Shown here: piece by piece, positions 1 to 64,000 of the stretch | How the letters are laid out: each line of letters begins with the position of its first letter | Position numbering within the stretch: position 1 is the first letter of the stretch | NCBI GenBank assembly: GCA_018304465.1 | Contig: JAGVWC010000010.1 | Coordinates: 243,473-307,472, forward strand | Length of the DNA: 64,000 bases | From: Candidatus Iainarchaeum sp. | GTDB lineage: Archaea > Iainarchaeota > Iainarchaeia > Iainarchaeales > JAGVWC01 | Direction of reading: 5' to 3' | The notes under the pieces: model-generated | The model's database searches: none | Told to the model about the DNA's origin: nothing | The model's input: the letters and a program-made list of their open reading frames with translations, nothing else | Program-made: the position numbers and the translations under genes

Positions 1-2
1 AA

Positions 3-1040
3 GAAACTCCCGAAACCCAACCCAAAGAATTTTTTACCCAAACAACAGTAAACCTTTCAGAGGATCTTGTGCTAAAAGAATTCCAACTCGCCCCCAATTC
101 AATTCAAGTTTTGGATACTTCAACCGAAATGTTGGTTCTATCCGTTGATTCGAATCAATCAAAAAGACTACCCAACGACATCTCCACTGAAAATGCAATA
201 GTCATCAAAGGAAAAATGAACATCAACCAATCCCAAGAAACCCCCATAACAGATCCTCTGCACTCCGACACCTGCTACAAAAAGTATCTATTAACCGGAG
301 AATGGCCCACCACTGAATGCTCCGCTACCAACACAATTTGGATCGGAACCGATTCGATAACTCAAACCATCAACACAAACCCCTTCGCCTACACCTGCGG
401 AGACCAAAAATGCAGTCAAAATTTGGGAGTTATTCTTACACAGTATATTGTTCCTCCACTAAAAGAATTTTTTACTGGTACAGATGGAGGAAGGTATTTT
501 CGCATTTCCTATACTGAAAAAGGAAAGGGTCAAGATCTTGAAGCCTGTTTAAACAAATTGGGAATAGCGAAAGACGAAATTATTCAGCACATCAACAACA
601 AGATTCTTATCCCCCATACCCCGATAGAGAAATACAATCAGCATATTGGGCAATATAGAGAGAATGGGTTAGATTGCAGTGTCTTCTATGAATCGGTTGC
701 ATTTAAAGAAAGCGGCGGTACAAAAGGTTGTGAAAAAAGTTGCGAACCGCCAGAAAAGTATATCCGAAATCCCCCAATAAGTTATCCGTCTTTTATTCCA
801 ACAGAGCATTTAGACGATTGGGTTGAAAGAATAATTAGACATAACAACGTCGAAAATGGGTGGCCTACATTAGATAGGTTTAAACCTTTTTCAGACATTG
901 GAATAATTATCGTGGAAGGAGCAGGGGTAGCTGCGGGAGCACTAATACTATGGGAAGCTACAAAACCTGTTCGATGCTTACTTGCCGCTTTTTTAGCTCC
1001 TGAAACAATTGGAGGAAGTGTAGTATTATGCGTAAGTTGA
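3..1040 (+). CDS. C-terminal part of a large cysteine-containing surface protein, toxin-like; 5' end outside window
   Basis: The frame is open back to the first bases of the window, so the ORF-track GTG at 69 is probably internal and the gene is cut by the window edge. The visible 346 residues have scattered cysteines in CxxxC-like spacing, as in exported archaeal proteins. A hydrophobic stretch close to the C-terminus (GIIIVEGAGVAAGALILWEA) could be membrane-inserting. I recognise no family. The next gene starts inside its 3' end in another frame (1028 against stop 1040), which is the tight coupling seen between polymorphic toxins and immunity genes. The toxin role is inferred from this arrangement and from the nuclease cassette that follows; the C-terminal domain itself is unassigned. 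Confidence 0.5.
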   Translation, partial: ETPETQPKEFFTQTTVNLSEDLVLKEFQLAPNSIQVLDTSTEMLVLSVDSNQSKRLPNDISTENAIVIKGKMNINQSQETPITDPLHSDTCYKKYLLTGEWPTTECSATNTIWIGTDSITQTINTNPFAYTCGDQKCSQNLGVILTQYIVPPLKEFFTGTDGGRYFRISYTEKGKGQDLEACLNKLGIAKDEIIQHINNKILIPHTPIEKYNQHIGQYRENGLDCSVFYESVAFKESGGTKGCEKSCEPPEKYIRNPPISYPSFIPTEHLDDWVERIIRHNNVENGWPTLDRFKPFSDIGIIIVEGAGVAAGALILWEATKPVRCLLAAFLAPETIGGSVVLCVS

Positions 1041-1570
1041 CAAACATGGAAAAAAAGTTCGATGTCAGCTTAGTTCTGGCTAACACTAAAAATGCCAATA
1101 ACCTAAAACTTCTGTATGAAATATTGTGTTTCTGTAAAGAAATCGGTGCAGTAACCCTTGAAATAGAGTTTGTGAACCCAGATATCTTTACGGGAAAAGA
1201 TTTTGTTAATCCAGTTTTTTTCGATCGCCTAAAGGTGTGCGTTAGCCTGCCAGGAGAACGGGTTCGATACGAAAAACCAAAAAGAAAAGAGGAAATAGGC
1301 CATGAAAAATTGCATTATCTTAAAGCTAATTTTGACTCTCTTTTTATTGAGTGGTATAAAGAAAATAGCCTAATGACTTTTAACGTATTTAATTTGCAAT
1401 TATTTGACAAAAACGGATCCGTTGTTGCAGACTTTACCGACGATCAGCTTAGTATTCACATATATTCTTTGAGTAAACAAGAGTTAGAAAAAGTAAGAAA
1501 AATTGCGAAAAAATATTCCGTAGATAGTACTACTGACACGGCTAAAACCTTAATAAAAAAATGGCACTAG
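1028..1570 (+). CDS. Small cytosolic protein, candidate immunity partner of the upstream gene
   Basis: This encodes 180 residues with no signal peptide or membrane segment, mixed alpha/beta by composition, and no recognised family. It overlaps the 3' end of the upstream gene by 13 nt, so the two are probably translationally coupled. A second ATG at 1046 lies just after the upstream stop and gives a product six residues shorter; either could be the start. A small acidic or neutral cytosolic protein encoded directly after a large exported protein is the usual position of an immunity protein. That is positional inference; nothing in the sequence shows binding or inhibition. Confidence 0.55.
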   Translation: MRKLTNMEKKFDVSLVLANTKNANNLKLLYEILCFCKEIGAVTLEIEFVNPDIFTGKDFVNPVFFDRLKVCVSLPGERVRYEKPKRKEEIGHEKLHYLKANFDSLFIEWYKENSLMTFNVFNLQLFDKNGSVVADFTDDQLSIHIYSLSKQELEKVRKIAKKYSVDSTTDTAKTLIKKWH

Positions 1571-1699
1571 GGACTTCGCCCATATGACCCTAAGTAAGCG
1601 TGTGTTCCACCAAACCCGAATGCTCCAAATGCGTATCCGTATAATGCATTTCATCGCAATTACCACAAGCATAATAAGGCTGACATTGGGGATCACAAG
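1571..1699 (+). pseudogene. Decayed linker in frame with the downstream nuclease cassette
   Basis: Directly after the tag stop at 1568, the same frame continues for eight codons, meets a taa at 1595, then stays open without any ATG, GTG or TTG-led family start into the nuclease ORF whose first ATG is at 1700. The translated stretch is rich in Pro, Asn and His (for example FHRNYHKHNK). This looks like the pre-toxin linker of a larger protein whose body is missing, as in orphan toxin cassettes. The opposite strand also reads a CxxC-like sequence here (YYACGNC), so the coding strand of this remnant is not certain. Confidence 0.35.
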
Positions 1700-2278
1700 A
1701 TGCAAAAAGGGATCGAATACGAATATTTTGCCGACGAAAATGAAGGCAGCATACGGTTTTTGTTTCAGGGCACAGGCAGACTTGACGCACTTGAAGTCGT
1801 GAAACGTATCGTAGGAAAAAAAAGTGCAGAAATTCCCGCAAACCAATACCTCGGAAAAGAATTCATATATGAAGGACAACGACTGGTGCTGTCGTTTGCA
1901 AAAAACGGTGTGAACATAAACATCAAAAGAGTTGGTGGCCAAGTATTTGGTGAAATGGATGGCCTCCTGCTAAAAGACAATACCGTCGTAATACTAGAAT
2001 CAAAAACAGGCACCGTGGCCAAAATAGTGGAAGACTTGAGCACGCAGCTACCAAGAAACATTAATGCCATCAACAACCTTTCTCAAAAAACAACAACAGA
2101 AGCGCTTATCGCGATCCCAAAAGGCACAACCGAAGAAATAAAAGCGCTTGCAATAAACAATTCCAATCTCAACGCGCTCATCAACCAAGGAAAAATACAT
2201 TTCATTGAAATAACGCAGACAAGCGATGAACTGCTTGCAACTGCGAATACGGTAAAAGACCTTATAGGTGGCGGGTAG
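1700..2278 (+). CDS. PD-(D/E)XK-type nuclease domain protein, orphan toxin-like cassette
   Basis: The 192-residue product has a core that reads GEMDGLLL followed about ten residues later by VVILESKTG. That is the D...ExK pattern of the restriction-endonuclease-like (PD-(D/E)XK) fold, with the acidic residues on adjacent strands. The C-terminal half is helical with a final beta strand (KIHFIEIT). There is no signal peptide. A GGGGAT sequence 7 to 8 nt before ATG 1700 could serve as ribosome binding site, so it may be expressed alone, or it may be a headless toxin tip exchanged into a longer parent. Its stop touches the ATG of the next gene (2279). Fold assignment is from motif spacing only; target and activity are unknown. 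Confidence 0.5.
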   Translation: MQKGIEYEYFADENEGSIRFLFQGTGRLDALEVVKRIVGKKSAEIPANQYLGKEFIYEGQRLVLSFAKNGVNINIKRVGGQVFGEMDGLLLKDNTVVILESKTGTVAKIVEDLSTQLPRNINAINNLSQKTTTEALIAIPKGTTEEIKALAINNSNLNALINQGKIHFIEITQTSDELLATANTVKDLIGGG

Positions 2279-2983
2279 ATGAAGGACGATACGATTAGAG
2301 AAGAATACCTAAAACTAAATAAAGACCATGAATCGTTAAAAGAGCAAAAAAGGCCCGGAAATGCGCATTTGGGGGGATTTTATGTACGATTAGATCCGAA
2401 TCGAGGAACCTCTTTATCTGGCTCAGTAAGCGAGTTCGGTGTTTGCGATTTTAGTTATGAGGAAAGAAAATTTTTTTCAGAAGAAGATCGGCAAAAAAAA
2501 GTATCCAAATTAATTGAAACCTTCGGATACGCAATCAGTCTTATTTTTCTGAGTTTTGGAGAGAGTGATATCGTTATTTGGCTACAACTCCCACTTGGCA
2601 GAAAAGAAATCCAAGAAATCCTGGATTTTCTACCTTCGACAGGGACATTCAAAAAATACGAAACCCCAATCATACACACCTTGGCAAATGACGAGCAAGT
2701 ACAAAAAGCACGCAACGATTTTTATCAAAAACTTTCTGAATGTGTCGACGGCCAGCAGACCGAACATTGGCGTTTTTCGAAAGACATCGAACAAGAAAAA
2801 AAAACCGCGTTTCAAATAACCATAAACGAAGTAAAAAACATTCAAATAGGCAAAACAACAGGACACAACATTACGCTGGAATTTATGAAAAACTGCTCTA
2901 CTTTTAAAAAATACATTTTCCCCCTTGAAGAAAAAAGTTTCAAAAAAACAATTGAAAGGATTCGAAATGCGCAGGTAAAATAA
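2279..2983 (+). CDS. Small cytosolic protein abutting the nuclease cassette, candidate immunity protein
   Basis: This 234-residue product is charged, with no signal peptide and no recognised domain. Its ATG follows the nuclease stop codon with no gap, so translation is almost certainly coupled. It is unrelated by eye to the small protein at 1028-1570 or to the one at 12658-13281, as expected if each neutralises a different toxin domain. The immunity role is inferred from pairing with a nuclease-like gene. The alternative is an unrelated hypothetical gene in an accessory region. Confidence 0.5.
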   Translation: MKDDTIREEYLKLNKDHESLKEQKRPGNAHLGGFYVRLDPNRGTSLSGSVSEFGVCDFSYEERKFFSEEDRQKKVSKLIETFGYAISLIFLSFGESDIVIWLQLPLGRKEIQEILDFLPSTGTFKKYETPIIHTLANDEQVQKARNDFYQKLSECVDGQQTEHWRFSKDIEQEKKTAFQITINEVKNIQIGKTTGHNITLEFMKNCSTFKKYIFPLEEKSFKKTIERIRNAQVK

Positions 2984-3062
2984 CGGGTAAATTCATCAGG
3001 ATACACAAAATATAAAATTTGAGTATTTAGAGATAAAAACCGCAACTAGTGGAGGGGGATAC

Positions 3063-3326
3063 ATGAGTTGGATCACAGTATTATTCGGCATCGGGGGAAT
3101 CGCATTGGTAGGATATGGAGTTTATGTACTTTACCGGGTCCCAAAGCAGCTGCGCGAAGGAAAAACGCGTCTTACTGGAAAACTCATTACTATGGGTACC
3201 CCAGATATTGAAAAGGAAAAAAATCGGACAACTTTTTGGGAAGTTACGCTGTGGAATATTATTCGAGGGATTCTCTCGATTATATTTGGGGCGTTTCTCG
3301 TTCTCAGTATGCTTTCAAATCTTTGA
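3063..3326 (+). CDS. Small two-helix membrane protein
   Basis: This 87-residue protein has an N-terminal hydrophobic helix (residues about 3-26) and a C-terminal one (about 67-85), separated by a basic hydrophilic loop of some 40 residues. A strong Shine-Dalgarno (GGAGGGGG) sits 4 nt before the ATG and fixes the start. It stands alone, 79 nt after the putative immunity gene and converging on the regulator at 3362. Family unknown; hairpin-type inner-membrane proteins of this size are common beside toxin loci but also elsewhere. Confidence 0.6.
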   Translation: MSWITVLFGIGGIALVGYGVYVLYRVPKQLREGKTRLTGKLITMGTPDIEKEKNRTTFWEVTLWNIIRGILSIIFGAFLVLSMLSNL

Positions 3327-3361
3327 AATAATAGTTAACCTCAAAGTATGAGGGCCTTGGA

Positions 3362-4216
3362 TCACGGAAAAGAATTTGCATGAACTGACTTTGGAAATAA
3401 GTTGATTCCTTCGGTTCGCAGTTGTTCCGCCAAAATAGGATTCCGTGTAATAACCATTTTGATCGAGACGTTTTCCATGTAAAGCGAATAGACTTTTGCC
3501 ATGTCGAACTGTTCCATTGATTTTGTTTTTTCAAACAACGCATTTAATCGTTGTTTAAACTCCGTTGGATAAAAAATTTGAGCCACATAATCCCCTTCAA
3601 TCACCAAATCACCGTCCGCCGGATAAGTGACCTGATGAATGGATTGCTTGCCCATCTTTTGGGTAAACGTATTCCCAAACTGGTCCAACACCCCAGCACC
3701 ATGATACAACCCATAATAGGGAACTTGAAAAATTTTTTTCACTTGCTCCAAATCGCTTGGATCCAAACCCACCGGAAGCCAAGGATGACCCAACAGGCAA
3801 ACACGAGATTTTTTATCCGGATTAGGAAATTGATCATTAAAGACCCAAATAACAAAACGAATTAACTCAACCATACTATGGAATTCCAAATTCAGCACCT
3901 CTTTTTGCAACCAATCGGAAGGCAAAGAATAATTGGAATAGGATTGTAGACGCGCACTAAACGCCTTTACATTTAATATCCACTCAGCACTTAACGAAAA
4001 TTTCGACCCGTTTTTGACAACGACCCGCTCACCCTCCAAACTATGAAGCATTTTATGAACCGCTTGGTAGGAAGCTGAAATGGCATATTCTTTTTTGATA
4101 TCCGAAAATATTTCCTTCAAACTCAAAGGATGCCGAACGCTAAGTAAACTAATAATCGCGTCTTTTGTTGAAAGTGTTTTTTTCCCAAAACCTGGCAGAA
4201 CAATCGAAAGAGCCAT
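3362..4216 (-). CDS. Winged-helix transcriptional regulator, paralogue 1 of 3
   Basis: The N-terminal region (about 15-80) is a winged helix: a short helix after KDAIISLL, then SYQAVHKMLHSLEGERVV as recognition helix and wing. The remaining 200 residues form an effector-like alpha/beta domain shared with the proteins at 9686 and 10585. The ORF track extends to a TTG at 4276 with a hydrophobic N-terminus. I prefer ATG 4216, preceded by a GTGAT anti-SD match, because MALSIVLPGFG then aligns with the MGVLPILLG start of the second paralogue and all three come out at 281-284 residues. It is divergent from deoxyhypusine synthase. Ligand and targets are unknown. Confidence 0.7.
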   Translation of the reverse strand: MALSIVLPGFGKKTLSTKDAIISLLSVRHPLSLKEIFSDIKKEYAISASYQAVHKMLHSLEGERVVVKNGSKFSLSAEWILNVKAFSARLQSYSNYSLPSDWLQKEVLNLEFHSMVELIRFVIWVFNDQFPNPDKKSRVCLLGHPWLPVGLDPSDLEQVKKIFQVPYYGLYHGAGVLDQFGNTFTQKMGKQSIHQVTYPADGDLVIEGDYVAQIFYPTEFKQRLNALFEKTKSMEQFDMAKVYSLYMENVSIKMVITRNPILAEQLRTEGINLFPKSVHANSFP

Positions 4217-4310
4217 CCAAATCACTACGTATAGAACATACAAAACATCGATAACCGGATTTATAAACATAACCAAGTAAAAAGTAGATAAAACTCAGAT
4301 TCTGATTTAC

Positions 4311-5318
4311 GTGGCCAAAAAAACCGTAAAAGATGCCTATGAAAGCATCTTCAAAAAAAGCGTCAAAGCCAGCGGAATATCCGTCAAAGGACTTGATTTT
4401 AACCAAGAAGTCACCTTGGAAAAACTGATTAACGCGCTTGGAACCAGCGGATTCCAAGCCACGCATTTAAGCCGCGCCATCGAAATCGTCAAAAAAATGC
4501 GCAAAGACAAAGTAACGATTTTCTTAGGATATACCTCCAACCAAGTATCCAGCGGAAACCGCGACATCATCCGCTATCTGGTTCAACACAAACTCGTGGA
4601 CTGCTTGGTCAGCACCGCCGGCGGAATCGAAGAAGACTTCATCAAAACCCACGCTCCGTTTTTCATTTCCGATTTTCGACTCGACGGCGCGAAACTACGC
4701 GAAAAAGGAATCAACCGCATCGGAAACCTGCTCGCACCCAACGAGCGCTACATCTGGTTCGAAAAATTCTTCCAACCGATCCTCCAAGAACTGCTTGACG
4801 AACAACTCAACACCGGACACATTTTTTCCCCCAGCGAAATCATCGACAAAATGGGAGAAAAAATCAACCACGAAGAATCAATTTATTACTGGGCCCACCA
4901 AAACAAAATCCCGGTTTTCTCTCCAGCATTCATGGACGGAGCCATCGGCGACAACTGCTACTTTTTCAACTACAACAAACAAAAAAAATTATTCATCGAC
5001 CAAATCGCAGACCATCACCGCCTGATCGAAAAAACACTCGACTCCAAAGAAACCGGACTCATCATACTAGGCGCCGGCCTCGTCAAACACACCCTGCTAA
5101 ACGCCAACATGTACCGCGAAGGCGCCAAATACACCGTCTACATGAACACCTCCAGCGAATACGACGGAAGCGACAGCGGCGCCGAACCCGAAGAAGCCAA
5201 AAGCTGGGGCAAAATCGCAGCAGACGCCAACACGGTAAAAGTAGTTGGGGACACGACAGTGTTGTTTCCCTTAGTGGTAACAGTTGCATTAAGGCACTTT
5301 CAAAAAGCAAAAAAATAG
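4311..5318 (+). CDS. dys: Deoxyhypusine synthase
   Basis: The enzyme transfers the aminobutyl group of spermidine to one lysine of aIF5A, the first step of hypusine formation, using NAD. The C-terminal third carries the family signature: GAGLVKH with the catalytic lysine, then the NAD/spermidine site around EYDGSDSGAEPEEAKSWGKI. At 335 residues the length is normal for archaea. The start is GTG (4311), since the following MAKKT-like N-terminus is typical and no ATG is near. The substrate protein aIF5A is encoded in the same window at 43989. It is monocistronic, divergent from a winged-helix regulator. Confidence 0.95.
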   Translation: MAKKTVKDAYESIFKKSVKASGISVKGLDFNQEVTLEKLINALGTSGFQATHLSRAIEIVKKMRKDKVTIFLGYTSNQVSSGNRDIIRYLVQHKLVDCLVSTAGGIEEDFIKTHAPFFISDFRLDGAKLREKGINRIGNLLAPNERYIWFEKFFQPILQELLDEQLNTGHIFSPSEIIDKMGEKINHEESIYYWAHQNKIPVFSPAFMDGAIGDNCYFFNYNKQKKLFIDQIADHHRLIEKTLDSKETGLIILGAGLVKHTLLNANMYREGAKYTVYMNTSSEYDGSDSGAEPEEAKSWGKIAADANTVKVVGDTTVLFPLVVTVALRHFQKAKK

Positions 5319-5332
5319 TGTAGGATAGTTAT

Positions 5333-6025
5333 TCAAAAATCCAGTAAACCACGTATATCAGTTTTATTTTTGACTATTGGCCATTTTCTTTGTTCAGCAA
5401 TTTCAGAAAGTTTTTTGTCGGGGTTCACAGTAACTGGATGTCCCACATGTTCTAAAACAGGAAGATCTTGTGAGGTATCTCCAAACCCAAACGAAGATTC
5501 TATGTCAATATTATACTTTTTTATCAAAGCATAGAACAAAGTTTCTTTATTTTCACGAATTACTAGATTCGTTTTGACATTCCCCGAATAAACACCATCA
5601 ACAATCTCGCATTCTGTCCCATATAAATCATCAAAGCCCAAGTATTTCAATTGTTTTATTACTTCGATAGGGGAACCGCTCATTGCAAGGACCAAATAAC
5701 CTTTTTGTTTCATTAGTTTTACAAGTTGTTTTGAGTGTTCAAAAATATTTTTTTTGTATATAGCCATGAATGCTGCCCCCAATTTTTCAACTTTTTGGTG
5801 ATCGCATCCTTTTAACCCTCTCGCAAACACTTGCGGGAGTTCGGTTGCAACTTCAGCAGCACTTTTTGTTCCTTTAATATATTCTGATAAAAGAAGTTGT
5901 ATTTTTTTATTGGATTCGGAGCCTATGCACCCTTGTTGGTCCAAATACTTTGGAAATTCACAAATGATAAAACCTTTAACAAGTACACCATCAATGTCAA
6001 ATATTGCTGCTTTTTGCGCATGCAT
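5333..6025 (-). CDS. HAD-superfamily hydrolase, SerB-like (HAD-IB)
   Basis: All HAD motifs are visible in 230 residues: motif I FDIDGVLVKG (DxD nucleophile), motif II MSGSP, a lysine in the following segment, and motif III/IV GFGDTSQDLPVL. The helical cap between motifs I and II fits phosphoserine-phosphatase-like members. It is the last gene of a minus-strand operon behind the GGGP-synthase-family gene (25 nt gap), so its substrate may be a small phosphate ester linked to that enzyme. Substrate cannot be read from sequence. Confidence 0.75.
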   Translation of the reverse strand: MHAQKAAIFDIDGVLVKGFIICEFPKYLDQQGCIGSESNKKIQLLLSEYIKGTKSAAEVATELPQVFARGLKGCDHQKVEKLGAAFMAIYKKNIFEHSKQLVKLMKQKGYLVLAMSGSPIEVIKQLKYLGFDDLYGTECEIVDGVYSGNVKTNLVIRENKETLFYALIKKYNIDIESSFGFGDTSQDLPVLEHVGHPVTVNPDKKLSEIAEQRKWPIVKNKTDIRGLLDF

Positions 6026-6050
6026 ACAAAAGTTCTCCTGTAAAATAATG

Positions 6051-6830
6051 TTAAAATATCTTGCCAGGATATTTATTTGCCAGAGAAACCATTTTTTTCA
6101 AGGTTTCAATACCTTTTGGTTCTTCAATGAGTTTACCAACATGAATAGCGTCAGCCTTATGTTTAAACATAAGATCAGCATCTTCAGGCGTTAAAATGCC
6201 ACTAGTTGGAATAATAAATAAATTCGTCTTTCTTGCCAATAATTCAACATGTGTTGCTGGCGGCCCAAGTTCGCTACCGGATCCACCAGCCATGATATAT
6301 ATTCGCATACCTAAATATTGGGCTGCTAAAGCGACAGATAAACTAATTTCGGGTTTTTCTCTTGGAATTGGAACGGCGCGTGCCAGCCAGTTAGCTGTTC
6401 GCATTGACCCCCGATCATCAAATACATACGCAGTAGGAATTGGTTCAAGAGTATTAGGCGTAACAGCAACTGAGTTCATTACCAACACATCACGCAAGAA
6501 AAATGGATTTTCTGAGTTCAAAACAGACATCCAATAAATTGCGGTTTTCCCTTCGTGGCCATTTAAAAAACACACTGCACTATTAGTCGGATAGGTTACT
6601 GTAGAAAAGTTATAATCCTTTACAGCCATATCTTGCACTATTTGTAATTTTTGTGGAGTGATAATGCTTCCGCCAAGCGCAATATGTTGAATACCCAAAT
6701 CAGAGATCGCTTGAAAAATTTTTGAAATTACTTCTACAGGAAGTTTGTCAGGATCTATTTGTGGGATCACTAGCGGGTGATCCTCTCGAAGAGAATAGAT
6801 TTTTTTTTCTACTTTTCCAAGGCGTTCCAT
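6051..6830 (-). CDS. Geranylgeranylglyceryl phosphate synthase family protein (PcrB-like TIM barrel)
   Basis: The family prenylates glycerol-1-phosphate, the first committed step of archaeal ether lipids. Seen here in order: QIDPDKLP near residue 25 (the family DPDK strand), LGGS near 55, MAGGSGSE (phosphate and prenyl-diphosphate region) and the C-terminal SGILTPEDA followed by ADAIHVGKLIE, matching the GGI and phosphate-binding end of the barrel. At 259 residues the length is normal. It lies 3 nt after a V4R-domain gene in a KaiC operon rather than with lipid genes. It may be the housekeeping enzyme or a paralogue with another prenyl substrate. Confidence 0.65.
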   Translation of the reverse strand: MERLGKVEKKIYSLREDHPLVIPQIDPDKLPVEVISKIFQAISDLGIQHIALGGSIITPQKLQIVQDMAVKDYNFSTVTYPTNSAVCFLNGHEGKTAIYWMSVLNSENPFFLRDVLVMNSVAVTPNTLEPIPTAYVFDDRGSMRTANWLARAVPIPREKPEISLSVALAAQYLGMRIYIMAGGSGSELGPPATHVELLARKTNLFIIPTSGILTPEDADLMFKHKADAIHVGKLIEEPKGIETLKKMVSLANKYPGKIF

Positions 6831-6833
6831 TGT

Positions 6834-7982
6834 TTACTCAGCCCCTTCAAATAATAGCGCAAGATGACCTTTGGATACATCGACTTTAGGCTTTTTTAAG
6901 ATAATCTCTTTCCCATACACTCTAGAACATAGACCAGATAAAAATCCGCCGATCATTAAGAAGTCAATTTCTTTATAAAATTTAGTCCAAGGAAAATAAT
7001 TAATGATAACTTTTAATTTTTCTCCGCTTGAAAGAACTAAAACTTCGCCCCAGCCCAAAGCCGAAAGTAACTCCATTACTTCAAGCAATCTTCTTTTATC
7101 AATTTCAGGAAATAACTCTTGACCTATCCGAAACGCACAATCAAAAAGGATTTTTTTCATTTTTTCATTTTTCATTCCTTTTTCTAGCAGGTACATCCCG
7201 CTGACTTCCATTAAGAAAAAACGCTCCTTTTGTTTGTATACAATGATGCCTTCAGAATATGAAAACAATTTGGCGTTAAGATATGATTCAAAGGATTTTT
7301 TATATTGAATGTCCACTTCAGTATTAAAACTTCGATAAGTTGAAGCGTCCTCTAATAGATCATCTACTTGAGTTTCACTATATACTTGTTCTTTGAATTG
7401 CTTTGAAAGAACATCGACAGGAGCACAGGTCACCTTACAAAACTGATCAGACCCTTTGAACAAACTATCATACATATGACCTTCAATTTTTATGTCTTGC
7501 AGTATCCACGCGATAATTCCTGCTGCACCGGCAGTAGCAAGAAAAAAATCATACCCTAACTTTCTACACACAACAAAATTTTTCAGTTCATATTTCACAG
7601 TCTTATTTTTTACATCAGTCTCTTGCGAGATATTGCTCGCATAGGTGCCTTCGACAAATTTACTCGCAATCATCACCCAATCTTTTACTGCCTCGCCAGG
7701 GTGATCTTTAATATTTTCAAACCGCCCATTCAATGCAAAGCTATACCCAAACCGTTTGCCGATGGAATATAATGTTTGCTCACCTTCAGCCCCAAACTCA
7801 GTAACTAATTGCTTTTCAAGAGCAACAAAAAAACTTTCAGGGAGCAGAAGTTGTCGCAAGTTTACAGTGGTTTTTCCAGAGATTTTAAAATCTACAAAGC
7901 CAGGCCTATCAAAAATCAATGCCCGGGGGATTACAAAGCGTTTAACGTACAATCTAACAACGCTATCTTTTACATCCACCAT
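6834..7982 (-). CDS. V4R-type sensor protein partnered with a KaiC-like ATPase
   Basis: This 382-residue protein shows two V4R-like halves. The first has GEQTLYSIGKRFGYSFA and ends in VTCAPVD near residue 205. The second ends with GFLSGLCSRVYGKEI and GHLALLFEGAE, the terminal G...C/H-type strand pair of V4R domains. V4R domains bind small hydrophobic molecules or metals and usually sit beside signalling ATPases. Its ATG is 2 nt after the stop of the KaiC-like gene, and the GGGP-synthase-family gene follows 3 nt later, so the operon is tight. Exact ligand unknown; the domain call rests on pattern, not a profile search. Confidence 0.5.
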   Translation of the reverse strand: MVDVKDSVVRLYVKRFVIPRALIFDRPGFVDFKISGKTTVNLRQLLLPESFFVALEKQLVTEFGAEGEQTLYSIGKRFGYSFALNGRFENIKDHPGEAVKDWVMIASKFVEGTYASNISQETDVKNKTVKYELKNFVVCRKLGYDFFLATAGAAGIIAWILQDIKIEGHMYDSLFKGSDQFCKVTCAPVDVLSKQFKEQVYSETQVDDLLEDASTYRSFNTEVDIQYKKSFESYLNAKLFSYSEGIIVYKQKERFFLMEVSGMYLLEKGMKNEKMKKILFDCAFRIGQELFPEIDKRRLLEVMELLSALGWGEVLVLSSGEKLKVIINYFPWTKFYKEIDFLMIGGFLSGLCSRVYGKEIILKKPKVDVSKGHLALLFEGAE

Positions 7983-7984
7983 GT

Positions 7985-8731
7985 TTATCCGCCTGCTTCG
8001 ATAACAATGCCTTTTGCAGTAATATTATATGTTCGTGGACCGCCACGAATATCAGTTTTTCGCATTTTTCGAACTTCCAAGTTTCTATTCAAACTATCCC
8101 CAATCGAAACATGTTTGAGTAAAACTACACCGTCACATAAAAATTCACTAATTGTGTCCCGGCTCAAAAAATTTGTGGATTCAGGTAACTCAGAAATGAT
8201 TATTGATGTTGCTTTTTGATTTTTTAGTGCTTCAAGCATATCCACTATTGCTTTTCGAGTAGCAACTTCAGGCCCAAGCTGGAAAGAGAATTGGCTTTTT
8301 TGCATTCCCATTTTTTCTAAGATCTCAATATATGCAATCGTTTCTGCATAAATCCCATATGTCGAAATAGAATCCAAGACAATTCTATCCGGTTTAAACT
8401 CTTGGATTAATGCCTTAATTTCTTGTAATACCGCAGAGAAAATCATTTTGTTTGGAGTGTAAGTTACAACTTTCAATTTTTTTTCTTTTTCAAGTTTAAG
8501 CAAATCCCACCCCAATTCGTTTGATTGATCAATAATATCTTCTCTAATCTGTTCAAAACTAATCAAAAGCCCACGTTCATTATACTGCTTCACTCCATTT
8601 ACAAGGTATTGAGTAGCGAAGATGGTCTTTCCAGATCCTGTTAACCCTGACAGCAATACCAGATTCCCTTTTGGAAATCCCCCATTAATGAGTTCATCAA
8701 AACCAGATATCCCTGTTTTAACTCGTAACAT
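7985..8731 (-). CDS. KaiC/RadA-superfamily ATPase (single KaiC domain)
   Basis: This 248-residue single-domain KaiC-like protein opens with the typical TGISGFDELINGGFP, then Walker A GLTGSGKT (residues 29-36), a catalytic Glu-Gln segment SFEQIREDI, and Walker B DRIVLDSIS. It ends with the KaiC-type basic RKMRKTDIR followed by the terminal beta pair. Such proteins are signalling or switch ATPases in archaea. It heads the operon KaiC-V4R-GGGPS-HAD. The promoter TATA box lies about 34 nt upstream, so the mRNA is nearly leaderless. A paralogue is at 8824-9582. Confidence 0.85.
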   Translation of the reverse strand: MLRVKTGISGFDELINGGFPKGNLVLLSGLTGSGKTIFATQYLVNGVKQYNERGLLISFEQIREDIIDQSNELGWDLLKLEKEKKLKVVTYTPNKMIFSAVLQEIKALIQEFKPDRIVLDSISTYGIYAETIAYIEILEKMGMQKSQFSFQLGPEVATRKAIVDMLEALKNQKATSIIISELPESTNFLSRDTISEFLCDGVVLLKHVSIGDSLNRNLEVRKMRKTDIRGGPRTYNITAKGIVIEAGG

Positions 8732-8759
8732 TCAACATCAGACTCGGCCGCGCTTTAAG

Positions 8760-8771
8760 ATGTATTTAATG
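8760..8771 (-). promoter_or_regulatory. TATA box of the KaiC-V4R-GGGPS-HAD operon
   Basis: On the minus strand the sequence reads CATTAAATACAT, centred about 34 nt before the ATG at 8731. Two further AT-rich TTTAAA elements lie just upstream. Spacing fits an archaeal promoter with a very short leader. Inferred from position only. Confidence 0.45.
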
Positions 8772-8823
8772 GCTTTAAACACCTATTTAAACAATGCTGT
8801 TAATCAAAAATCAGTTTATCACG

Positions 8824-9582
8824 TTAGAGCGCCAAATCATCTATCTTAATTGTAATTCCTTTTGGCGACATCTCGTACCGTAGCGAGCCTTTTTCGTGAT
8901 CAGTGTACCGCATTTTTCGGATTCGAACACTGCGAAACACCGAAGAACCGACACCCAAATAACTTAACACAATCACGCCATCCGCAATAAACTCGGACAC
9001 GCCATCCGCACTGAGTCGCGCGGCTTCTTCAAACAATTCCGACGTCAACATCGTGGTAACTCCGTAGGCTCGAAGCGACGACAACAACCGATACAAAATC
9101 TGTTTCGCGATCAATTGTTCGGTTCGCGGAATCGGAGAAACCGTTTCGGCAATCTGAACCATTGAAAACGCATCGTGTTCCGCCAAACCCCCGACAATCA
9201 TGGCATCCGTCAAGGTAGACATGGAATCCACCACAATGCGTTTGGGTTTGAATTCTTTTAGAATCAGATCAAGACGTTTGAGAAAATTATCCCCGCCGGT
9301 AATATCATAAAAAACAACCTTGATCAAGCCCCGCTTGATCAAACTTTCCAAATCCCAACCAAAACCGAGACCTTGCTTGATCAATTCGGATTCTGTTTGC
9401 TCCGTAGAAATGTATACTCCGCGCTCATTGTTTTGCGCGCCGTGGACCAAAAATTGCATGCAAAAAGTCGATTTTCCGGTTCCGGCGCCGCCTGAAATCA
9501 AAACCATGTTGCCTTCGGGAAGACCCCCTTGCAACGCTTTATCCAATCCTTCGATTCCAGTTTTGGTTCGTGAAACAGCCAC
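8824..9582 (-). CDS. KaiC/RadA-superfamily ATPase, second paralogue
   Basis: It has the same layout as the 7985 gene: KTGIEGLDKALQGGLPEG, Walker A GGAGTGKS, TEQTE catalytic segment, Walker B KRIVVDSMS and the C-terminal RIRKMRYTDHEKG. The ORF track starts at 9684, but that N-terminus is not KaiC-like. GTG 9582, with AGGTG seven nt upstream, gives a 252-residue protein starting MAVSRTKTG and matches its paralogue. It lies downstream of the winged-helix gene at 9686 and upstream of the KaiC-V4R operon, separated from the latter by about 90 nt with its own promoter-like AT stretches. Confidence 0.85.
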   Translation of the reverse strand: MAVSRTKTGIEGLDKALQGGLPEGNMVLISGGAGTGKSTFCMQFLVHGAQNNERGVYISTEQTESELIKQGLGFGWDLESLIKRGLIKVVFYDITGGDNFLKRLDLILKEFKPKRIVVDSMSTLTDAMIVGGLAEHDAFSMVQIAETVSPIPRTEQLIAKQILYRLLSSLRAYGVTTMLTSELFEEAARLSADGVSEFIADGVIVLSYLGVGSSVFRSVRIRKMRYTDHEKGSLRYEMSPKGITIKIDDLAL

Positions 9583-9685
9583 GAAAACACACCTAATAGC
9601 CCATTGGCTGACAAGATAACACCTTCGAGGTTTAAAAACCTTATTGGTAGGCGGATTTGAAGAAAAAGAAAGAATTACTAGCATG

Positions 9686-10531
9686 TCAGGAATGGGCGTA
9701 AAGAGAATTTATCTGGTCAAACGCCATCTTTGCCATTTGCGGATTTCGATAAACCCGGACTTTAATGGAGACACTAAGTGGCTTTTTAGCTAAAAATCGG
9801 GCGTAATGCAAAAAAACATCCAACAAGTTATTCGTCTTATCATATAGTGATTCTAGCCAGCGTCTGGAGTCCGAAGAAAAATCCACTTCCCAGTAATATG
9901 AACCAATTACTCCGAAATCTTTTTCAAAATTTCCGGAAGGATTGATCCGCACGGAAAAACCTGCATCAGAATACATTTTTTGCGCCCAACGATTAAAGTT
10001 AGTGTCTCGCGTAATCACCACGCAAATCTGTCCAGGAGTTGCATCAGACATTTTTTTTAACAAAGAAAAATCAGAAAAACGAAACGACAAAGGAAACCAC
10101 GCATTTCGAATCAACGCCATTGTCTTGTCGCCTTTTCGAACTGATTTTCCAAGTGTGACGAAAATTTTTGCCATTCCAACGCAAAACTCACTTATATCAG
10201 AGAATTCAAGAATCGTATCAGAGCCAAAAGAGATGGGAACACGCCTTGATTTAGAGCGTCGGAACTCCGAGTCTAACTCGCGTGAAAAATTTTTCAAGCT
10301 CAAAACCCACTGGGGATTCAACTCGAATTTTTTTTGTTTTGAAACCAGAACATCTTCCGCTTCAAGAGAAACCAACATTTTGTGCACGGCTTGGTACGAC
10401 ACGCGATCTACTAGCGTCCAATCCATTTTTTCAAAAACGCCTTTTGCAGAAAGCGGGCCCTGCTGGCCAAGAATCAAAATAATTTGATCACGTGTGGAAG
10501 ACTTTCCTAAAAGAATTGGCAATACCCCCAT
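9686..10531 (-). CDS. Winged-helix transcriptional regulator, paralogue 2 of 3
   Basis: The N-terminal winged helix includes the recognition segment SYQAVHKMLVSLEAEDVLV, almost identical to the 3362 paralogue. The C-terminal domain of about 200 residues is shared (TRDTNFNRWAQKMYSDAGF compares with paralogue 3 NDPFDRWVVEQYLKGGF). The ORF track opens at TTG 10552; ATG 10531 gives 281 residues and the conserved start MGVLPILLG. It is divergent from paralogue 3, with about 50 nt between the starts, so one promoter region may serve both. Likely DNA-binding sensor; ligand unknown. Confidence 0.7.
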   Translation of the reverse strand: MGVLPILLGKSSTRDQIILILGQQGPLSAKGVFEKMDWTLVDRVSYQAVHKMLVSLEAEDVLVSKQKKFELNPQWVLSLKNFSRELDSEFRRSKSRRVPISFGSDTILEFSDISEFCVGMAKIFVTLGKSVRKGDKTMALIRNAWFPLSFRFSDFSLLKKMSDATPGQICVVITRDTNFNRWAQKMYSDAGFSVRINPSGNFEKDFGVIGSYYWEVDFSSDSRRWLESLYDKTNNLLDVFLHYARFLAKKPLSVSIKVRVYRNPQMAKMAFDQINSLYAHS

Positions 10532-10584
10532 AGATAACCCACTACATAACAAGTATTTTAGAACTAACGGATAAAAGAGTACCT

Positions 10585-11436
10585 ATGCAAGAATTCTGGT
10601 CCATTCCGGCGGCTCACGGCAACACCACTGTCAAAGACTGGACCATCCGGATTCTCACCCAAGAATGGCCGCTGTCGTTAAAACAAATTACGGAGCGCGT
10701 CCAACAGCAATCCGGAAAAACCGTTTCTCAACAAGCCGTGTTCAAAACGCTTCAAGATTTGGTTCGACAAAAAGTCGTTGAAAAACACGACAAGAGTTAC
10801 GCATTAAACAAAGAATGGATCACGCACCTCGCGAAATCCGTTCAAGATCTCCAGACCACGTATGAAAACCACGCTGGCCAATTGCCCGCACTCGGAAAAC
10901 TTGACACCAAAACCGTAATCGAATTTCATGATCCAAGCGCCGTCGCGGTCACCGTCGCCCAGATTCTGGCCTCGCGCGTACTCACCCAAGGAAAACCGGA
11001 ACCGTTTTATGGAATCAAACGACACGGCTTGTGGCCGCTTCGATTCAGCTTTTCCGACTTCGAACTCTTAAAAGAAATGACCAAATCCATTCCGTGTTAT
11101 TGCGCCGTAATCGGAAATGACCCCTTTGACCGATGGGTGGTTGAACAATACCTTAAAGGCGGATTCAAAAAATCCAAAACCGGCGCCAAAGCCGAATTCA
11201 AAGAATGGGACATCATGGCCCACGGAGAATACGTACTGACCATTCAATACGCCAAAGAAACCGAACAAGCCATCGAATACCTGTTCAAACAAATCAACAA
11301 CCTAAGCGAACTATTCGAAAAATTCAGCCAAGAAGAACTGTCCAAATTCAAATTCCAAGCAACGTTAACAATCGAACGAAACCCGGACCTCGCACGGCTC
11401 ATCAAAGAAAAATGCATGAAAATATTGGAAGAGTAA
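10585..11436 (+). CDS. Winged-helix transcriptional regulator, paralogue 3 of 3
   Basis: This 283-residue protein has an N-terminal winged helix (DWTIRILTQEWPLSLKQI, then SQQAVFKTLQDLVRQKVVEK) and the same C-terminal domain as the other two regulators, including FYGIKRHGLWPLRFSFSDFELL against SFRFSDFSLL of paralogue 2. It is transcribed divergently from paralogue 2. Codon use here is GC-richer than in paralogue 1, suggesting the copies are not recent duplicates. The target is unknown; the surrounding KaiC/V4R genes are plausible clients. Confidence 0.7.
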   Translation: MQEFWSIPAAHGNTTVKDWTIRILTQEWPLSLKQITERVQQQSGKTVSQQAVFKTLQDLVRQKVVEKHDKSYALNKEWITHLAKSVQDLQTTYENHAGQLPALGKLDTKTVIEFHDPSAVAVTVAQILASRVLTQGKPEPFYGIKRHGLWPLRFSFSDFELLKEMTKSIPCYCAVIGNDPFDRWVVEQYLKGGFKKSKTGAKAEFKEWDIMAHGEYVLTIQYAKETEQAIEYLFKQINNLSELFEKFSQEELSKFKFQATLTIERNPDLARLIKEKCMKILEE

Positions 11437-11503
11437 AAACGAATACTGAAAGAAGAAGTACATACAAGTTCACAAAACAAAGAGATTAGCTAGTAGTTAC
11501 CCG

Positions 11504-12661
11504 CTATTGGTTTTGGTATAGGTCTTTGCAGGATTGGACTGCTTCTTGGGTACTGAGTTCGTCACAGAGCGCAGTGTTTTGAGCGTTGATAATGATTGCG
11601 ATGATGCATAAATCAGGATTTTCGAGTTGTTTGCATATGGCGGGGTCCATCCGGGTAATCGCAATTTTTTTCATGCAACGTTCTTTTTCGGTTGTGGCTT
11701 TGCATGCTTCCAGGTCGTCTTTGGCGACTGCAACGTCCGAGAAACAAGTCTCTTCTTGATTGAGGCCTTTGCATAAGTTGGCGTCTTTTTTTGCGACGGC
11801 TACGCGCGAGATGCAAATATCACGAAACATTGCGAGTTCGGGATTTTTCGGGAGGGTTTCGCATATTTTTTCATCTTTTGCTTGTTCTGCTTGTGCAGTC
11901 GTGGTTTGTATGGTGGACCACAGGCTGTCCAACGTTGTTTGGTATCCTTTTTGGGCGGTATCCAAGCACACTTGTTTTTGAGTCGGGGTCGTAAAATTTT
12001 CGCATATCGTGGCGTCTTTTGTTTTTTCGACTACCGCAAACATGCAATTGATGCGAAAGCCGTCTAGCCGAGCCTTGCATAGGTCGTCTTGGCAGGCGGT
12101 CGGATGTTTTTCCAAAGTGACTTCTTTGCATCCTTCGAGTGTTCCAGTCTGACCGCTGACGATCGCAATGCATTGAAGTTTATAGACTTCTGATATGATT
12201 TTGTTGCAGATTTCGATATTTTGCGTTCTGTTCGCATCTTCCAATAACGCATCGGTAACCCCGCTGCTACAATACGAACCAGACCCAAGTTTTTCGCAGA
12301 CGCTATAATCCCGAAGGGTAACTGCCACTCCTTGAATGCAAGTTTGTATACCGCTTTGAGAGGTTAAGGCATTACACATCTTCAAATCGCCTCGTTTCCC
12401 TCCGATCTCAGCCAAACACTGGTCTTTTCGAATCGAAACAAAAAAAGAATCCGTGAGCAAATCGCAGATTTGCATGTTGTCTGCTTCTACGGCAACGTTT
12501 GTAATGCAAATGGACCGATTAAGCTCTTGATCAATTGTATTGCACTCCGCCAAAGCGGATTCAACATCTGAATTTAACGCGGTGTTGCTCTGCCCTAGTG
12601 GCGGGCTAGTACATCCAACGAATAAGAGGGCGATGATCAGGAGTAACAACATACGATTCAT
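11504..12661 (-). CDS. Exported lipoprotein with about ten Cys-rich repeats
   Basis: The N-terminus is a classical lipoprotein signal: basic MNR, a hydrophobic core, and the lipobox LFVGC at residue 17. The rest is a tandem array of roughly 28-36 residue units of the form C-x(5-8)-C-x(3)-VA-x(4-6)-D-x(3)-C, probably forming short disulfide-linked helical hairpins outside the cell. The last codons of the neighbouring gene overlap its ATG by 4 nt (ATGA), so it is cotranscribed with the toxin-like locus upstream. Function unknown; it could be an adhesin, a carrier or a cell-surface partner of the toxin-like protein. Confidence 0.65.
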   Translation of the reverse strand: MNRMLLLLIIALLFVGCTSPPLGQSNTALNSDVESALAECNTIDQELNRSICITNVAVEADNMQICDLLTDSFFVSIRKDQCLAEIGGKRGDLKMCNALTSQSGIQTCIQGVAVTLRDYSVCEKLGSGSYCSSGVTDALLEDANRTQNIEICNKIISEVYKLQCIAIVSGQTGTLEGCKEVTLEKHPTACQDDLCKARLDGFRINCMFAVVEKTKDATICENFTTPTQKQVCLDTAQKGYQTTLDSLWSTIQTTTAQAEQAKDEKICETLPKNPELAMFRDICISRVAVAKKDANLCKGLNQEETCFSDVAVAKDDLEACKATTEKERCMKKIAITRMDPAICKQLENPDLCIIAIIINAQNTALCDELSTQEAVQSCKDLYQNQ

Positions 12662-13281
12662 TTTTCCACATCCTTTTCAGGTAGTTCTTTTCCTACTGCT
12701 TGCGCGATTTTTTCTTGATCTATTGGATTCTCGGGCTGAAACATATCCCGATAATTTGGCTGAAACATATTCTTGTACAACTGAAGCAGAATCCCTTTAT
12801 GGAATGGGACTATGCTATAAACACCTGCTTGTTTGACTTTATCCACATTTATTTTCTTTTTTTCTTTTTCTCCGAAATAAATGATCGGGTGAATATAATC
12901 GTAAGGCCGCCACTTATCGAGTTCGAGTTCATGATCTCCGATTCCCCACTCCGGATTTGCTTCTTCAATCACGGTTTTGATTATTTCTAAAAAATACTTG
13001 AAGGTTTCTTCCGGATTATCTAGAACTATGCCCGTTTTTTGAGTAAAAACACTGATGCTTGTGCTTCGCTTACCGGAACGTACATTAAACTGTGTTTCTT
13101 TTTTATTAATCTTCAAAGTATATCCGACGTACCCGTACTGGCGTTCATAAAGGCCGGGAAGCGGTTCTTCAAGAGTCACTGTAAAATTTTTCAACCGCAA
13201 TGCTTGCTCAATTTTTTTTAGGATTGGTTCTTTTTCGATGGTGGTCGGAACAAAAGTCATAAAGTCATAGGTATATCCCAT
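12658..13281 (-). CDS. Small cytosolic protein coupled to the toxin-like gene, candidate immunity protein
   Basis: I take the ATG at 13281, which overlaps the stop of the toxin-like gene as TAATG; the track ORF starts five codons earlier. The product is about 207 residues, soluble and mixed charge, without recognised domains. It contains repeated aromatic-rich strands (YGYVGYTLKINKKE). The position directly after a nuclease-tipped exported protein is the standard place for an immunity gene. It overlaps the lipoprotein gene by 4 nt at its own end. Role inferred from context only. Confidence 0.55.
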   Translation of the reverse strand: MGYTYDFMTFVPTTIEKEPILKKIEQALRLKNFTVTLEEPLPGLYERQYGYVGYTLKINKKETQFNVRSGKRSTSISVFTQKTGIVLDNPEETFKYFLEIIKTVIEEANPEWGIGDHELELDKWRPYDYIHPIIYFGEKEKKKINVDKVKQAGVYSIVPFHKGILLQLYKNMFQPNYRDMFQPENPIDQEKIAQAVGKELPEKDVEK

Positions 13282-15374
13282 TAGATGTCCCCCCATAGTC
13301 TTACTTTTACGCCAATATTCTCAAACTCGATTAATAATTTGGAATCGATAGGTTGTTTGGTTATAAGCCACGCCTCGTCTGCTATGCTTGGATTGTTTGC
13401 TACGTAGGAAACTAATTCTTGTAATTGTGCTTTTACCTCATCTATTTCAGGCGTTTTCATCGCAATGAAGTTTTCGTTTTTTACTTCGGCTAGAACTTTT
13501 TTGTTTGTCGTTGTTTCAAGATAAATGTCTGCTTTTTTGTTTGCGTACTCGAATTCTTTGATTGTGTTTCCGTTTGTTTTTAGTTTTTCAGCGGCTTCGA
13601 GTTGGGCTTTGTATCCTTTAACACTATCTTGAGATATACTAGACCCAATATCTCCTGCCACAGTATCAATTCCTTTGGTATTTTTAAAAGTATCAATTCG
13701 AATTAGCGTATCTGATGCTAAACTTTCTTTTTGCCCTATCTCTGCGATCCCGGTTATTCCTCGATCACTCCATTCGAGTGTGCTTGTTCCGGCGATTCGG
13801 CCGACTTTTTCTCCGATTTCTTCGCTGTAATTTGCGATTACAGTTTGGTATCCTCTTTTGTTCAGTAATTTTGAAAGGATGGTGTCAGAGGCAGCTCCTA
13901 ATCGTGTAGCGATTCCTTCGACTTTTTCGCTGAAAACGATGCGTAAGGGTTCGGGAATGCTCTCGAAGAATTGTGTGAGTTTTTCGGCATCGTTTCCGAG
14001 CGCTTTGGTGATGCGCCCCAATCCAGTGGCTGCTTTTTCGCCTGCCTCAATAATGGGTTTAGTCCATTCGAGTCTTTGAAGAAGGGTAGCGGTTTGGTAG
14101 CCAAATTTGTTTCCAATAATTCGGATCAGGTCGGTAAATTTGTCGATTTTTTGAACGATTTTAAGGGCTTTGATGGCGTCTGCAATTTTTCCAACCAAAA
14201 CCGCTTGTTCGATAACATAACCGCCAATGAATCCTTGGACGTACCCAACTTGAAATGCCCGATATTCGAGTCTCTGAGTGACTGGGTTGGCAGGGTTTCT
14301 GGTTGTTCCGACTTTGTAAATGTCTATGACCGCATTGCCGAGTGCGTCGCCGATATGTTCCAACGCTTGGGGGAAGATGCGAACAATGTCAATGACGCCG
14401 CTTGCAATTTGAGTAACTTGGTCTTGGCGGTAGATAAAGCTTAGGGCGCCGTTTAATACTTGTTGGGCAAAGTCCAAATCGTCTTTGGCGCCTTTGAAAG
14501 TGCCGTCCACGAATCCTAAAAACAAGCCCGTACAATTGGAGGCAATGGAGTAAATGCGTAAGGTTTCTTTGTTGGAATCGTATAAAAGTATGACGACTTG
14601 AGTTCCTTTGGAAAAAGATTCGAGTTCGCTATTGTTTTCGAACACTTGTTTTAACGGAATCGATTCCGATTGAATTTGAACATCCAATGGTACAAAACTC
14701 GTGAGCAATTCTTGGGAATTCAGACTGTTGGCAGAGATCGGATTAGACAGCAATTCGAGTTGTTCGGAGTTGAGTTGTTCAAGATTATCTTGAATTTGTT
14801 GCTTTTCGAGCGGATTCACGCCCCCCAATAACCAGGTCATTGGATTTCCGCACGAAGTGTAAAAATCGTCAAAGACCATGGTAGCCGGATTATCATAATA
14901 GTTACCCGGATCCGTTCCAAACAACAACTCTTTTTCGTAAACAAATCCATCACAATCCGCATCATCCAAACACCCTCCGATCACAACGGTTTTTTCCAAA
15001 TAACCGTTTTTGTACCCCACTTTGGACGCAATGAACCGATACGAATGAGCGCCGACCGGAGGCGCCACATCAGAATACAACGCGGTTCCATCACTACCCG
15101 TCACCACAGAACCAAACCGATTGGGGTCGTAACTTGGAATCACCCCCACTAAGACATCCGAAAGCGGAATACCCACCGTATTCGTTGTTTGGATCGAAAA
15201 ACGAATCGTTGGATCCCGGGAAGCACCATCGAATTCAAGCGCATAATCCACGGTAAACGGCACTGCTTCGGCGTTAAATTTTTCCTCTGAAAAAGATTGA
15301 AAAACAACGAAACTGACGGCTATCAACAAAAAAAGAAAACTCGCCACAAATGCTTTTTTCAAGACGCTGTCCAC
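13281..15374 (-). CDS. Secreted multidomain protein with C-terminal nuclease-like domain, polymorphic-toxin-like
   Basis: The product is 697 residues from a GTG start. Order of parts: N-terminal signal anchor (residues about 8-30); a beta-rich Ig/carboxypeptidase-regulatory-like domain (about 40-130); a calcium-loop-like segment DDADCDGFVYEKELLFGTDP (about 137-156); a long helical region to about 600; and a C-terminal domain with ADIYLE and, after a short turn, VLAEVKNE. This D...ExK pattern fits a PD-(D/E)XK nuclease fold and recalls the orphan cassette at 1700. It is followed by an overlapping small gene (candidate immunity) and a lipoprotein. Effector delivery by surface display is inference; the helical middle has no family I recognise. 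Confidence 0.55.
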   Translation of the reverse strand: MDSVLKKAFVASFLFLLIAVSFVVFQSFSEEKFNAEAVPFTVDYALEFDGASRDPTIRFSIQTTNTVGIPLSDVLVGVIPSYDPNRFGSVVTGSDGTALYSDVAPPVGAHSYRFIASKVGYKNGYLEKTVVIGGCLDDADCDGFVYEKELLFGTDPGNYYDNPATMVFDDFYTSCGNPMTWLLGGVNPLEKQQIQDNLEQLNSEQLELLSNPISANSLNSQELLTSFVPLDVQIQSESIPLKQVFENNSELESFSKGTQVVILLYDSNKETLRIYSIASNCTGLFLGFVDGTFKGAKDDLDFAQQVLNGALSFIYRQDQVTQIASGVIDIVRIFPQALEHIGDALGNAVIDIYKVGTTRNPANPVTQRLEYRAFQVGYVQGFIGGYVIEQAVLVGKIADAIKALKIVQKIDKFTDLIRIIGNKFGYQTATLLQRLEWTKPIIEAGEKAATGLGRITKALGNDAEKLTQFFESIPEPLRIVFSEKVEGIATRLGAASDTILSKLLNKRGYQTVIANYSEEIGEKVGRIAGTSTLEWSDRGITGIAEIGQKESLASDTLIRIDTFKNTKGIDTVAGDIGSSISQDSVKGYKAQLEAAEKLKTNGNTIKEFEYANKKADIYLETTTNKKVLAEVKNENFIAMKTPEIDEVKAQLQELVSYVANNPSIADEAWLITKQPIDSKLLIEFENIGVKVRLWGDI

Positions 15375-15447
15375 AACAATACGGCCCTAAGATGAGGCCT
15401 TTAGGCGATTGTTTTTACGGCAAAAAACGAAGTCGCCAAAAAAAAGG

Positions 15448-16005
15448 TTATTTGAGTTCCAATTGGTCTTTGGGTTCTTCTTTGGAAAAATCGAATTCGT
15501 GCACGGGTTTGACGATGAACTCGCAGGTTTTTTGATTCAAGGCAATGCACTGGTGTTCCACGCAATCCAAGTCGTTTCGAAACAACGCCGAAAACACGCC
15601 CGCAAACACGCCCCGCAACACGTGATCCACGGGTTTTTTCGCCTTGTTCACCAAACTACCCGCAATCGGATTATGATCCACCACCAAAATCGCGCGCTTG
15701 TTTTCCACGTCCAAATGCACGATCGAAACCCCGCCGATTCCGCACGCCGAAAAAAACTCGGCCAAAAACCGGGCGTTTAATTCCACGGAATTCGAAAGCG
15801 AAAAACCCGACACCAACGACCCTGCCACTTGTTTTTTAACCGCAGCGTACACCGCCCGATTAGTGGCCGGATCCGAGATCTCGGCCAGCCCCACCAAAAT
15901 ATCCACGGGAAGAATCGCAAACGGCGTGTTCATCAAAAAAAACTGGTTATTGGAAAACCGAATACCATTCGTGAAAATAAACCGGTCAAAAAACGGATTT
16001 AACAT
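15448..16005 (-). CDS. Small V4R-domain protein
   Basis: The C-terminus is a clear V4R signature: VDHVLRGVFAGVFSALF, then DCVEHQC and KTCEFIVKP, with conserved Cys/His positions that in V4R proteins bind metal or ligand. I place the start at ATG 16005 (185 residues), with GGTG five nt upstream. This removes the overlap with the divergent PHP gene that the track ORF (16155) would create. It stands alone, unlike the larger V4R protein in the KaiC operon. It may act with one of the KaiC-like ATPases or bind a small hydrophobic ligand. Confidence 0.6.
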   Translation of the reverse strand: MLNPFFDRFIFTNGIRFSNNQFFLMNTPFAILPVDILVGLAEISDPATNRAVYAAVKKQVAGSLVSGFSLSNSVELNARFLAEFFSACGIGGVSIVHLDVENKRAILVVDHNPIAGSLVNKAKKPVDHVLRGVFAGVFSALFRNDLDCVEHQCIALNQKTCEFIVKPVHEFDFSKEEPKDQLELK

Positions 16006-16093
16006 ACTTACACCAAAGGAGGTTCCCCCATAAAAAAATACCGAAAGACCCAAAAGAAAGGCTTTTTTAAGGAAAAACAACCACCAATCTATC

Positions 16094-17050
16094 ATGACGA
16101 CCACGTTCACGATGGATTTGCATTCGCATGTCATCGAAAAAAAAGTCAAAGCCAAGGATTACTGGAAAAACGTCGAACAAAAAAAAATCGACGTCATGGC
16201 CATCACCGAACACGCCCACTTCGATATCCGAAAAGCCTTTGAACGCGTCGCCAAAGAAAAACCCCGCGACAAAATACTGGTTCCCGGCGTCGAACTCAAC
16301 ACCGACATCGGACACGTCTTGTGCTACGGGCCCGACGAACGCGTATACGACCACAAAGAATTATTCGAATTCGAAGTACCCATCGAAACCTGCGTCGAAC
16401 ACGCCAAACAAGACAACTTAGTCTTAAGCTGCGCGCACCCCTGGGGATACACCCAAGACAGCGCCGCGTTTTTAATCGGACCCAAAAAACTCATGAAACT
16501 CATTCGAAAATACCCGATCGGAATCGAAGCCTACAACGGCATGGTCGGACACCTCTCCGACATCATGTACGAAAGCGGCTGGATCCGCCGACCCAACAAC
16601 TTTTTGGGTTTTCTTCAAAAAAACCGGGTCACGCGAAAAATCGGAATCGGCTCCGTCGGAGAAAAACTCCAAAAATCCCTCGACCGCCTCGTGTACAGCT
16701 ACCTAAACCGCATCACGGCCAGCGTCGAACTCGGCGAAAGCGCTTCGTTTATCACCGCCGGAAGCGACGGCCACTCCGCGGACCGCCTCGGCGAAGGCAT
16801 GCTCAAAATCAAAAGCCAAACCGAACTCAACACCCCCGAAGACATACTCGACTTAGTGGTGCATCACAAACAAGACGTGGTCTGGTGCGGCGTTGGCGTC
16901 CGCGAAGTCCGACCCGGCGTACTCGAAAAAATTTCGCCCCAAAAAATCAAACGCATGGAACTCGTCGACGGCCTCAAATACCTGGCCATGCGAAAAATCC
17001 GCGAACGCGTGATCGCCGACCGAAAAAAACGCGAACAACCCCACCCCTAA
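16094..17050 (+). CDS. PHP-domain metal-dependent phosphoesterase
   Basis: Motifs of the PHP superfamily occur in order across 318 residues: DLHSH near residue 8, TEHAHFD near 38, PGVELN near 63, the AHPWG histidine near 115, and the terminal SDGHS near 215. These residues bind a trinuclear metal centre that hydrolyses phosphoesters. No polymerase or histidinol-phosphatase-specific domains are attached. It is divergent from the small V4R gene. Codon use is the GC-rich type of the core genes. The substrate cannot be assigned. Confidence 0.8.
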   Translation: MTTTFTMDLHSHVIEKKVKAKDYWKNVEQKKIDVMAITEHAHFDIRKAFERVAKEKPRDKILVPGVELNTDIGHVLCYGPDERVYDHKELFEFEVPIETCVEHAKQDNLVLSCAHPWGYTQDSAAFLIGPKKLMKLIRKYPIGIEAYNGMVGHLSDIMYESGWIRRPNNFLGFLQKNRVTRKIGIGSVGEKLQKSLDRLVYSYLNRITASVELGESASFITAGSDGHSADRLGEGMLKIKSQTELNTPEDILDLVVHHKQDVVWCGVGVREVRPGVLEKISPQKIKRMELVDGLKYLAMRKIRERVIADRKKREQPHP

Positions 17051-17110
17051 AAAAAAATTTCACTAGTATTACCAAAAAAAAAACCTCTGTTTCGGAGCAC
17101 GAAAAAAACC

Positions 17111-17518
17111 ATGAAAATCTGCATCTGGCCCAATACTTCGTTACGACAAATACCGCTCGACACCATGGAGATTCATTTGGCACGCCCGATTTCCCGAAAA
17201 AAAATCACGGAAATCATCAACAAACGCCCCATTCACACTGTGACCCTCTCCAAATCCACGTTTGTGCGCATCAACGAAAAAACCCTTGATTTTCTGGAAA
17301 AACGAAAGATCAAAACCTTCATCCACAATAACCCCGGAAAACCCCTTCAGATCCCCTTAGAACAGATAATCGACGTCATTGAACGCGTCAAAGACCATCA
17401 AAGCCTGCGAAAAATCGAACACATCACCGGAATCCCCAAAAGCACCGTGCATTATCTTGTCAAATACGCCAAACGCACCAAAGCCAAAAAAGGCAATAAA
17501 CCCATTCATTTACGCTAA
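17111..17518 (+). CDS. Small protein with C-terminal helix-turn-helix
   Basis: This 135-residue basic protein has an N-terminal alpha/beta half with no recognised fold (possible Rossmann-like half around TVTLSKSTFVRI). The C-terminal 45 residues contain a resolvase or sigma-like helix-turn-helix: SLRKIEHITGIPKSTVHYLV. A GGAG lies about 11 nt before the ATG. It follows the PHP gene by 60 nt on the same strand. Likely a DNA-binding protein; target unknown. Confidence 0.5.
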   Translation: MKICIWPNTSLRQIPLDTMEIHLARPISRKKITEIINKRPIHTVTLSKSTFVRINEKTLDFLEKRKIKTFIHNNPGKPLQIPLEQIIDVIERVKDHQSLRKIEHITGIPKSTVHYLVKYAKRTKAKKGNKPIHLR

Positions 17519-17647
17519 AAAACGGATTTAAAATGGTTTTGGCGCATAATACCTATGTCAAGAAAACCTCTTTTTACCACATGATTTTTATATCACAAAA
17601 CGCCTAATGTTCTTGTCACACGAAATACCCTGGGGAGCCAAGAGTCC

Positions 17648-17953
17648 ATGAAGAAAAAAAGAACCGCCAAAACAGTCAAAAAAACCATCGCCGCAAAAAC
17701 CGGCATTTCCAAAGCCGCCGCCAAACGAAAAAGCTCGTTTGAAGAACGATTACTCTCGCTTGCCGACGACGACGATTTCATCTTGCCCTTAATGAACGAA
17801 AACATGCGCGAAAAACTCTTAAAAGAAGAATTCAAACTCCGCAAAAAACAACCCACGGCCTGGACCAAAACCAAATACCGAAAATACGCGATGATCAACC
17901 GCCCCAAAAAAGAAAAAGCCCGGGCCTCCATCGAAGAAGAAAACGACGAATAA
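17648..17953 (+). CDS. Small highly charged hypothetical protein
   Basis: The product is 101 residues. The first 30 are Lys/Ala-rich (MKKKRTAKTVKKT), then comes an acidic stretch (LADDDDF), and the C-terminus is again charged. A GGGGAG sequence about 9 nt before the ATG supports expression. It resembles small DNA- or ribosome-associated basic proteins of archaea by composition only. It is the last GC-rich gene before the AT-rich island. Confidence 0.45.
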   Translation: MKKKRTAKTVKKTIAAKTGISKAAAKRKSSFEERLLSLADDDDFILPLMNENMREKLLKEEFKLRKKQPTAWTKTKYRKYAMINRPKKEKARASIEEENDE

Positions 17954-18023
17954 AAGTACTCGAGTTCTCAATCCGCTGTGAAATTCGAAAAAGATCTACT
18001 TTTTAGTTGAATATTGTTCAACC

Positions 18024-18034
18024 AAATATATATT
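18024..18034 (+). promoter_or_regulatory. TATA box at the left edge of the radical SAM island
   Basis: AAATATATATT is followed about 31 nt later by a GTG opening a 59-codon ORF. A second TATA-like element (TTATATATAG) ends at 18060 and could drive the kinase gene with a leader of about 95 nt. Either or both may be used. Confidence 0.4.
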
Positions 18035-18059
18035 AACCCAAAATATGTAATTATATATA

Positions 18060-18239
18060 GTGAATAAGGTAACTGCACACAACCCCATTAACTTAAAGGG
18101 AACAGCAGCCGATCTGGCAAAATCGCAAGTCAAGAAAAGTGATGGTAGAACAAATGAAGCAGGGGAAATGACACTGTATGGAGAATATTGTTTCCACAAG
18201 CTATGGGTTTTCACAACCACCCGTTTTTCAACAAAATAA
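18060..18239 (+). CDS. Possible 59-residue peptide, candidate substrate of the radical SAM cluster
   Basis: This ORF is below the track cut-off. GTG 18060 lies one promoter length after a TATA box, so it could be translated from a leaderless mRNA. The peptide (HNPINLKGTAADLAKSQ in the N-terminal half, Tyr/Cys/Trp/Phe-rich in the C-terminal half) has a hydrophilic leader-like part and an aromatic tail with one Cys, as some modified-peptide precursors do. Its end overlaps the kinase ORF in another frame, which counts against it. It may be only leader RNA. Confidence 0.2.
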   Translation: MNKVTAHNPINLKGTAADLAKSQVKKSDGRTNEAGEMTLYGEYCFHKLWVFTTTRFSTK

Positions 18240-19035
18240 AAAAGGATTCAAAAATCAAAGTTTTTTTGTTTCTTCGGGTTCCAAGCGGTATGTTTTTGTG
18301 CCTATTGCTAACCCCTATTTTCTCAAAGCCTTGAAAATACTGCGCCAAAGAGGATTCAAAACCCCCGAACTTATTCAAACCACAGACAAAAAAGAATATG
18401 TTGAAGTCGGCGGAAAAAAATGGTGCTTACTATCTTACCTTCCCGGGAAACCAGTTCAAAGAAACAAAATTTCGCGCGCACAGGTTTTTCAAATTGCAAG
18501 GACTGTCGCACTATTTCATAAGACCTTTGAAGAGAAAGTCCGACCTTCACAAGCTTTTTTTGCGCCACGTTTTCCTGAGAATTGCCCGGAAGAAATCCAA
18601 AAAGAGGTTGGTGCACTGGTTGCAAATTTTAAGCGCCAAGCAACCGGCATGAAGTCCACTCTAATCCACGGCGACTTGGTTTTGGAAAATATTCTATTTA
18701 GCAAAGGAAACTTGTCTGGCCTGATTGACTTTGAACATCTTAGATACGGCCCCGCTATTTACGATCTAGCGGCAGTTCTAACTGAAATTCCCCCGAGCTT
18801 ACATGCTGATTTTATAGAGCAATATACGCGTCTCAATCCGTTATCCTCGACAGACATAGGTTTAATCAAACCAATGACTCGTTATTACACTTTGTTGTAT
18901 GCATTGTTCGGAATGGAAGCTTTGCCTAAAGTTACCCGTGGGCAAAAAAAGCGATTATTAGAAAAATTAAAAAGTAAAGGACTTGAAAAAAGGGGGCTTC
19001 TTAGGAATGCACAAAAACGAAGACGATCTCGTTAG
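18178..19035 (+). CDS. Aminoglycoside-phosphotransferase-fold kinase
   Basis: The kinase core is clear in 285 residues: LIHGDLVLENILF is the APH/choline-kinase catalytic loop with Asp and Asn, and LIDFEHLRYGPAIYDLA is the metal-binding DFE segment with its usual following helix. An N-lobe Lys region (KRYVFVP) and a hinge (LLSYLPG) are present. This fold phosphorylates hydroxyls of small molecules such as choline, homoserine, sugars or antibiotics. It is the first large gene of the AT-rich island and its end overlaps the start region of the glycosyltransferase-radical SAM gene, so it is probably part of that pathway. Substrate unknown. Confidence 0.75.
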   Translation: MENIVSTSYGFSQPPVFQQNKKGFKNQSFFVSSGSKRYVFVPIANPYFLKALKILRQRGFKTPELIQTTDKKEYVEVGGKKWCLLSYLPGKPVQRNKISRAQVFQIARTVALFHKTFEEKVRPSQAFFAPRFPENCPEEIQKEVGALVANFKRQATGMKSTLIHGDLVLENILFSKGNLSGLIDFEHLRYGPAIYDLAAVLTEIPPSLHADFIEQYTRLNPLSSTDIGLIKPMTRYYTLLYALFGMEALPKVTRGQKKRLLEKLKSKGLEKRGLLRNAQKRRRSR

Positions 19036-21592
19036 TTTTTACGTACCAACATTTAATTCTGAAAAGACCATCCGGCGCTGTTTGGTTTCTATTCAAAACC
19101 AAAACATTACCCCGAAAGAAATACTTGTAGTCGACGCCGGATCCACGGACAATACCGTAAAAATTGCACAAGAACTTGGAGTAAAAACAATCGTAAAAGA
19201 TTCAACATTAGGGCTGGCAGCTGCGCGAAACATTGGAATACAAAACACAACTGGCGAATATGTGGCCTCTGTAGATTCCGATGTTGAACTATCTCCTGAA
19301 TGGTTAAAAATAGTTCTCAACGCCATCAAAAAAGAAGGCGTTGGGGGCGTAGGCGGTCGATTAATCGAAACAAGCAGTATTTACACAATTCAACAATGGC
19401 GTTTCTTTCATATGCAACAAAACTGGGGCGAAAAAGAAATAACCCCCAAATTCTTGTTTGGTGCCGACAACATATATCGCAGAGAAGCTCTGCTAAACGC
19501 GGGTCTGTATGACGAATCGTTCACTACAAATCACGAAGATGTTGATATCTGCGAAAAGCTGACAAAGAAAGGTTATAGACTTTTATACCTGCCTGAGGCG
19601 ACTTGTTTTCACCTCAGGGAAGACACTGTCAAATCCAACCTTGACAATTATTGGAACTGGTTTAAAGACGAAAACTGCGAAAAAAATCGATACGCAGATA
19701 TTCCTCAAAAGCTTGTGTGGGATATCGACGAGTCATTTAAATTGCTGGAAATGGACGTTAAAGAAAAAAAGTTCCACTTTGTTTATCCGAGTTTTCTGCT
19801 AAGCATTCACCACATACTGAGCGATCTAAATTTCTATTATTGCATTGGCCAAAGAGAGAATCAGCAATATTTCTCCGAAATTTTTAAACGGATTAAAGAA
19901 AACTTGATTCAAGAAATTGTTCCGTCTATACTTGAAAAAGAATTAATCATAAATGCAATTTTACGAGACTTAGAGTACATTACACCAGGAAAATTGGACC
20001 GTAAACGCTATGACAAATATCTAAAAAAAATAGAACTTTCCATAAAACCAAACCCAAACAATCTCGTTAGCAAGCTTGTTTCTTACTTTAAAAAAAGTAT
20101 CAAAAAAAAGGTTCCTGACCAAGAGCTATTCTGGAAAATGATTTGCGTTTCAATTCAACGCATTGAATACGAAAACAAAGAATATGCTGGATTAAAGCAT
20201 AACTATCGTGTTGCATTGTTAAACTTGCCATGGACCAAAGGAGATCGAAAAGGCGTCCGAGCTGGATCAAGATTCCCATTCACACTCGAATCTGAAACCG
20301 CTATCCCCTGCTATGTGCCGTTCCCTTTTTTCTTGGCATATACGCATTCCATGCTAAAGAACGCGGAAATAGGAGTCGTAACTACCGATTGTATTGGGGA
20401 AGGAATAGACGAAACTGAATTACGACTTCGAATTGTCACATATAACCCAGATCTCATTGTAGTAGAAACCGCAACTCCTTCATTCCAAAACGATATTCAA
20501 ATAGTTGAACGATTAAAAAAAACAAACAAAGGCTCAAAGATTTGCTTAACGGGGGCCCACGTTTCAACATTTCCGGCTAAAGTACTATTTGATCATGATT
20601 CTGTCGACTTTGTTATTACTGGGCAATTCGAAAATAAAGTAGTCGAATTGAGCAAAGCCTTGAAGGGAAAAACAGATTTAAGCTCGATTAAGGGCCTCTT
20701 TTGGAGAGACGGCGAGGAAATAAAGATGAGCGAAGCAAAAAGTTCAGGCCCATTATTTAGTGAATTTCCATGGCCAGAACGATTAACTTTGCCTTTGTAC
20801 GCTTACAATGACAAATTTAGTAACCAAATAGTCGAAATGCCAGAACCCAACGCGCAAATGCTCGCAAGCCGAGGTTGTCCTTACAAATGTAGTTTTTGCC
20901 TTTATCCCCAGGTCATTTACGAAGGAAAGTGCTACCAGTCCCGAGAGTCGGTTGATATCGTAGACGAAATGGAAGAACTAGTCAAACGATATGGGATTCG
21001 CGCCATACAATTTGACGATGATACCTTCAACATTAACGATTCTCGAATGAAAGAACTCGGAAATTTAATTCTGAACCGAAAACTGAACACAAAATGGACA
21101 TTTATGGGTAGAGCCGACTTGTGCGTTGAAGAAACAATGCGGTTATTTAAAAAGGCAGGATTAATTGCTTTAAAGTTTGGCGTAGAATCCGCAAACCAAG
21201 AAATCGTAAACCGTTGTGGTAAAAACCTGCAAATCAAATCTGTAGAGAAAACAGTCCAAATGTGTAAAATACTCGGAATAAAAGTCCATCTGACATTCAC
21301 TTTTGGCTTACCTGGCGAAACTAAAGAAACAATCCAAGAAACCATTGACTTTGTCAAGCGGGTCAATCCAGACTCAACTCAGTTTTCAATCACTACCCCG
21401 TTTCCGGGAACAAACTTATATAATGATCTAACCAAAGGTCAGAAGACAGACAACCTAGATTGGAATTTATTTGACGGAAATCGAACCGCCGTAATGCAAT
21501 TGGACAATTTGAGCGCCGCTGATTTGGAAAACGCCTTAATTCGAGCTGAAAAAGAATGGAAAACCTACATAGGACAGAGGCAAAAAAAATGA
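19007..21592 (+). CDS. Fusion of GT2 glycosyltransferase and B12-binding radical SAM enzyme
   Basis: The product has 861 residues from ATG 19007, with GGGGG ten nt upstream; the track start at 18983 is TTG. Residues about 10-230 are a GT-A family 2 glycosyltransferase: SFYVPTFNSEKTI, DAGSTDNT, VDSDVEL and the acceptor-site HEDVD. A helical linker runs to about 400. Residues about 410-560 form a B12-binding-like Rossmann domain (LTGAHVSTFPAKVL). From about 610 comes a radical SAM barrel with SRGCPYKCSFC, FDDDTFN and FGVESANQ. It overlaps the kinase gene and the next radical SAM gene (ATGA). Joining sugar transfer and cobalamin radical chemistry in one chain is unusual. Confidence 0.85.
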   Translation: MHKNEDDLVSFYVPTFNSEKTIRRCLVSIQNQNITPKEILVVDAGSTDNTVKIAQELGVKTIVKDSTLGLAAARNIGIQNTTGEYVASVDSDVELSPEWLKIVLNAIKKEGVGGVGGRLIETSSIYTIQQWRFFHMQQNWGEKEITPKFLFGADNIYRREALLNAGLYDESFTTNHEDVDICEKLTKKGYRLLYLPEATCFHLREDTVKSNLDNYWNWFKDENCEKNRYADIPQKLVWDIDESFKLLEMDVKEKKFHFVYPSFLLSIHHILSDLNFYYCIGQRENQQYFSEIFKRIKENLIQEIVPSILEKELIINAILRDLEYITPGKLDRKRYDKYLKKIELSIKPNPNNLVSKLVSYFKKSIKKKVPDQELFWKMICVSIQRIEYENKEYAGLKHNYRVALLNLPWTKGDRKGVRAGSRFPFTLESETAIPCYVPFPFFLAYTHSMLKNAEIGVVTTDCIGEGIDETELRLRIVTYNPDLIVVETATPSFQNDIQIVERLKKTNKGSKICLTGAHVSTFPAKVLFDHDSVDFVITGQFENKVVELSKALKGKTDLSSIKGLFWRDGEEIKMSEAKSSGPLFSEFPWPERLTLPLYAYNDKFSNQIVEMPEPNAQMLASRGCPYKCSFCLYPQVIYEGKCYQSRESVDIVDEMEELVKRYGIRAIQFDDDTFNINDSRMKELGNLILNRKLNTKWTFMGRADLCVEETMRLFKKAGLIALKFGVESANQEIVNRCGKNLQIKSVEKTVQMCKILGIKVHLTFTFGLPGETKETIQETIDFVKRVNPDSTQFSITTPFPGTNLYNDLTKGQKTDNLDWNLFDGNRTAVMQLDNLSAADLENALIRAEKEWKTYIGQRQKK

Positions 21593-23055
21593 CTGCGGAA
21601 AATAAGTATCGGGTTTCAAGCTACGTGGCTGAATACAAGAAAAAAGACCTCTTTGCGTATTACAATAATAAGAATCTTCAAGTCATTTATGGAAAAAAGC
21701 CTCTCAAAAAAATAATCGATGACCTTAAACAACCCCAAGAATTAGAAAACTATATTAAAAAGTTTCCAACTAAACGCGACGAGTTGAGACCCATATTACA
21801 CACGCTCGTGAGTGAAGGATATTTAGTTACTGGGACAGAGGATCCGATCTTGAACAGTTCAGAAATTGAAGAACGTAACCGAATCAACCCGAACTTATTG
21901 CGATTTTTGCTTACGTTTGATTGCAATCTGGAATGCAAGTACTGCCAAATCAAAACCAATCTTTTTAGTGAATATAACAAGCCAATTACAAGAGAAGAAA
22001 TCGACAAATCATTTGAATTGTTCAAGAAAAATACAAATGAATACCACACCATTTCGATGTCTGGCGGAGAACCAACGCTAAACTTCGAGTTAGTAAAATA
22101 CATTGTCGAAAAAACAAAAAAAGAACTAAAGCCAGGAAAATATCGTATCGTTTTGTCTTCCAATGGAACAATGATTACTGACGGCATTGCCGACTACATC
22201 GTCAAAGAAAATTTATTGCCAATCATTTCTTTGGACGGACGCGAAGAAGACAACAAAATGCGCGTTTACCGAAATGGTCTTGAATCATACAAAATCGTGT
22301 TAGCTGGGTTAGAAAAACTAAAAAAGCATAATTGTAAAAAAATCGCAATATCAATGACTATCGGAACCCACAACATAAAAAATATCAAAAAAATAATGAA
22401 AAACATTATCAATGAAATCGAACCAGTAAGCGTTGGCTATAATTTCGTTCACTACCCTTACTTTGACAATCAACATTACTCTCTTCCAAACATCGACGAT
22501 TACTCAAAAGCAGTCATTCACATTTTCACCGAACTCCGAAAGCACAAAATTTACGACGATCAGTTTTTTCGAAGACTCCAACCCTTTGTAGAGAGAAAAG
22601 TTCGGATAAAAGAATGCTCTGCACTTGGTGGGGCTCTTAATCTTGTGCCCGGTGGACTCATTGGACCCTGCAAAACACTCCTGACAAGCAGACATTTTTC
22701 ACAACCAATCAATATAACCGAAAAAATAGCGGATTCTAAAATCTTTACTGAATTTTCAAACCGAAACACATTATCACTAGAAGAATGTCAAAATTGCGTA
22801 GCCAGAACCATTTGCGGCGGGGGCTGTACTTTTGATTCATTTGTGACCTATCGTGACATTTCCCATGTAGACAAACGAAACTGCGATTACATAAAAAAAG
22901 TTCTGGAATTCATGATCTGGGACTTGTATCGGCTAGCCCAAAAGAAAAAGACAGAACTGTTAATTCCAACGCAAGTGGACCGTCAAAAAATGTACGGTGG
23001 TATTGCTCTTTCCAGTACAACTCTTGCGGAATCCGTTGGTCACAAAATTTATTAA
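21589..23055 (+). CDS. SPASM-type radical SAM enzyme with N-terminal winged-helix-like domain
   Basis: The product is 488 residues from ATG 21589, which overlaps the previous stop as ATGA and has GAGG upstream; the track start 21556 is internal to the neighbour. An N-terminal domain of about 85 residues (PLKKIIDDL, then LVSEGYLV) resembles the PqqD-like peptide-binding winged helix of peptide maturases. The radical SAM motif is CNLECKYC, followed by MSGGEPTLNF and LSSNGTM. The C-terminal SPASM domain shows ECSALGG, GPCKT and CQNCVARTICGGGC. Such enzymes install thioether or C-C links on peptides or act as sulfatase maturases. No sulfatase gene is present here. Confidence 0.85.
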   Translation: MTAENKYRVSSYVAEYKKKDLFAYYNNKNLQVIYGKKPLKKIIDDLKQPQELENYIKKFPTKRDELRPILHTLVSEGYLVTGTEDPILNSSEIEERNRINPNLLRFLLTFDCNLECKYCQIKTNLFSEYNKPITREEIDKSFELFKKNTNEYHTISMSGGEPTLNFELVKYIVEKTKKELKPGKYRIVLSSNGTMITDGIADYIVKENLLPIISLDGREEDNKMRVYRNGLESYKIVLAGLEKLKKHNCKKIAISMTIGTHNIKNIKKIMKNIINEIEPVSVGYNFVHYPYFDNQHYSLPNIDDYSKAVIHIFTELRKHKIYDDQFFRRLQPFVERKVRIKECSALGGALNLVPGGLIGPCKTLLTSRHFSQPINITEKIADSKIFTEFSNRNTLSLEECQNCVARTICGGGCTFDSFVTYRDISHVDKRNCDYIKKVLEFMIWDLYRLAQKKKTELLIPTQVDRQKMYGGIALSSTTLAESVGHKIY

Positions 23056-24074
23056 ACCAAAAAATAGTCAAAGAACTGCTTGCAAGCGCGGTATTGAGGG
23101 ACCGACAAGTTTTTTCCTGTTTTAGTCAAAAAGACCGATGGTTCGGTTAAAACCCACGTTGAGCTATTTCGAATTGCATCAAAAAATCTATCCTTTGCCC
23201 TAAACGATAACATGAGGCTTTTAGCGATACCAAAAAAGGAAAGATTGTGCAGCATATCCGAATCGAAAAGGACTTTCGCTTCAATGGTGGATGGTTTGGG
23301 AATGAATCCGGGCGGTTTTCCTCTTTGTTTTGCGAGTTTTTGAAATCCTTCCAAAGAACCTGAATGTTGAAGAACACAAAGCGCCACGCGGTTTGCAAAT
23401 TCATTATTGAAGCTGTTTTCAAAAAGTTTTCTTCTTGCAATTTTACGACCGATATAGTGGTGGTTTAAGTCATTTCCAAATCCCTTTCCAATATCATGTA
23501 GCAGCGCGGCTGCGTCTACTACCAATTCATTCGCGTTTTCTGCAATTGCTACTTTTTTTGCAATGGATCGAACTTCTTGGACATGAAAATAATTGTAATC
23601 GGAACTGTTCTTCTTTACAAAATATTCCACGGGCCGCATATGCTGCTCGTAAAAAGCCAATATTTTTTGTCGCTTATTTTTATTTCCTAAGAAAGAGTAC
23701 GCCGCAAATTCCTCTTCAAACGACACTAGGGGAATATTCAGACCCTCGTGCTTAATGAAAATAATTTTTTCTGGATTAAATAATCGGATCTTTCCTCGCT
23801 TTGTCTTTTTGACCGGATCTCGAATCAAATGAACCGTTGGAGAAAAATTGAAGAAAGCCTGCTTACCCGTTGCTGTTTGTTTGGTCGAAATCACTCGATC
23901 TTTAAATTGATGCGTAAACAGCTTAAAAGACTTATAATCACAAATGACATCAAGGTCATCCCCCGTAACTTTGAGGCCTTGTACGCCCAATGCGAAGCTT
24001 CCGCAAAAAGCCCAGTTTCGGTTCTTTTTCAAGCAATTATTAATTATTTTCACGGTTTGGAACGTACAAAACAC
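23052..24074 (-). CDS. Nucleotidyltransferase-HD domain protein
   Basis: The first 100 residues contain a nucleotidyltransferase core, CGSFALGVQGLKVTGDDLDVI (GS...DxD). From about 160 an HD-type phosphohydrolase follows: HVQEVRSIAKK, LLHDIGKG (HD) and LQHSGS. Both halves look intact. The start is GTG 24074; a second GTG at 24053 sits one promoter length after the AT-rich TATTTATT and could be the real, leaderless start. It is convergent with and overlapping the SPASM gene by 4 nt, and divergent from the S51 peptidase. It could be a tRNA- or nucleotide-modifying enzyme or a regulator of the island; substrate unknown. Confidence 0.65.
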   Translation of the reverse strand: MFCTFQTVKIINNCLKKNRNWAFCGSFALGVQGLKVTGDDLDVICDYKSFKLFTHQFKDRVISTKQTATGKQAFFNFSPTVHLIRDPVKKTKRGKIRLFNPEKIIFIKHEGLNIPLVSFEEEFAAYSFLGNKNKRQKILAFYEQHMRPVEYFVKKNSSDYNYFHVQEVRSIAKKVAIAENANELVVDAAALLHDIGKGFGNDLNHHYIGRKIARRKLFENSFNNEFANRVALCVLQHSGSLEGFQKLAKQRGKPPGFIPKPSTIEAKVLFDSDMLHNLSFFGIAKSLMLSFRAKDRFFDAIRNSSTWVLTEPSVFLTKTGKNLSVPQYRACKQFFDYFLV

Positions 24075-24088
24075 CCAATAAATACCTA

Positions 24089-24793
24089 ATGTTTTACTGT
24101 AAGAACGGTATGGATAAAGTGTTTTTAATTGGTGGCAGTAAAAGCTGGAGCAAACGAATTGACGAATTTGTTACAAAAGACATTCCGCGCTCAGCTCAAA
24201 TCGCTGTAGTCGCAACCGCCGCTGTAAACGATCCTAATCCTAAATATGACCAATATACCTATTTTGAAGTCTTAAAGAAACAGTATCAAAAATTGGGGTT
24301 TGCAAAATTTGACCTTGTGAACATCGAAAAGAAAAGCGATTCGAATAAACCTTCAATCATCAAACAACTAAATCGTGCGGATGTAATCTATCTTGGGGGC
24401 GGAGACACACGGTTTCTCCTTAACTGCTTGGTAAAAACCAGAGCCGCGTCAACGATCAAGGAACAGGTTCGAAAAGGGAAATTGATTATTGGAAATAGCG
24501 CAGGGGCGATGGTCTTAGGCGAAAAAGTCCCTATAGAAATAGAACGCAGTAAGAAAAAAGAGTTTGAACTCTGGCCTGGATTAAATGTTTTATCTAAACT
24601 GTTCATACTGGCCCATGTAAATCGTTGGAACAGACAGCGTCAATTCAGAAGATTAGCAGATTCAAACCCAATACTCGTTGGACTTGGGTTACCTGAATAT
24701 TCGATTGCAAAAATATCGGACAAGAGGATTACTATTTATTGCCTTAAAAGCACAAGGTTGAAAAAGACATTCTCCAAGAAACATATCCGATAG
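24089..24793 (+). CDS. Peptidase S51-family (dipeptidase E/cyanophycinase-like) protein
   Basis: The product is 234 residues. FLIGGSKSW near the N-terminus, IYLGGGDTRFLL near residue 112 and the nucleophile elbow GNSAGAMVLG near 145 are the S51 signature, with Ser as nucleophile. His in HVNRW and a Glu in the later part could complete the site. Family members cleave Asp-containing dipeptides or cyanophycin. The start may be ATG 24089 or ATG 24110 (MDKVFLIGG); neither has a strong SD. Within a radical SAM cluster it might trim a peptide product, but that is a guess. Confidence 0.75.
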   Translation: MFYCKNGMDKVFLIGGSKSWSKRIDEFVTKDIPRSAQIAVVATAAVNDPNPKYDQYTYFEVLKKQYQKLGFAKFDLVNIEKKSDSNKPSIIKQLNRADVIYLGGGDTRFLLNCLVKTRAASTIKEQVRKGKLIIGNSAGAMVLGEKVPIEIERSKKKEFELWPGLNVLSKLFILAHVNRWNRQRQFRRLADSNPILVGLGLPEYSIAKISDKRITIYCLKSTRLKKTFSKKHIR

Positions 24794-24803
24794 GAAGAAA
24801 TCT

Positions 24804-25766
24804 ATGGCGCGAGTTCTTGTTACTGGCGGGTGCGGATTTATAGGATCCGAAGTGGTCAAACAATTATTGCAAAAGGGATACGATGTTAGAATTGCGGATG
24901 ATTTAAGCAAGCCGAAAAGCAAAACAGACGTACAAGCTGAATTTTTACGAATCGATTTAACGAATAAAACCAATACCCTGCGTGCGTTCAAAGGAATAGA
25001 TTATTGCATCAATCTTGCTGCTAAGATCGGGGGGATTGGATACTTCCACAAAATTCCTGCAACAATTCTAAGCGAAAACAATAAGATTTACTCCTCTACT
25101 TTTGAAGCCGCGGTTGAAAAAAATATTGAACGAATGGTATATATATCGAGTTCAATGGTTTTCGAGAGCACAACTAGCTTTCCAAGCAAAGAAACTGATT
25201 TGAAAAAAGTAGCTCCTCCAATCACGGCATACGGTTTTAGCAAGCTTTCTGGTGAAAAATACTGTCACGCATTCCATGACCAATTCAACCTCGATTACAC
25301 CATAATCCGGCCATTTAATGCATATGGCATTAACGAGTTCCCTGGTCAAGAAATCGGGTACGCACATGTAATTCCTGATTTGACTAAAAAAATATTGGCG
25401 GGACAGTATCCTGTCGAAATTCTTGGAAATGGAAAACAAAGCCGATGCTTTACTCACGTAAGCGATGTCGCAAGCGGAATCATAAAAGCAATGGACTCCA
25501 AAAAAGCGATTAATGAGGACTTTAACATCAGCACTTCAGAAGAAACGAAAATTATCGAATTGGCAAAAAATATTTTCACTCTGTGCAGTTCGAGGAAAAA
25601 ATTCAAAACAAAATTTTTACCCAGTTTTAAAGATGATGTCCAAAGGCGTATTCCTGACGTATCCAAAGCCAAGAACTTGTTGCATTGGCAAGCGAAAATT
25701 CCTCTAAACGAAGGATTAAAAGAGGTGGTGGACTGGCTAAAATACAAATTAAAAAAGACGATCTAA
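24804..25766 (+). CDS. NAD-dependent nucleotide-sugar epimerase/dehydratase (extended SDR)
   Basis: The N-terminal GGCGFIGSEVV is the Rossmann GxxGxxG. ISSSMVFES supplies the catalytic Ser, and YGFSKLSGEKY the catalytic Tyr and Lys (YxxxK). The C-terminal sugar-binding part includes RPFNAYG and QSRCFTHVSDV. At 320 residues it is normal for UDP-glucose 4-epimerase or GDP-mannose epimerase type enzymes. An AGGAAG lies 8 nt before ATG. It is 10 nt after the S51 gene and touches the truncated dehydrogenase, so the group probably makes the sugar used by the glycosyltransferase of the island. Exact sugar unknown. Confidence 0.85.
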   Translation: MARVLVTGGCGFIGSEVVKQLLQKGYDVRIADDLSKPKSKTDVQAEFLRIDLTNKTNTLRAFKGIDYCINLAAKIGGIGYFHKIPATILSENNKIYSSTFEAAVEKNIERMVYISSSMVFESTTSFPSKETDLKKVAPPITAYGFSKLSGEKYCHAFHDQFNLDYTIIRPFNAYGINEFPGQEIGYAHVIPDLTKKILAGQYPVEILGNGKQSRCFTHVSDVASGIIKAMDSKKAINEDFNISTSEETKIIELAKNIFTLCSSRKKFKTKFLPSFKDDVQRRIPDVSKAKNLLHWQAKIPLNEGLKEVVDWLKYKLKKTI

Positions 25767-26030
25767 TTGAACAAAATTGTTTTTGTTTTGGGAATTGGCC
25801 GCGTGGGATTACCCATATCATTAGCCCTTTGTGAGGCGGGGTACACGGGGTATGGAATTGACGTCAGACCAGAACACATTGAAACACTCCTCGCAAAGAA
25901 ATTTCCGTTCATAGAAAAAGGCGCAAAAAAACTTTTAATAAAAACAGACAATTTTTTGGCGAAAAAAAAATCAGATGATTTCGCGGACTTCGACGCTTTT
26001 CTTTTTTTGTTTCAACTCAAACACCAATAA
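25767..26030 (+). pseudogene. Truncated UDP-glucose/GDP-mannose dehydrogenase, N-terminal fragment
   Basis: From TTG 25767 the protein starts as a nucleotide-sugar dehydrogenase: FVLGIGRVGLPISLALCEAGY (Rossmann GxGxxG) and GIDVRPEHIETL. After about 65 residues the homology stops and the frame runs into the antisense of the DHH gene. Family members have 400 or more residues, so at least 80 percent is missing. The break is at about 25960, a few nt from the stop of the DHH gene, and marks an edge of the AT-rich island. The fragment is probably inactive. Confidence 0.75.
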
Positions 26031-26978
26031 TTCCAAGGCCCGATGCAACACGTCTTCGGTGTTCGAATGAAACGAATTAAAACCCGCAGCCGCGACATGA
26101 CCATTGCCATGACCGCCAAACGCCGGCACCAATCCCTGCATGACCGCAACCAAACTCACTTTCGAATCCTTGACAAAACCACTCGACGAACGAGCGCTTA
26201 CAACCAACGCGTTCGAACCATGATCGATTCCCGCCACCAACGCCACGTCACAACCCAACGCCACCAGCGAAGCCGCGGCTTCGGACTCGAAAAAATTCAC
26301 GGTGGACAACGCCACCAAAAAACCGTCGACTTCAAACAACCGCATGCGGCTCGCCGAACGCAGTTTCGCGATGCGCTCCGAAACCGGTTCTTGGATAACC
26401 ACCAATCGCTTGATGGATTCCACGTCCGACCTGGATTCTTTCAAACAAAACGACAAATCATCCAAGACATGCGTATCCAACACGGATAGCATCGCCGTAT
26501 CCGACAAAATACCCGCGGCCAACGCCTGCAAGGCTTTTTTCGAAAGTTTCAATTTCGCTTTTCGAATTTCGGACAACACGACTTGCGACGCGGATAACCT
26601 GTTCGAATCAATTTCGACAAAAGCTTTTTTGGGCCGATCCGCTTCCGGCAAATGATGATCCAAAATCAACACCGGGCCATTAAACGAAGAAATGCTTTTC
26701 GAAAGTTTTCCCGCGTGACTAGGCGAATTAAAATCAAGCAACGCCAAAGCGTCAAACCGATCCAACACCGGGTCTTTCACGGCTTTAATGCCAAACCGGT
26801 CCGCGAGTTGTAACGCATGCAACCCCATGTGATCGGGAAACCCCACGGTACAATTACAGGAAAGGGTTTCTTTGAGCGCAATCGCGCTCGCCAACGAATC
26901 CACGTCGGTTCCGGCGTGACACAACAAAAGCAGACGGGTGGATTTGGAAAGTTTTTTGACAAACGATTCCAAAGCCAT
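25971..26978 (-). CDS. DHH-family phosphoesterase (RecJ/nanoRNase-like)
   Basis: The product is 335 residues. Motifs: CHAGTDVDSLASAIAL (DxDxxxSA), LLDFN, LDHHLPEAD (DHH) and the DHHA1 motif FGGHGNGHVAAAGF at the C-terminus. The family cleaves phosphodiester bonds in short oligonucleotides, cyclic dinucleotides or single-stranded DNA. In archaea it often sits beside the exosome/proteasome superoperon, and here it directly follows prefoldin beta (47 nt). No signal or CBS domains. Substrate class is uncertain between RecJ-like exonuclease and oligoribonuclease. Confidence 0.85.
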   Translation of the reverse strand: MALESFVKKLSKSTRLLLLCHAGTDVDSLASAIALKETLSCNCTVGFPDHMGLHALQLADRFGIKAVKDPVLDRFDALALLDFNSPSHAGKLSKSISSFNGPVLILDHHLPEADRPKKAFVEIDSNRLSASQVVLSEIRKAKLKLSKKALQALAAGILSDTAMLSVLDTHVLDDLSFCLKESRSDVESIKRLVVIQEPVSERIAKLRSASRMRLFEVDGFLVALSTVNFFESEAAASLVALGCDVALVAGIDHGSNALVVSARSSSGFVKDSKVSLVAVMQGLVPAFGGHGNGHVAAAGFNSFHSNTEDVLHRALELLVFELKQKKKSVEVREII

Positions 26979-27024
26979 CGAACGAATCCCGATTCCTTTT
27001 TTTTATTTTTTAAATTGTTTTTCT

Positions 27025-27396
27025 TTATTTTTTCGATTTGGACGCGGGTTTTTGGGTTTCGTCGCTTTGCCCTTGCCCTTCAATATCGGATTTAAGCTTG
27101 TTTAATTTCTGGATCGTCGCGTCTTCCTGTTTTTGCAGGGTCTTGATGCGCAAATCCACGGTTTCTTTCTGATCCGCCAGTTCTTTCTTGGCGTCATCCG
27201 TGGTCACGGACACCAGAATGTTTCCAACGGCTTTGAAAACCTTTTTTTCGGAAGTTTTTTCCAATTCATCCAGCGACATCTTCAACGTGGCGGACTGCAT
27301 GAGGTACTGTTGTTTTTGCGAAGAAATACTGATCAATTGATCGCGGTTACGCGAAAAATCAGCGATCGCCTGTTGTTTGGATTGTTCGTCTGCCAA
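27025..27396 (-). CDS. pfdB: Prefoldin beta subunit
   Basis: This is a coiled-coil co-chaperone subunit that captures unfolded proteins for the thermosome. The 123 residues show the prefoldin layout: an N-terminal helix (QAIADFSRNRDQLISISSQK), the central beta hairpin VFKAVGNILVSVTTDDAKKEL, and a C-terminal helix. The tail is Lys/Ser-rich. The start is TTG 27396, set by GGAGGTT seven nt upstream, located in the 3' end of pcc1. It is the last superoperon gene before the DHH gene. Confidence 0.9.
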   Translation of the reverse strand: MADEQSKQQAIADFSRNRDQLISISSQKQQYLMQSATLKMSLDELEKTSEKKVFKAVGNILVSVTTDDAKKELADQKETVDLRIKTLQKQEDATIQKLNKLKSDIEGQGQSDETQKPASKSKK

Positions 27397-27398
27397 AA

Positions 27399-27647
27399 TT
27401 ATAACCTCCGGGTTTGGTGAACTATTTTTTGTAGAAACGAAATGTTTTTAATCGCGAAATGAAGACTCGCATTGAGGGCTTTTTCGTCCTCGGCTTCCAC
27501 GTGAACCAAAAAACCGGATTCGGATTTCGAATACGTGGTCGTGGCCCGTTTTTCAAACGACGAATCCGACCAATCCGGCGAAAGCGATTCGAAAATCACG
27601 TCGCGGGACAGCGGTTCGCACCAAAAATGAAAACGGGCAAAAAGCAA
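27399..27647 (-). CDS. pcc1: KEOPS complex subunit Pcc1
   Basis: Pcc1 is the small dimerisation subunit of KEOPS, which makes t6A37 in tRNAs reading ANN codons. The 82 residues have the typical pattern: strand ATTTYSKSESGFLVHVEAEDEKALNASLHFAIKNISFL, with the D-x-x-A-L-x-A/R-S core. The start is probably TTG 27647 with an AGGGAT SD. It lies between rpoP and prefoldin beta, its usual place in archaea, which supports the call despite the short length. Confidence 0.75.
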   Translation of the reverse strand: MLFARFHFWCEPLSRDVIFESLSPDWSDSSFEKRATTTYSKSESGFLVHVEAEDEKALNASLHFAIKNISFLQKIVHQTRRL

Positions 27648-27662
27648 TGGAATCCCTTTTTT

Positions 27663-27791
27663 TTATCGCGCCATGACTTCTTTGACCACGGAGCTGCGTT
27701 GTTTGTATAAAATCTTGTAGGCGCAATTCGGGCACCGCACTTCGTACGCGATGCTTTCGATCATGGTTCCGCATTTTCCGCACTTGTACAT
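27663..27791 (-). CDS. rpoP: DNA-directed RNA polymerase subunit P (Rpb12)
   Basis: This 42-residue gene is too short for the ORF track. The protein begins MYKCGKCGTMIES, then has CPNCAYKILYKQRSS: two CxxC pairs forming one zinc ribbon, followed by the basic tail of RpoP. ATG 27791 is preceded by GAGGT seven nt upstream. It sits between eL43 and pcc1, the normal archaeal order. It binds the Rpb3/Rpb10/Rpb11-type assembly platform of RNA polymerase. Confidence 0.9.
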   Translation of the reverse strand: MYKCGKCGTMIESIAYEVRCPNCAYKILYKQRSSVVKEVMAR

Positions 27792-27806
27792 TTTTTTACC
27801 TCAAAT

Positions 27807-28163
27807 TCACTTTTTTTTGTTTTCGGATTCAGAAGACGGGGATTCTTCGTTTTCCCCGGTTTCCGTTACTTGGGTTGACAACAATTCACCCAAATTGGGC
27901 AAAAAGCTTTTCTGGGACACCATTTTGGCCACAATGCGACCCGTTAAGGTCTGTGGAAAATACGCGCCGCCGGTAAAACGGCCACCGCATTTTTTGCAGT
28001 CAAAAATTCCCGCGGCTTCGCGGCGAATCTTTTTGTATCCGCAACTGGGGCACTCCGAGTCTTCGTGCTGGCGTTGCTCGACTTTGAGCAAGCGTTTTCG
28101 GATTCCGACGCCGTAACGCGATCCGAACCGACCCGCGCTTTTGACTTTTTTGGTGCTACTCAT
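27807..28163 (-). CDS. rpl37ae: 50S ribosomal protein eL43 (L37Ae)
   Basis: This is a zinc-ribbon ribosomal protein: GRFGSRYGVGIRKRL near the N-terminus, then CPSCGYKKIRREAAGIFDCKKC with two CxxC pairs, and GGAYFPQT. The family is about 80-95 residues; here 118 because of an acidic Ser/Glu-rich C-terminal extension of about 30 residues not usual in the family. AGGAG stands 8 nt before the ATG. It follows rrp42 by 45 nt. Confidence 0.93.
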   Translation of the reverse strand: MSSTKKVKSAGRFGSRYGVGIRKRLLKVEQRQHEDSECPSCGYKKIRREAAGIFDCKKCGGRFTGGAYFPQTLTGRIVAKMVSQKSFLPNLGELLSTQVTETGENEESPSSESENKKK

Positions 28164-28208
28164 GTGTAGTTCTCCTTACTATCGTATCTTGACGAATTTT
28201 TTATAAAA

Positions 28209-28994
28209 CTATTTGAACGCGATTTTTCGCATTTCCTTGGTCTTTTTCAAGGCCGTTTCGATGCATTGGTGAATTTCGGCCGCTGAAAAACTGCCGGCAC
28301 CGCCTTTTTGGAAAGCCGACAAATACTCGTCATCCGTCACCGCGACCGTAAAACGGGCGTTGGAAGCCTCTTCTTCGGCCACCGTCGGATCGAGAATAAT
28401 CTTGTCCGCGACCTTGTAAAACGTGATTTCCAAGGGCAATCGCGCCAATTCCAGCTTTTTGCCGTATTCGCCTTTGACGAGTTGGAATTTGTCATCCAGT
28501 TTAGGCAAACGCGTTTCCGACAAGGCTTTCAAGGCCGCCAAAGAACACGCGTCAAAAAAGTTTCCGGAGTCGTTAATCGTATACAGATCGATAAAAATGC
28601 TCCAGACTTTTTCGCCGTCCTTGATGCTTAACTTGGAAAAATCCAAGGCATGCGATTCGCGGATTCCGCGGTCGACCACCCGCGCCATTTCAATGGATCG
28701 CGGCTGCGGCGGACCGGTTTCGAATTCCGGCGACGCGATCGGCAACATTTCCAATCCAACGCTGATGCTTCCTTCGTTCGGCGTATCCGGATACGGTTCC
28801 ACCGGCAAACACTTGGTTCCGCACACGACTTCGGTTTCTCCGATTTTCACGCGGCAAGATCCATCCGCGTTCTTGGAAATATCGGTTTCCACCGAAATTT
28901 TGCGGTACTCGTCAAACTTTCGTCCATCAAGACGCTTTCCTTCCCGAATCGCCTTGGCGGCGGCATCGGCTTGTAATTCCATCAGAATACTCAT
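28209..28994 (-). CDS. rrp42: Exosome complex subunit Rrp42
   Basis: This is the non-catalytic RNase PH-fold subunit that pairs with Rrp41 in the hexameric exosome ring. The 261 residues show KRLDGRKFDEYRKISVETD at the N-terminus, RSIEMARVVDRGIRES, and the C-terminal RNase PH half (VKGEYGKKLELARLPLEITF). Active-site residues of Rrp41 are absent, as expected. The ATG overlaps the rrp41 stop by 4 nt. It is encoded within the superoperon. Confidence 0.95.
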   Translation of the reverse strand: MSILMELQADAAAKAIREGKRLDGRKFDEYRKISVETDISKNADGSCRVKIGETEVVCGTKCLPVEPYPDTPNEGSISVGLEMLPIASPEFETGPPQPRSIEMARVVDRGIRESHALDFSKLSIKDGEKVWSIFIDLYTINDSGNFFDACSLAALKALSETRLPKLDDKFQLVKGEYGKKLELARLPLEITFYKVADKIILDPTVAEEEASNARFTVAVTDDEYLSAFQKGGAGSFSAAEIHQCIETALKKTKEMRKIAFK

Positions 28995-29893
28995 TGTTCC
29001 ACCTCTTCTTCGAGTGCTTCTTCCATTTCCTGGTTTTCTTCGTCCAGGGTTTCGCTGGCATCCGCCGAAAGCATTGGACCCGCGGCGACCACGGGATTCA
29101 CTCGCGGCTTTTGCGGCAACGCTTGTTCGGAAACGCGCTCGGCTTCCACGGATTCGAGGAATTCCTTGGTTTCAAAACGCTTCTTTAACGCGGCTTCCTG
29201 CAGTTTCGCGATTTTTTTGCATCCTTCCAAACCCAAAGGCAACGCTTTTTCCCATTCGGCTTTGGTGAACAATCCGTCCATTTGCAGCAAGACGATTTCT
29301 TCGGTCGACGGAATAATCGCGATCGGAATATCCACGGCGTCCGGCGCGTCTTCTTCTTCCTTGGTGACGTCCAGCATGATTTGTCCGCCGGCGCGACCGA
29401 CCGTACAACCCGCAACGACGCCGCGCATCGGAATACCGGCATCCGCCAACGCCACCGCGGCTGCGGTCAAACCCGCAATTCGGGTTCCGGCGTTCGCATC
29501 GAGAATTTCAACGTGCACGTCAATCGCGGTGTTCGGGAATTGTTCCAAAAAAATCGCTTTTTGAAGCGCTTCGCTGCACACTTTCGAGATTTCGGTTTCG
29601 CGTCGACCGGGTTTCGGATTTTTCCGGTCGGGAACGCTAAACGTCGCCATTCGATAATAGAAATTCACGCGGCCTTTCAGCGGATCCGCCGTGTGCTTTG
29701 GCAAGCATTCCTTGGGTCCGTACACGGCAGCCACGACTTTGTTCTGGCCCCATTCCAAATACGCGCTTCCGTCCGCGCGGGGCACCACGCCGACTTCGAT
29801 CTTGATCGGGCGCAAGTCGGTTAAGCCCCGTCCATCCAGGCGCTTTCCTTTCTTGTCCACGTATGTCAATTCTTCTTCTTTTTTCTTGGCCAT
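28991..29893 (-). CDS. rrp41: Exosome complex exonuclease subunit Rrp41
   Basis: This is the catalytic RNase PH-fold subunit that degrades RNA phosphorolytically from the 3' end. It has KRLDGRGLTDLRPIKIEVG, GSAYLEWGQNKV, and the catalytic acidic segment MLDVTKEEEDAPDAVDIP. I use ATG 29893, preceded by GGAGTGA six nt upstream, rather than the track GTG 29902. The acidic C-terminal tail after about residue 245 is longer than in typical archaeal Rrp41 and may bind partners. It is embedded between rrp4 and rrp42. Confidence 0.95.
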   Translation of the reverse strand: MAKKKEEELTYVDKKGKRLDGRGLTDLRPIKIEVGVVPRADGSAYLEWGQNKVVAAVYGPKECLPKHTADPLKGRVNFYYRMATFSVPDRKNPKPGRRETEISKVCSEALQKAIFLEQFPNTAIDVHVEILDANAGTRIAGLTAAAVALADAGIPMRGVVAGCTVGRAGGQIMLDVTKEEEDAPDAVDIPIAIIPSTEEIVLLQMDGLFTKAEWEKALPLGLEGCKKIAKLQEAALKKRFETKEFLESVEAERVSEQALPQKPRVNPVVAAGPMLSADASETLDEENQEMEEALEEEVEQ

Positions 29894-29898
29894 TTTCT

Positions 29899-30537
29899 TC
29901 ACTCCTGCTTTCCGGACGCCGGCACGGGGGCGTCTTTTTTCAAATAATCCGACATTTTGTTCGTCAGATTCGACAAATGCGCTTCGTCATCGATTTTTTG
30001 CAAACCGACTTTTAGCAATTCCATGTCGCCGCCTTTGACCCAAACAAAACCGTTTCGTCCGATCATGACGTTACAACCGGTTCCGCGTTTTAACACTTCG
30101 AGCATGGACCCGTTTTTTCCGATCATGCGCGGCACTTTAACCGGCATCACGGGAATCACGGTTCCGCCGTAAAACACGCGAACAAACCCGAGTTCCACGT
30201 CATGGGTTTCGTTGACACTCATGACTTTCGCGGACACCACGGTTCCAACCTGCAAAGGATCCCGCAATTCTTTCTTGGACACAAACGCGTAATTCACGCC
30301 GTTGACGTCCACCAAATAACCCGGATACACTTCTTGCGCGACGATTCCAACGATCAAATCGTTCATCTGCGGAACGTATTTTCCGCGCAACGGAACCACG
30401 GACGCGAAATTTCCTTCGACCCGGCTGATTCCCAACGTATCCGAAAAAATCTTTCCGTCCCGGATATAGACGTGCTCGCCCAGACGCTTTCGCTCTTCCG
30501 TAACAAGCTCTCCTGGTACCACGATTTTCTTCGTCAT
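29899..30537 (-). CDS. rrp4: Exosome RNA-binding cap subunit Rrp4
   Basis: Rrp4 feeds RNA into the Rrp41/Rrp42 ring. Order of domains: N-terminal domain with VVPGELV (residues about 8-14), S1 domain (LIVGIVAQEVYPGYLVDVN...), then KH domain with MIGKNGSMLEVL (G-K-N-G loop). The ORF track starts at TTG 30552; ATG 30537 has GGGAG eight nt upstream and is preferred. It directly follows the SBDS gene. Length about 212 residues, normal. Confidence 0.95.
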   Translation of the reverse strand: MTKKIVVPGELVTEERKRLGEHVYIRDGKIFSDTLGISRVEGNFASVVPLRGKYVPQMNDLIVGIVAQEVYPGYLVDVNGVNYAFVSKKELRDPLQVGTVVSAKVMSVNETHDVELGFVRVFYGGTVIPVMPVKVPRMIGKNGSMLEVLKRGTGCNVMIGRNGFVWVKGGDMELLKVGLQKIDDEAHLSNLTNKMSDYLKKDAPVPASGKQE

Positions 30538-30552
30538 TTTTTTCTCTCCCAA

Positions 30553-31245
30553 TTACTTCAACATTTTGCTTTCAATCGACCCTTTGGCCAAATGATTCAA
30601 TTCCGCCACGACGGCTTGCTGCAACCCGACCGGCATTTCCAAAATCGCGATCAAGCTTCCGTCCGACTGCCATTCCTGGCGCTTCACTTCATGCCGAAAC
30701 AACGCGGCACTGGCTCGCGCCGCATACTCCGACGGAATCTTCACGGCCATGGAAACGTTTTCCATGGAAATCGGCAAAATCTTTCGGATTTCCTTTAACG
30801 CTTCCTGGGCCTGCTGATTCGTCGACTTGAACAAATCCGGCGTAAACCGGATTTCATTCAACGCGTTTTCAATGCGCTGCGGCGGATGCGGCGTTTTGTG
30901 CTGCGGATCAATGCAATTCTGCGCCAAAAACGTAACAATTTCCTTGCGGCGTTCCTCGATCAAATGACGACGCTGATCCGTCGTCAAATGAACCTCGCCA
31001 TCCAACACGATTCTTTTCGCGATATCCTCGAAATTCGTGGTCTGGAACACCGATTTGATGTTGCCATCCGACTGCGCTTCGCCTTTCTTGGCGTCCTTAA
31101 ACACCGCGTCAATCGCCACCAAATCATTGATGGAAACCGGTTTTCCTTTTTTTAAGGCCAACGCCAAATCCGGGTCTACCAGCAATTCAAACTTCAAACC
31201 CGCATGTTCAAGACGAGCCACTACTGCATCTTCCACTCGGACCAT
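30553..31245 (-). CDS. sdo1: Ribosome maturation protein SBDS/Sdo1
   Basis: SBDS helps release the anti-association factor aIF6 from the large subunit. The true N-terminus is MVRVEDAVVARLEHAGLKFE (ATG 31245, AGGGG upstream). The track start 31293 adds 16 residues not found in the family. The N-terminal FYSH domain contains KGKPVSINDLVAIDAVFKD, the middle helical domain TTDQRRHLIEERRKEIVTFL, and the C-terminal ferredoxin-like domain is complete. It lies between psmA and rrp4, as in most archaea. Confidence 0.95.
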   Translation of the reverse strand: MVRVEDAVVARLEHAGLKFELLVDPDLALALKKGKPVSINDLVAIDAVFKDAKKGEAQSDGNIKSVFQTTNFEDIAKRIVLDGEVHLTTDQRRHLIEERRKEIVTFLAQNCIDPQHKTPHPPQRIENALNEIRFTPDLFKSTNQQAQEALKEIRKILPISMENVSMAVKIPSEYAARASAALFRHEVKRQEWQSDGSLIAILEMPVGLQQAVVAELNHLAKGSIESKMLK

Positions 31246-31301
31246 GTGTTTTTTTCCCCTTACGTGGAAAAAAACAAGCCGACCAAAACACAACGATTAC
31301 G

Positions 31302-32036
31302 TCATGCATTCTTGGATTTCGCCCACAACGATTTCAATTCGTCCGCCGAAACCCGAGTCAACGGCTTGTTTCGTTCAATAAACGCAAAATCCAGCCGGTT
31401 TGCATCCAGCTTTTCTTTTTCCGACAATCCTTTCTTGATCACCGACAACAAAATACCCACAGCGTCTTCCTTGGACATGTTTTCCTTGTAATCCTTTTCA
31501 AACAATTCCATGGCTTCTTTTTTCCCTTTTCCGATCGCGATCGCCTTGTATTCCGCCAACGCGCCGCTGGGTTCGGTTTCAAACAACTTAAAACCGGTTT
31601 CGTCAAAACCACCAAAAATAAACGAGACACCAAACGGTCGCACACCGCCATACTGGGTAAAATACTGCATGATTCCGGACACTTTCTTGGCCAACGCCTT
31701 GACTTGGATCGGTTCGTCGTAATAAATCATGTTTTCCTGGGATTCTTGACGCGCAAACTCAACCAATCGACGCGCGTCCCCGACCAATCCGCTTGAAACC
31801 GCGGCCACATGATCGTCAATCAAAAAAATCTTTTCAATACTCGTCGGAAGAATCAACCGCGTGGAAATCTTCTTGTCCGCGGCAAACATAACCCCGTTAT
31901 TGTAAATAACCGCAGCACCCAGGGTGCCTTGTTCCACGATTTTGGAGGCGTATTCGACTTGGTATAAACGGCCATCCGGCGAAAACATCGTCGCGGCGCG
32001 GTCATACGCTTGAGACTTTGGCGAAGCGGAATACAT
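31302..32036 (-). CDS. psmA: Proteasome alpha subunit
   Basis: This forms the outer ring of the 20S proteasome. The N-terminal gate helix reads YDRAATMFSPDGRLYQVEYA, followed by the Ntn-hydrolase fold (TLGAAVIYNNGVMFAADKK, GGVRPFGVSFIFGG) without a catalytic Thr. ATG 32036 is preceded by GGGAGGTT six nt upstream; the track TTG one codon earlier is not used. It is the first gene of the psmA-SBDS-exosome part of the superoperon, 172 nt downstream of the RNase P gene. No beta subunit gene is in this window. Confidence 0.95.
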   Translation of the reverse strand: MYSASPKSQAYDRAATMFSPDGRLYQVEYASKIVEQGTLGAAVIYNNGVMFAADKKISTRLILPTSIEKIFLIDDHVAAVSSGLVGDARRLVEFARQESQENMIYYDEPIQVKALAKKVSGIMQYFTQYGGVRPFGVSFIFGGFDETGFKLFETEPSGALAEYKAIAIGKGKKEAMELFEKDYKENMSKEDAVGILLSVIKKGLSEKEKLDANRLDFAFIERNKPLTRVSADELKSLWAKSKNA

Positions 32037-32208
32037 CAAAAAACCTCCCTAAAACAGTGTACAGCGATCTCTCTCAAATTTAAATAAAGATAGACGAATA
32101 ACCATAAAAACCCTTTGGAGGCTCAAAACCCAAAAAAAAGCCAAAAAACCCGTTTTTGGACGGTTGGACAGACAAACGCTTAAAAAAAAGAAAACAGGAA
32201 CCCGAAAA

Positions 32209-32574
32209 TCAGTTTTTTGAAAGCGCTTTTAACGAACCCGAGACCTTTTTGATTTCCGGAACCACGGGTTTGGATCCGATGTGGGTTAACAACAACAAAC
32301 CCGCTTTGACGTTTTGCAATTCGGATAATTCGCTTTTGATGATCGCAATCCCCAACTTGGGATCAAACCGCACCACGCCGATTTTTTGCTTGGACAAACC
32401 CACGGACCCGAATAATTCGCGTTGCTTGGCCAACACCGCGGACACCACGTCCCGCTGGGAAAACAATTCATTCGAATGCAACAACAACGCCACATACCGT
32501 TTTTTTCCGCGATACGATTTGGGCAACGGATTCGATTTTTTCTTTTTGGCCAACTGTTTCACGACGCCACCCAT
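32209..32574 (-). CDS. rnp2: Ribonuclease P protein component 2 (Pop5-like)
   Basis: Rnp2 is one of the four or five archaeal RNase P proteins that support the catalytic RNA in pre-tRNA 5' processing. The 121-residue product has the Pop5 pattern: GKKRYVALLLHSNELFSQRDVVSAVL, RELFGSVG, a strand around VRFDPKLGIAIIKSELSELQNVKAGLLLL, and the terminal KKVSGSLKAL. ATG 32574 overlaps the stop of the macrodomain gene (TGATG). Its partner Rnp3 is encoded just upstream at 33210. Confidence 0.85.
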   Translation of the reverse strand: MGGVVKQLAKKKKSNPLPKSYRGKKRYVALLLHSNELFSQRDVVSAVLAKQRELFGSVGLSKQKIGVVRFDPKLGIAIIKSELSELQNVKAGLLLLTHIGSKPVVPEIKKVSGSLKALSKN

Positions 32575-33152
32575 CACGGATTGTTTGATTCTCCGGAATC
32601 AAAATCCGATTCCGAATAATCGGGCAACGCCGGCGGCACATACTTTACCGACGAAACACCAAGGTCTGACGCGGCCGCCAAAAACGCCTGGTACGCCTTG
32701 TCCGAATGCAACACCAAAAACACGTGTTTTAGGTACTGCGGCGAAAAAGCATTCACTTGTTTTACAATCAATCGCGCGCCGTCTTCAATCGCAAAACCGC
32801 CGACACCGCAACCCAACGCGGGAACACCCAAGGTATCGCATTCAAGCGAATCCGCGAGTTCCAACGCGTTCTGCAAGGCTTTTTCAATGATCTCCGCGGA
32901 CGCGGCCTGACCTGGTTTAATCACCGCGGCATGAATCACGAACTTCGCGTTCAATTTTCCGGCGGTCGTCGCGATCGCTTGACCCAATTCCACGGGACCC
33001 AATTCCAACGCTTCTTCTTCAACGTCTTTTCCGCCGCCTTTTCGCAACGCCAAAGCGACGCCTCCGCCCATTCGAAGCGTAATATCCGCGGCATTCACCA
33101 ACGCGTCCGCTTCCAAACGCGCCAAATCCCCTTTGTCAATACTGAGCTGCAT
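32574..33152 (-). CDS. Macrodomain protein
   Basis: Macrodomains bind or hydrolyse ADP-ribose derivatives. Motifs: ADALVNAAD (adenine pocket), MGGGVALALRKGGGKDV (diphosphate loop), IHAAVI, and GVPALGCGVGGFAIED. Family core of about 160 residues plus a short acidic C-terminal tail ending in Ser/Glu/Asn. I prefer the second ATG (33152), with AGAGG eight nt upstream. It lies between the RNase P genes rnp3 and rnp2, coupled to rnp2. It could process ADP-ribose 1'',2'' cyclic phosphate from tRNA splicing, which would fit the tRNA-processing context, but this is inference. Confidence 0.9.
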   Translation of the reverse strand: MQLSIDKGDLARLEADALVNAADITLRMGGGVALALRKGGGKDVEEEALELGPVELGQAIATTAGKLNAKFVIHAAVIKPGQAASAEIIEKALQNALELADSLECDTLGVPALGCGVGGFAIEDGARLIVKQVNAFSPQYLKHVFLVLHSDKAYQAFLAAASDLGVSSVKYVPPALPDYSESDFDSGESNNP

Positions 33153-33209
33153 AAACATTTCCTCTGTCTACCAACATACGGTGCAAGACATTAAAATACT
33201 TAATTGCGG

Positions 33210-33761
33210 CTATGCCGACAACCAATCGCGGAAAAAAATCAAATCCGATTCGCTTCGGACAAACAAAGGCTTCGACGCCCCCGACACGACTTGAAAAAAC
33301 ACCTTTGTTTTTTTGGCCAACCGACTCCACGCCGAAACCGATTTATGCAATTCGATCGCGTCCACGGACGCCAAACGCAACAACGACTCCGCCAAAAACA
33401 AAAAACCCACATTGCTTTGGCGCGCGGTTTCAAACAACTGAACATCCAGCATCGGTTTTTCACCCAGCACCGGCAACAACACAAAATCCACGGATCGCGA
33501 CGACACCGCCAGATTCAACGCGCTTGCGGAATCCGGCCACACGGCCACCCAAAACTTTTGCTGTATCGCGCGCGACAACCACAACGAATCCGGGCGATTC
33601 AAAACAAAACAACCCGGCAAACCGGTTTTTTCGCACAACGATTTCAAAGCCGCAGCATCGGAATCGGATTTTATTTTTCGAGCCAGAACGAAACCATTCT
33701 TCGGAAACAATTTTTTCGCTTCCGCGACATCCGCTTCGGTTGACAAAAAAACCAAGTCCAT
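33210..33761 (-). CDS. rnp3: Ribonuclease P protein component 3 (Rpp30-like)
   Basis: This is the TIM-barrel protein of archaeal RNase P that pairs with Rnp2. The 183-residue product shows the short barrel of the family: MDLVFLSTEADV, NLAVSSRSVDFVLLPV, FLFLAESLLRLASVD, and VFFQVVSGASKPLFVRSESDL. It is slightly shorter than most Rpp30 proteins (about 200-240). It follows eL15 by about 75 nt. Identification rests on these motifs and on the conserved gene order eL15-rnp3-rnp2-psmA. Confidence 0.8.
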   Translation of the reverse strand: MDLVFLSTEADVAEAKKLFPKNGFVLARKIKSDSDAAALKSLCEKTGLPGCFVLNRPDSLWLSRAIQQKFWVAVWPDSASALNLAVSSRSVDFVLLPVLGEKPMLDVQLFETARQSNVGFLFLAESLLRLASVDAIELHKSVSAWSRLAKKTKVFFQVVSGASKPLFVRSESDLIFFRDWLSA

Positions 33762-33836
33762 GAAAAACCAACCACCAAAAAGGAGAACAGAAACAGTTAA
33801 AGAGCTTTTTCCCGGGCTTTTCGCGAAAAGGTTGAG

Positions 33837-34445
33837 TTACTTGGTTTTTCCGCTGTTGGCGCGAACGCTTGGACGCACTTTTTCGGTTCCGCGTCCTTTC
33901 TTTCGCAATCCACGCGACTTCTTGGCGGCGCTCGTTAATCCGCGCGCGACACGATTGCGGTTCACGGGATCCGTAATCCAGGACAAATTCTTGTCGGATT
34001 CGATTTCGGGTGTTTGCGGATCCACCATAATGACTTCAAAATACTTGTCTTTGCCGTCTTCGCCGACCCAGTACGAATTCAATACTTCGCAGTTGACGAA
34101 CCCCGCTTGGGCGCGTTGTTCCGCGATCGACTGAATGTTTTTTCCGCGCGTCAGTTTTCTGACACCCATGCGTTTGGGTTTGCGGCCATTATACGGTCGG
34201 CGATGCAGTCCTGATCCTTTTCGGATGCGGACACGCACGACAAAAATGCCTTTTTTGGCTTTAAATCCAAGGCTTCGCGCGCGACCGGGGTTTGACGGAT
34301 GCGCGAGCCGCACCACGCTTTCGGTGGGTTTTCGGTATTCCATCAATCGTTCGCGGTACAACTGGCCAAAATCGTAATCGTTAGTCTTTTCGCCTTTATA
34401 GAGCGCTTGCAAGGTACTGGCCAAATGCTGCTTTGCTGAAACCAT
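33837..34445 (-). CDS. rpl15e: 50S ribosomal protein eL15 (L15e)
   Basis: This basic 202-residue protein has the family pattern: ERLMEYRKPTESVVRLAHPSNPGRARSLGFKAKKGIFVV, RIRKGSGLHRRPYNGRKPKRMGV, and EVLNSYWVGEDGKDKYFEVIMVDP. ATG 34445 is chosen over the track GTG 34454; a GAGTG lies 6 nt upstream. It is the first gene of the superoperon, divergent from the tRNA thiolase gene. Confidence 0.95.
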   Translation of the reverse strand: MVSAKQHLASTLQALYKGEKTNDYDFGQLYRERLMEYRKPTESVVRLAHPSNPGRARSLGFKAKKGIFVVRVRIRKGSGLHRRPYNGRKPKRMGVRKLTRGKNIQSIAEQRAQAGFVNCEVLNSYWVGEDGKDKYFEVIMVDPQTPEIESDKNLSWITDPVNRNRVARGLTSAAKKSRGLRKKGRGTEKVRPSVRANSGKTK

Positions 34446-34553
34446 AAATAACACTCGAAAAAAACGTTCTGATGAACAGAATCGGATAGATTAATTACCC
34501 CTGGCAAGGTTTTTAAGGTTTTGTTTAAAACCCTTTTTTCCGGGTATTTTCGT

Positions 34554-35570
34554 ATGGAAACCAAAACCTGCGAACGATGCCAAAAAACCGCGAAAGTCCA
34601 CGTTCCATACGGACCCCACTGGTTTTGCGCCGAACACTTCAACCATTTCTTTGAAAACCGGTTTCGTGAAACCATTCGAAAACACAACCTGGTGCGATAC
34701 GGCGAAAAAATACTCATCGCCTTATCCGGCGGCAAAGACTCCATGGTATTGTTGCACCAACTGCATAAACACTTCGGAAAACAAAACGAACTCCACTGTT
34801 TGATCATCGACGAAGGAATCCCGGGGTACCGCGACAAAGCGATCCGGCTGGCCACCGATTACTGTAAACAACTCGGAGTACCCTTCACTGTGGTTTCCCA
34901 CGAAAAAGAATTCGGCGTCACCAATGCCCAAGTCGCGTCCACTTTGGAAAACACCACCGAGCGACTCGGAAAAAGCGTGTGCAGTTACTGCGGCACGTTT
35001 CGCAAAACACTCATGAACAAATACGCCAAACAACTCGGCGCCCAAAAACTCGCCACCGGACACAACCTTGATGACGAAAGCCAAAGCGTGCTCATGAACG
35101 TGTTTGACAACGACGTGCAAAAACTATTGTCGCTTTCCCCCAAAGCGGATCATTTATCCGACGACTTGGTGGTACCGCGCATCAAACCCCTCTACGAAAC
35201 CCCTGAAAAAGACATCATCACGTTTGCCAGCCTAAACGAAATCCCGCATTATTCCGACGAATGCTGCCCGTATTCCTACAAAGCCAAACGAAACGATTTT
35301 CGACAACTCCTCAATTCCTTCGAACACAAATACCCTGGCACCAAACACTCGGTCCTGCGATTCTTGCAGGACATCCAACACGCGGTTCCCGCACCGGGAA
35401 AAAAAAGCCAATTAAAACCCTGTCCGGAATGCAGCGAACCCGCAACCGGCGTGCTTTGCCAAGCCTGCCAAAAGAAAAAAATCATTCGCCAATACGTCGG
35501 AATGAAAAAAAACAAAATTAAGGTCAAACCGATCGATGCCCTGACCTGCAATGAAACAAAAGGCATGTAA
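34554..35570 (+). CDS. ncsA: tRNA 2-thiolation PP-loop enzyme (NcsA/TtuA/Ctu1-type)
   Basis: It activates a tRNA uridine by adenylation and replaces O2 with sulfur, at U34 or U54 depending on the subfamily. The N-terminal zinc finger reads CERCQKTAKVHVPYGPHWFC. The PP-loop is SGGKDSM (residue about 60). The central CSYCGTFRK and the following DECCPY provide the catalytic or iron-sulfur cysteines, and a second zinc finger CPECSEPATGVLCQACQ closes the protein. ATG 34554 gives 338 residues; the track start is a TTG. Which uridine is modified cannot be decided from sequence alone. Confidence 0.9.
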   Translation: METKTCERCQKTAKVHVPYGPHWFCAEHFNHFFENRFRETIRKHNLVRYGEKILIALSGGKDSMVLLHQLHKHFGKQNELHCLIIDEGIPGYRDKAIRLATDYCKQLGVPFTVVSHEKEFGVTNAQVASTLENTTERLGKSVCSYCGTFRKTLMNKYAKQLGAQKLATGHNLDDESQSVLMNVFDNDVQKLLSLSPKADHLSDDLVVPRIKPLYETPEKDIITFASLNEIPHYSDECCPYSYKAKRNDFRQLLNSFEHKYPGTKHSVLRFLQDIQHAVPAPGKKSQLKPCPECSEPATGVLCQACQKKKIIRQYVGMKKNKIKVKPIDALTCNETKGM

Positions 35571-35591
35571 CCCCGAATCACCGGCAATGCA

Positions 35592-36683
35592 GTGCCTCCA
35601 AAGGAACTAATCTATCAAAATGCTTTTTCTGAAGTGAAAGAAAAACGAATCTATTTACCGAAAGAAGTTCAGAAAAAATTCTTCTTAGATGTTAAGCGTT
35701 CACTTGGAAACAATTCTTGGCCAGCACTTGCCAATCGCTTCGGAATAAACTACTGGAAATTTAAGAATTACAAAAAAGGAGATTTAACGGTTCCAAATTC
35801 ATGTTTTGAAGAATTCGTACGGGTATTGAATAAAGAAAAAACAGAAGAATACCGCGCACAAACCCATATGTTTGACGGAAATTGGGGCGCGGTGAAAGGT
35901 GGAAAACGGGCAATCCAAGTTCTTCGAGAAAAATATGGCCAAGAGTATTTAGATTCTCGACGTTTGAAAGGACAAAGAAACAGCCCCGTGATTGGCGCAT
36001 CCGTCTGCAAGAAAATTGTAATACCAAAAGAAATTAATTCAGAAATTGCCGAACTCGTTGGCGTGTATCTGGGCGACGGAACACTCACAGACTATTTAAT
36101 TCGCATTTCCTCCGACAAGCGGTTTGATCTGCGATACATGCAGTATTTGGCACACGTTGTGCAGAAGAACTTTGGTTTTATCTCGTTTATTCGCTTCGAC
36201 AAAAAAACCAATTCGGGTTATTTAGAAATTCCTTCCAAAAAGTTCGTGGACTATTTCAAAGAAACTTTCGGTTTTTCGACAGGAGACAAAATTAGAAACA
36301 AAGCCCGTATTCCCGACGTCATCTTGCAGAATTCAGATTGGACAAAAGCGTGCCTGAGAGGATTGATGGATACAGACGGGTCGTTTTCCCGGCGGGATAA
36401 TTATCTGTGCATGGAATTTACTTCATTTAATCCGACGCTCTTAAGCCAAGTGCAGGAAATTGGTTATAAAGAAGAGTTCTTTTCTTTCCATAGCACACGA
36501 CATACAGGATCAAACTCATGGCCCCGAATTCAGAAGTACTTCCGCGAAGTCGGAAGCTCAAACTTGCGGCATATCATCCGTTTTGACCAACGATTGCAAA
36601 ATAATCGCTGTTTGTACGTAAAAGAAACATTAAAATATTTTCCCCAATATGAAAATGTTACCATACCCTATTTTTCGGGCTAG
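35592..36683 (+). mobile_element. Free-standing LAGLIDADG homing endonuclease with HTH module
   Basis: The product is 363 residues from GTG 35592. Two LAGLIDADG helices: AELVGVYLGDGTL (residue about 155) and CLRGLMDTDGSFSR (about 255). Between them and after them are typical beta strands. The N-terminal region carries a helix-turn-helix (WPALANRFGINYWKFKNYKKG) like those inside the inteins of this window. There are no splice-site Cys/Asn residues, so it is not an intein. It begins 21 nt after the tRNA-thiolase stop and its own stop codon lies in the first 7 nt of the tRNA-Val gene, so it probably arrived by homing beside that tRNA. Confidence 0.85.
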
Positions 36684-36748
36684 TAGTCGATTGGTAAGAC
36701 GTCCGCTTGACGTGCGGAAGACAGGGGGTCCGATTCCTCCCTGGCCCA
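36677..36748 (+). tRNA. tRNA-Val (GAC anticodon)
   Basis: A complete cloverleaf can be drawn over 72 nt: acceptor GGGCTAG/CTGGCCC, D-arm GTCG...AGAC with GG in the loop, anticodon stem TCCGC/GCGGA with loop TTGACGT (anticodon GAC, Val), variable AGACA, T-stem GGGGG/CCTCC, discriminator A. No intron. The T-loop is TCCGATT, with C at position 55 where nearly all elongator tRNAs have U (pseudouridine). Acceptor position 1-7 overlaps the stop codon of the homing endonuclease ORF. CCA is not encoded. Confidence 0.9.
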
Positions 36749-36776
36749 ACTATTTTTCAAAAAAAAGCCGCAACGC

Positions 36777-37886
36777 CTACATTCGTTTTCGGCCCATTTC
36801 CAAATCATTCAACCGGTTTTTGATGTCTTCGAATTCGCGGCGAAGCGAAGCCGCGTCGATTTCGCGCGAAATCCGGTCGACTTCTTCGAGTTTTTGGTTT
36901 GCGTCCGACGAAAGCTCGTTTATTTTTTCAATCGTCAAACGGTCAATGCGGTTATTCGCGTCCTTGACCCAACTGTTAATGATCGCGTGCTCCAATTCAA
37001 GGGTTTTCGTGGCGCGGTCCTCAATGGCCAACATTTTTTTCCGCGCGTCTTCCAACGTCAACACCAGTTCGGACTTGTACTTGACGGTGTCCGCATTCAA
37101 CTGAACCAGGGACTTGTCGCGCAGTTCTTTCGAATGCGCAAGTTCCTCCGACAATTGTTTGAACAATTCGGACGCGACTTTTCGCTCGGTCTTTATGGAT
37201 TCCTGCTCTTGCCGCAACTCGTCGCGGTTTTTTTTCAGTTCCGCAATCCGCTGATCCAGGGTTTCGACGATTTCACCTGATTTTTTTTCCAATTCCGAAT
37301 TCATTTTCGAAATCATCAATTTTTGGGTGTTGTCCTGCAACGCCGCCATTTTCACGGATTCCTTGTCCAATGCTTTTTGGATACGGCTCTCCAATGTCTT
37401 GTCCAGGTCATCCCGGATTTTTTTGATTTCCAAAAGCGAATCCGTCACGGTGTTAAGAATTCCTTTTTCCCAAAGCGAAGACACCGTTTGATCCGGGAGA
37501 GTCAACGCGGTTTTTTGGGAACCCGATGCCGTTTCGTCTTCAAACGAAGACACTGATTTTGTTTTTTGCGATTTGGAAGGAGGCGCTTCAATGGAAACGG
37601 TTTGGACAACCGGTTTCTTGGAATCCGGTTTTTTCTTTGATGTCACCGGCAAATCATTGATTACCGGCGGCGCAAAGGCTTCCTCGATTTGCGCGCGGGT
37701 TTCTTCAAGCGTTTCCTGCGGGTTTTCAAGTTCCACGGGCGCGTCGGTATCCCCCGCCAAAAGCGAGCGAATATAGTTTTCGGAAATTCCGAATTCTTTC
37801 AAATAAGAAACGATTTCGTCTTCCGAAACATTCAGGCGCCTAAGCTTCGCAATCGAGTCGAGCAAAACTTTTTTTTTGTCAGGCAT
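36777..37886 (-). CDS. Coiled-coil protein of unknown function
   Basis: The product is 369 residues. The N-terminal 50 residues form a small helical domain (LLDSIAKLRRLNVSEDEIVSYLKEFG), followed by a Pro/Ser/Lys-rich linker to about 130. From about 150 to the end is a continuous heptad-rich coiled coil (for example KKNRDELRQEQESIKTERK). No ATPase heads, so it is not an SMC protein. The start at 37886 is ATG. It ends 29 nt from tRNA-Val on the opposite strand, and tRNA-Ala and FtsZ lie upstream. Might be a structural or division-linked protein, by location only. Confidence 0.6.
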   Translation of the reverse strand: MPDKKKVLLDSIAKLRRLNVSEDEIVSYLKEFGISENYIRSLLAGDTDAPVELENPQETLEETRAQIEEAFAPPVINDLPVTSKKKPDSKKPVVQTVSIEAPPSKSQKTKSVSSFEDETASGSQKTALTLPDQTVSSLWEKGILNTVTDSLLEIKKIRDDLDKTLESRIQKALDKESVKMAALQDNTQKLMISKMNSELEKKSGEIVETLDQRIAELKKNRDELRQEQESIKTERKVASELFKQLSEELAHSKELRDKSLVQLNADTVKYKSELVLTLEDARKKMLAIEDRATKTLELEHAIINSWVKDANNRIDRLTIEKINELSSDANQKLEEVDRISREIDAASLRREFEDIKNRLNDLEMGRKRM

Positions 37887-38072
37887 GATCGCTAAAGAAA
37901 AAGCAAAACAAGTATATAAACAAAACGACAGGGGCGTTACTTAAACGCGGATTGGACCACTGCCGGATCGAATCCCTGGGCGATTTTGGTCCGGGTCGGT
38001 AACGGTACAACGCCGCGATAAAAAAAAAAAAACGGACTCGCACTGACAAAAGTAGAGATTCTTTTTCCCAGG

Positions 38073-38091
38073 TTTTTCTTTTAAAGAAAAA
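38073..38091 (-). terminator. T-run hairpin after tRNA-Ala
   Basis: Directly after the tRNA-Ala 3' end on the minus strand comes GCTTTTTCTTT and then the palindrome TTTTTCTTT/AAAGAAAAA. T-runs are the main archaeal terminator; here the run lies 5-10 nt past the mature tRNA end. Confidence 0.5.
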
Positions 38092-38095
38092 GCTG

Positions 38096-38166
38096 TGGAC
38101 CAACCGGGAGTCGAACCCGGACCCCGTCCACGCCAAGGACGAATACTACCATTATACTATCGGCCC
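38096..38166 (-). tRNA. tRNA-Ala (GGC anticodon)
   Basis: The 71-nt cloverleaf is regular: acceptor GGGCCGA/TTGGTCC, including the G3:U70 wobble pair that is the alanine identity element, D-arm with ATGGTA loop, anticodon stem CGTCC/GGACG with loop TTGGCGT (anticodon GGC), T-arm GGGTTCGACTCCC with normal TTC, discriminator A. CCA not encoded. It lies between FtsZ and the coiled-coil gene on the same strand. Confidence 0.93.
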
Positions 38167-38203
38167 AAAAAAATCGATTGGCTACTAATTGTTTTGAAAG
38201 AAA

Positions 38204-38248
38204 GAAATAAAAAGAAAAAGGGACTTTCAGGCGTTTTTCGCCTGAAAG
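38204..38248 (-). terminator. Perfect hairpin plus T-run after ftsZ
   Basis: Nine nt after the ftsZ stop the minus strand forms CTTTCAGGCG-AAAAA-CGCCTGAAAG (10 bp, no mismatch), then CCCTTTTTCTTTTTATTTC. This has the form of a bacterial-type intrinsic terminator, less usual in archaea, where a T-run alone suffices. Confidence 0.7.
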
Positions 38249-38257
38249 ACCGTTGAT

Positions 38258-39331
38258 TTAGATGTAATCCAAACCGGTGTCGTTTCGGGCCTGGCTCTGC
38301 ACTTGGCGAGTCTGGGCTTTTTTATGGGAACCCGAAATATACGGCGAGTGGACTCCGGTGAAAATCGCGATGATTTGGATGCGGTTTTCAAACGTCGGAT
38401 CGACACGTGCACCCCAGATGACGGTTGCTTTCGGATCGATTTTTTCCGTCAACAGTTCACCCGCAGTGTTTGCTTCTCCCAACGTCAATTCCGGTCCTCC
38501 GGTAATGTGGATCAAGGCTCCGGTGGCACCGGCGATGTCAACATCGAGCAGTGTGTTGTTCAATGTGTCTTCAACGGCTTCTTCGACCTTGTTGACCGAT
38601 TTGTTTTCTCCGACCGCGATCATGGATAATCCGTGATTGGTCATAATGGATCGCACGTCCGCAAAGTCAAGGTTGATCAATGACGGTTGCGTGATGGTTT
38701 CGGTGATTCCGGAAACCGCGCGTGCAATGACTTCGTCCGCTACGCGGAAAGCGTCTTGAATCGGCAGGTTTGGAACCAACTGGACCAAGCGGTTGTTGTC
38801 CAATACGACAACGGTGTCCGCGATTTCGGCCAACAGGTTAAGTCCTTCTTCGGCTTTTTCGATTCGGGCGCGTTCCAAAATGAATGGATACGTGACCATC
38901 GCAATCACGATGGCGCCTTGTTCCTTGGCGAGCTTGGCAATGATGGGCGCCGAACCGGTTCCGGTTCCTCCGCCCATTCCCGCGGAAACAAACACCATGT
39001 CGGCGTTCTTCAATACTTGAAGCAACGCGTCTTTGCTTGCTTCGGCTGCCTTGGCTCCGATTTCGGGGTATCCGCCGGCACCAAGACCGCGCGTAACCGA
39101 TTTTCCGATCAATACTTTGGTAATTTCATCGCTGATAATCGACAAGTGTTGCTTGTCGGTGTTCACAGCAACCAATTGGGCACCGCGGATTCCCATGGTG
39201 GCAATTCGGTTCACACAGTTACATCCGGCGCCGCCTGCTCCGATCACAACGATCTTTGGCGTACCGAATTCTTCGACATTATCCTGGACTTGCGGTCGCG
39301 TAGATACCGCCGAGTCAATCATTGACTTCAT
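38258..39331 (-). CDS. ftsZ: Cell division protein FtsZ
   Basis: FtsZ is a tubulin-like GTPase forming the division ring. The 357 residues include GAGGAGCNCVNRI (nucleotide loop 1), the signature GGGTGTGSAPIIA (T4 loop, residue about 117) and the T7 segment NLDFADVRSIM. The C-terminal tail after about 330 is short and basic. ATG 39331 is preceded by GAGGGG about 10 nt upstream. A TATA box lies about 120 nt upstream and a strong hairpin terminator follows, so it is monocistronic. It is encoded near a MinD-like ATPase. Confidence 0.97.
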   Translation of the reverse strand: MKSMIDSAVSTRPQVQDNVEEFGTPKIVVIGAGGAGCNCVNRIATMGIRGAQLVAVNTDKQHLSIISDEITKVLIGKSVTRGLGAGGYPEIGAKAAEASKDALLQVLKNADMVFVSAGMGGGTGTGSAPIIAKLAKEQGAIVIAMVTYPFILERARIEKAEEGLNLLAEIADTVVVLDNNRLVQLVPNLPIQDAFRVADEVIARAVSGITETITQPSLINLDFADVRSIMTNHGLSMIAVGENKSVNKVEEAVEDTLNNTLLDVDIAGATGALIHITGGPELTLGEANTAGELLTEKIDPKATVIWGARVDPTFENRIQIIAIFTGVHSPYISGSHKKAQTRQVQSQARNDTGLDYI

Positions 39332-39744
39332 GTTGATTCAACCCCTCATTGGCAAAACATTTATCGCATGGTCCTGACAAAAAAAGCAAATACATTCTTT
39401 CTTTTCGCACCTTTTTTGCAGTACAATCGCCTCATACGGTGATCATGCTACTGCTATATATGCTGCCTTTGTAGAATAAAAACGTATCTCGCAAAAACAA
39501 TTGGAAAAACACGAGTATACATAATGGTTTTTTCGTCCAAAAATGATCTTGGCCCAACTCACAACCAAATGGAACCTGCTACATAACTCAGGGTTGTGTT
39601 AAAATCCAACCCCCTAAAACAACCGGTTACGACTCCGCGTTCTTAACCCCCCAACAAGCGCGGTTTCAGAGCGGTGGAAAGATACTTTCACGAAATTCGT
39701 CGATGGAACACGGTGAAAAGAAAAGAAAAAGAAGAATAAATTCT
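39332..39744. other. Gene-free stretch between ftsZ and the Sm-like gene
   Basis: Of these 413 nt, the part next to ftsZ is its leader and promoter (TATA-like GCATATATAGCAG on the minus strand at 39453-39464). In the remaining 280 nt I see no ORF, tRNA or clear hairpin. It has C-runs and AT-rich patches but no C/D-box pair that I can defend. Confidence 0.6.
39453..39464 (-). promoter_or_regulatory. TATA box of ftsZ
   Basis: The minus strand reads GCATATATAGCA, about 120 nt before the ftsZ ATG. With initiation about 26 nt downstream the leader would be near 95 nt, long for this genome, leaving room for leader regulation. There is no closer TATA candidate. Confidence 0.4.
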
Positions 39745-39978
39745 TTACGGGTTGATCAACAACACGTTGTCGCCGCGCAGAACCAGTTTTCCGTACTTGG
39801 TTTTGGTGCGCCCTTCTTCCAGTTCTTCCGCTTCCGAAAGCACCAGGTTCATATGAACGTCGAAAGCCCGCAACGTGCCGTGAAACGAAACGTTTCCCTT
39901 TAACACGACGAGCACCGGTTTTCCGATCGATTCGTTAAGCAAATCGAACGGACGATTAACAGCTGATTCATGCGCCAT
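39745..39978 (-). CDS. lsm: Sm-like archaeal protein (SmAP/Lsm)
   Basis: This RNA-binding protein forms heptameric rings on U-rich RNA. The 77 residues contain Sm1 (GKPVLVVLKGNVSFHGTLRAFDVHMNLVLSEAEEL) and Sm2 (GKLVLRGDNVLLINP). It starts 24 nt downstream of the MinD-like gene on the same strand, so it probably shares that transcript. The usual archaeal neighbour rpl37e is not found next to it here. Confidence 0.92.
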   Translation of the reverse strand: MAHESAVNRPFDLLNESIGKPVLVVLKGNVSFHGTLRAFDVHMNLVLSEAEELEEGRTKTKYGKLVLRGDNVLLINP

Positions 39979-40002
39979 AATGGAAATCCCCCATAAAACT
40001 AA

Positions 40003-42198
40003 TTACTTTCGTCTAAATAAGGATAAGAGCGAATTAAAAAACCCACTGAGACCACCGGTTTTTTTGGTTTCTTCCACGATCTTGGTTCCCACCAACCGCG
40101 CGGCCACGCCTTTAATGGCTTTGGATGCCGGAGAATTCGGAACGCGCAAAACAACGGGCGACACTTTTTCCTGCATAAACGACTTTCGCACTTCCGGATC
40201 AAACGGAATCACGCCAAAACTCGGAAGCTCCAGCACTTTTTGAATGTCCTGCGACTGAATCTCGCCTTTTTGACCATACACGAAATTAATCACGACTCCG
40301 ATCGGTTTTACGCCCAAACGCTCGGACATGGTTTTGGTTTTCACCGCGTCCGCAATCGAAGGCGACTCCGGCATCGTCACCAGCAACACTTCTTCGCTTG
40401 CCGACAACGCCGCCAACACGTTTTTTTCGATTCCTGCAGGCGCGTCCAGCAACACGAAATCAAACCGCGACTTGATCGAACGAATCACGCTTTCAAGGCG
40501 CTCGGAATCCACGCGCCGATAACTTTCAAGGCTTAAACCGCTTGGAATAAACTTAACTCCCGCCGGACCGTCATACAACGCGTCTTCCACCGACGCTTCG
40601 CCAAGCAACACGTCTTGTAACGTAATCGGAGACGACTGCATCCCCAGCAACAAAGACAAATTCGCCATGGCAATATCGGCGTCCACCAAGCACACGGAGT
40701 AACCCATTTGCGCCAAAGCGATTCCCAGATTCGCAGTGATCGTGGTGTTTGAAACCACGATTCCCGAAGCAAGAACAAAATGACCACCGAGTTCGCTCAC
40801 TTGGAAATCGTACACATACGGCCAATCGTATTGCTTTCGTTCCACCGATTCCACGCGACGAAAACCCATGGGACCTGAAATCAGGGTCTCTAACCAGAAA
40901 ATCGAGGCATGGACGATTCCAAGGGATTCATAGACATCCAAATACCGTCGAATCGTTTCACGCGAAAGCGCATAGTACTCCCATTCGTATTCGTAAACCA
41001 TTTGCTTTGAACAACCCAATCGTTTTCCAAGTTCGACCGCGGTCAGTTTCGCGTCGGTTCGGATTTTTTTCACTATTTTTCCAACGGGAAAGACATCCAC
41101 GTTCGTATTGAACGGCTTTCCATCCAGAATGCGGTTTTTTAACCGATTCTGTTTATCGGGATGACCAAAACCGATTTTTTCGGCAAAACGACAACAGTTC
41201 TTTCCGCGGATGCTCAATTGCCAGTAAGACGCTTTTTCGGTTTTTTTTCCGTTGGTTGCCCGCTTGAAGGTTTCCCGAACATCCGAAAAAACGCCAAAAC
41301 GAGTTCGTAGCAAGGAAGCCACCTGCAATACCAATCGCTTAGACTTCGAATCAAACTGAATTTCCCGTTCCCGATTGCTAACGGTTCCATCCGTATCAAA
41401 CAACGCGGAAATAAACGCGGCCACGGATTCATTATCGGAATAAAAAATCGCCAACGGAACCTCTTTTCCGGCCGCGGTCGAAACTTTCACGCCGTACTTT
41501 TCATACAATGCTTTCACTTGCGCTTGCCTGAAAAAAGAAATCCGATGCAAATTCCGGTTAACCAATTCGGAATATTTTCCGAAAACAGAAACAAAAGAAG
41601 AACGAACCAAAGGCAAAAAACTTCCGGGAGCGCAAAACACGTGGACCTTATAATCCTCCATGTAGCCATCGCCCATTACGAAACCCAGCCATTGCGCGAT
41701 GTTTTTTGGAACTCCATTCGAAGCCGTTACGTTGCGTTCTTTTCCAAAAACCAAAAGAAAATCCGTTTTCGGAACCATCTGATCCGCGCGCACTTTCCGA
41801 AGCTGGCCATTGCGCATGACAATAAACTCGTGCTCTGGCGTTACCGAAATCGAACCGGAAGAAGAAAAAACTTCAAGCAATTCGTTCGGAGCCGGTTTTC
41901 GCATCAAACACACCGGTTTTTTTTCCGTGTGACACAGCTTTTGACTCGCCGCTTCAAAAACAAAAGAATCCAACACCAGATCAGCGGGAGTTTCGATCAC
42001 TTCAAAGGATTCTTCTTTTCCTTCAACCGTTTTGACGATGATTTTTTTTACGGCCGCGGAATTCGTTTCAATCAAATCATCAATAAAAGGCCCGATCTGA
42101 ATTATTTGTCCATCCGCAAGGCTCACGTATTCGTCAAACGCCAGGCTTTTTCCAACGCCGCCTTTTCCCGAAGCAATCGTAATCGCGCGCATGTTCAT
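40003..42198 (-). CDS. minD: MinD/ParA-family ATPase split by an intein in its Walker A motif
   Basis: The precursor is 731 residues. The host protein is residues 1-17 plus 485-731 (264 residues). Joined, the exteins give ASGKGGVGKTTITANLGIALA, the deviant Walker A of MinD/ParA proteins, followed by LVDADIAMANLSLLLG, FVLLDAPAG (Walker B) and LLVTMPESPS. It lacks an obvious C-terminal amphipathic helix, though the tail SGFFNSLLSLFRRK could bind membrane. The ATG overlaps the roadblock-like gene (ATGA); M3, with AGGG six nt upstream, is an alternative start. Likely positions division or another machinery; ftsZ lies close by. Confidence 0.9.
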   Translation of the reverse strand: MNMRAITIASGKGGVGKSLAFDEYVSLADGQIIQIGPFIDDLIETNSAAVKKIIVKTVEGKEESFEVIETPADLVLDSFVFEAASQKLCHTEKKPVCLMRKPAPNELLEVFSSSGSISVTPEHEFIVMRNGQLRKVRADQMVPKTDFLLVFGKERNVTASNGVPKNIAQWLGFVMGDGYMEDYKVHVFCAPGSFLPLVRSSFVSVFGKYSELVNRNLHRISFFRQAQVKALYEKYGVKVSTAAGKEVPLAIFYSDNESVAAFISALFDTDGTVSNREREIQFDSKSKRLVLQVASLLRTRFGVFSDVRETFKRATNGKKTEKASYWQLSIRGKNCCRFAEKIGFGHPDKQNRLKNRILDGKPFNTNVDVFPVGKIVKKIRTDAKLTAVELGKRLGCSKQMVYEYEWEYYALSRETIRRYLDVYESLGIVHASIFWLETLISGPMGFRRVESVERKQYDWPYVYDFQVSELGGHFVLASGIVVSNTTITANLGIALAQMGYSVCLVDADIAMANLSLLLGMQSSPITLQDVLLGEASVEDALYDGPAGVKFIPSGLSLESYRRVDSERLESVIRSIKSRFDFVLLDAPAGIEKNVLAALSASEEVLLVTMPESPSIADAVKTKTMSERLGVKPIGVVINFVYGQKGEIQSQDIQKVLELPSFGVIPFDPEVRKSFMQEKVSPVVLRVPNSPASKAIKGVAARLVGTKIVEETKKTGGLSGFFNSLLSLFRRK
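40747..42147 (-). mobile_element. Intein with HTH and LAGLIDADG endonuclease in minD
   Basis: The 467-residue intein runs from Ser18 to Asn484 of the precursor. Block A is SLAFDEYVSLADGQ (Ser instead of the usual Cys as first residue), block B is around VTPEHEFIV, the LAGLIDADG helices are LGFVMGDGYMEDYK and ISALFDTDGTVSN, and the C-terminal splice block is HFVLASGIVVSN followed by Thr+1. Between endonuclease and splice domain lies a helix-turn-helix (LGKRLGCSKQMVYEYEWEYY). All splice residues are present, so it should be active. Insertion is exactly before the Walker A Thr. Confidence 0.9.
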
Positions 42199-42686
42199 CC
42201 CTTGGCCGGGGCATCCGCTTCTTTTTTGGCCCGGATCAAAAATTCTTCCACTTCGTTTGAAATCGCCCGCAATTCAATCGTCGTCAAATGCATCGGCGCC
42301 TTGATAATAAAAATTTTCGAATTATATTTGAACAGCATGTTCCAACTCGGGGACGCCTTGATCAGCACCACTTCGCTTTTCGGAATCTCCGACTGGACAT
42401 AATTGAACAACGCGCTTGCCGTGATGACTTCACTGGCACCGTTTCCCGTCGAACTGGCCAATAACGATCCGTTGGTTTGTGAAATCGAAATCGAATCTAC
42501 GATGTGTTTTCGGCGCAACCCTTCCACGAGTTCTTTCAAGTCGCTTGGCGCCTGATTGAATGCCTGCCGCGCAAGCAAATCCTGCAACGCCACCAAATGC
42601 TCTTGCGGCACGCGGGTGTCATCCATGTCCAACACGGTTTGGGCGAATCCGCGCAACGCATTTCCAATGAATTGTCGAACACCCAT
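42195..42686 (-). CDS. Roadblock/LC7-like protein upstream of minD
   Basis: The product is 163 residues from ATG 42686 (GAGTGAT SD; the track start is GTG 42695). The N-terminal third is helical. From about residue 60 the strand-helix pattern VDSISISQTNGSLLASSTG, then SEVVLIKASPSWNMLFKY and IFIIKAPMHLTTIELRAI fits a roadblock/LC7 fold, known in archaea and bacteria as partner of small GTPases and MinD-like ATPases. It overlaps minD by 4 nt. It may be a MinD regulator; the fold call is by pattern only. Confidence 0.5.
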   Translation of the reverse strand: MGVRQFIGNALRGFAQTVLDMDDTRVPQEHLVALQDLLARQAFNQAPSDLKELVEGLRRKHIVDSISISQTNGSLLASSTGNGASEVITASALFNYVQSEIPKSEVVLIKASPSWNMLFKYNSKIFIIKAPMHLTTIELRAISNEVEEFLIRAKKEADAPAKG

Positions 42687-42759
42687 GACGATCACTCAAT
42701 TTACCTAATAGAGTTTTTGAATAAGAACAATAAAGACATTGAAGGTATTTAAAGCTTGG

Positions 42760-42783
42760 TTTTCCGTTCAAGAAAACGGAAAA
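42760..42783. repeat. 9-bp inverted repeat between two minus-strand genes
   Basis: TTTTCCGTT-CAAGAA-AACGGAAAA forms a perfect hairpin. It lies downstream of the DUF2226-like gene and upstream of the roadblock-minD operon. It could end the upstream transcript or be an operator; no T-run follows on the minus strand. Confidence 0.4.
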
Positions 42784-42864
42784 AACACCCCGTCACGAAG
42801 AGGATTCCGACCACCCAATCCAATCGCCGGTTTTAGGCCATTTGGACAAAAAAAGACCCGGGTC

Positions 42865-43365
42865 CTATTTGAACAGTTCACCCAGCTCGATTTTTTTCAA
42901 CACTTCGAACTTTCTGGAATCCGCGGCCGCCGGACGGGATTCCTTGGGAATCAGCTTTTGAACCAGCTCCGCCGAATACCTCTTGGCCACCAAGGAACGC
43001 AACCCCGAACCCGGATCCTCCACCCCGATTTTTTCTTCCAACGCCAAAATCAATTCGACTTGCTGGCGCGACAAACCATACACATCCACGATTCCGTTTG
43101 GCGCCGCCAGCGCGTTGAAAAACAACTGTAACCCCGTCTGTGCATACGAAATAATGTCAAACGCGTCCAGCGAATACGCGCACGCGACCACTTTGCCTTC
43201 GAGCAAAAACAACAATCCTTCCTCAACCCCGCTGGCACCTTCAATGGTTGCAACCAAATAACCCGAAAACTTCTGTTTTTGCAATTCGAACACGCGCTCC
43301 GCGTCAAACTGGGACAACGGCGCCAAATGAACGACTGCATCCCCCACCGGAAAATTCAATACCAT
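42865..43365 (-). CDS. DUF2226-like archaeal protein
   Basis: The product is 166 residues. The first half has the strand pattern of DUF2226/PATAN-type domains: KFSGYLVATIEGASGVEEGLLFLLEGKVVACAYS, followed by amphipathic helices and a charged tail (KFEVLKKIELGELF). No catalytic residues are evident. It is 4 nt downstream of the NYN-domain gene, forming a two-gene operon. Archaeal relatives often adjoin chromosome- or membrane-associated ATPases; the MinD operon next door fits that loosely. Confidence 0.5.
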   Translation of the reverse strand: MVLNFPVGDAVVHLAPLSQFDAERVFELQKQKFSGYLVATIEGASGVEEGLLFLLEGKVVACAYSLDAFDIISYAQTGLQLFFNALAAPNGIVDVYGLSRQQVELILALEEKIGVEDPGSGLRSLVAKRYSAELVQKLIPKESRPAAADSRKFEVLKKIELGELFK

Positions 43366-43369
43366 GACA

Positions 43370-43843
43370 TCACTTGGTTTTCTTCAAAATCACGACGAAA
43401 TCCGACGTGTTCTTTAGCGACGCGGCACTTGCTTCGTCCGCCAAACACACCACTGTGTCTTTTCCATACCGCTTGGCTTTCACGATCGCGGGCCAAAAAT
43501 CCGCGTCCCGTGACACGAACGCGATCACGCCGATATTGGGATTAAAAATCGCTTCCACGGCCTCGACCGCCATGGCCACGTCAATATCTCCCACCGTAAT
43601 GATCGATTCGAAACCCTGGTTCACCACGGCTTCCACGAGCTTTTCGGACGCAAACTGGTTCAAAAAAACTTTTCCGATCTTGATCTGCCCAAACGGCGCC
43701 AACGCCGCTTTCACGTCTTTAAGATCGATTCCAAGCTCTTTTCGCAAAATATTCGGACCGTCCACGAACACCGCAATGTTCTTGGCGGCTTTTTTCTTTT
43801 CTTTTTCCTTTCCGCCAACCCGTTGGCGCAATCCTTCCAGCAT
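43370..43843 (-). CDS. NYN-domain (LabA/PIN-like) nuclease
   Basis: The product is 157 residues. Acidic residues of the NYN active site occur in order: VFVDGPNI (D), GDIDVAMAV (D), and FVSRDADFWPAI (SxDxDF). The fold is PIN-like; members cleave RNA in processing or decay. The N-terminal 20 residues are very basic. Divergent from aIF5A. A ribonuclease role is likely from the family, substrate unknown. Confidence 0.8.
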   Translation of the reverse strand: MLEGLRQRVGGKEKEKKKAAKNIAVFVDGPNILRKELGIDLKDVKAALAPFGQIKIGKVFLNQFASEKLVEAVVNQGFESIITVGDIDVAMAVEAVEAIFNPNIGVIAFVSRDADFWPAIVKAKRYGKDTVVCLADEASAASLKNTSDFVVILKKTK

Positions 43844-43988
43844 CGCAAAACCCCACTAATAAACGCTGTTTTAGATTTTAAAGCTGCTGTCGAAGCCGCC
43901 CAAAAAGGTATTTAAACCCGATTACGGAGAAATAGGTAAACGCTTACTTAAAAAAAAAAACCAATTCTGTTTAGAGGACTGATCGTTC

Positions 43989-44384
43989 ATGGAAAAAAAA
44001 TTCGTCAAAGTCGGACAACTCAAAGAAGGCGGATACCTATTGATTGAAGGAATCGCCTGTCAAATCAAAAGCATTGAAAAATCAAAACCCGGAAAACACG
44101 GCGCCGCCAAAGCGCGTATCACCGCGGTCGGATTATTCAACAACCAGAAAAAAACCGCTTTAATGGGAACCACCGACGAAGGCGAAGTCCCCATTGTATT
44201 ACGCGGAAACGCACAAGTCAACGCCGTCATGGGCGACCTCTTGAATCTCATGGACATGGAATCGTTCGAAATCTTTGACGCGTCAAAACCCAAAGACGTC
44301 ACCGGCATCAAACAAGGCGACGAAGTCGAATACATGAAACTGGACGACCAGGTACGCGTATTGCGACGAAAAGGCGCGGAATAA
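43989..44384 (+). CDS. eif5a: Translation initiation factor aIF5A
   Basis: The protein promotes peptide-bond formation at difficult sequences when hypusinated. The 131 residues have the hypusine loop SIEKSKPGKHGAAKARI, whose Lys after PG is the modified residue, followed by an OB-fold domain. Deoxyhypusine synthase for this modification is at 4311; no deoxyhypusine hydroxylase is seen in the window. Ribosome-binding site GAGGAC lies about 10 nt before the ATG. Divergent from the NYN gene. Confidence 0.95.
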   Translation: MEKKFVKVGQLKEGGYLLIEGIACQIKSIEKSKPGKHGAAKARITAVGLFNNQKKTALMGTTDEGEVPIVLRGNAQVNAVMGDLLNLMDMESFEIFDASKPKDVTGIKQGDEVEYMKLDDQVRVLRRKGAE

Positions 44385-44489
44385 ATCAATTCAATCCAGG
44401 ACCCGGTGAAAGAATCCCGGGGCCTTTGAAACCTTTTTTTAAATACCCTAATCATTAAATCCGCCAACGCATATCAAAATACATACCCT

Positions 44490-45176
44490 ATGCCGCACCC
44501 CAAAAAAAGACAGCAACAAATCCACTCTCGACAGCAACGCCGACAAAAACGCGGACAATGGCTGAAGCTTTCCGCCAAAGAACGCGAAGAGGTTAGATTC
44601 CAACGCGAATATTATCCCAAGATTTCCGATTACCTTCAACCCGACCAACGGTCAATATTTGGCGTAAGCGATTTGCACGAACACGATTTTTTGGAGGCCG
44701 TTGTAAGTCAACGCCAAAAAAAACCCAACGAACCCATCCACGTGCTAAACGAAGGCGCGGGAAGAAGCACTTTTTCCGCAGAACTCAAACAGTTGGCGAA
44801 CCTGTTCCAGATCCCGGTCCAAGTAACCGAAACGGACCTGCGACCGCTTTTTCGCGCGACCAAAAACGTGTCCCCCGAAGAAATCGTTTCCAAATTCGGA
44901 AAAAAAAAATTCCAGGTGATCGTTTCCACTTTCGGAGGATTCAATTATACCCGCGCGAACCGCCGACACGCCCTCGTGAACTTCATCCAAGCGCTTTCGC
45001 CAGGGGGACTTGCCAGCATCGTTTTTATGCACCAGCACTTGGCCGCGGTGTCCGCGGAAGTCCGACAAGTCCAAAAACGGTTTCCAGAAATTTCCTTTGA
45101 AATAAAACAAAACCGCCGGATCCATGCCGCGTACATCCTAACGATGCGAAAACCCGCCAGTTCACCCAACATCTAA
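44490..45176 (+). CDS. Methyltransferase-like small protein, paralogue 1
   Basis: The product is 228 residues. It begins MPHPKKRQQQIHSRQQRRQ, a basic tail. From about 80 it has VLNEGAGRSTFSAEL (a motif-I-like glycine loop), TETDLRPLF (acidic end of strand 2), then FQVIVSTFGG and LVNFIQALSPGGLASIVF, as in class I SAM-dependent methyltransferases. The canonical GxGxG is altered to EGAGRS. Its paralogue follows at 45249. The basic N-terminus suggests RNA or DNA binding. Substrate unknown. Confidence 0.6.
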   Translation: MPHPKKRQQQIHSRQQRRQKRGQWLKLSAKEREEVRFQREYYPKISDYLQPDQRSIFGVSDLHEHDFLEAVVSQRQKKPNEPIHVLNEGAGRSTFSAELKQLANLFQIPVQVTETDLRPLFRATKNVSPEEIVSKFGKKKFQVIVSTFGGFNYTRANRRHALVNFIQALSPGGLASIVFMHQHLAAVSAEVRQVQKRFPEISFEIKQNRRIHAAYILTMRKPASSPNI

Positions 45177-45248
45177 GAACTCTAAATACGCGCGAAAAAA
45201 AGGGACGACACGAATAAATAATCCCCTTTCATTGGTATATCGGATTTC

Positions 45249-45920
45249 ATGCCACAACCCAAAAAAAGAACCGCGTTGATTCAACGCCGCCAAAACCAAC
45301 GGAAAAAACAAAGCCGCTTGCTAAAACTGTCCGAGTATGATCGAAAACTGATTTTGCAAGAACGGCGGTTTCACCAGTTGGATCCCGTGCCCAACATATA
45401 TACTACGCAGGAACGCACGCTTCGACAGGTGAACAAAGAACACGGAAAAAACTTTTCCGAAATCGTCCGAAAACTCGCAAAAAAATTCCCGAAACGACCC
45501 GTCGAAATTCTGGACGAAGGCACCGGACACAGTAAATTCCTCCAAGAGCTCGCACAACAACACCGCATGCCCAGCATGCGTTTTACCACAACCGACATTC
45601 GAGACATTGGAAAACCCGTCCACGACGCCGCTCCCGAAGAACTGGTGGCAAAATTCGGAAAAAACCGCTTTCATTTAATCGTTTCCACGTGGGGCGGAAC
45701 CCATTTTTCGCCGGTTCGAAAAGAAAAAGCCCTCGTGAACATCATTGCAAGCCTGGTTTCCGGCGGAATGGCCAGCGTCTGCGTTTCAAACGAAAGCGAC
45801 GACAACAACCCCGTTCGAATCGCCCAAAAACTCGCGCGAAAACTCAAAAACGTTTCGATCCGCGTCGAACCCCAGTACCGCGACCCGCGATACCGCGTGC
45901 TTTCGATTCACAAAAGATAA
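45249..45920 (+). CDS. Methyltransferase-like small protein, paralogue 2
   Basis: The product is 223 residues and clearly homologous to the previous gene: MPQPKKRTALIQRRQNQRKKQ, ILDEGTGHSKFLQEL, TTTDIRDI, FHLIVSTWGG, LVNIIASLVSGGMASVCV. The motif-I loop is EGTGHS. The pair arose by tandem duplication and diverged, since only about a third of positions look alike. A TATA-like stretch lies between them, so they may be expressed separately. Converges on the metG gene. Confidence 0.6.
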   Translation: MPQPKKRTALIQRRQNQRKKQSRLLKLSEYDRKLILQERRFHQLDPVPNIYTTQERTLRQVNKEHGKNFSEIVRKLAKKFPKRPVEILDEGTGHSKFLQELAQQHRMPSMRFTTTDIRDIGKPVHDAAPEELVAKFGKNRFHLIVSTWGGTHFSPVRKEKALVNIIASLVSGGMASVCVSNESDDNNPVRIAQKLARKLKNVSIRVEPQYRDPRYRVLSIHKR

Positions 45921-45947
45921 AACACATTTTGGAACGGCTTTGAAAGC

Positions 45948-48119
45948 TTACAAAAGACGGAATTTTCCGCCGCAAAATTTCGTGACCAGTTCCCCGATTT
46001 CGTTTGCGGCTTTTTGCAGCAATTCATCGGAAGTTTCCCGGTTTCCCTGCACGTAAAACACCAGGTGTTTGGTTGCCTCCTTGACTTTGGTGGCATCGCA
46101 TTGTTTTTCATCCAACCGACAAACGATTTGAGACGCGTCAAGCACCGCGAATTCCCCCGCTTTGACGGGTTTGAGTTGACGTTCCCCCAACGGAACAAAC
46201 CGTTCTTTTCCCGAGGTAATCGCAAAACGCAAGTCGCCTTGCACCCGATCGATGTCATGACAACCCACGACCAAACCGTATTTGAGCGAAACCACGTTGT
46301 ACGCGTCCACCGCGGTGTTGATCTGCGGCAACTGACCGGAACGCATGACCAGTTCATCCAGATTCTCAACGGAATTCGTCACGTTTTTGACATTCAGTTT
46401 TTTGTACACGTCAAAATATCCTTTTCGAATCAATTGACGCGTTTTTGCTTCTTTTCCAGAACCCGAAATCGCGGGAAGCGTTTCTCCCGCGGTTCGCTCT
46501 TTTAATTTTTCCAAACCTTCGTGTTTTTTCTTAATCGAAACGTTTTCCACAACACCGGAAACGATTTTCAAACCAAGGTCCGACACCTGCAAATCCACGA
46601 CCACCGAAATTTTGCGGGCTTTGGGTTCTGGTTTTTCCTGTTTTTTGAATTCAAGCTTCGGAAACAAAATCCGCGGATTCGACACCACGACTTTTTCAAG
46701 CAGTCCCGGTTTGCAATCCTTCAAAAACCCTTTTGAAAAACCGAACTGGGAATTTATTTTTTCGCACGTGGACGGAACCACGGGTTCCAGCAAAATCGCG
46801 CTGATCCGAAGACAATCCGCCAGATTATACAAAACTTTTTCGGCTTCTTTCCCCTCAAGTCCCCAAGGCTTTTGATCGTTGACAAACTTGTTTCCGGCGC
46901 CGATGAACGCGAATATTTCCTCAAGCGCGCGGTTAAACTGGAACGAATCGTACGAATCCGAAATCTTGTCCAGATTCAACGCCTTGAATAACGTCGGATC
47001 TGTTTTTTGCTTCGAAAGAGATCCGTTGCATTTTTTTTCGATCAACGCGCTCACGCGGCTGGCAAGGTTTCCAAGTTCGTTGGCAAGTTCGTTGTTATGG
47101 CGCTGCACAAGCGATTCTTCGGAAAACTGACCGTCAAATCCGAATGGGATTTCGCGCAGGAAAAAATATCGGACAGAGTCCGCACCGAATTTTTCAGATA
47201 AGTAATGCGGATCGATTACATTTCCCGCGACTTTGGACATCTTGTCACCGGCGTCGGTGTTGATGAAGCCATGCGAAACCACGCGCGGCAATTCGATTCC
47301 CGCCGACAAAAGAATAGACCACCAAATCACCGTATGGTGCCACACAATATCGCGTCCGATGACATGCGCGTCCGCCGGCCAAAAATCATTATACTTCTTG
47401 TTGGGATAATCCACTGTCGAGAGATAGTTGATGAGCGCGTCCATCCACACAAAAAAAATGTGTTTGGAATCGATCGGAAAAGGAATCCCCCACTTTAATT
47501 TCGAACGACTGACGCTTAAGTCGCGTAAAGGCCGGCGCAAACGGTTAAGCATTTCTTTCCGACGCTCAACAGGCACCAACAGAGCTTTTTTTTCCAAAAG
47601 TTCCAAAAGCTTCGGTTGATATTTGCTCATTTTAAAAAAATACGATTCCTCTTTCATCAACCGAAGCGGCGAATGATGCACAGGACAATTAACACCGTCT
47701 TCGGCTTCGGTTTCCGTGTAAAAGCTCTCGCAATCCACGCAATACAACCCCTCGTATTCGCCCTTGTAAATGTCGCCTTTTTCGTTCACGCGCTTGAAAA
47801 TCTCTCGAACCACTTTTTTATGCCGCTCTTCGGTGGTCTTGATAAAATCGTCAAACGAAATATTGTAGTCCGAACAAAGCTTTCGATACAGCGGTTCCAT
47901 TGCATTAACGAATTCCTGCGGCGATTTTCCTGCTGCTTCCGCTTTTTCGGCAATTTTTTGGCCATGGCAATCAAGGCCAGTCGAGAAATGGACTTTTTCG
48001 CCTTTCAAGCGATGCCAGCGCGCCATCGCATCCGCGCAAATCTTTTCGTACAGATGGCCTGCGTGCGGAGGAGCGCTGGGATAATCAATGGCAGTGCTGA
48101 CAAAGAACTTTTTTCCCAA
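45948..48119 (-). CDS. metG: Methionyl-tRNA synthetase with C-terminal B3/B4-type domain
   Basis: The product is 723 residues. Catalytic core: HAGHL (HIGH signature) near residue 20, zinc-binding CVDCESFYTE with CPVH, WWSILLSAGIELPRV, and DKMSKVAGN (KMSKS) near 300; an anticodon-binding helical domain runs to about 500. Instead of the usual EMAP-type RNA-binding tail, the last 210 residues resemble the B3/B4 domain of PheRS beta: INTAVDAYNVVSLKYGLVVG, HDIDRVQGDLRFA, and KAGEFAVLDASQIVCRLDEKQC. The start is TTG with GGGTG eight nt upstream. The fusion is unusual; the domain may edit or bind tRNA. Confidence 0.9.
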   Translation of the reverse strand: MGKKFFVSTAIDYPSAPPHAGHLYEKICADAMARWHRLKGEKVHFSTGLDCHGQKIAEKAEAAGKSPQEFVNAMEPLYRKLCSDYNISFDDFIKTTEERHKKVVREIFKRVNEKGDIYKGEYEGLYCVDCESFYTETEAEDGVNCPVHHSPLRLMKEESYFFKMSKYQPKLLELLEKKALLVPVERRKEMLNRLRRPLRDLSVSRSKLKWGIPFPIDSKHIFFVWMDALINYLSTVDYPNKKYNDFWPADAHVIGRDIVWHHTVIWWSILLSAGIELPRVVSHGFINTDAGDKMSKVAGNVIDPHYLSEKFGADSVRYFFLREIPFGFDGQFSEESLVQRHNNELANELGNLASRVSALIEKKCNGSLSKQKTDPTLFKALNLDKISDSYDSFQFNRALEEIFAFIGAGNKFVNDQKPWGLEGKEAEKVLYNLADCLRISAILLEPVVPSTCEKINSQFGFSKGFLKDCKPGLLEKVVVSNPRILFPKLEFKKQEKPEPKARKISVVVDLQVSDLGLKIVSGVVENVSIKKKHEGLEKLKERTAGETLPAISGSGKEAKTRQLIRKGYFDVYKKLNVKNVTNSVENLDELVMRSGQLPQINTAVDAYNVVSLKYGLVVGCHDIDRVQGDLRFAITSGKERFVPLGERQLKPVKAGEFAVLDASQIVCRLDEKQCDATKVKEATKHLVFYVQGNRETSDELLQKAANEIGELVTKFCGGKFRLL

Positions 48120-48532
48120 GAAACAAACACCCTGAATAGTATACCACTTATCGCCCTGAAGATTTAAAATAGTGATTTACACCAGTAAAACCCGTCTTTC
48201 ACTCCAACGGATTTCGGCACGTGATTCGACTAGGCGCATGCAAACACGCCCCTTGACGGCGATGAAACCCGCCGCGCTTTAATCAAATATCTTTTTGATA
48301 GTTTGAAAACCAAAAACGATTCCATCAAAACGCCACGGCCCCACTACATGAACATCCGGACAAAAAAACAATACTTTGGAATCCGAACTCCATTTCATTA
48401 AATAAATCAACACTGAAAGTATTACACGAAAAACAAGCCGCTTATTCGGGGGAAAAACACGGCAAACAAGGGGTTTTCACCGGCAAAACAGCAAAACGCG
48501 TTTCTTAAACCGGCTTAGCCAATACTCTGTCT
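48120..48532. other. Gene-free stretch between metG and mcm
   Basis: This is the divergent promoter region of 413 nt. Minus-strand TATTTTAAATCT (48162-48173) fits the metG promoter; TTTCTTAAACC about 30 nt before the mcm ATG fits mcm. Between them are AT-rich patches and C-rich runs but no ORF or tRNA. I could not find repeated origin-recognition boxes by eye, though a position beside mcm would suit an origin. Confidence 0.5.
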
Positions 48533-51500
48533 ATGAGTACACCGGAAAAAAAGATCGCGTCCGGCCAAAAACCCAAAATTTTTCGAGAAAACGTGGGAAA
48601 AGGAAACGCCATGGAAGACGAATTCGAACTAGACATAGGGCAATTAGAAGCCGAAAGCGACGAAAGCCCGTACATGGCCAAATTCAAATCTTTTTTTGAA
48701 AACAGTTACTTAAAAGACATCGAAAAACTCGCCAACCAATGGCCGCACCACAAATCCCTTGAAATCGATTTCAAAGACCTTGAACACTTCGATTTTGAAA
48801 CCGCGGACGAACTCCTCGAACACCCCGACGTATTACTCGAAGCCGCGGAAATGGCGGTTCAAAGCATCAATATTCCCGCGTTTGACGTCAAAGACTTCAA
48901 ACCCCACGTTCGATTTTACAATTTACCCAAAGACCGCGTTCCGTATCTGCGAAACATCGGATCCGAACACCTCGGAAAACTCACCACGGTCGAAGGCCTC
49001 GTCCGTCAAGTCACGGACGTATTACCCAAACTTAAAATCGCGGCCTGGCAATGCCGCCGCTGCGCCAACGTCTACAAAAAAGAACAGGAAACCGACAAAA
49101 TCACGCAACCCATGATGTGCGAATGCAAACACCGCGAATTCGTACTCCTACCCGAACAATCCGTTTTCATGGACTCCCAAAAAATACTGGTTCAAGAACC
49201 CCTTGAATTATTGAAAGGAAGCGAACAAGCCACGAACTTCGAAGTCATTGTCACCGACGACCTGGTCAACAAAATTCTTCCCGGAGACCGCACCAAAATC
49301 ACGGGCATCGTGCGCCTCAAAACCCCCAAAGAAAAAGGACTCATTTTCCAGCGATTCATGGACGCGCTGCACTTGGAAGAAACCGCCAAAGAATTCGACG
49401 AAGTCGAATCTTCACCCGAAGAAATCGAAGCCGTTCGACAACTCGCCAAAACCCCGAAAATTTACGACATCCTCATTCAAAGCATCGCTCCCAACATTTA
49501 CGGTCACAACGACCTCAAAGAAGCCATCGCATTGCAATTATTCGGCGGCATCACCAAACTATTGCCCAACGAAAGCAAGGTCCGCGGAAACATTCACGTT
49601 TTGCTGGTTGGAGACCCTGGTTGCCTGGTCGGAGACGAACGCGTCGCACTCGGAAACGGGGCCATTGAACGAATCGAAAAACTCGGAACCGAACACCTCC
49701 AAGAAATCAGCACTCAAGTCTTGACTGGCGAAGGACAAGCCAAACGAGACTGGGCGACCGCATTCCATTACTATGCGAACCAACCCGTCATGGAAATCAT
49801 CACTGAAAGCGGAAAAAGCATCAAAGGCACATTGAACCACCCCTTGCTATGCGTTTCAAAAGAAAACGGAAAACCCAAGCGCGATTGGAAACGATTAGAC
49901 GAATTCCAAATCGGAGACAAAGTAGCGGTGGTCACCCACATCCCTTGCACGATCAAAAGATACATTCCCACAGATTTTACCCAAAGACCAAAAACACTCG
50001 GACCCAAGTTTAAAGGAAAACTGCCCGCCAAAGTCACTCCTGAATTGGCCGGACTATTCGGATACATCGTTGGCGACGGCTGGGTCACCCAATACAAAAC
50101 AGGTTTTGTCGTCAATGACCAAGAAAAAGACCTGTTACCCAAATTGTTAAATGCAAGCCAACGCTTGTTTGGCATCAAACCGATTCCCCATATTCGAACA
50201 CTCCTGGAACGAAAAATGCCTTTATATTATTCGGAAATCAACTCGAAAGACATCGCGCAAAACCTGAAATTTCTCGCAGAAAAAAGAGTACCGGAACTAG
50301 TCATGAGATCCGGAAACAAAGTCGCGGCCGAATTCCTAAAATGGTTGTTCGAAGCAGACGGTTGTTGTTTCTGCAAAGGCAGAGGCCGCCGAGCCATCGC
50401 ATTGAAAGCCAAGAACATTGAACTGCTCCGCGACGTACAAATGTTGCTGTTGCGCTTTTCAATTCACTCACGCATCACTTCAAACGCACTTCAAATCAGA
50501 CGTGGAAAAGACATTCAAAAATACGTCCAACACATCGGATTTGCATCTGCCAAAAAAAGAGCAAAGCTTAAACAACTCGCCAAAGAAGCCAAATCGTTTG
50601 CCCGATTCAATTCGCAACGCAGCGAAAAAATAGTCAAAATCATCCATCACCCCGTCGAAGACGTTTTCGACATCGAAGTACCCGCCGGACACCGATTCAT
50701 CGCCAACGGAGTTATTTCGCATAACACCGCAAAATCACAGCTATTGCAAAGCGTGCACAAAATCGCGCCGAAAGCGGTTTACGTTACGGGGAAAACTTCT
50801 ACTGGCGCCGGTCTGTGCATTGCTCCCGACTCGCTGATTTTAAATGACAACGGATTCAAGTCAGTGCAGGAATTCGTCGAATCGAATTTCAACGAGACAA
50901 GCGCAAAAGAAGAAATCCCTAATGCATGGAGCAATGATTTTCTCGGAGTCGCACATTCATTAAGTAATACGCTTGATTTCGTGGAAGCGCCAGTCGAAAA
51001 AATCTGGCGAATCAAACCCCCCGAAAAGATGTTCAAGATCACTACCCGTACCGGAAGATCACTTTCCTTGACTCCCGCTACAAGCCTGATTCGAATTAAG
51101 AATGGAAAGATCGAGTGGATTTCGGCAAGCGAATTGCAAACTGGCGACTACGTTGCAACCCCCCGGAACTTACCCGAAGGAAACGTGAAAAAAATCCCCA
51201 CGATCCAGATTCTTGCTTCAACCCCAAACATAAAAACCGGTGATCCCTTGGCGGTGTGGATAAAGGAAATAACCGACCGACTTATTCCAAAGTATGGCAG
51301 TCTTCAAGCGATCGCAAAAAAAATTGGAAAAAGCCGTAATACGCTTTATGCGGTACGAAATCCAAAATTCTTCCATGGATGGGAATTAAAAACCGTTATC
51401 GCACTGGCTACCGAAGCAGGATATACTGAAAGCGAAATCAGCGAAAAGATTACAACTCTATTTATAAGCCACGGGAAAAATTTTCGCATTCCACGCCATA

Positions 51501-53440
51501 TCGATAACCCGGATCTTGCATATCTTGCCGGGCTTGCACTCGGAGATGGAAACTTCATCGAGGATCCCAAACGAGGTATGATTCGAATCGCTTGCGCCGA
51601 TCCCGAACTCTTGAATGAAGCAACCCGAATAATTCAAACCCAATTCGGCATTGAACCAGAACGTTTTGATGATGGAGAACGCGTACCGGGTATACGCGTC
51701 AATTACAAAGCTATTGCCGAACTCCTAAAAGCCTTCGGTTTACACCCGAAAAAAACCCAAAACCAAATTTCGCACTTGGCAACCGAGATGTCGAATCCGA
51801 TTCTTGCTCGGTTATTGCAAGGCCTTTTCGATACAGACGGATATGTTGCAACACACAAGAATGGCTCACCTTCGGTTGGAATCAGTTCAGTAAGCCCCCT
51901 TCTTGCACAAACCCTACAACTCGCACTGCTAAAATTCGGAATTATCTCAAGGAAACGGGTTCGGAAAATTGCTGGAAAGACCTCAGTTGGAAAAACCATC
52001 CACGTAACAAGTCGCAACGATGCACATGTAATCGAAATCACAGACAGACACAACTTAGCCCTCTTTAGTCAGCAAATCGGGTTCGCGCTTTCCAGAAAAC
52101 AAGAAGCACTGGAGAAAGTCATCGCAGGAATCTCTTGTTCCAACACGAACATCGATGTAATACCAGAGATCCACAACCAATTGAAAGAGCTCAACTTGGA
52201 CTGGGAGTATACGCATCAAAAGAGAAGAATTTCGACCGCACGACTGCAACAACTCACTCAAAACCTTCCTAACGACCATTTCCTAAAAAAACTGGGTTGC
52301 GCCAATATTTTCTGGGATCAAATCAAAACGAAAGAACCGTTCAAACCAGAATACCAATACGTTTACGACTTCAGCGTGAAAGAACATCACAATTTCATTG
52401 CCAACGGATTTTTCGTCCACAACACCGCGACCGCGGTAAAAGACGATTTCGGAGAAGGCGGATGGACCCTAAAAGCCGGAGCCCTCGTACTCGCCAACGG
52501 CGGAATGGCCATGATCGACGAATTCGACAAAATGGACCCCGAAGACCGGTCCGCCATGCACGAAGCCATGGAACAAGGAATGATTTCGGTTGCCAAAGCC
52601 GGAATCGTCACGCGCCTCAAAACCGAAACCACGATTCTTGCCGCCGCCAACCCGAAATTCTCACGGTTTGACCAATTCAAAAACTTCTTCGAACAAATCG
52701 ATTTGCCACCCACGTTGATTTCCCGTTTCGACTTGTTTTTCATGATCCGCGACGTACTGGACCGAAAACGCGACGAAGAAATCTCCGCGCACATCCTCAA
52801 AATCCACCAAACCGGCGCCATCATGCGCCAGCACAAGGTTTCACGCGATCATTTGAAAGCCGAAGACCTCGCCGACCAAAAAGCCATTACCCCCATCATC
52901 GACAACAACATGCTCAAAAAATACATCGCGTTCGCGCGACAACAAGTATTTCCCGTGCTCACCAAAGAAGCCATCAAATCCATTTCCGAATACTACGTGA
53001 ACCTGCGCGAACAAGGAAAAAAAGAAGGCACGTACTCGGCCACGCACCGACAACTCGAAGGACTCGTACGATTATCCGAAGCCAGCGCGCGCATCCGCTT
53101 GTCCGACACCGTCGAAGAAATCGACGCGGCCCGCGCGATTCGCCTGCTTCGAACCTCGCTCCAAGAACTCGTCACGGACAAAGAAACCGGACGCATCGAC
53201 ATCGATTTGCTCACCACCGGACAATCCACCAACCAAACCCAACAATTAAAAACGATTTTAAACATCGTGAAATCGCTTTCGCAAGAACACGACAAAGTAC
53301 TCGTGGACCAGGTACTCGAAGAAGCGGGCCAAGCCGGAATCGACAAGGAAAAAGGCCGCGACCTGATTTCCAAACTCAAACGCAGCGGCGAACTATACGA
53401 ACCCAGCCACGGCGTACTAAAACCCGTGCAACGGGAATAA
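48533..53440 (+). CDS. mcm: MCM replicative helicase precursor with two inteins
   Basis: The precursor is 1635 residues; removing both inteins leaves about 731, normal for archaeal MCM plus a short N-terminal extension. Host motifs: zinc ribbon CRRC...CECKH near residue 185, Walker A GDPGTAKSQ (rejoined across intein 1), GKTSTGAGLTATAVKDDF (rejoined across intein 2), Walker B MIDEFDKM, arginine finger SRFDLFF, and a C-terminal winged helix (DQVLEEAGQAGIDKEKGRDLISKL). MCM forms the hexameric fork helicase. Transcribed alone; the HAD gene follows 48 nt later. A short leader is likely. Confidence 0.95.
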   Translation: MSTPEKKIASGQKPKIFRENVGKGNAMEDEFELDIGQLEAESDESPYMAKFKSFFENSYLKDIEKLANQWPHHKSLEIDFKDLEHFDFETADELLEHPDVLLEAAEMAVQSINIPAFDVKDFKPHVRFYNLPKDRVPYLRNIGSEHLGKLTTVEGLVRQVTDVLPKLKIAAWQCRRCANVYKKEQETDKITQPMMCECKHREFVLLPEQSVFMDSQKILVQEPLELLKGSEQATNFEVIVTDDLVNKILPGDRTKITGIVRLKTPKEKGLIFQRFMDALHLEETAKEFDEVESSPEEIEAVRQLAKTPKIYDILIQSIAPNIYGHNDLKEAIALQLFGGITKLLPNESKVRGNIHVLLVGDPGCLVGDERVALGNGAIERIEKLGTEHLQEISTQVLTGEGQAKRDWATAFHYYANQPVMEIITESGKSIKGTLNHPLLCVSKENGKPKRDWKRLDEFQIGDKVAVVTHIPCTIKRYIPTDFTQRPKTLGPKFKGKLPAKVTPELAGLFGYIVGDGWVTQYKTGFVVNDQEKDLLPKLLNASQRLFGIKPIPHIRTLLERKMPLYYSEINSKDIAQNLKFLAEKRVPELVMRSGNKVAAEFLKWLFEADGCCFCKGRGRRAIALKAKNIELLRDVQMLLLRFSIHSRITSNALQIRRGKDIQKYVQHIGFASAKKRAKLKQLAKEAKSFARFNSQRSEKIVKIIHHPVEDVFDIEVPAGHRFIANGVISHNTAKSQLLQSVHKIAPKAVYVTGKTSTGAGLCIAPDSLILNDNGFKSVQEFVESNFNETSAKEEIPNAWSNDFLGVAHSLSNTLDFVEAPVEKIWRIKPPEKMFKITTRTGRSLSLTPATSLIRIKNGKIEWISASELQTGDYVATPRNLPEGNVKKIPTIQILASTPNIKTGDPLAVWIKEITDRLIPKYGSLQAIAKKIGKSRNTLYAVRNPKFFHGWELKTVIALATEAGYTESEISEKITTLFISHGKNFRIPRHIDNPDLAYLAGLALGDGNFIEDPKRGMIRIACADPELLNEATRIIQTQFGIEPERFDDGERVPGIRVNYKAIAELLKAFGLHPKKTQNQISHLATEMSNPILARLLQGLFDTDGYVATHKNGSPSVGISSVSPLLAQTLQLALLKFGIISRKRVRKIAGKTSVGKTIHVTSRNDAHVIEITDRHNLALFSQQIGFALSRKQEALEKVIAGISCSNTNIDVIPEIHNQLKELNLDWEYTHQKRRISTARLQQLTQNLPNDHFLKKLGCANIFWDQIKTKEPFKPEYQYVYDFSVKEHHNFIANGFFVHNTATAVKDDFGEGGWTLKAGALVLANGGMAMIDEFDKMDPEDRSAMHEAMEQGMISVAKAGIVTRLKTETTILAAANPKFSRFDQFKNFFEQIDLPPTLISRFDLFFMIRDVLDRKRDEEISAHILKIHQTGAIMRQHKVSRDHLKAEDLADQKAITPIIDNNMLKKYIAFARQQVFPVLTKEAIKSISEYYVNLREQGKKEGTYSATHRQLEGLVRLSEASARIRLSDTVEEIDAARAIRLLRTSLQELVTDKETGRIDIDLLTTGQSTNQTQQLKTILNIVKSLSQEHDKVLVDQVLEEAGQAGIDKEKGRDLISKLKRSGELYEPSHGVLKPVQRE
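49622..50725 (+). mobile_element. MCM intein 1, in the Walker A loop
   Basis: This 368-residue intein spans Cys364 to Asn731. Block A is CLVGDERVALGNG; the two LAGLIDADG helices are AGLFGYIVGDGWVT and LKWLFEADGCCFC; the splice end is GHRFIANGVISHN, followed by Thr+1. Insertion separates GDPG from TAKSQ of Walker A, a site also used by inteins in other replication ATPases. It lacks the extra HTH domain of the other two inteins. All splicing residues are intact. Confidence 0.93.
50816..52423 (+). mobile_element. MCM intein 2, 30 residues after intein 1
   Basis: This 536-residue intein spans Cys762 to Asn1297. Block A is CIAPDSLILNDNG, with a first part reading SLTPATSLIRI (block B). It contains an HTH module (LQAIAKKIGKSRNTLYAVR) before the LAGLIDADG helices LAYLAGLALGDGNF and LLQGLFDTDGYVA. 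The splice end is HHNFIANGFFVHN followed by Thr+1. Codon use is slightly more AT-rich than the host, consistent with later arrival than intein 1. Insertion lies between GAGL and TATAVKDDF, next to the presensor-1 region. Confidence 0.93.
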
Positions 53441-53488
53441 CGACTGCACCAAAAACCCATTAAACCGTTTTGACCCAAACAAATAATC

Positions 53489-54106
53489 ATGATCAAAGTC
53501 ATCTTGTTTGATTTTGGAGGCGTATACCTCAAAGGCAGCGCGGCCAACTTCGTGAAACGATCCTGCAAAGCCCTCGGAATCCACACACCAAAAGAATTAC
53601 CAGTCGACTATGTCACGTTTCACTCCGGACTGAACCTGGGCGAAATGACCACCGAAGCATTCGTCCAACACTATTTCAACAGACCCATGACCCCGAACCA
53701 AACCAAAAAAATCGTTGACATTTGGGCCAGCACGTGGAAAGCCAACCCACACATGCAAAAACTCGCCCACCAACTGAAAAAACAGTATCGCTTGGGCGTA
53801 CTCTCCAATTCCGATTTGCTTAACACCCAAAATTACCATAAAGCAGGAGCCTACGATCCCTTCGAACAATTGATTCTGTCACACGAACTTGGAATCCTAA
53901 AACCGGACCCCAAAATTTATCGGATCGCAATTCGAAAATTCAACGTAAAACCATCGGAAATATTATTCATTGACGATCAAGAACGCTGCCTTGTCACCGC
54001 CCGAAAACTCGGAATGAAAACCCTACGTTTCACTTCTTTTTCAGGGTTCAAAAAAGACCTGCGAACACACGGGATTTGGCCTACCAAAAAAATTGCCGGC
54101 AAATAG
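53489..54106 (+). CDS. HAD-superfamily phosphatase (HAD-IA type)
   Basis: The product is 205 residues: motif I LFDFGGVYLKG (DxG variant with Gly in place of the second Asp), motif II VLSNSD, Lys in LGILKPDPKIY, and motif IV FIDDQERCL. This resembles the YihX/epoxide-hydrolase N-terminal type of HAD phosphatases. The missing second Asp of DxD is seen in many of these. It converges on and overlaps a small secreted-protein gene by 66 nt. Substrate unknown. Confidence 0.75.
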   Translation: MIKVILFDFGGVYLKGSAANFVKRSCKALGIHTPKELPVDYVTFHSGLNLGEMTTEAFVQHYFNRPMTPNQTKKIVDIWASTWKANPHMQKLAHQLKKQYRLGVLSNSDLLNTQNYHKAGAYDPFEQLILSHELGILKPDPKIYRIAIRKFNVKPSEILFIDDQERCLVTARKLGMKTLRFTSFSGFKKDLRTHGIWPTKKIAGK

Positions 54107-54358
54107 CATTGGCTCCGAAAAAACCGCCTTTTTTTCGTCATTGCCGTTTGGAATCAACGAAAACGAATATTGCAACCCCGCCGGGTGAGGCGAGTTTTGA
54201 TCGGGAATCAAGGGATGGCAAACAGGAGGCAATGAAACCGATGCGACCGAATCCCAATCGGTCACCACAGGGCCCACGGGAGCGGTATTGGATAAAACCA
54301 ACACCAAGAGCACACCCAGTAAGAAACTCACGAAAAACGAAACTGTTTGTTCCAACAT
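54041..54358 (-). CDS. Small signal-anchored secreted protein
   Basis: The product is 105 residues from ATG 54358, preceded by GGAGGGATC with GGAGG about 8 nt before the start; the longer track ORF (54457) lacks such a signal. Residues about 5-24 form a hydrophobic signal anchor (VSFFVSFLLGVLLVLVLS). The rest is Pro/Ser/Asn-rich with two cysteines. The 3' end overlaps the HAD gene antisense. No family known; the strong SD makes it a real gene rather than a shadow. Confidence 0.6.
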   Translation of the reverse strand: MLEQTVSFFVSFLLGVLLVLVLSNTAPVGPVVTDWDSVASVSLPPVCHPLIPDQNSPHPAGLQYSFSLIPNGNDEKKAVFSEPMLFAGNFFGRPNPVCSQVFFEP

Positions 54359-54489
54359 TTTTGATCCCTCCGCGGAACAACCAACGAAAGGAACGCTATA
54401 ATCATTTGGACGCACCCCCGTCATTGCCGGTAAAAACGGGTTTTTTTGGCCGAACAAAATAAATAAACAAAACCCCCATACCAGTAATC

Positions 54490-55335
54490 ATGAACCAAAA
54501 ACTGCTTTCCCAATTCATTGTTATCTTTCTGGTGACCAATCTCTTGGGTTTGCTCGTGGCCAGCACGTTTATCCGCGAAAACATTTCGGTTCCTATCGTG
54601 AATCCCGACCGCGAAAGCTACGAAAACCCCCTCGGATTGTTCCTGTACATTCTGATTTCAACCGCAGTATTGCTTGCCGTAATCAAACTCTTGCCCAAAC
54701 GCACGTTTCTTTTGTTCAAAATCCTCGAAGGATTCGCAATTTTTTTCATGATCCCCATCGTACTCTGGGCGGTATTGTCGCTTTTTTTCAAACCCCAAGA
54801 ATTCGAACTGGCACTCCAACCTCTCGCGTTACTCGTCGTGATTTTGCGCAACACCCTTCCCGAACACCTGTTGCTTCGAAACATCATCACGTTGTTTTTA
54901 GCCGCGGGCATCGGCGTGTTCATCGGAACCGGAATCGGAACGATTCCCATCATCGCGTTTTTGGTGGCCATGAGCGTTTACGATTACATCGCGGTCTTCA
55001 AAACCAAACACATGATGACATTGGCCAAAGCCGTTACCGAAAAAAACCTCTCGTTCACCTTTGGCATGCCGACCCCCGAACACCAATTCGAACTCGGCAC
55101 CGGCGACCTCGTGATCCCACTCGCGTTTGCGGTATCGGTGTTAAACGAATACGTGGTGCAACTCGGATCCCCGCATTATTGGATCGCGCCGCTCGTGATA
55201 TTGCTGTTTTCATTTATCGGACTCGTCATTACGTTATGGCAAAGCAGTCAAAAAATCGGACACGCATTACCCGCCTTGCCGCTACAATCCGTTCTGATGA
55301 TTCTTGCCTACGCGGGGCTACGACTGTTCCTGTAA
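54490..55335 (+). CDS. Presenilin/signal-peptide-peptidase homologue (GxGD aspartyl protease)
   Basis: This intramembrane protease has about nine hydrophobic segments. Catalytic residues are visible: MSVYDYIAVF (Asp about 165, YD motif), LGTGDLVIP (Asp about 206, GxGD) and the PAL-type motif PALPLQ near 261. At 281 residues it is typical for archaeal presenilin homologues. It would cleave membrane helices, for example remnant signal peptides. Just upstream on the opposite strand is a small signal-anchored protein, a possible substrate by proximity only. Confidence 0.85.
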   Translation: MNQKLLSQFIVIFLVTNLLGLLVASTFIRENISVPIVNPDRESYENPLGLFLYILISTAVLLAVIKLLPKRTFLLFKILEGFAIFFMIPIVLWAVLSLFFKPQEFELALQPLALLVVILRNTLPEHLLLRNIITLFLAAGIGVFIGTGIGTIPIIAFLVAMSVYDYIAVFKTKHMMTLAKAVTEKNLSFTFGMPTPEHQFELGTGDLVIPLAFAVSVLNEYVVQLGSPHYWIAPLVILLFSFIGLVITLWQSSQKIGHALPALPLQSVLMILAYAGLRLFL

Positions 55336-55355
55336 AAAAAAAAGAAAAAAAATCG

Positions 55356-55762
55356 TCACGAGGTAACGGTGATTTTTCCGAACATCTTGACACCCAAATG
55401 CTCGTGATACGACCATTCGCCCGCGTCGTTAAACATAAACGAGTAACGTTCGCCTTTGGCAAGACCCCGGCACGCATCGAAAATGGTCAGCGCCTCCGGT
55501 GAACCGCATTTTTCGATACCCGAACCCGGATACTCGGTGTGCGTCGGATGACGCGCGGTCGCGGGCCAATTGGGCGTATCCGTTTCGTTTACCCACGTCA
55601 CGGTTCCGCCGATTGGAATCGACACGTTTTGCGGTTCATATCCTTGCGCCGTGATTCGAACCGTGACATTGGCGGTAGGCGGATTTTGCCCCGGATTATT
55701 GGGCGGATTGGAATCCGGCGAACGGCAAGCCCCAAAAGCGAAAAACGAATCGTGTTGTTCAT
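55356..55762 (-). pseudogene. Cupredoxin with apparent frameshift between signal peptide and copper domain
   Basis: The domain is a plastocyanin-type copper fold: VTVRITAQGYEPQNVSIPIGGTVTWVN, then copper ligands His (ARHPTH), Cys (IFDAC), His (SYHEH) and Met (GVKM). The best start, ATG 55762, has GGAGG five nt upstream and opens a signal-like MNNTIRFSLLGLAV, but it is in another frame from the copper domain, and no start codon lies in the domain frame nearby. One extra T in the TTTTT run near the start would join them. Sequencing error, a true frameshift or recoding are all possible. Otherwise it is an exported electron carrier. Confidence 0.6.
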
Positions 55763-56002
55763 TGCATCCTCCATAAAACAGTAAGTTAGTTATGAAAAGA
55801 AACGATACATTATAAATCAATTGTATCGCTTTTTCAAAAAAATTTGAATTGATGACCGGAGGAAAAACAACCCGTCTTGGCAAAAAAAATAAATAGCGGA
55901 ACACCGTGAATTAGTCATGAAACCAGTCCGACACAAAAGCTTGCGCCGCTTCATCGCAATCAAAAAATAAGCAAAGGACTCGAGATCGCCGCCGCAACCA
56001 GC

Positions 56003-56650
56003 ATGAGCCTTGGCCTTGTTGCCGCCGCTTCGCAACGGTGGGCCAGTGCAGCCCTAGCTAACGTTGCGGCCATGGCGATGCTTTCAAGCGCAGGCGCCGT
56101 GAACAAAAAACTCTATACGAAAGCCATCGGCAGACCGGCATTGGCCAAAGAAATGCTCAAAAAATCCACAAGCAAATCTCAAAAAATATTTTTTCAAGTC
56201 CTTTCGTCGTTTGGACGCATTGCACCCCCCTATCGCGCCGAAGCCGCCGTCATGATCAACGAACTGCTTCGCATCGGAATACCCAACGCAAAACGCTCCA
56301 ACGTCGATTACGCCGAGCTTTACCGCGCGCTTTTTCGCGGACGAATGCAAAGCGTTACCCGAGACAAAAACACGCAAGAAGTCGGAGAAACCGTGTTAAA
56401 GGAACTCGCATACGATCGCCCGCTCTCCCACTATTTTCCTGTTTTTTTGGGCAAACTTCCGGACATGATCGAACAACTGGCCAAAGACCCGAAAACGGAA
56501 AACCGCGCGATCGGATTAGAAATCTCCGTGAACGGCACCAAAACGAACAAAATTACAATCTTAAAATTTCAAAACCACTGGCGCGTCGTACGCGTTGACT
56601 GGCCGGCACGGGAACAAAAAGCGGACTCGCACCCGGCAAAGAAAAGCTGA
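56003..56650 (+). CDS. Hypothetical protein with hydrophobic N-terminus
   Basis: The product is 215 residues. The first 35 are Ala-rich and hydrophobic (LVAAASQRWASAALANVAAMAML) and may insert in the membrane. The rest is a mixed alpha/beta domain with no recognised motif (YAELYRALFRGRMQSVTRDKNTQ). The open frame extends upstream without ATG, so ATG 56003 is the first usable start and lacks a clear SD. It converges on the VTT/DedA gene. Function unknown. Confidence 0.5.
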   Translation: MSLGLVAAASQRWASAALANVAAMAMLSSAGAVNKKLYTKAIGRPALAKEMLKKSTSKSQKIFFQVLSSFGRIAPPYRAEAAVMINELLRIGIPNAKRSNVDYAELYRALFRGRMQSVTRDKNTQEVGETVLKELAYDRPLSHYFPVFLGKLPDMIEQLAKDPKTENRAIGLEISVNGTKTNKITILKFQNHWRVVRVDWPAREQKADSHPAKKS

Positions 56651-56662
56651 CGGATCGGCGGT

Positions 56663-57244
56663 TCATCCGACAAAAATCTTTTTCAGCAATTCCAAACCGT
56701 AATACCCCGCAAGCGCGATCAAAACGTCGCGAATGATTTTTCCAACCAGCGTCGCGGCAAAAAACTTTTTGGCGTCCATGCGAAGGACGCCGGCCGCAAG
56801 CCCGAACACGTCAAACGGCAGCGGCGACAACGCCCCCAAAAAAACAATCCAGTTCCCGTGTTTTTTAATCTGGGACTCGATTTTAAGCAACAGCTTCTGA
56901 TTTAAGGCATCCGAAAATTTTCTCACGCCGCGTTGACCCAGATAACCAACGAAAAAACTCGACATCTCACCGATCGCCGCGCCAATGCCGCCGGCGATTC
57001 CCATCAAAATCGCAAACCCGACCCCGAGGTTGTACTGCGCGGCAAACGCTCCCGAACCAAACACGAGCAACACGACCGGGGCCGGCAAAAAAATCGTGGC
57101 GTTTCCGATGATCGAAACCACCATCACCACGCCAAACGCCAGCACATACCCGAATACGCCGTGCTCTAACACCAGCGAATGAATCAAAAAAAGCGCGTCC
57201 GAAACCAGTTTCTCGGAAAACGCCCGCAAATCATCCAAAACCAT
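56663..57244 (-). CDS. VTT/DedA-family membrane protein
   Basis: The product is 193 residues with four to five hydrophobic segments. Family motifs: GEMSSFFVGYLGQRG near the middle (the E...GYxxG re-entrant loop), then GNWIVFLGALSPLPFDVFGLAAGVLRM (the R/P-containing loop), and KIIRDVLIALAGYYG. DedA/VTT proteins act as lipid scramblases or transporters, with undecaprenyl or polyprenyl phosphate recycling a proposed role. Divergent from aIF2-beta. Confidence 0.75.
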   Translation of the reverse strand: MVLDDLRAFSEKLVSDALFLIHSLVLEHGVFGYVLAFGVVMVVSIIGNATIFLPAPVVLLVFGSGAFAAQYNLGVGFAILMGIAGGIGAAIGEMSSFFVGYLGQRGVRKFSDALNQKLLLKIESQIKKHGNWIVFLGALSPLPFDVFGLAAGVLRMDAKKFFAATLVGKIIRDVLIALAGYYGLELLKKIFVG

Positions 57245-57306
57245 TCAGTATCGTATAACCCAAAAACGAACCCCTTAAAAAAACTAAGCCGAGGCAATTC
57301 TAGTAT

Positions 57307-57711
57307 ATGGAATACGAAAGAATGCTTGATCGGGTGTATATGTCGCTTCCAAAAGAAGCCCTTACCAAGGAACGATTCGAAATTCCCCGCGTGGACTCGT
57401 TTGTGGAAGGAACCAAAACCATCATCCGAAACTTCTCGAATCTGGCCAAACTGGTCCGCCGAACCGACCGGGAAATCTACAAATTTTTCACCAAGGAATT
57501 CGCCGTTCCCGCGCAAATCAGCGGCGAACGACTGATCCTAAACGGAAAATTTTTCGGAAACCAAGTTCAAACCGCTTACGAAAGTTACGTGAAATCCTTC
57601 GTGCTTTGCCACGAATGCCACAAACCCGACACGCATTACGTGGACCAGTCCGGCGTACGCATCCTAAAATGCGAAGCCTGCGGCGCGATTTCGTCCGTCA
57701 AACACATTTGA
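57307..57711 (+). CDS. eif2b: Translation initiation factor aIF2 subunit beta
   Basis: This is the beta subunit of aIF2, the Met-tRNAi carrier. The 134 residues include a central domain with FEIPRVDSFVEGTKTIIRNF and FTKEFAVPAQISGERLILNGKF, and a C-terminal zinc ribbon CHECHKPDTHY...LKCEACG. Start ATG 57307 lies soon after an AT-rich promoter; the mRNA may be leaderless. aIF1A follows 60 nt later, linking two initiation factors. Confidence 0.93.
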   Translation: MEYERMLDRVYMSLPKEALTKERFEIPRVDSFVEGTKTIIRNFSNLAKLVRRTDREIYKFFTKEFAVPAQISGERLILNGKFFGNQVQTAYESYVKSFVLCHECHKPDTHYVDQSGVRILKCEACGAISSVKHI

Positions 57712-57771
57712 ACCAAACAACGAATTTAAAAAAACAAAACACAATCAAACTAACGAATAAAAGGTGAAACC

Positions 57772-58089
57772 ATCGTCAAAAAACCACGCGTACCGCAGCA
57801 AACGGAATTCAAAGTTCGGTTGCCGAACAGAAATGAAAACGAAATGTTCGCGTTAGCGATCCAACTCATGGGCGCAACCCAAATCAAAGCCCAGTGCGAA
57901 GACGGAAAAGAACGCATGTGCCGCATCAAAGGCACCATGAAGAAAAAAGTCTGGATCCGCGCCGGCGACGTACTCATCATCCGACTGTGGGACTGGCAAA
58001 AAGACCGCGCGGACATCATCTGGCGATACTTTGGAACCCAATCGGAACACCTCAAACGAAACGGATACCTCAACAACCTACCGGTTTAA
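57772..58089 (+). CDS. eif1a: Translation initiation factor aIF1A, apparent AUC start
   Basis: This is an OB-fold factor binding the A site of the small subunit. It has TEFKVRLPNRNENEMFALAIQLMG, RMCRIKGTMKKKVWIRAGDVLII, and ADIIWRYFGTQSEHLKRNGYL, typical aIF1A. The track start, TTG 57820, would delete the first conserved strand (EFKVRLP). Upstream in frame to the stop at 57751 there is no ATG, GTG or TTG. The only candidate with a ribosome site is ATC 57772, with AGGTG five nt upstream. I set the start there (105 residues). Confidence 0.85.
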   Translation: MVKKPRVPQQTEFKVRLPNRNENEMFALAIQLMGATQIKAQCEDGKERMCRIKGTMKKKVWIRAGDVLIIRLWDWQKDRADIIWRYFGTQSEHLKRNGYLNNLPV

Positions 58090-58126
58090 AGCAACAAATA
58101 AATAACTCTTTCTTCCATCAGCAGTA

Positions 58127-58690
58127 ATGCTTCAAAAAAAACCAGGTCCTTTTCACGGAAAAAAACCCAAGGCGTTAACAGGCCCCGCAAACAAAAAAAA
58201 ACGCGCGCAATACCGTTCTTTGCGCGGAGCAACCTACCCCAAATACCTTCAAAAAGCGTTTCCTTCAAGACCAGAACTATTCCGCGGAATGATAAACGCC
58301 AGGAAAAAAAGTAAACCCGCAGTCGAAGACTATTTTCTTCGAAGACTGTTTTCAAAAAAATTTCAACAGAACTGGAAATACAGTCAACCAGATTTTGCAG
58401 GCGTCGAGTATCTTCAACGAGTCAGAGGAATTCGAACAGAAACGAACATTCCAACTCTGATCAAATTTTCAAAAATGATTTCGGAAATGCTGGACGAATA
58501 TCGAAAAGTACAAGAACGACTGCATCAACTTACCAGCCATATCAAGCTCCCGGTAAAATACACCCAAGGCGAAGGCGCTTTGGTCCGCCACGCGTTTAAC
58601 AATTGTTTTTCCCGAATTTCCCTCCTAAAAGAATACCAATCCGTCGCAGAAAAGAGAATCAAACAACTGCGTGCCCCCGAGATATATTAA
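58127..58690 (+). CDS. Basic hypothetical protein
   Basis: The product is 187 residues, strongly basic at the N-terminus (KKPGPFHGKKPKALTGPANKKKRAQY) and then helical (MISEMLDEYRKVQERLHQLTSHIKL). It has no recognised domain. It lies 37 nt after aIF1A in a translation operon, so an RNA- or ribosome-related role is possible. The product could be compared with the protein at 59616, which has similar length and helical composition but no clear sequence match. Confidence 0.5.
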   Translation: MLQKKPGPFHGKKPKALTGPANKKKRAQYRSLRGATYPKYLQKAFPSRPELFRGMINARKKSKPAVEDYFLRRLFSKKFQQNWKYSQPDFAGVEYLQRVRGIRTETNIPTLIKFSKMISEMLDEYRKVQERLHQLTSHIKLPVKYTQGEGALVRHAFNNCFSRISLLKEYQSVAEKRIKQLRAPEIY

Positions 58691-58715
58691 AATCCCCTTC
58701 AGCCCTACATTTGTA

Positions 58716-59489
58716 ATGCCCAAAGACGAAACAGCGCCGGAATACGAACGATACAAGGATTTGTTCTCCGAAGAAAAAGAACACCGCACGTTCGCCAAAG
58801 TATTCGATTACAATACGATTCAAACCGTGCATCATTTGGCCAAAAAAGGATTCTTCGAACAACTCGAATTCGTGCTTTCAACCGGAAAAGAAGCCCACGT
58901 GTTCCGCGCCGTGGATCAAGCCGGACAATTTCGCGCCATCAAAATTTACAAAACCGACACCAGCAACTTCAAACACATGCAAGAATACATCGAAGGCGAC
59001 CGACGATTCCAAAACGTGCGCAAAGAAAAACACGCGTTGGTTCGCGCGTGGACTCAAAAAGAATACAAAAACCTCGATCTTGCGACCAGAGCGGGAATCC
59101 GGGTTCCGTTGCCCATCGCGTTTTCCGAGAACGTCTTGATCATGGAATTCATCGGGAAAAAAGGAATCCCCGCGCCGACCCTCAAAGACCAAGCCCCCAA
59201 AAACCCCGAAAAATTCCTCGACCAAGTGCTGGAAGCCGTGGCGGGACTCTACAACGCCGGACTCGTACACGCGGACTTGTCCGAATACAACATTTTGAAT
59301 CAAGACGACGAACCCGTTCTCATCGACATCGGCCAAGGCCTCTTAACGGGACACCCGCGCGCCAAAGAATTCTTCGACCGCGACATTTTGAACTTATCCA
59401 GGTATTTTTCAACCCAAGGCCTAAAAACAAACGCAAATACCATTCGAACCCAAATCAAGCAAAAAACCGAAAAAGGAAAAACGAAATGA
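58716..59489 (+). CDS. rio1: Serine/threonine protein kinase Rio1
   Basis: Rio1 is an atypical kinase/ATPase that acts in late small-subunit maturation. It has the N-lobe STGKEAHVFRAV with Lys in FRAIKIYK, the catalytic loop VHADLSEYNIL and the metal-binding LIDIGQG. I start at ATG 58716 (257 residues); the track GTG 58671 adds residues absent in the family. The Dim2-type KH protein is encoded downstream, as in other archaea; both act on the same pre-ribosome. The C-terminal tail is Lys-rich. Confidence 0.92.
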   Translation: MPKDETAPEYERYKDLFSEEKEHRTFAKVFDYNTIQTVHHLAKKGFFEQLEFVLSTGKEAHVFRAVDQAGQFRAIKIYKTDTSNFKHMQEYIEGDRRFQNVRKEKHALVRAWTQKEYKNLDLATRAGIRVPLPIAFSENVLIMEFIGKKGIPAPTLKDQAPKNPEKFLDQVLEAVAGLYNAGLVHADLSEYNILNQDDEPVLIDIGQGLLTGHPRAKEFFDRDILNLSRYFSTQGLKTNANTIRTQIKQKTEKGKTK

Positions 59490-59698
59490 TGCGAACGCGA
59501 CGAATAAAACTCGGCACCATGGAAGGATGGCGCCGGCATTTTGATCGCGCAAGTATTCAAACAGACCGCCAGGTAAAAAAAACTTTCAAGACCAATTCAG
59601 GAAAACCGCAGAGGGGTGTCCCGTCAGCATCTGTTCAACCGGTTTTTTCGCGAAACAATATTTCAAGATTTTTTTCCGCCCAAACAAGCATACTTTAA
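59486..59698 (+). CDS. Possible small basic ORF overlapping rio1 stop
   Basis: An ATG at 59486 overlaps the rio1 stop as ATGA and opens 70 codons (MMRTRRIKLGTMEGWRRHF...). The second half overlaps the next gene in a different frame. It might be a separate small basic protein or, if one base were added or lost, the N-terminus of the 59616 protein. No homology that I recognise. Confidence 0.25.
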   Translation: MMRTRRIKLGTMEGWRRHFDRASIQTDRQVKKTFKTNSGKPQRGVPSASVQPVFSRNNISRFFSAQTSIL

Positions 59699-60098
59699 CC
59701 GCCTGCAAAAGCACTGGCGATCCACCATAAATCTAACGGCAAGCGAACAAGTGCATGATTTTCGAACGGCCGTCATGCGGGAACTGAACCGGATACGATC
59801 GAGACGCCGAATTTCACTCCAAAAGGCCATAGCAGAAATGCGGCGAGATTTGAAAGTCGTTTCAGCGGAAAGAGAAAAAAATCGGGCGATATTGGATTTC
59901 GAACGGCAAAAACCCGAAAACCAAGCCGGAAGCGGAAAAATCGGAGAAATTTACCATGCCAGCCTGAACCAGATGTGGGCCGTTGAAACACAAGGCGATT
60001 TAATCGAATGGACGCTCCACAAAATTGCCACCAACGCCCCGATGCATCCAAACGAACTAAAATCCCTTTTGGAAGCCAAAAACCAAAAAAATGTGTAA
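59616..60098 (+). CDS. Helical hypothetical protein
   Basis: The product is 160 residues from GTG 59616 with GAGGG directly before it. It is rich in Arg, Gln and Glu and mostly helical (ELNRIRSRRRISLQKAIAEMRRDLK). No recognised domain. It lies between rio1 and the KH gene in the ribosome-assembly block. The poor start and the overlap with another ORF leave room for a frameshift at its 5' end. Confidence 0.4.
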   Translation: MSRQHLFNRFFRETIFQDFFPPKQAYFNRLQKHWRSTINLTASEQVHDFRTAVMRELNRIRSRRRISLQKAIAEMRRDLKVVSAEREKNRAILDFERQKPENQAGSGKIGEIYHASLNQMWAVETQGDLIEWTLHKIATNAPMHPNELKSLLEAKNQKNV

Positions 60099-60184
60099 AA
60101 ACCAATCGCAAGTCTTTTTAAGGTCAACAAGCTATAGAACTATTGACCCTTCCACCCCTCCGCCAACAACGGATTTTTAAAAGT

Positions 60185-60206
60185 TTTATAATATATAGTA
60201 TATATT
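60185..60206 (+). promoter_or_regulatory. TATA box region upstream of the KH-top6 genes
   Basis: TTTATAATATATAGTATATATT ends about 40 nt before ATG 60248 of the KH gene. A strong archaeal TATA element that probably drives the KH-top6B-top6A operon. Confidence 0.55.
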
Positions 60207-60247
60207 GGAGCAAATCGACCTGTTTTTGCACCCCCGAGTTGAAAAAA

Positions 60248-60778
60248 ATGGAAGAAAGTGTTCGAATCCCAAAAGAGCGCGTAGGCGCCGTCATTGGAAA
60301 AAACGGCCAGACCAAAAAAGACCTGGAAAAACACACCGGAACCCGCTTAAAAGTCGATTCGGAAAGCGGCGAAATCACGATCAAGGGAACCGAAAAAAAC
60401 CCCATTGGATTCTATAATTCTTTAAACATCATCAAAGCCATCGGACGCGGATTTTCACCGGAACGCGCGTTTATGCTAACACAAGAAAACTACATGCTTG
60501 AAATCATCGACATCAAAGACGAACTCAACGCGACCGATAAAGAACTCGAACAAAAAAAAGGCCGCATCATCGGCACCAACGGAAAAACCCGCAACGAAAT
60601 CGAAAGCAAAACCGACTGCGCGATCGCAGTATACGGAAAAACGGTTTCCATTATCGGAGAAGCGGACAAAATGCACACCGCCAAAAAAGCCATCGACATG
60701 CTTTTATCCGGCGCCACGCATTCCAAAGTCTATGGATTTTTGAACAAAAAACAATCGTTTGAAACATTCGAGATCTAA
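60248..60778 (+). CDS. KH-domain ribosome-assembly protein (Dim2/Pno1-like)
   Basis: The product is 176 residues from ATG 60248; the track start is upstream of the TATA element and cannot be used. Two KH domains: the first with VIGKNGQTKKDLEKHTGTRLKV, the second with IIGTNGKTRNEIESKTDCAIAVYG. This two-KH layout matches Dim2/Pno1, which binds pre-16S rRNA and works with Rio1 and Nob1. The end overlaps the track's top6B start region. Its order after rio1 and before top6B is conserved in archaea. Confidence 0.88.
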   Translation: MEESVRIPKERVGAVIGKNGQTKKDLEKHTGTRLKVDSESGEITIKGTEKNPIGFYNSLNIIKAIGRGFSPERAFMLTQENYMLEIIDIKDELNATDKELEQKKGRIIGTNGKTRNEIESKTDCAIAVYGKTVSIIGEADKMHTAKKAIDMLLSGATHSKVYGFLNKKQSFETFEI

Positions 60779-60803
60779 AACCAAGAAAACAAATGGTGAT
60801 ACT

Positions 60804-62558
60804 GTGGCCGAAAAAACAAAAATAAAAACAGCAACCGTTGAAGAAATCGAAGAAAAAGACACCGGAATGACCGCCGACCAGCTGGCCAAAGAATTCAAAG
60901 AACATTCCGTAGCCGAATTCTTCAAGAAAAACAAACAAATGCTCGGATTATCCGGAAAAATAAAAACCCTTACAACGATCATCCACGAATACGTTTCCAA
61001 TTCGCTGGACGCCTGCGAAGAAGCCCACGTGCTCCCCAGCCTTGAAATCAAAATCGCGGAACTCGGCGAAGAATACTACGAAGTCACGGTCACCGACAAC
61101 GGACCCGGTCTCACCAAACAAACCATCGGAAAAGCCCTCGGACAACTGCTTGCCGGAACCAAATTCCACCGCATGATCCAACAACGCGGACAACAAGGAA
61201 TCGGAGCCGCCGGCGCCACCATGTTCTCGCTCATGACCACCGGAAAAGCCATTCAAGTCATTTCCAGCGGCGGCGACAAAGGCACGTTCATGGCCGAACT
61301 CACGATTGACCCGAAATTAAACCAACCCAAAATCATCAAAATGGAAGACGTGGACCGAAAATTCTCGGGCACCGCGATCAAAGCCAAATTCAAGGAAATC
61401 AAATACCAAAGAAGCGAACAAGGACCATTCGAATACCTGCGCCGCACCGCAATCGCGAACCCCCACGCGCAAATCACCCTGGTGGAACCCGACGGAACCA
61501 AAACCACGTTTCCGCGAACATCCAAAGTACTGCCCACCAAACCATCCGAAATCAAACCGCACCCCAAAGGCATCACGGTCGACGAACTCTTGACTTTATC
61601 GCACAAAGCCAGCGGACACAAAATCAATTCGTTCCTCAAAAACGATTTCGACCGAATGGGCGACAAAGCCATTGAAGAAATCGAAAAACAAGTTCACTTC
61701 GACCTCAACAAAGACCCCAAAAAAATGAGCTGGGAAGAAGCCGAAGAAATCGTCAAAGCATTCCAAAAAATAACGTTCATCGCGCCCCGACTCGACGGAC
61801 TGCGCCCCATCGGCGAAGAAAACATCAAAAAATCTTTACAGGAAATCGTTCAACCCGAATTCATTTCCGTCGTCGAACGAAAACCCACCGTGTACAAAGG
61901 CGGATTCTCGTTTCAAGTCGAAGCCGCGGTTGCCTGGGGCGGAAACGCCGGACGCGAAATGGGAAAAGACGATTCCGGACAAGCCGTCCGCAAAGTCGAA
62001 ATCATGCGATTTGCCAACTGCGTCCCCTTATTGTTTGACTCCGGCGGATGCGCCTTGACCAAAGCCGTCAACAGCATCGAATGGAAACGATACGGCATCA
62101 AAGACGTCGACAGCGCGCCGCTCACCGTGTTCTTACACATCTGCTCGGTTCACATTCCATACACCGGCGCCGGAAAACAAGCCGTGGCCGACGAAGACGA
62201 AGTCATGGAAGAACTCCGCCTCGCCCTCATGGACACCGGACGAAAAATCTACCGATTCGTCGCGCTCCAGCGCCGCGAAGCCGAAAAACAATTGAAACGA
62301 AAATTATTCACGAAATACGCCAAAGAAGTCGCGATCGGAATCCACGAACTCACCAAAAAACCGACCAACGACATCGAACGAAAACTATTGGACATCGTAT
62401 TGCAAAAACTAAAAATCGAAGAACAACAAGAAGCAAAAGACGACCTGCCCGAAGAATTATCGGACGAAGAAATCAAAAAATTGGAAGCCAAAGAAAAAAA
62501 AGAAAAAGACAAAAAAACGAAAAAAAGCCGTTTGGAAACAGTAGAAGGTGACGAATAA
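60804..62558 (+). CDS. top6B: DNA topoisomerase VI subunit B
   Basis: This is the ATPase subunit of the type IIB topoisomerase. GHKL motifs: IIHEYVSNSLDA, VTDNGPGL and QQGIGAAGA, followed by the transducer domain and a Lys/Glu-rich tail. I use GTG 60804, with GGTG five nt upstream (584 residues); the track TTG 60759 overlaps the KH gene. It ends as TAATG with top6A, so the subunits are made in equal numbers. Confidence 0.95.
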   Translation: MAEKTKIKTATVEEIEEKDTGMTADQLAKEFKEHSVAEFFKKNKQMLGLSGKIKTLTTIIHEYVSNSLDACEEAHVLPSLEIKIAELGEEYYEVTVTDNGPGLTKQTIGKALGQLLAGTKFHRMIQQRGQQGIGAAGATMFSLMTTGKAIQVISSGGDKGTFMAELTIDPKLNQPKIIKMEDVDRKFSGTAIKAKFKEIKYQRSEQGPFEYLRRTAIANPHAQITLVEPDGTKTTFPRTSKVLPTKPSEIKPHPKGITVDELLTLSHKASGHKINSFLKNDFDRMGDKAIEEIEKQVHFDLNKDPKKMSWEEAEEIVKAFQKITFIAPRLDGLRPIGEENIKKSLQEIVQPEFISVVERKPTVYKGGFSFQVEAAVAWGGNAGREMGKDDSGQAVRKVEIMRFANCVPLLFDSGGCALTKAVNSIEWKRYGIKDVDSAPLTVFLHICSVHIPYTGAGKQAVADEDEVMEELRLALMDTGRKIYRFVALQRREAEKQLKRKLFTKYAKEVAIGIHELTKKPTNDIERKLLDIVLQKLKIEEQQEAKDDLPEELSDEEIKKLEAKEKKEKDKKTKKSRLETVEGDE

Positions 62559-63661
62559 TGGCAGTAACAGACAAAAAAGACAAAGAAGTAATCCAAAAAC
62601 TCGAAAGCGTCGGCGCCGCACTCCTAAAACAAATCGACAAAAAAGAAGACCCCCAAATCGAACTGCCGGTTCGAAGCCTCAACAACATTTATTTCGACAA
62701 AAAATCAAAAACCATCAAACTCGGCGACAAAACCTCAATGCGCAACTTCCTCAACGTCGCGCACACCCGCAAATTCATGCAAAGCGTGCTGGTCGCCGCC
62801 GAAATCAAAAAAGTCATTGAAGAAGAAGCCACGGTCTCCATTCGTGATCTGTATTACGCCCTCAAACACACGATTGACGGAACCACGGAAAACACGTTTG
62901 AAGAACAAGGCGAATCCGACCCGATCATTGAAGACATCGAAGCCTCCACCAACCTGTTACGCGAAGAACTACACTTGGCGGCATCCTCCAAAGGCGTTGT
63001 TACCGGAGACCTCAAAATTCGCGACGGAAAAGACACGATCGACCTGACCAAAATGGGAAGCGGAGGATGGGGCGTACCATCCAACGTGGAACCCGAACGC
63101 ATCGAATTCAAAGACGTCAACGCCGAATACGTGCTCTTCATCGAAAAAGACGCCGTCTGGAAACGATTCAACGAAGACCAATTCTGGAGAAAAAACAAAT
63201 GCATCATCGTCACCGGACGCGGACAACCATCACGCGCCGAACGACGACTGGTCCAACGATTAAACCACGAATACGAATTACCCGTATACGCCTTAATGGA
63301 TGCCGATCCCTGGGGAATGTACATTTATTCCGTGATCAAACAAGGATCCATCTCGCTATCCTACTCCGAAGAAAAACTCGCATGCCCCGACACCAAATAC
63401 ATCGGACTCTCCACGCAAGACGTCGAAACCTACAAAATCCCAAAAGAAGTCACCATCAAACTCAACAGCCTCGACGTCAAACGCCTAAACGAAATGGCGT
63501 CCTACGAATGGTTCAAGAAAAAAGAATGGCAAGACGAATTTGCGAACATGAAACAAAAAGCCGTCAAACTGGAATTGGAAGCGTTATCCAAAAAAGGAAT
63601 CCGCTTCATCACGGAAGAATACCTTCCGGACAAAATCAAACGAAAAGACTTCCTGCCGTAA
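62558..63661 (+). CDS. top6A: DNA topoisomerase VI subunit A
   Basis: This is the DNA-cleaving subunit, homologous to Spo11. It has a winged-helix CAP domain with the catalytic Tyr in SIRDLYYALKHTI (residue about 105) and a Toprim domain with VLFIEKDAVWKRF, IIVTGRGQPSRAERRL and ALMDADPWGMYIYSVIKQGS. The 367 residues are complete. Stop and start overlap with top6B. Confidence 0.96.
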   Translation: MAVTDKKDKEVIQKLESVGAALLKQIDKKEDPQIELPVRSLNNIYFDKKSKTIKLGDKTSMRNFLNVAHTRKFMQSVLVAAEIKKVIEEEATVSIRDLYYALKHTIDGTTENTFEEQGESDPIIEDIEASTNLLREELHLAASSKGVVTGDLKIRDGKDTIDLTKMGSGGWGVPSNVEPERIEFKDVNAEYVLFIEKDAVWKRFNEDQFWRKNKCIIVTGRGQPSRAERRLVQRLNHEYELPVYALMDADPWGMYIYSVIKQGSISLSYSEEKLACPDTKYIGLSTQDVETYKIPKEVTIKLNSLDVKRLNEMASYEWFKKKEWQDEFANMKQKAVKLELEALSKKGIRFITEEYLPDKIKRKDFLP

Positions 63662-64000
63662 AACGGAAAGCTTTTTTTCCTGTTTTTCTTTGACCAAAAA
63701 ACGATTTTGTCAAACGAACCATCGAATTTAACCAAAAAAAAAACAATTTTCCGTCTTCAAACCGCCATTTTTGATCAAGCAATAGTTCCATTCGGAATTC
63801 CAATGGCTCAAACGGAAGAACAAACCTGCCCGACACCGATTGCTTCAATCCAACACCATTGCCAAAACAATTCCCCCGCATAAAAAGGTTTCCTTGTTTC
63901 AGGCTCTGTTGAAAATGTCTGTTTTTTAAGTTGAATCGGGTTTTGTGGTTTGGGTAAGGTTAAGGGGGAAACCAGTTCAGGTGGTTTCCCAAGTGAAGAA
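63662..64000. other. Gene-free right end of window
   Basis: 339 nt follow top6A. I find no supported ORF or tRNA; the short antisense ORF around 63636-63881 has no codon or start support. A perfect hairpin lies near the end (63966-63990). Confidence 0.5.
63966..63990. repeat. 9-bp perfect inverted repeat near window end
   Basis: GGGAAACCA-GTTCAGG-TGGTTTCCC forms a hairpin with a 7-nt loop. It has no T-run after it. It could be an operator, the edge of an RNA gene beyond the window, or a mobile-element end. Confidence 0.5.

Follow-up and report, generated by a model that had tools for sequence, protein, structure and literature searches.

In bacteria, infC, the gene for initiation factor IF3, starts with ATT in Escherichia coli and with ATC in Streptomyces, and IF3 represses infC by start-codon discrimination; sigR of Streptomyces, which starts with GTC, is also repressed by IF3 (PMC5472188). 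For eukaryotes, the work of Ivanov (2010) and Martin-Marcos (2011), as it is cited in PMC5756025, describes eIF1 (SUI1) as limiting its own synthesis via a poor AUG context, and the basic N-terminal tail of yeast eIF1A favours suboptimal and near-cognate starts (PMC5756025). Among archaeal factors, the one for which discrimination against non-canonical starts has been demonstrated is aIF1, in Sulfolobus (PMC6237735), and aIF1A is the orthologue of IF1 (PMC7531240). In the part of the literature that we searched, near-cognate starts are not described for initiation-factor genes of archaea.

Here we describe an archaeal aIF1A gene that appears to start with AUC. It lies in a window of 64,000 nucleotides, by which we mean the whole stretch of DNA that was analysed. 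The source is a Diapherotrites/Iainarchaeota-like metagenome-assembled genome (MAG) of 15 contigs and 1.25 Mb with a completeness of 91.9%; a named relative, at 66% identity, is a Candidatus Diapherotrites archaeon.

The aIF1A gene and its start region

The frame matches the equivalog model TIGR00523 with 123.7 bits (cut-off 102.9) and the OB-fold domain PF01176 with 68.1 bits, the full profile (1–64) being covered, while residues 9–103 of the query match the solved aIF1A of M. jannaschii (1jt8, E = 1.7e-27). By these three matches, the ORF is clearly aIF1A. The gene that adjoins it upstream, encoding the beta subunit of aIF2, was additionally positive with NF003067 (152.4 bits, cut-off 129; Table 1). 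As both genes are in the same frame, read-through from aIF2 beta was considered and rejected, because the in-frame stops TGA 57709, TAA 57727 and TAA 57751 intervene. Downstream, an ORF of 187 residues (58127–58690, + strand) separates aIF1A from a RIO1 kinase gene; it has no match in Pfam or NCBIfam.

Table 1. Features of the aIF1A start region and the adjoining gene (positions in the window)
Feature	Position	Strand	Remarks
aIF2 beta subunit gene, ATG start	57307–57711	+	adjoins aIF1A upstream; PF01873, 109.2 bits
Closest in-frame stop ahead of aIF1A (TAA)	57751–57753	+	
Shine-Dalgarno (SD) sequence AGGTGA	57762–57767	+	complementary to the 16S 3' end ...GATCACCTCCT
GTG in another frame, inside the SD	57764–57766	+	start codon of the rival frameshift/indel model
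aIF1A coding sequence	57772–58089	+	106 codons, with AUC start and stop counted
Proposed AUC start codon	57772–57774	+	no canonical codon in frame; modal SD spacing; aligned with the TTG of relatives
A6 run	57778–57783	+	with C57784 reads A-AAA-AAC in the frame of GTG 57764; site of the indel error or -1 frameshift in the rival model
TTG, first canonical in-frame codon	57820–57822	+	Leu of R-x-R-L-P; judged internal; no SD

The aIF1A frame is open from 57754 to the TAA at 58087–58089 (sequence RIKGETIVKKPRVPQQTEFKVRLPNRNENEMF...). From the upstream TAA down to TTG 57820 there is no in-frame ATG, GTG or TTG. The first-pass annotation had reported this gap, placing it ahead of the conserved first strand of the protein. 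The absence of any upstream canonical start was borne out, but the first such codon in frame, TTG 57820, encodes the Leu of a conserved R-x-R-L-P tail that sits just ahead of the OB fold and does not belong to a first strand. The distance of five nucleotides given for AGGTG was likewise correct (AGGTG 57762–57766, then AAACC, then ATC 57772–57774). The 16S rRNA of the source genome terminates with ...GGATCACCTCCTTTC, leaving a matching anti-SD intact, so that the full SD is GGAGGTGA; the full match to it extends to AGGTGA, and the spacing to ATC 57772 is then 4 nt.

Start codons in the source genome and in relatives

SD spacings were counted in sampled stretches of the source genome totalling 304 kb. 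With SD matches of at least 5 nt, 4 nt was the commonest spacing, seen at 12 of 38 ATG starts and at 18 of 50 chosen starts. Since only about one in six genes of the source genome carries an SD of this length, its placement at aIF1A is informative.

Use of ATC as a general start codon in the source genome was not supported. Among 442 genes, near-cognate codons that have an SD at 3–6 nt and lack a nearby canonical start amounted to three ATCs, of which that of aIF1A is the sole compelling one. The candidate in an OBG-type GTPase was rejected because a good ATG lies 24 nt downstream, and the third because the ORF has no family match and has other possible starts. This third ORF (L063:18602–18886, + strand), on the same contig just upstream of the window, is short, has GGAGG four nucleotides before the ATC, a GTG 51 nt upstream and an ATG 33 nt downstream, and no match in Pfam or NCBIfam; its start is uncertain. 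When all codons were tested in those genes in which no canonical start has an SD, ATC accounted for 4 of the 15 SD hits, from 229 of 11,060 positions, at least one of the four being doubtful by homology. With a single compelling case in 442 genes, AUC would be rarely used in this genome, and its use falls on an initiation factor. The genes for aIF1, aIF2 alpha, aIF2 beta, aIF2 gamma, aIF5B and aIF6 all start with ATG, so that aIF1A alone among the seven initiation-factor genes examined lacks it.

The first-pass annotation had suggested comparing the start codons of relatives. We called starts manually, by position and SD, for aIF1A across the phylum (78 distinct genes): about 17, from nine families, start with TTG (about four of these calls have a plausible internal ATG), one with CTG, one with ATC, several with GTG and most of the others with ATG. 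The comparison supports a start at the position of the ATC, where the genome G019 has TTG, but ATC itself occurs in the window gene and in no other. The layout is common to both genes (GGTGA-AAAA-TTG GTT AAA AAA in G019, GGTGA-AACC-ATC GTC AAA AAA in the window), as is the N-terminus Met-Val-Lys-Lys, if the window gene is read from AUC. A further aIF1A of the Diapherotrites (L031) starts with TTG GTT ACG AAA AAA. In G013, a complete genome on a single contig, aIF1A has CTG TCT TCA AAG AAA after GGAG, the CTG being at the position that corresponds to the ATC, and no canonical codon in frame. The one genome of the same family, G001, breaks inside aIF2 beta, so that no close aIF1A is available for comparison.

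Two side observations concern these relatives. The apparent CTG start of the G013 gene (L015, - strand; G013:C1, about 1196300–1196630) follows directly on a stop codon. In G027, two contigs (C31 and C44; L010 and L033) each contain an aIF1A match, one with a TTG and one with an ATG start, which may be two genes or reflect mixed bins.

As controls, we used the partner factors aIF1 (51 genes of the phylum: about 45 ATG, five GTG, no TTG, one ATA) and aIF2 beta (48 genes: one TTG). On manual calls from related genomes, TTG starts in aIF1A (about 17 of 78) differ from those in the two controls together (1 of 99; Fisher p = 3e-6), whereas the difference from the genome-wide frequency in seven relatives, which are also related genomes (46 of 340), is marginal (p = 0.05). 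Thus, start usage in aIF1A clearly differs from that of its partner factors and marginally from that of the average gene, shared ancestry weakening both tests.

Near-cognate starts were also found elsewhere in the phylum. The single ATA among the aIF1 (SUI1) genes is an apparent start in G019 (L137:435–737, + strand; GGTGA-AAAA-ATA) with no canonical start nearby, and the family match begins at residue 3 counted from it. Because aIF1 is the fidelity factor, infC has a nearer parallel in this gene than in aIF1A. In G013, two sugar-nucleotide enzymes with 6-nt SDs, a GDP-mannose-dehydratase-like one (L162:16800–17759, - strand) and an RmlD-like one (L162:7343–8236, - strand), have apparent ATT and ATA starts after GAGGTG and AGGTGA, respectively; in both, the family profile begins at residue 2–3, and neither has a suitable canonical start codon. 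It is therefore probable that the phylum makes occasional use of AUH starts. An apparent ATC start of the G013 NDK gene was discarded: on our reading of the sequence, what resembles its SD seems to be the tail of an L24e-like gene that lies upstream in a different frame, and a Leu codon usable as a TTG start apparently lies just before the conserved motif.

Alternative explanations of the missing canonical start

That aIF1A begins at AUC, as the first-pass annotation had put forward, is well supported by the anatomy of the start region together with the comparison of relatives, and translation from AUC 57772 is the best reading of the sequence and a probable one. Four other explanations were weighed.

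Translation may instead start at GTG 57764, the aIF1A frame being reached either through an A missing from the assembly (the true run being A7) or by a -1 frameshift on A-AAA-AAC, with the products MKPSSKKPRVPQ... or MKPSSKNPRVPQ.... The GTG frame is open, one extra A would link it to full aIF1A, the heptamer fits X-XXY-YYZ, and the proven frameshift inside the coding sequence of Sulfolobus fucA is an archaeal precedent (PMC8211752). Yet this GTG is itself part of the SD and has none of its own, and relatives with the same SD geometry have a proper TTG at the position of the ATC. The A6 run is unremarkable in a window with 200 runs of six A or T, and the fold predicted around the start is weak (about -4 kcal/mol), with only a 3-pair stem after the run. 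We consider this explanation unlikely.

Quite unlikely, too, is a substitution error or rare variant in the assembly, by which a true ATG was written as ATC. The ATC at 57772 rests on the consensus of one MAG, and a single base change would restore ATG; however, the error would have to have struck the start of the sole initiation-factor gene of seven without an ATG, and the start of this gene is CTG in one complete relative and TTG in many others.

A start at TTG 57820 would give a protein of 89 residues, which with 115.8 bits still exceeds the cut-off of TIGR00523, so that a gene caller would choose this first canonical in-frame codon. It is nevertheless very improbable as the true start: it has no SD and leaves AGGTGA without a purpose, it removes the basic residues at -3 and -1 of R-x-R-L-P, which are conserved in 71 and 74 of 77 relatives, respectively, and it shortens an N-terminal tail that has at least 8 codons in relatives.

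Finally, the next codon, GTC 57775, is 7 nt from the SD, inside the range used in the source genome, and GTC starts are known (PMC5472188), but in relatives with the same N-terminus Val is second, after TTG, and the initiator anticodon would mismatch GUC twice as against once for AUC, while ATA 57757 precedes the SD, so that a start at either codon is hardly credible.

Possible feedback and comparison with known systems

If aIF1A is translated from AUC, AGGUGA would pair with the 3' end of the 16S rRNA and place AUC in the P site, where the initiator Met-tRNA would decode it with a single mismatch, at the third position, so that the protein would begin Met-Val-Lys-Lys-Pro-Arg.... AUC being a poor start codon, aIF1A synthesis would be low, and its output would depend on how strictly the aIF1/aIF1A/aIF2 complex rejects near-cognate codons. 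The supply of aIF1A might thereby be tied to the stringency of initiation, as for infC, and by this analogy, which the first-pass annotation had drawn, autoregulation of the infC type may act on aIF1A. Because aIF1A is the counterpart of IF1 and not of IF3, any feedback is of uncertain sign: it could be negative, positive or exerted via aIF1. As a tentative idea, which is probably not correct as it stands, the levels of the factors that select start codons, aIF1A and sometimes aIF1, may be set in Iainarchaeota by the weak starts (UUG, CUG, AUC, AUA) of their own genes, in an archaeal homeostatic loop that would have arisen independently of infC and eIF1.

AUC initiation, if true, would mean that archaea can initiate at AUH codons, a class that gene callers do not consider. 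Weak starts of initiation-factor genes are the signature of start-codon feedback in bacteria (infC) and eukaryotes (eIF1), and with an archaeal example all three domains would be represented.

Among the known systems, Sulfolobus fucA shares an A-rich slippery heptamer with the frameshift model of aIF1A; unlike in fucA, the shift would fall in the first few codons, and it would be unnecessary if AUC is used. Like sigR of Streptomyces, aIF1A would have a start outside ATG, GTG and TTG that gene callers miss, but sigR encodes a bacterial sigma factor and its start was shown experimentally. Like eIF1 (SUI1), aIF1A would be an initiation factor with a poorly recognised start of its own; in eIF1 this is an AUG in poor context, whereas in aIF1A the start codon would itself be a near-cognate one, and the protein concerned is 1A. 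With infC, which also encodes an initiation factor, aIF1A would share an AUH start behind an SD, and as Streptomyces infC starts with ATC, the codon parallel would be exact. The infC product, IF3, is a fidelity factor with a proven loop, while aIF1A is archaeal and known here from its sequence, and the data on the yeast eIF1A tail suggest a sign opposite to self-discrimination of the infC type (PMC5756025).
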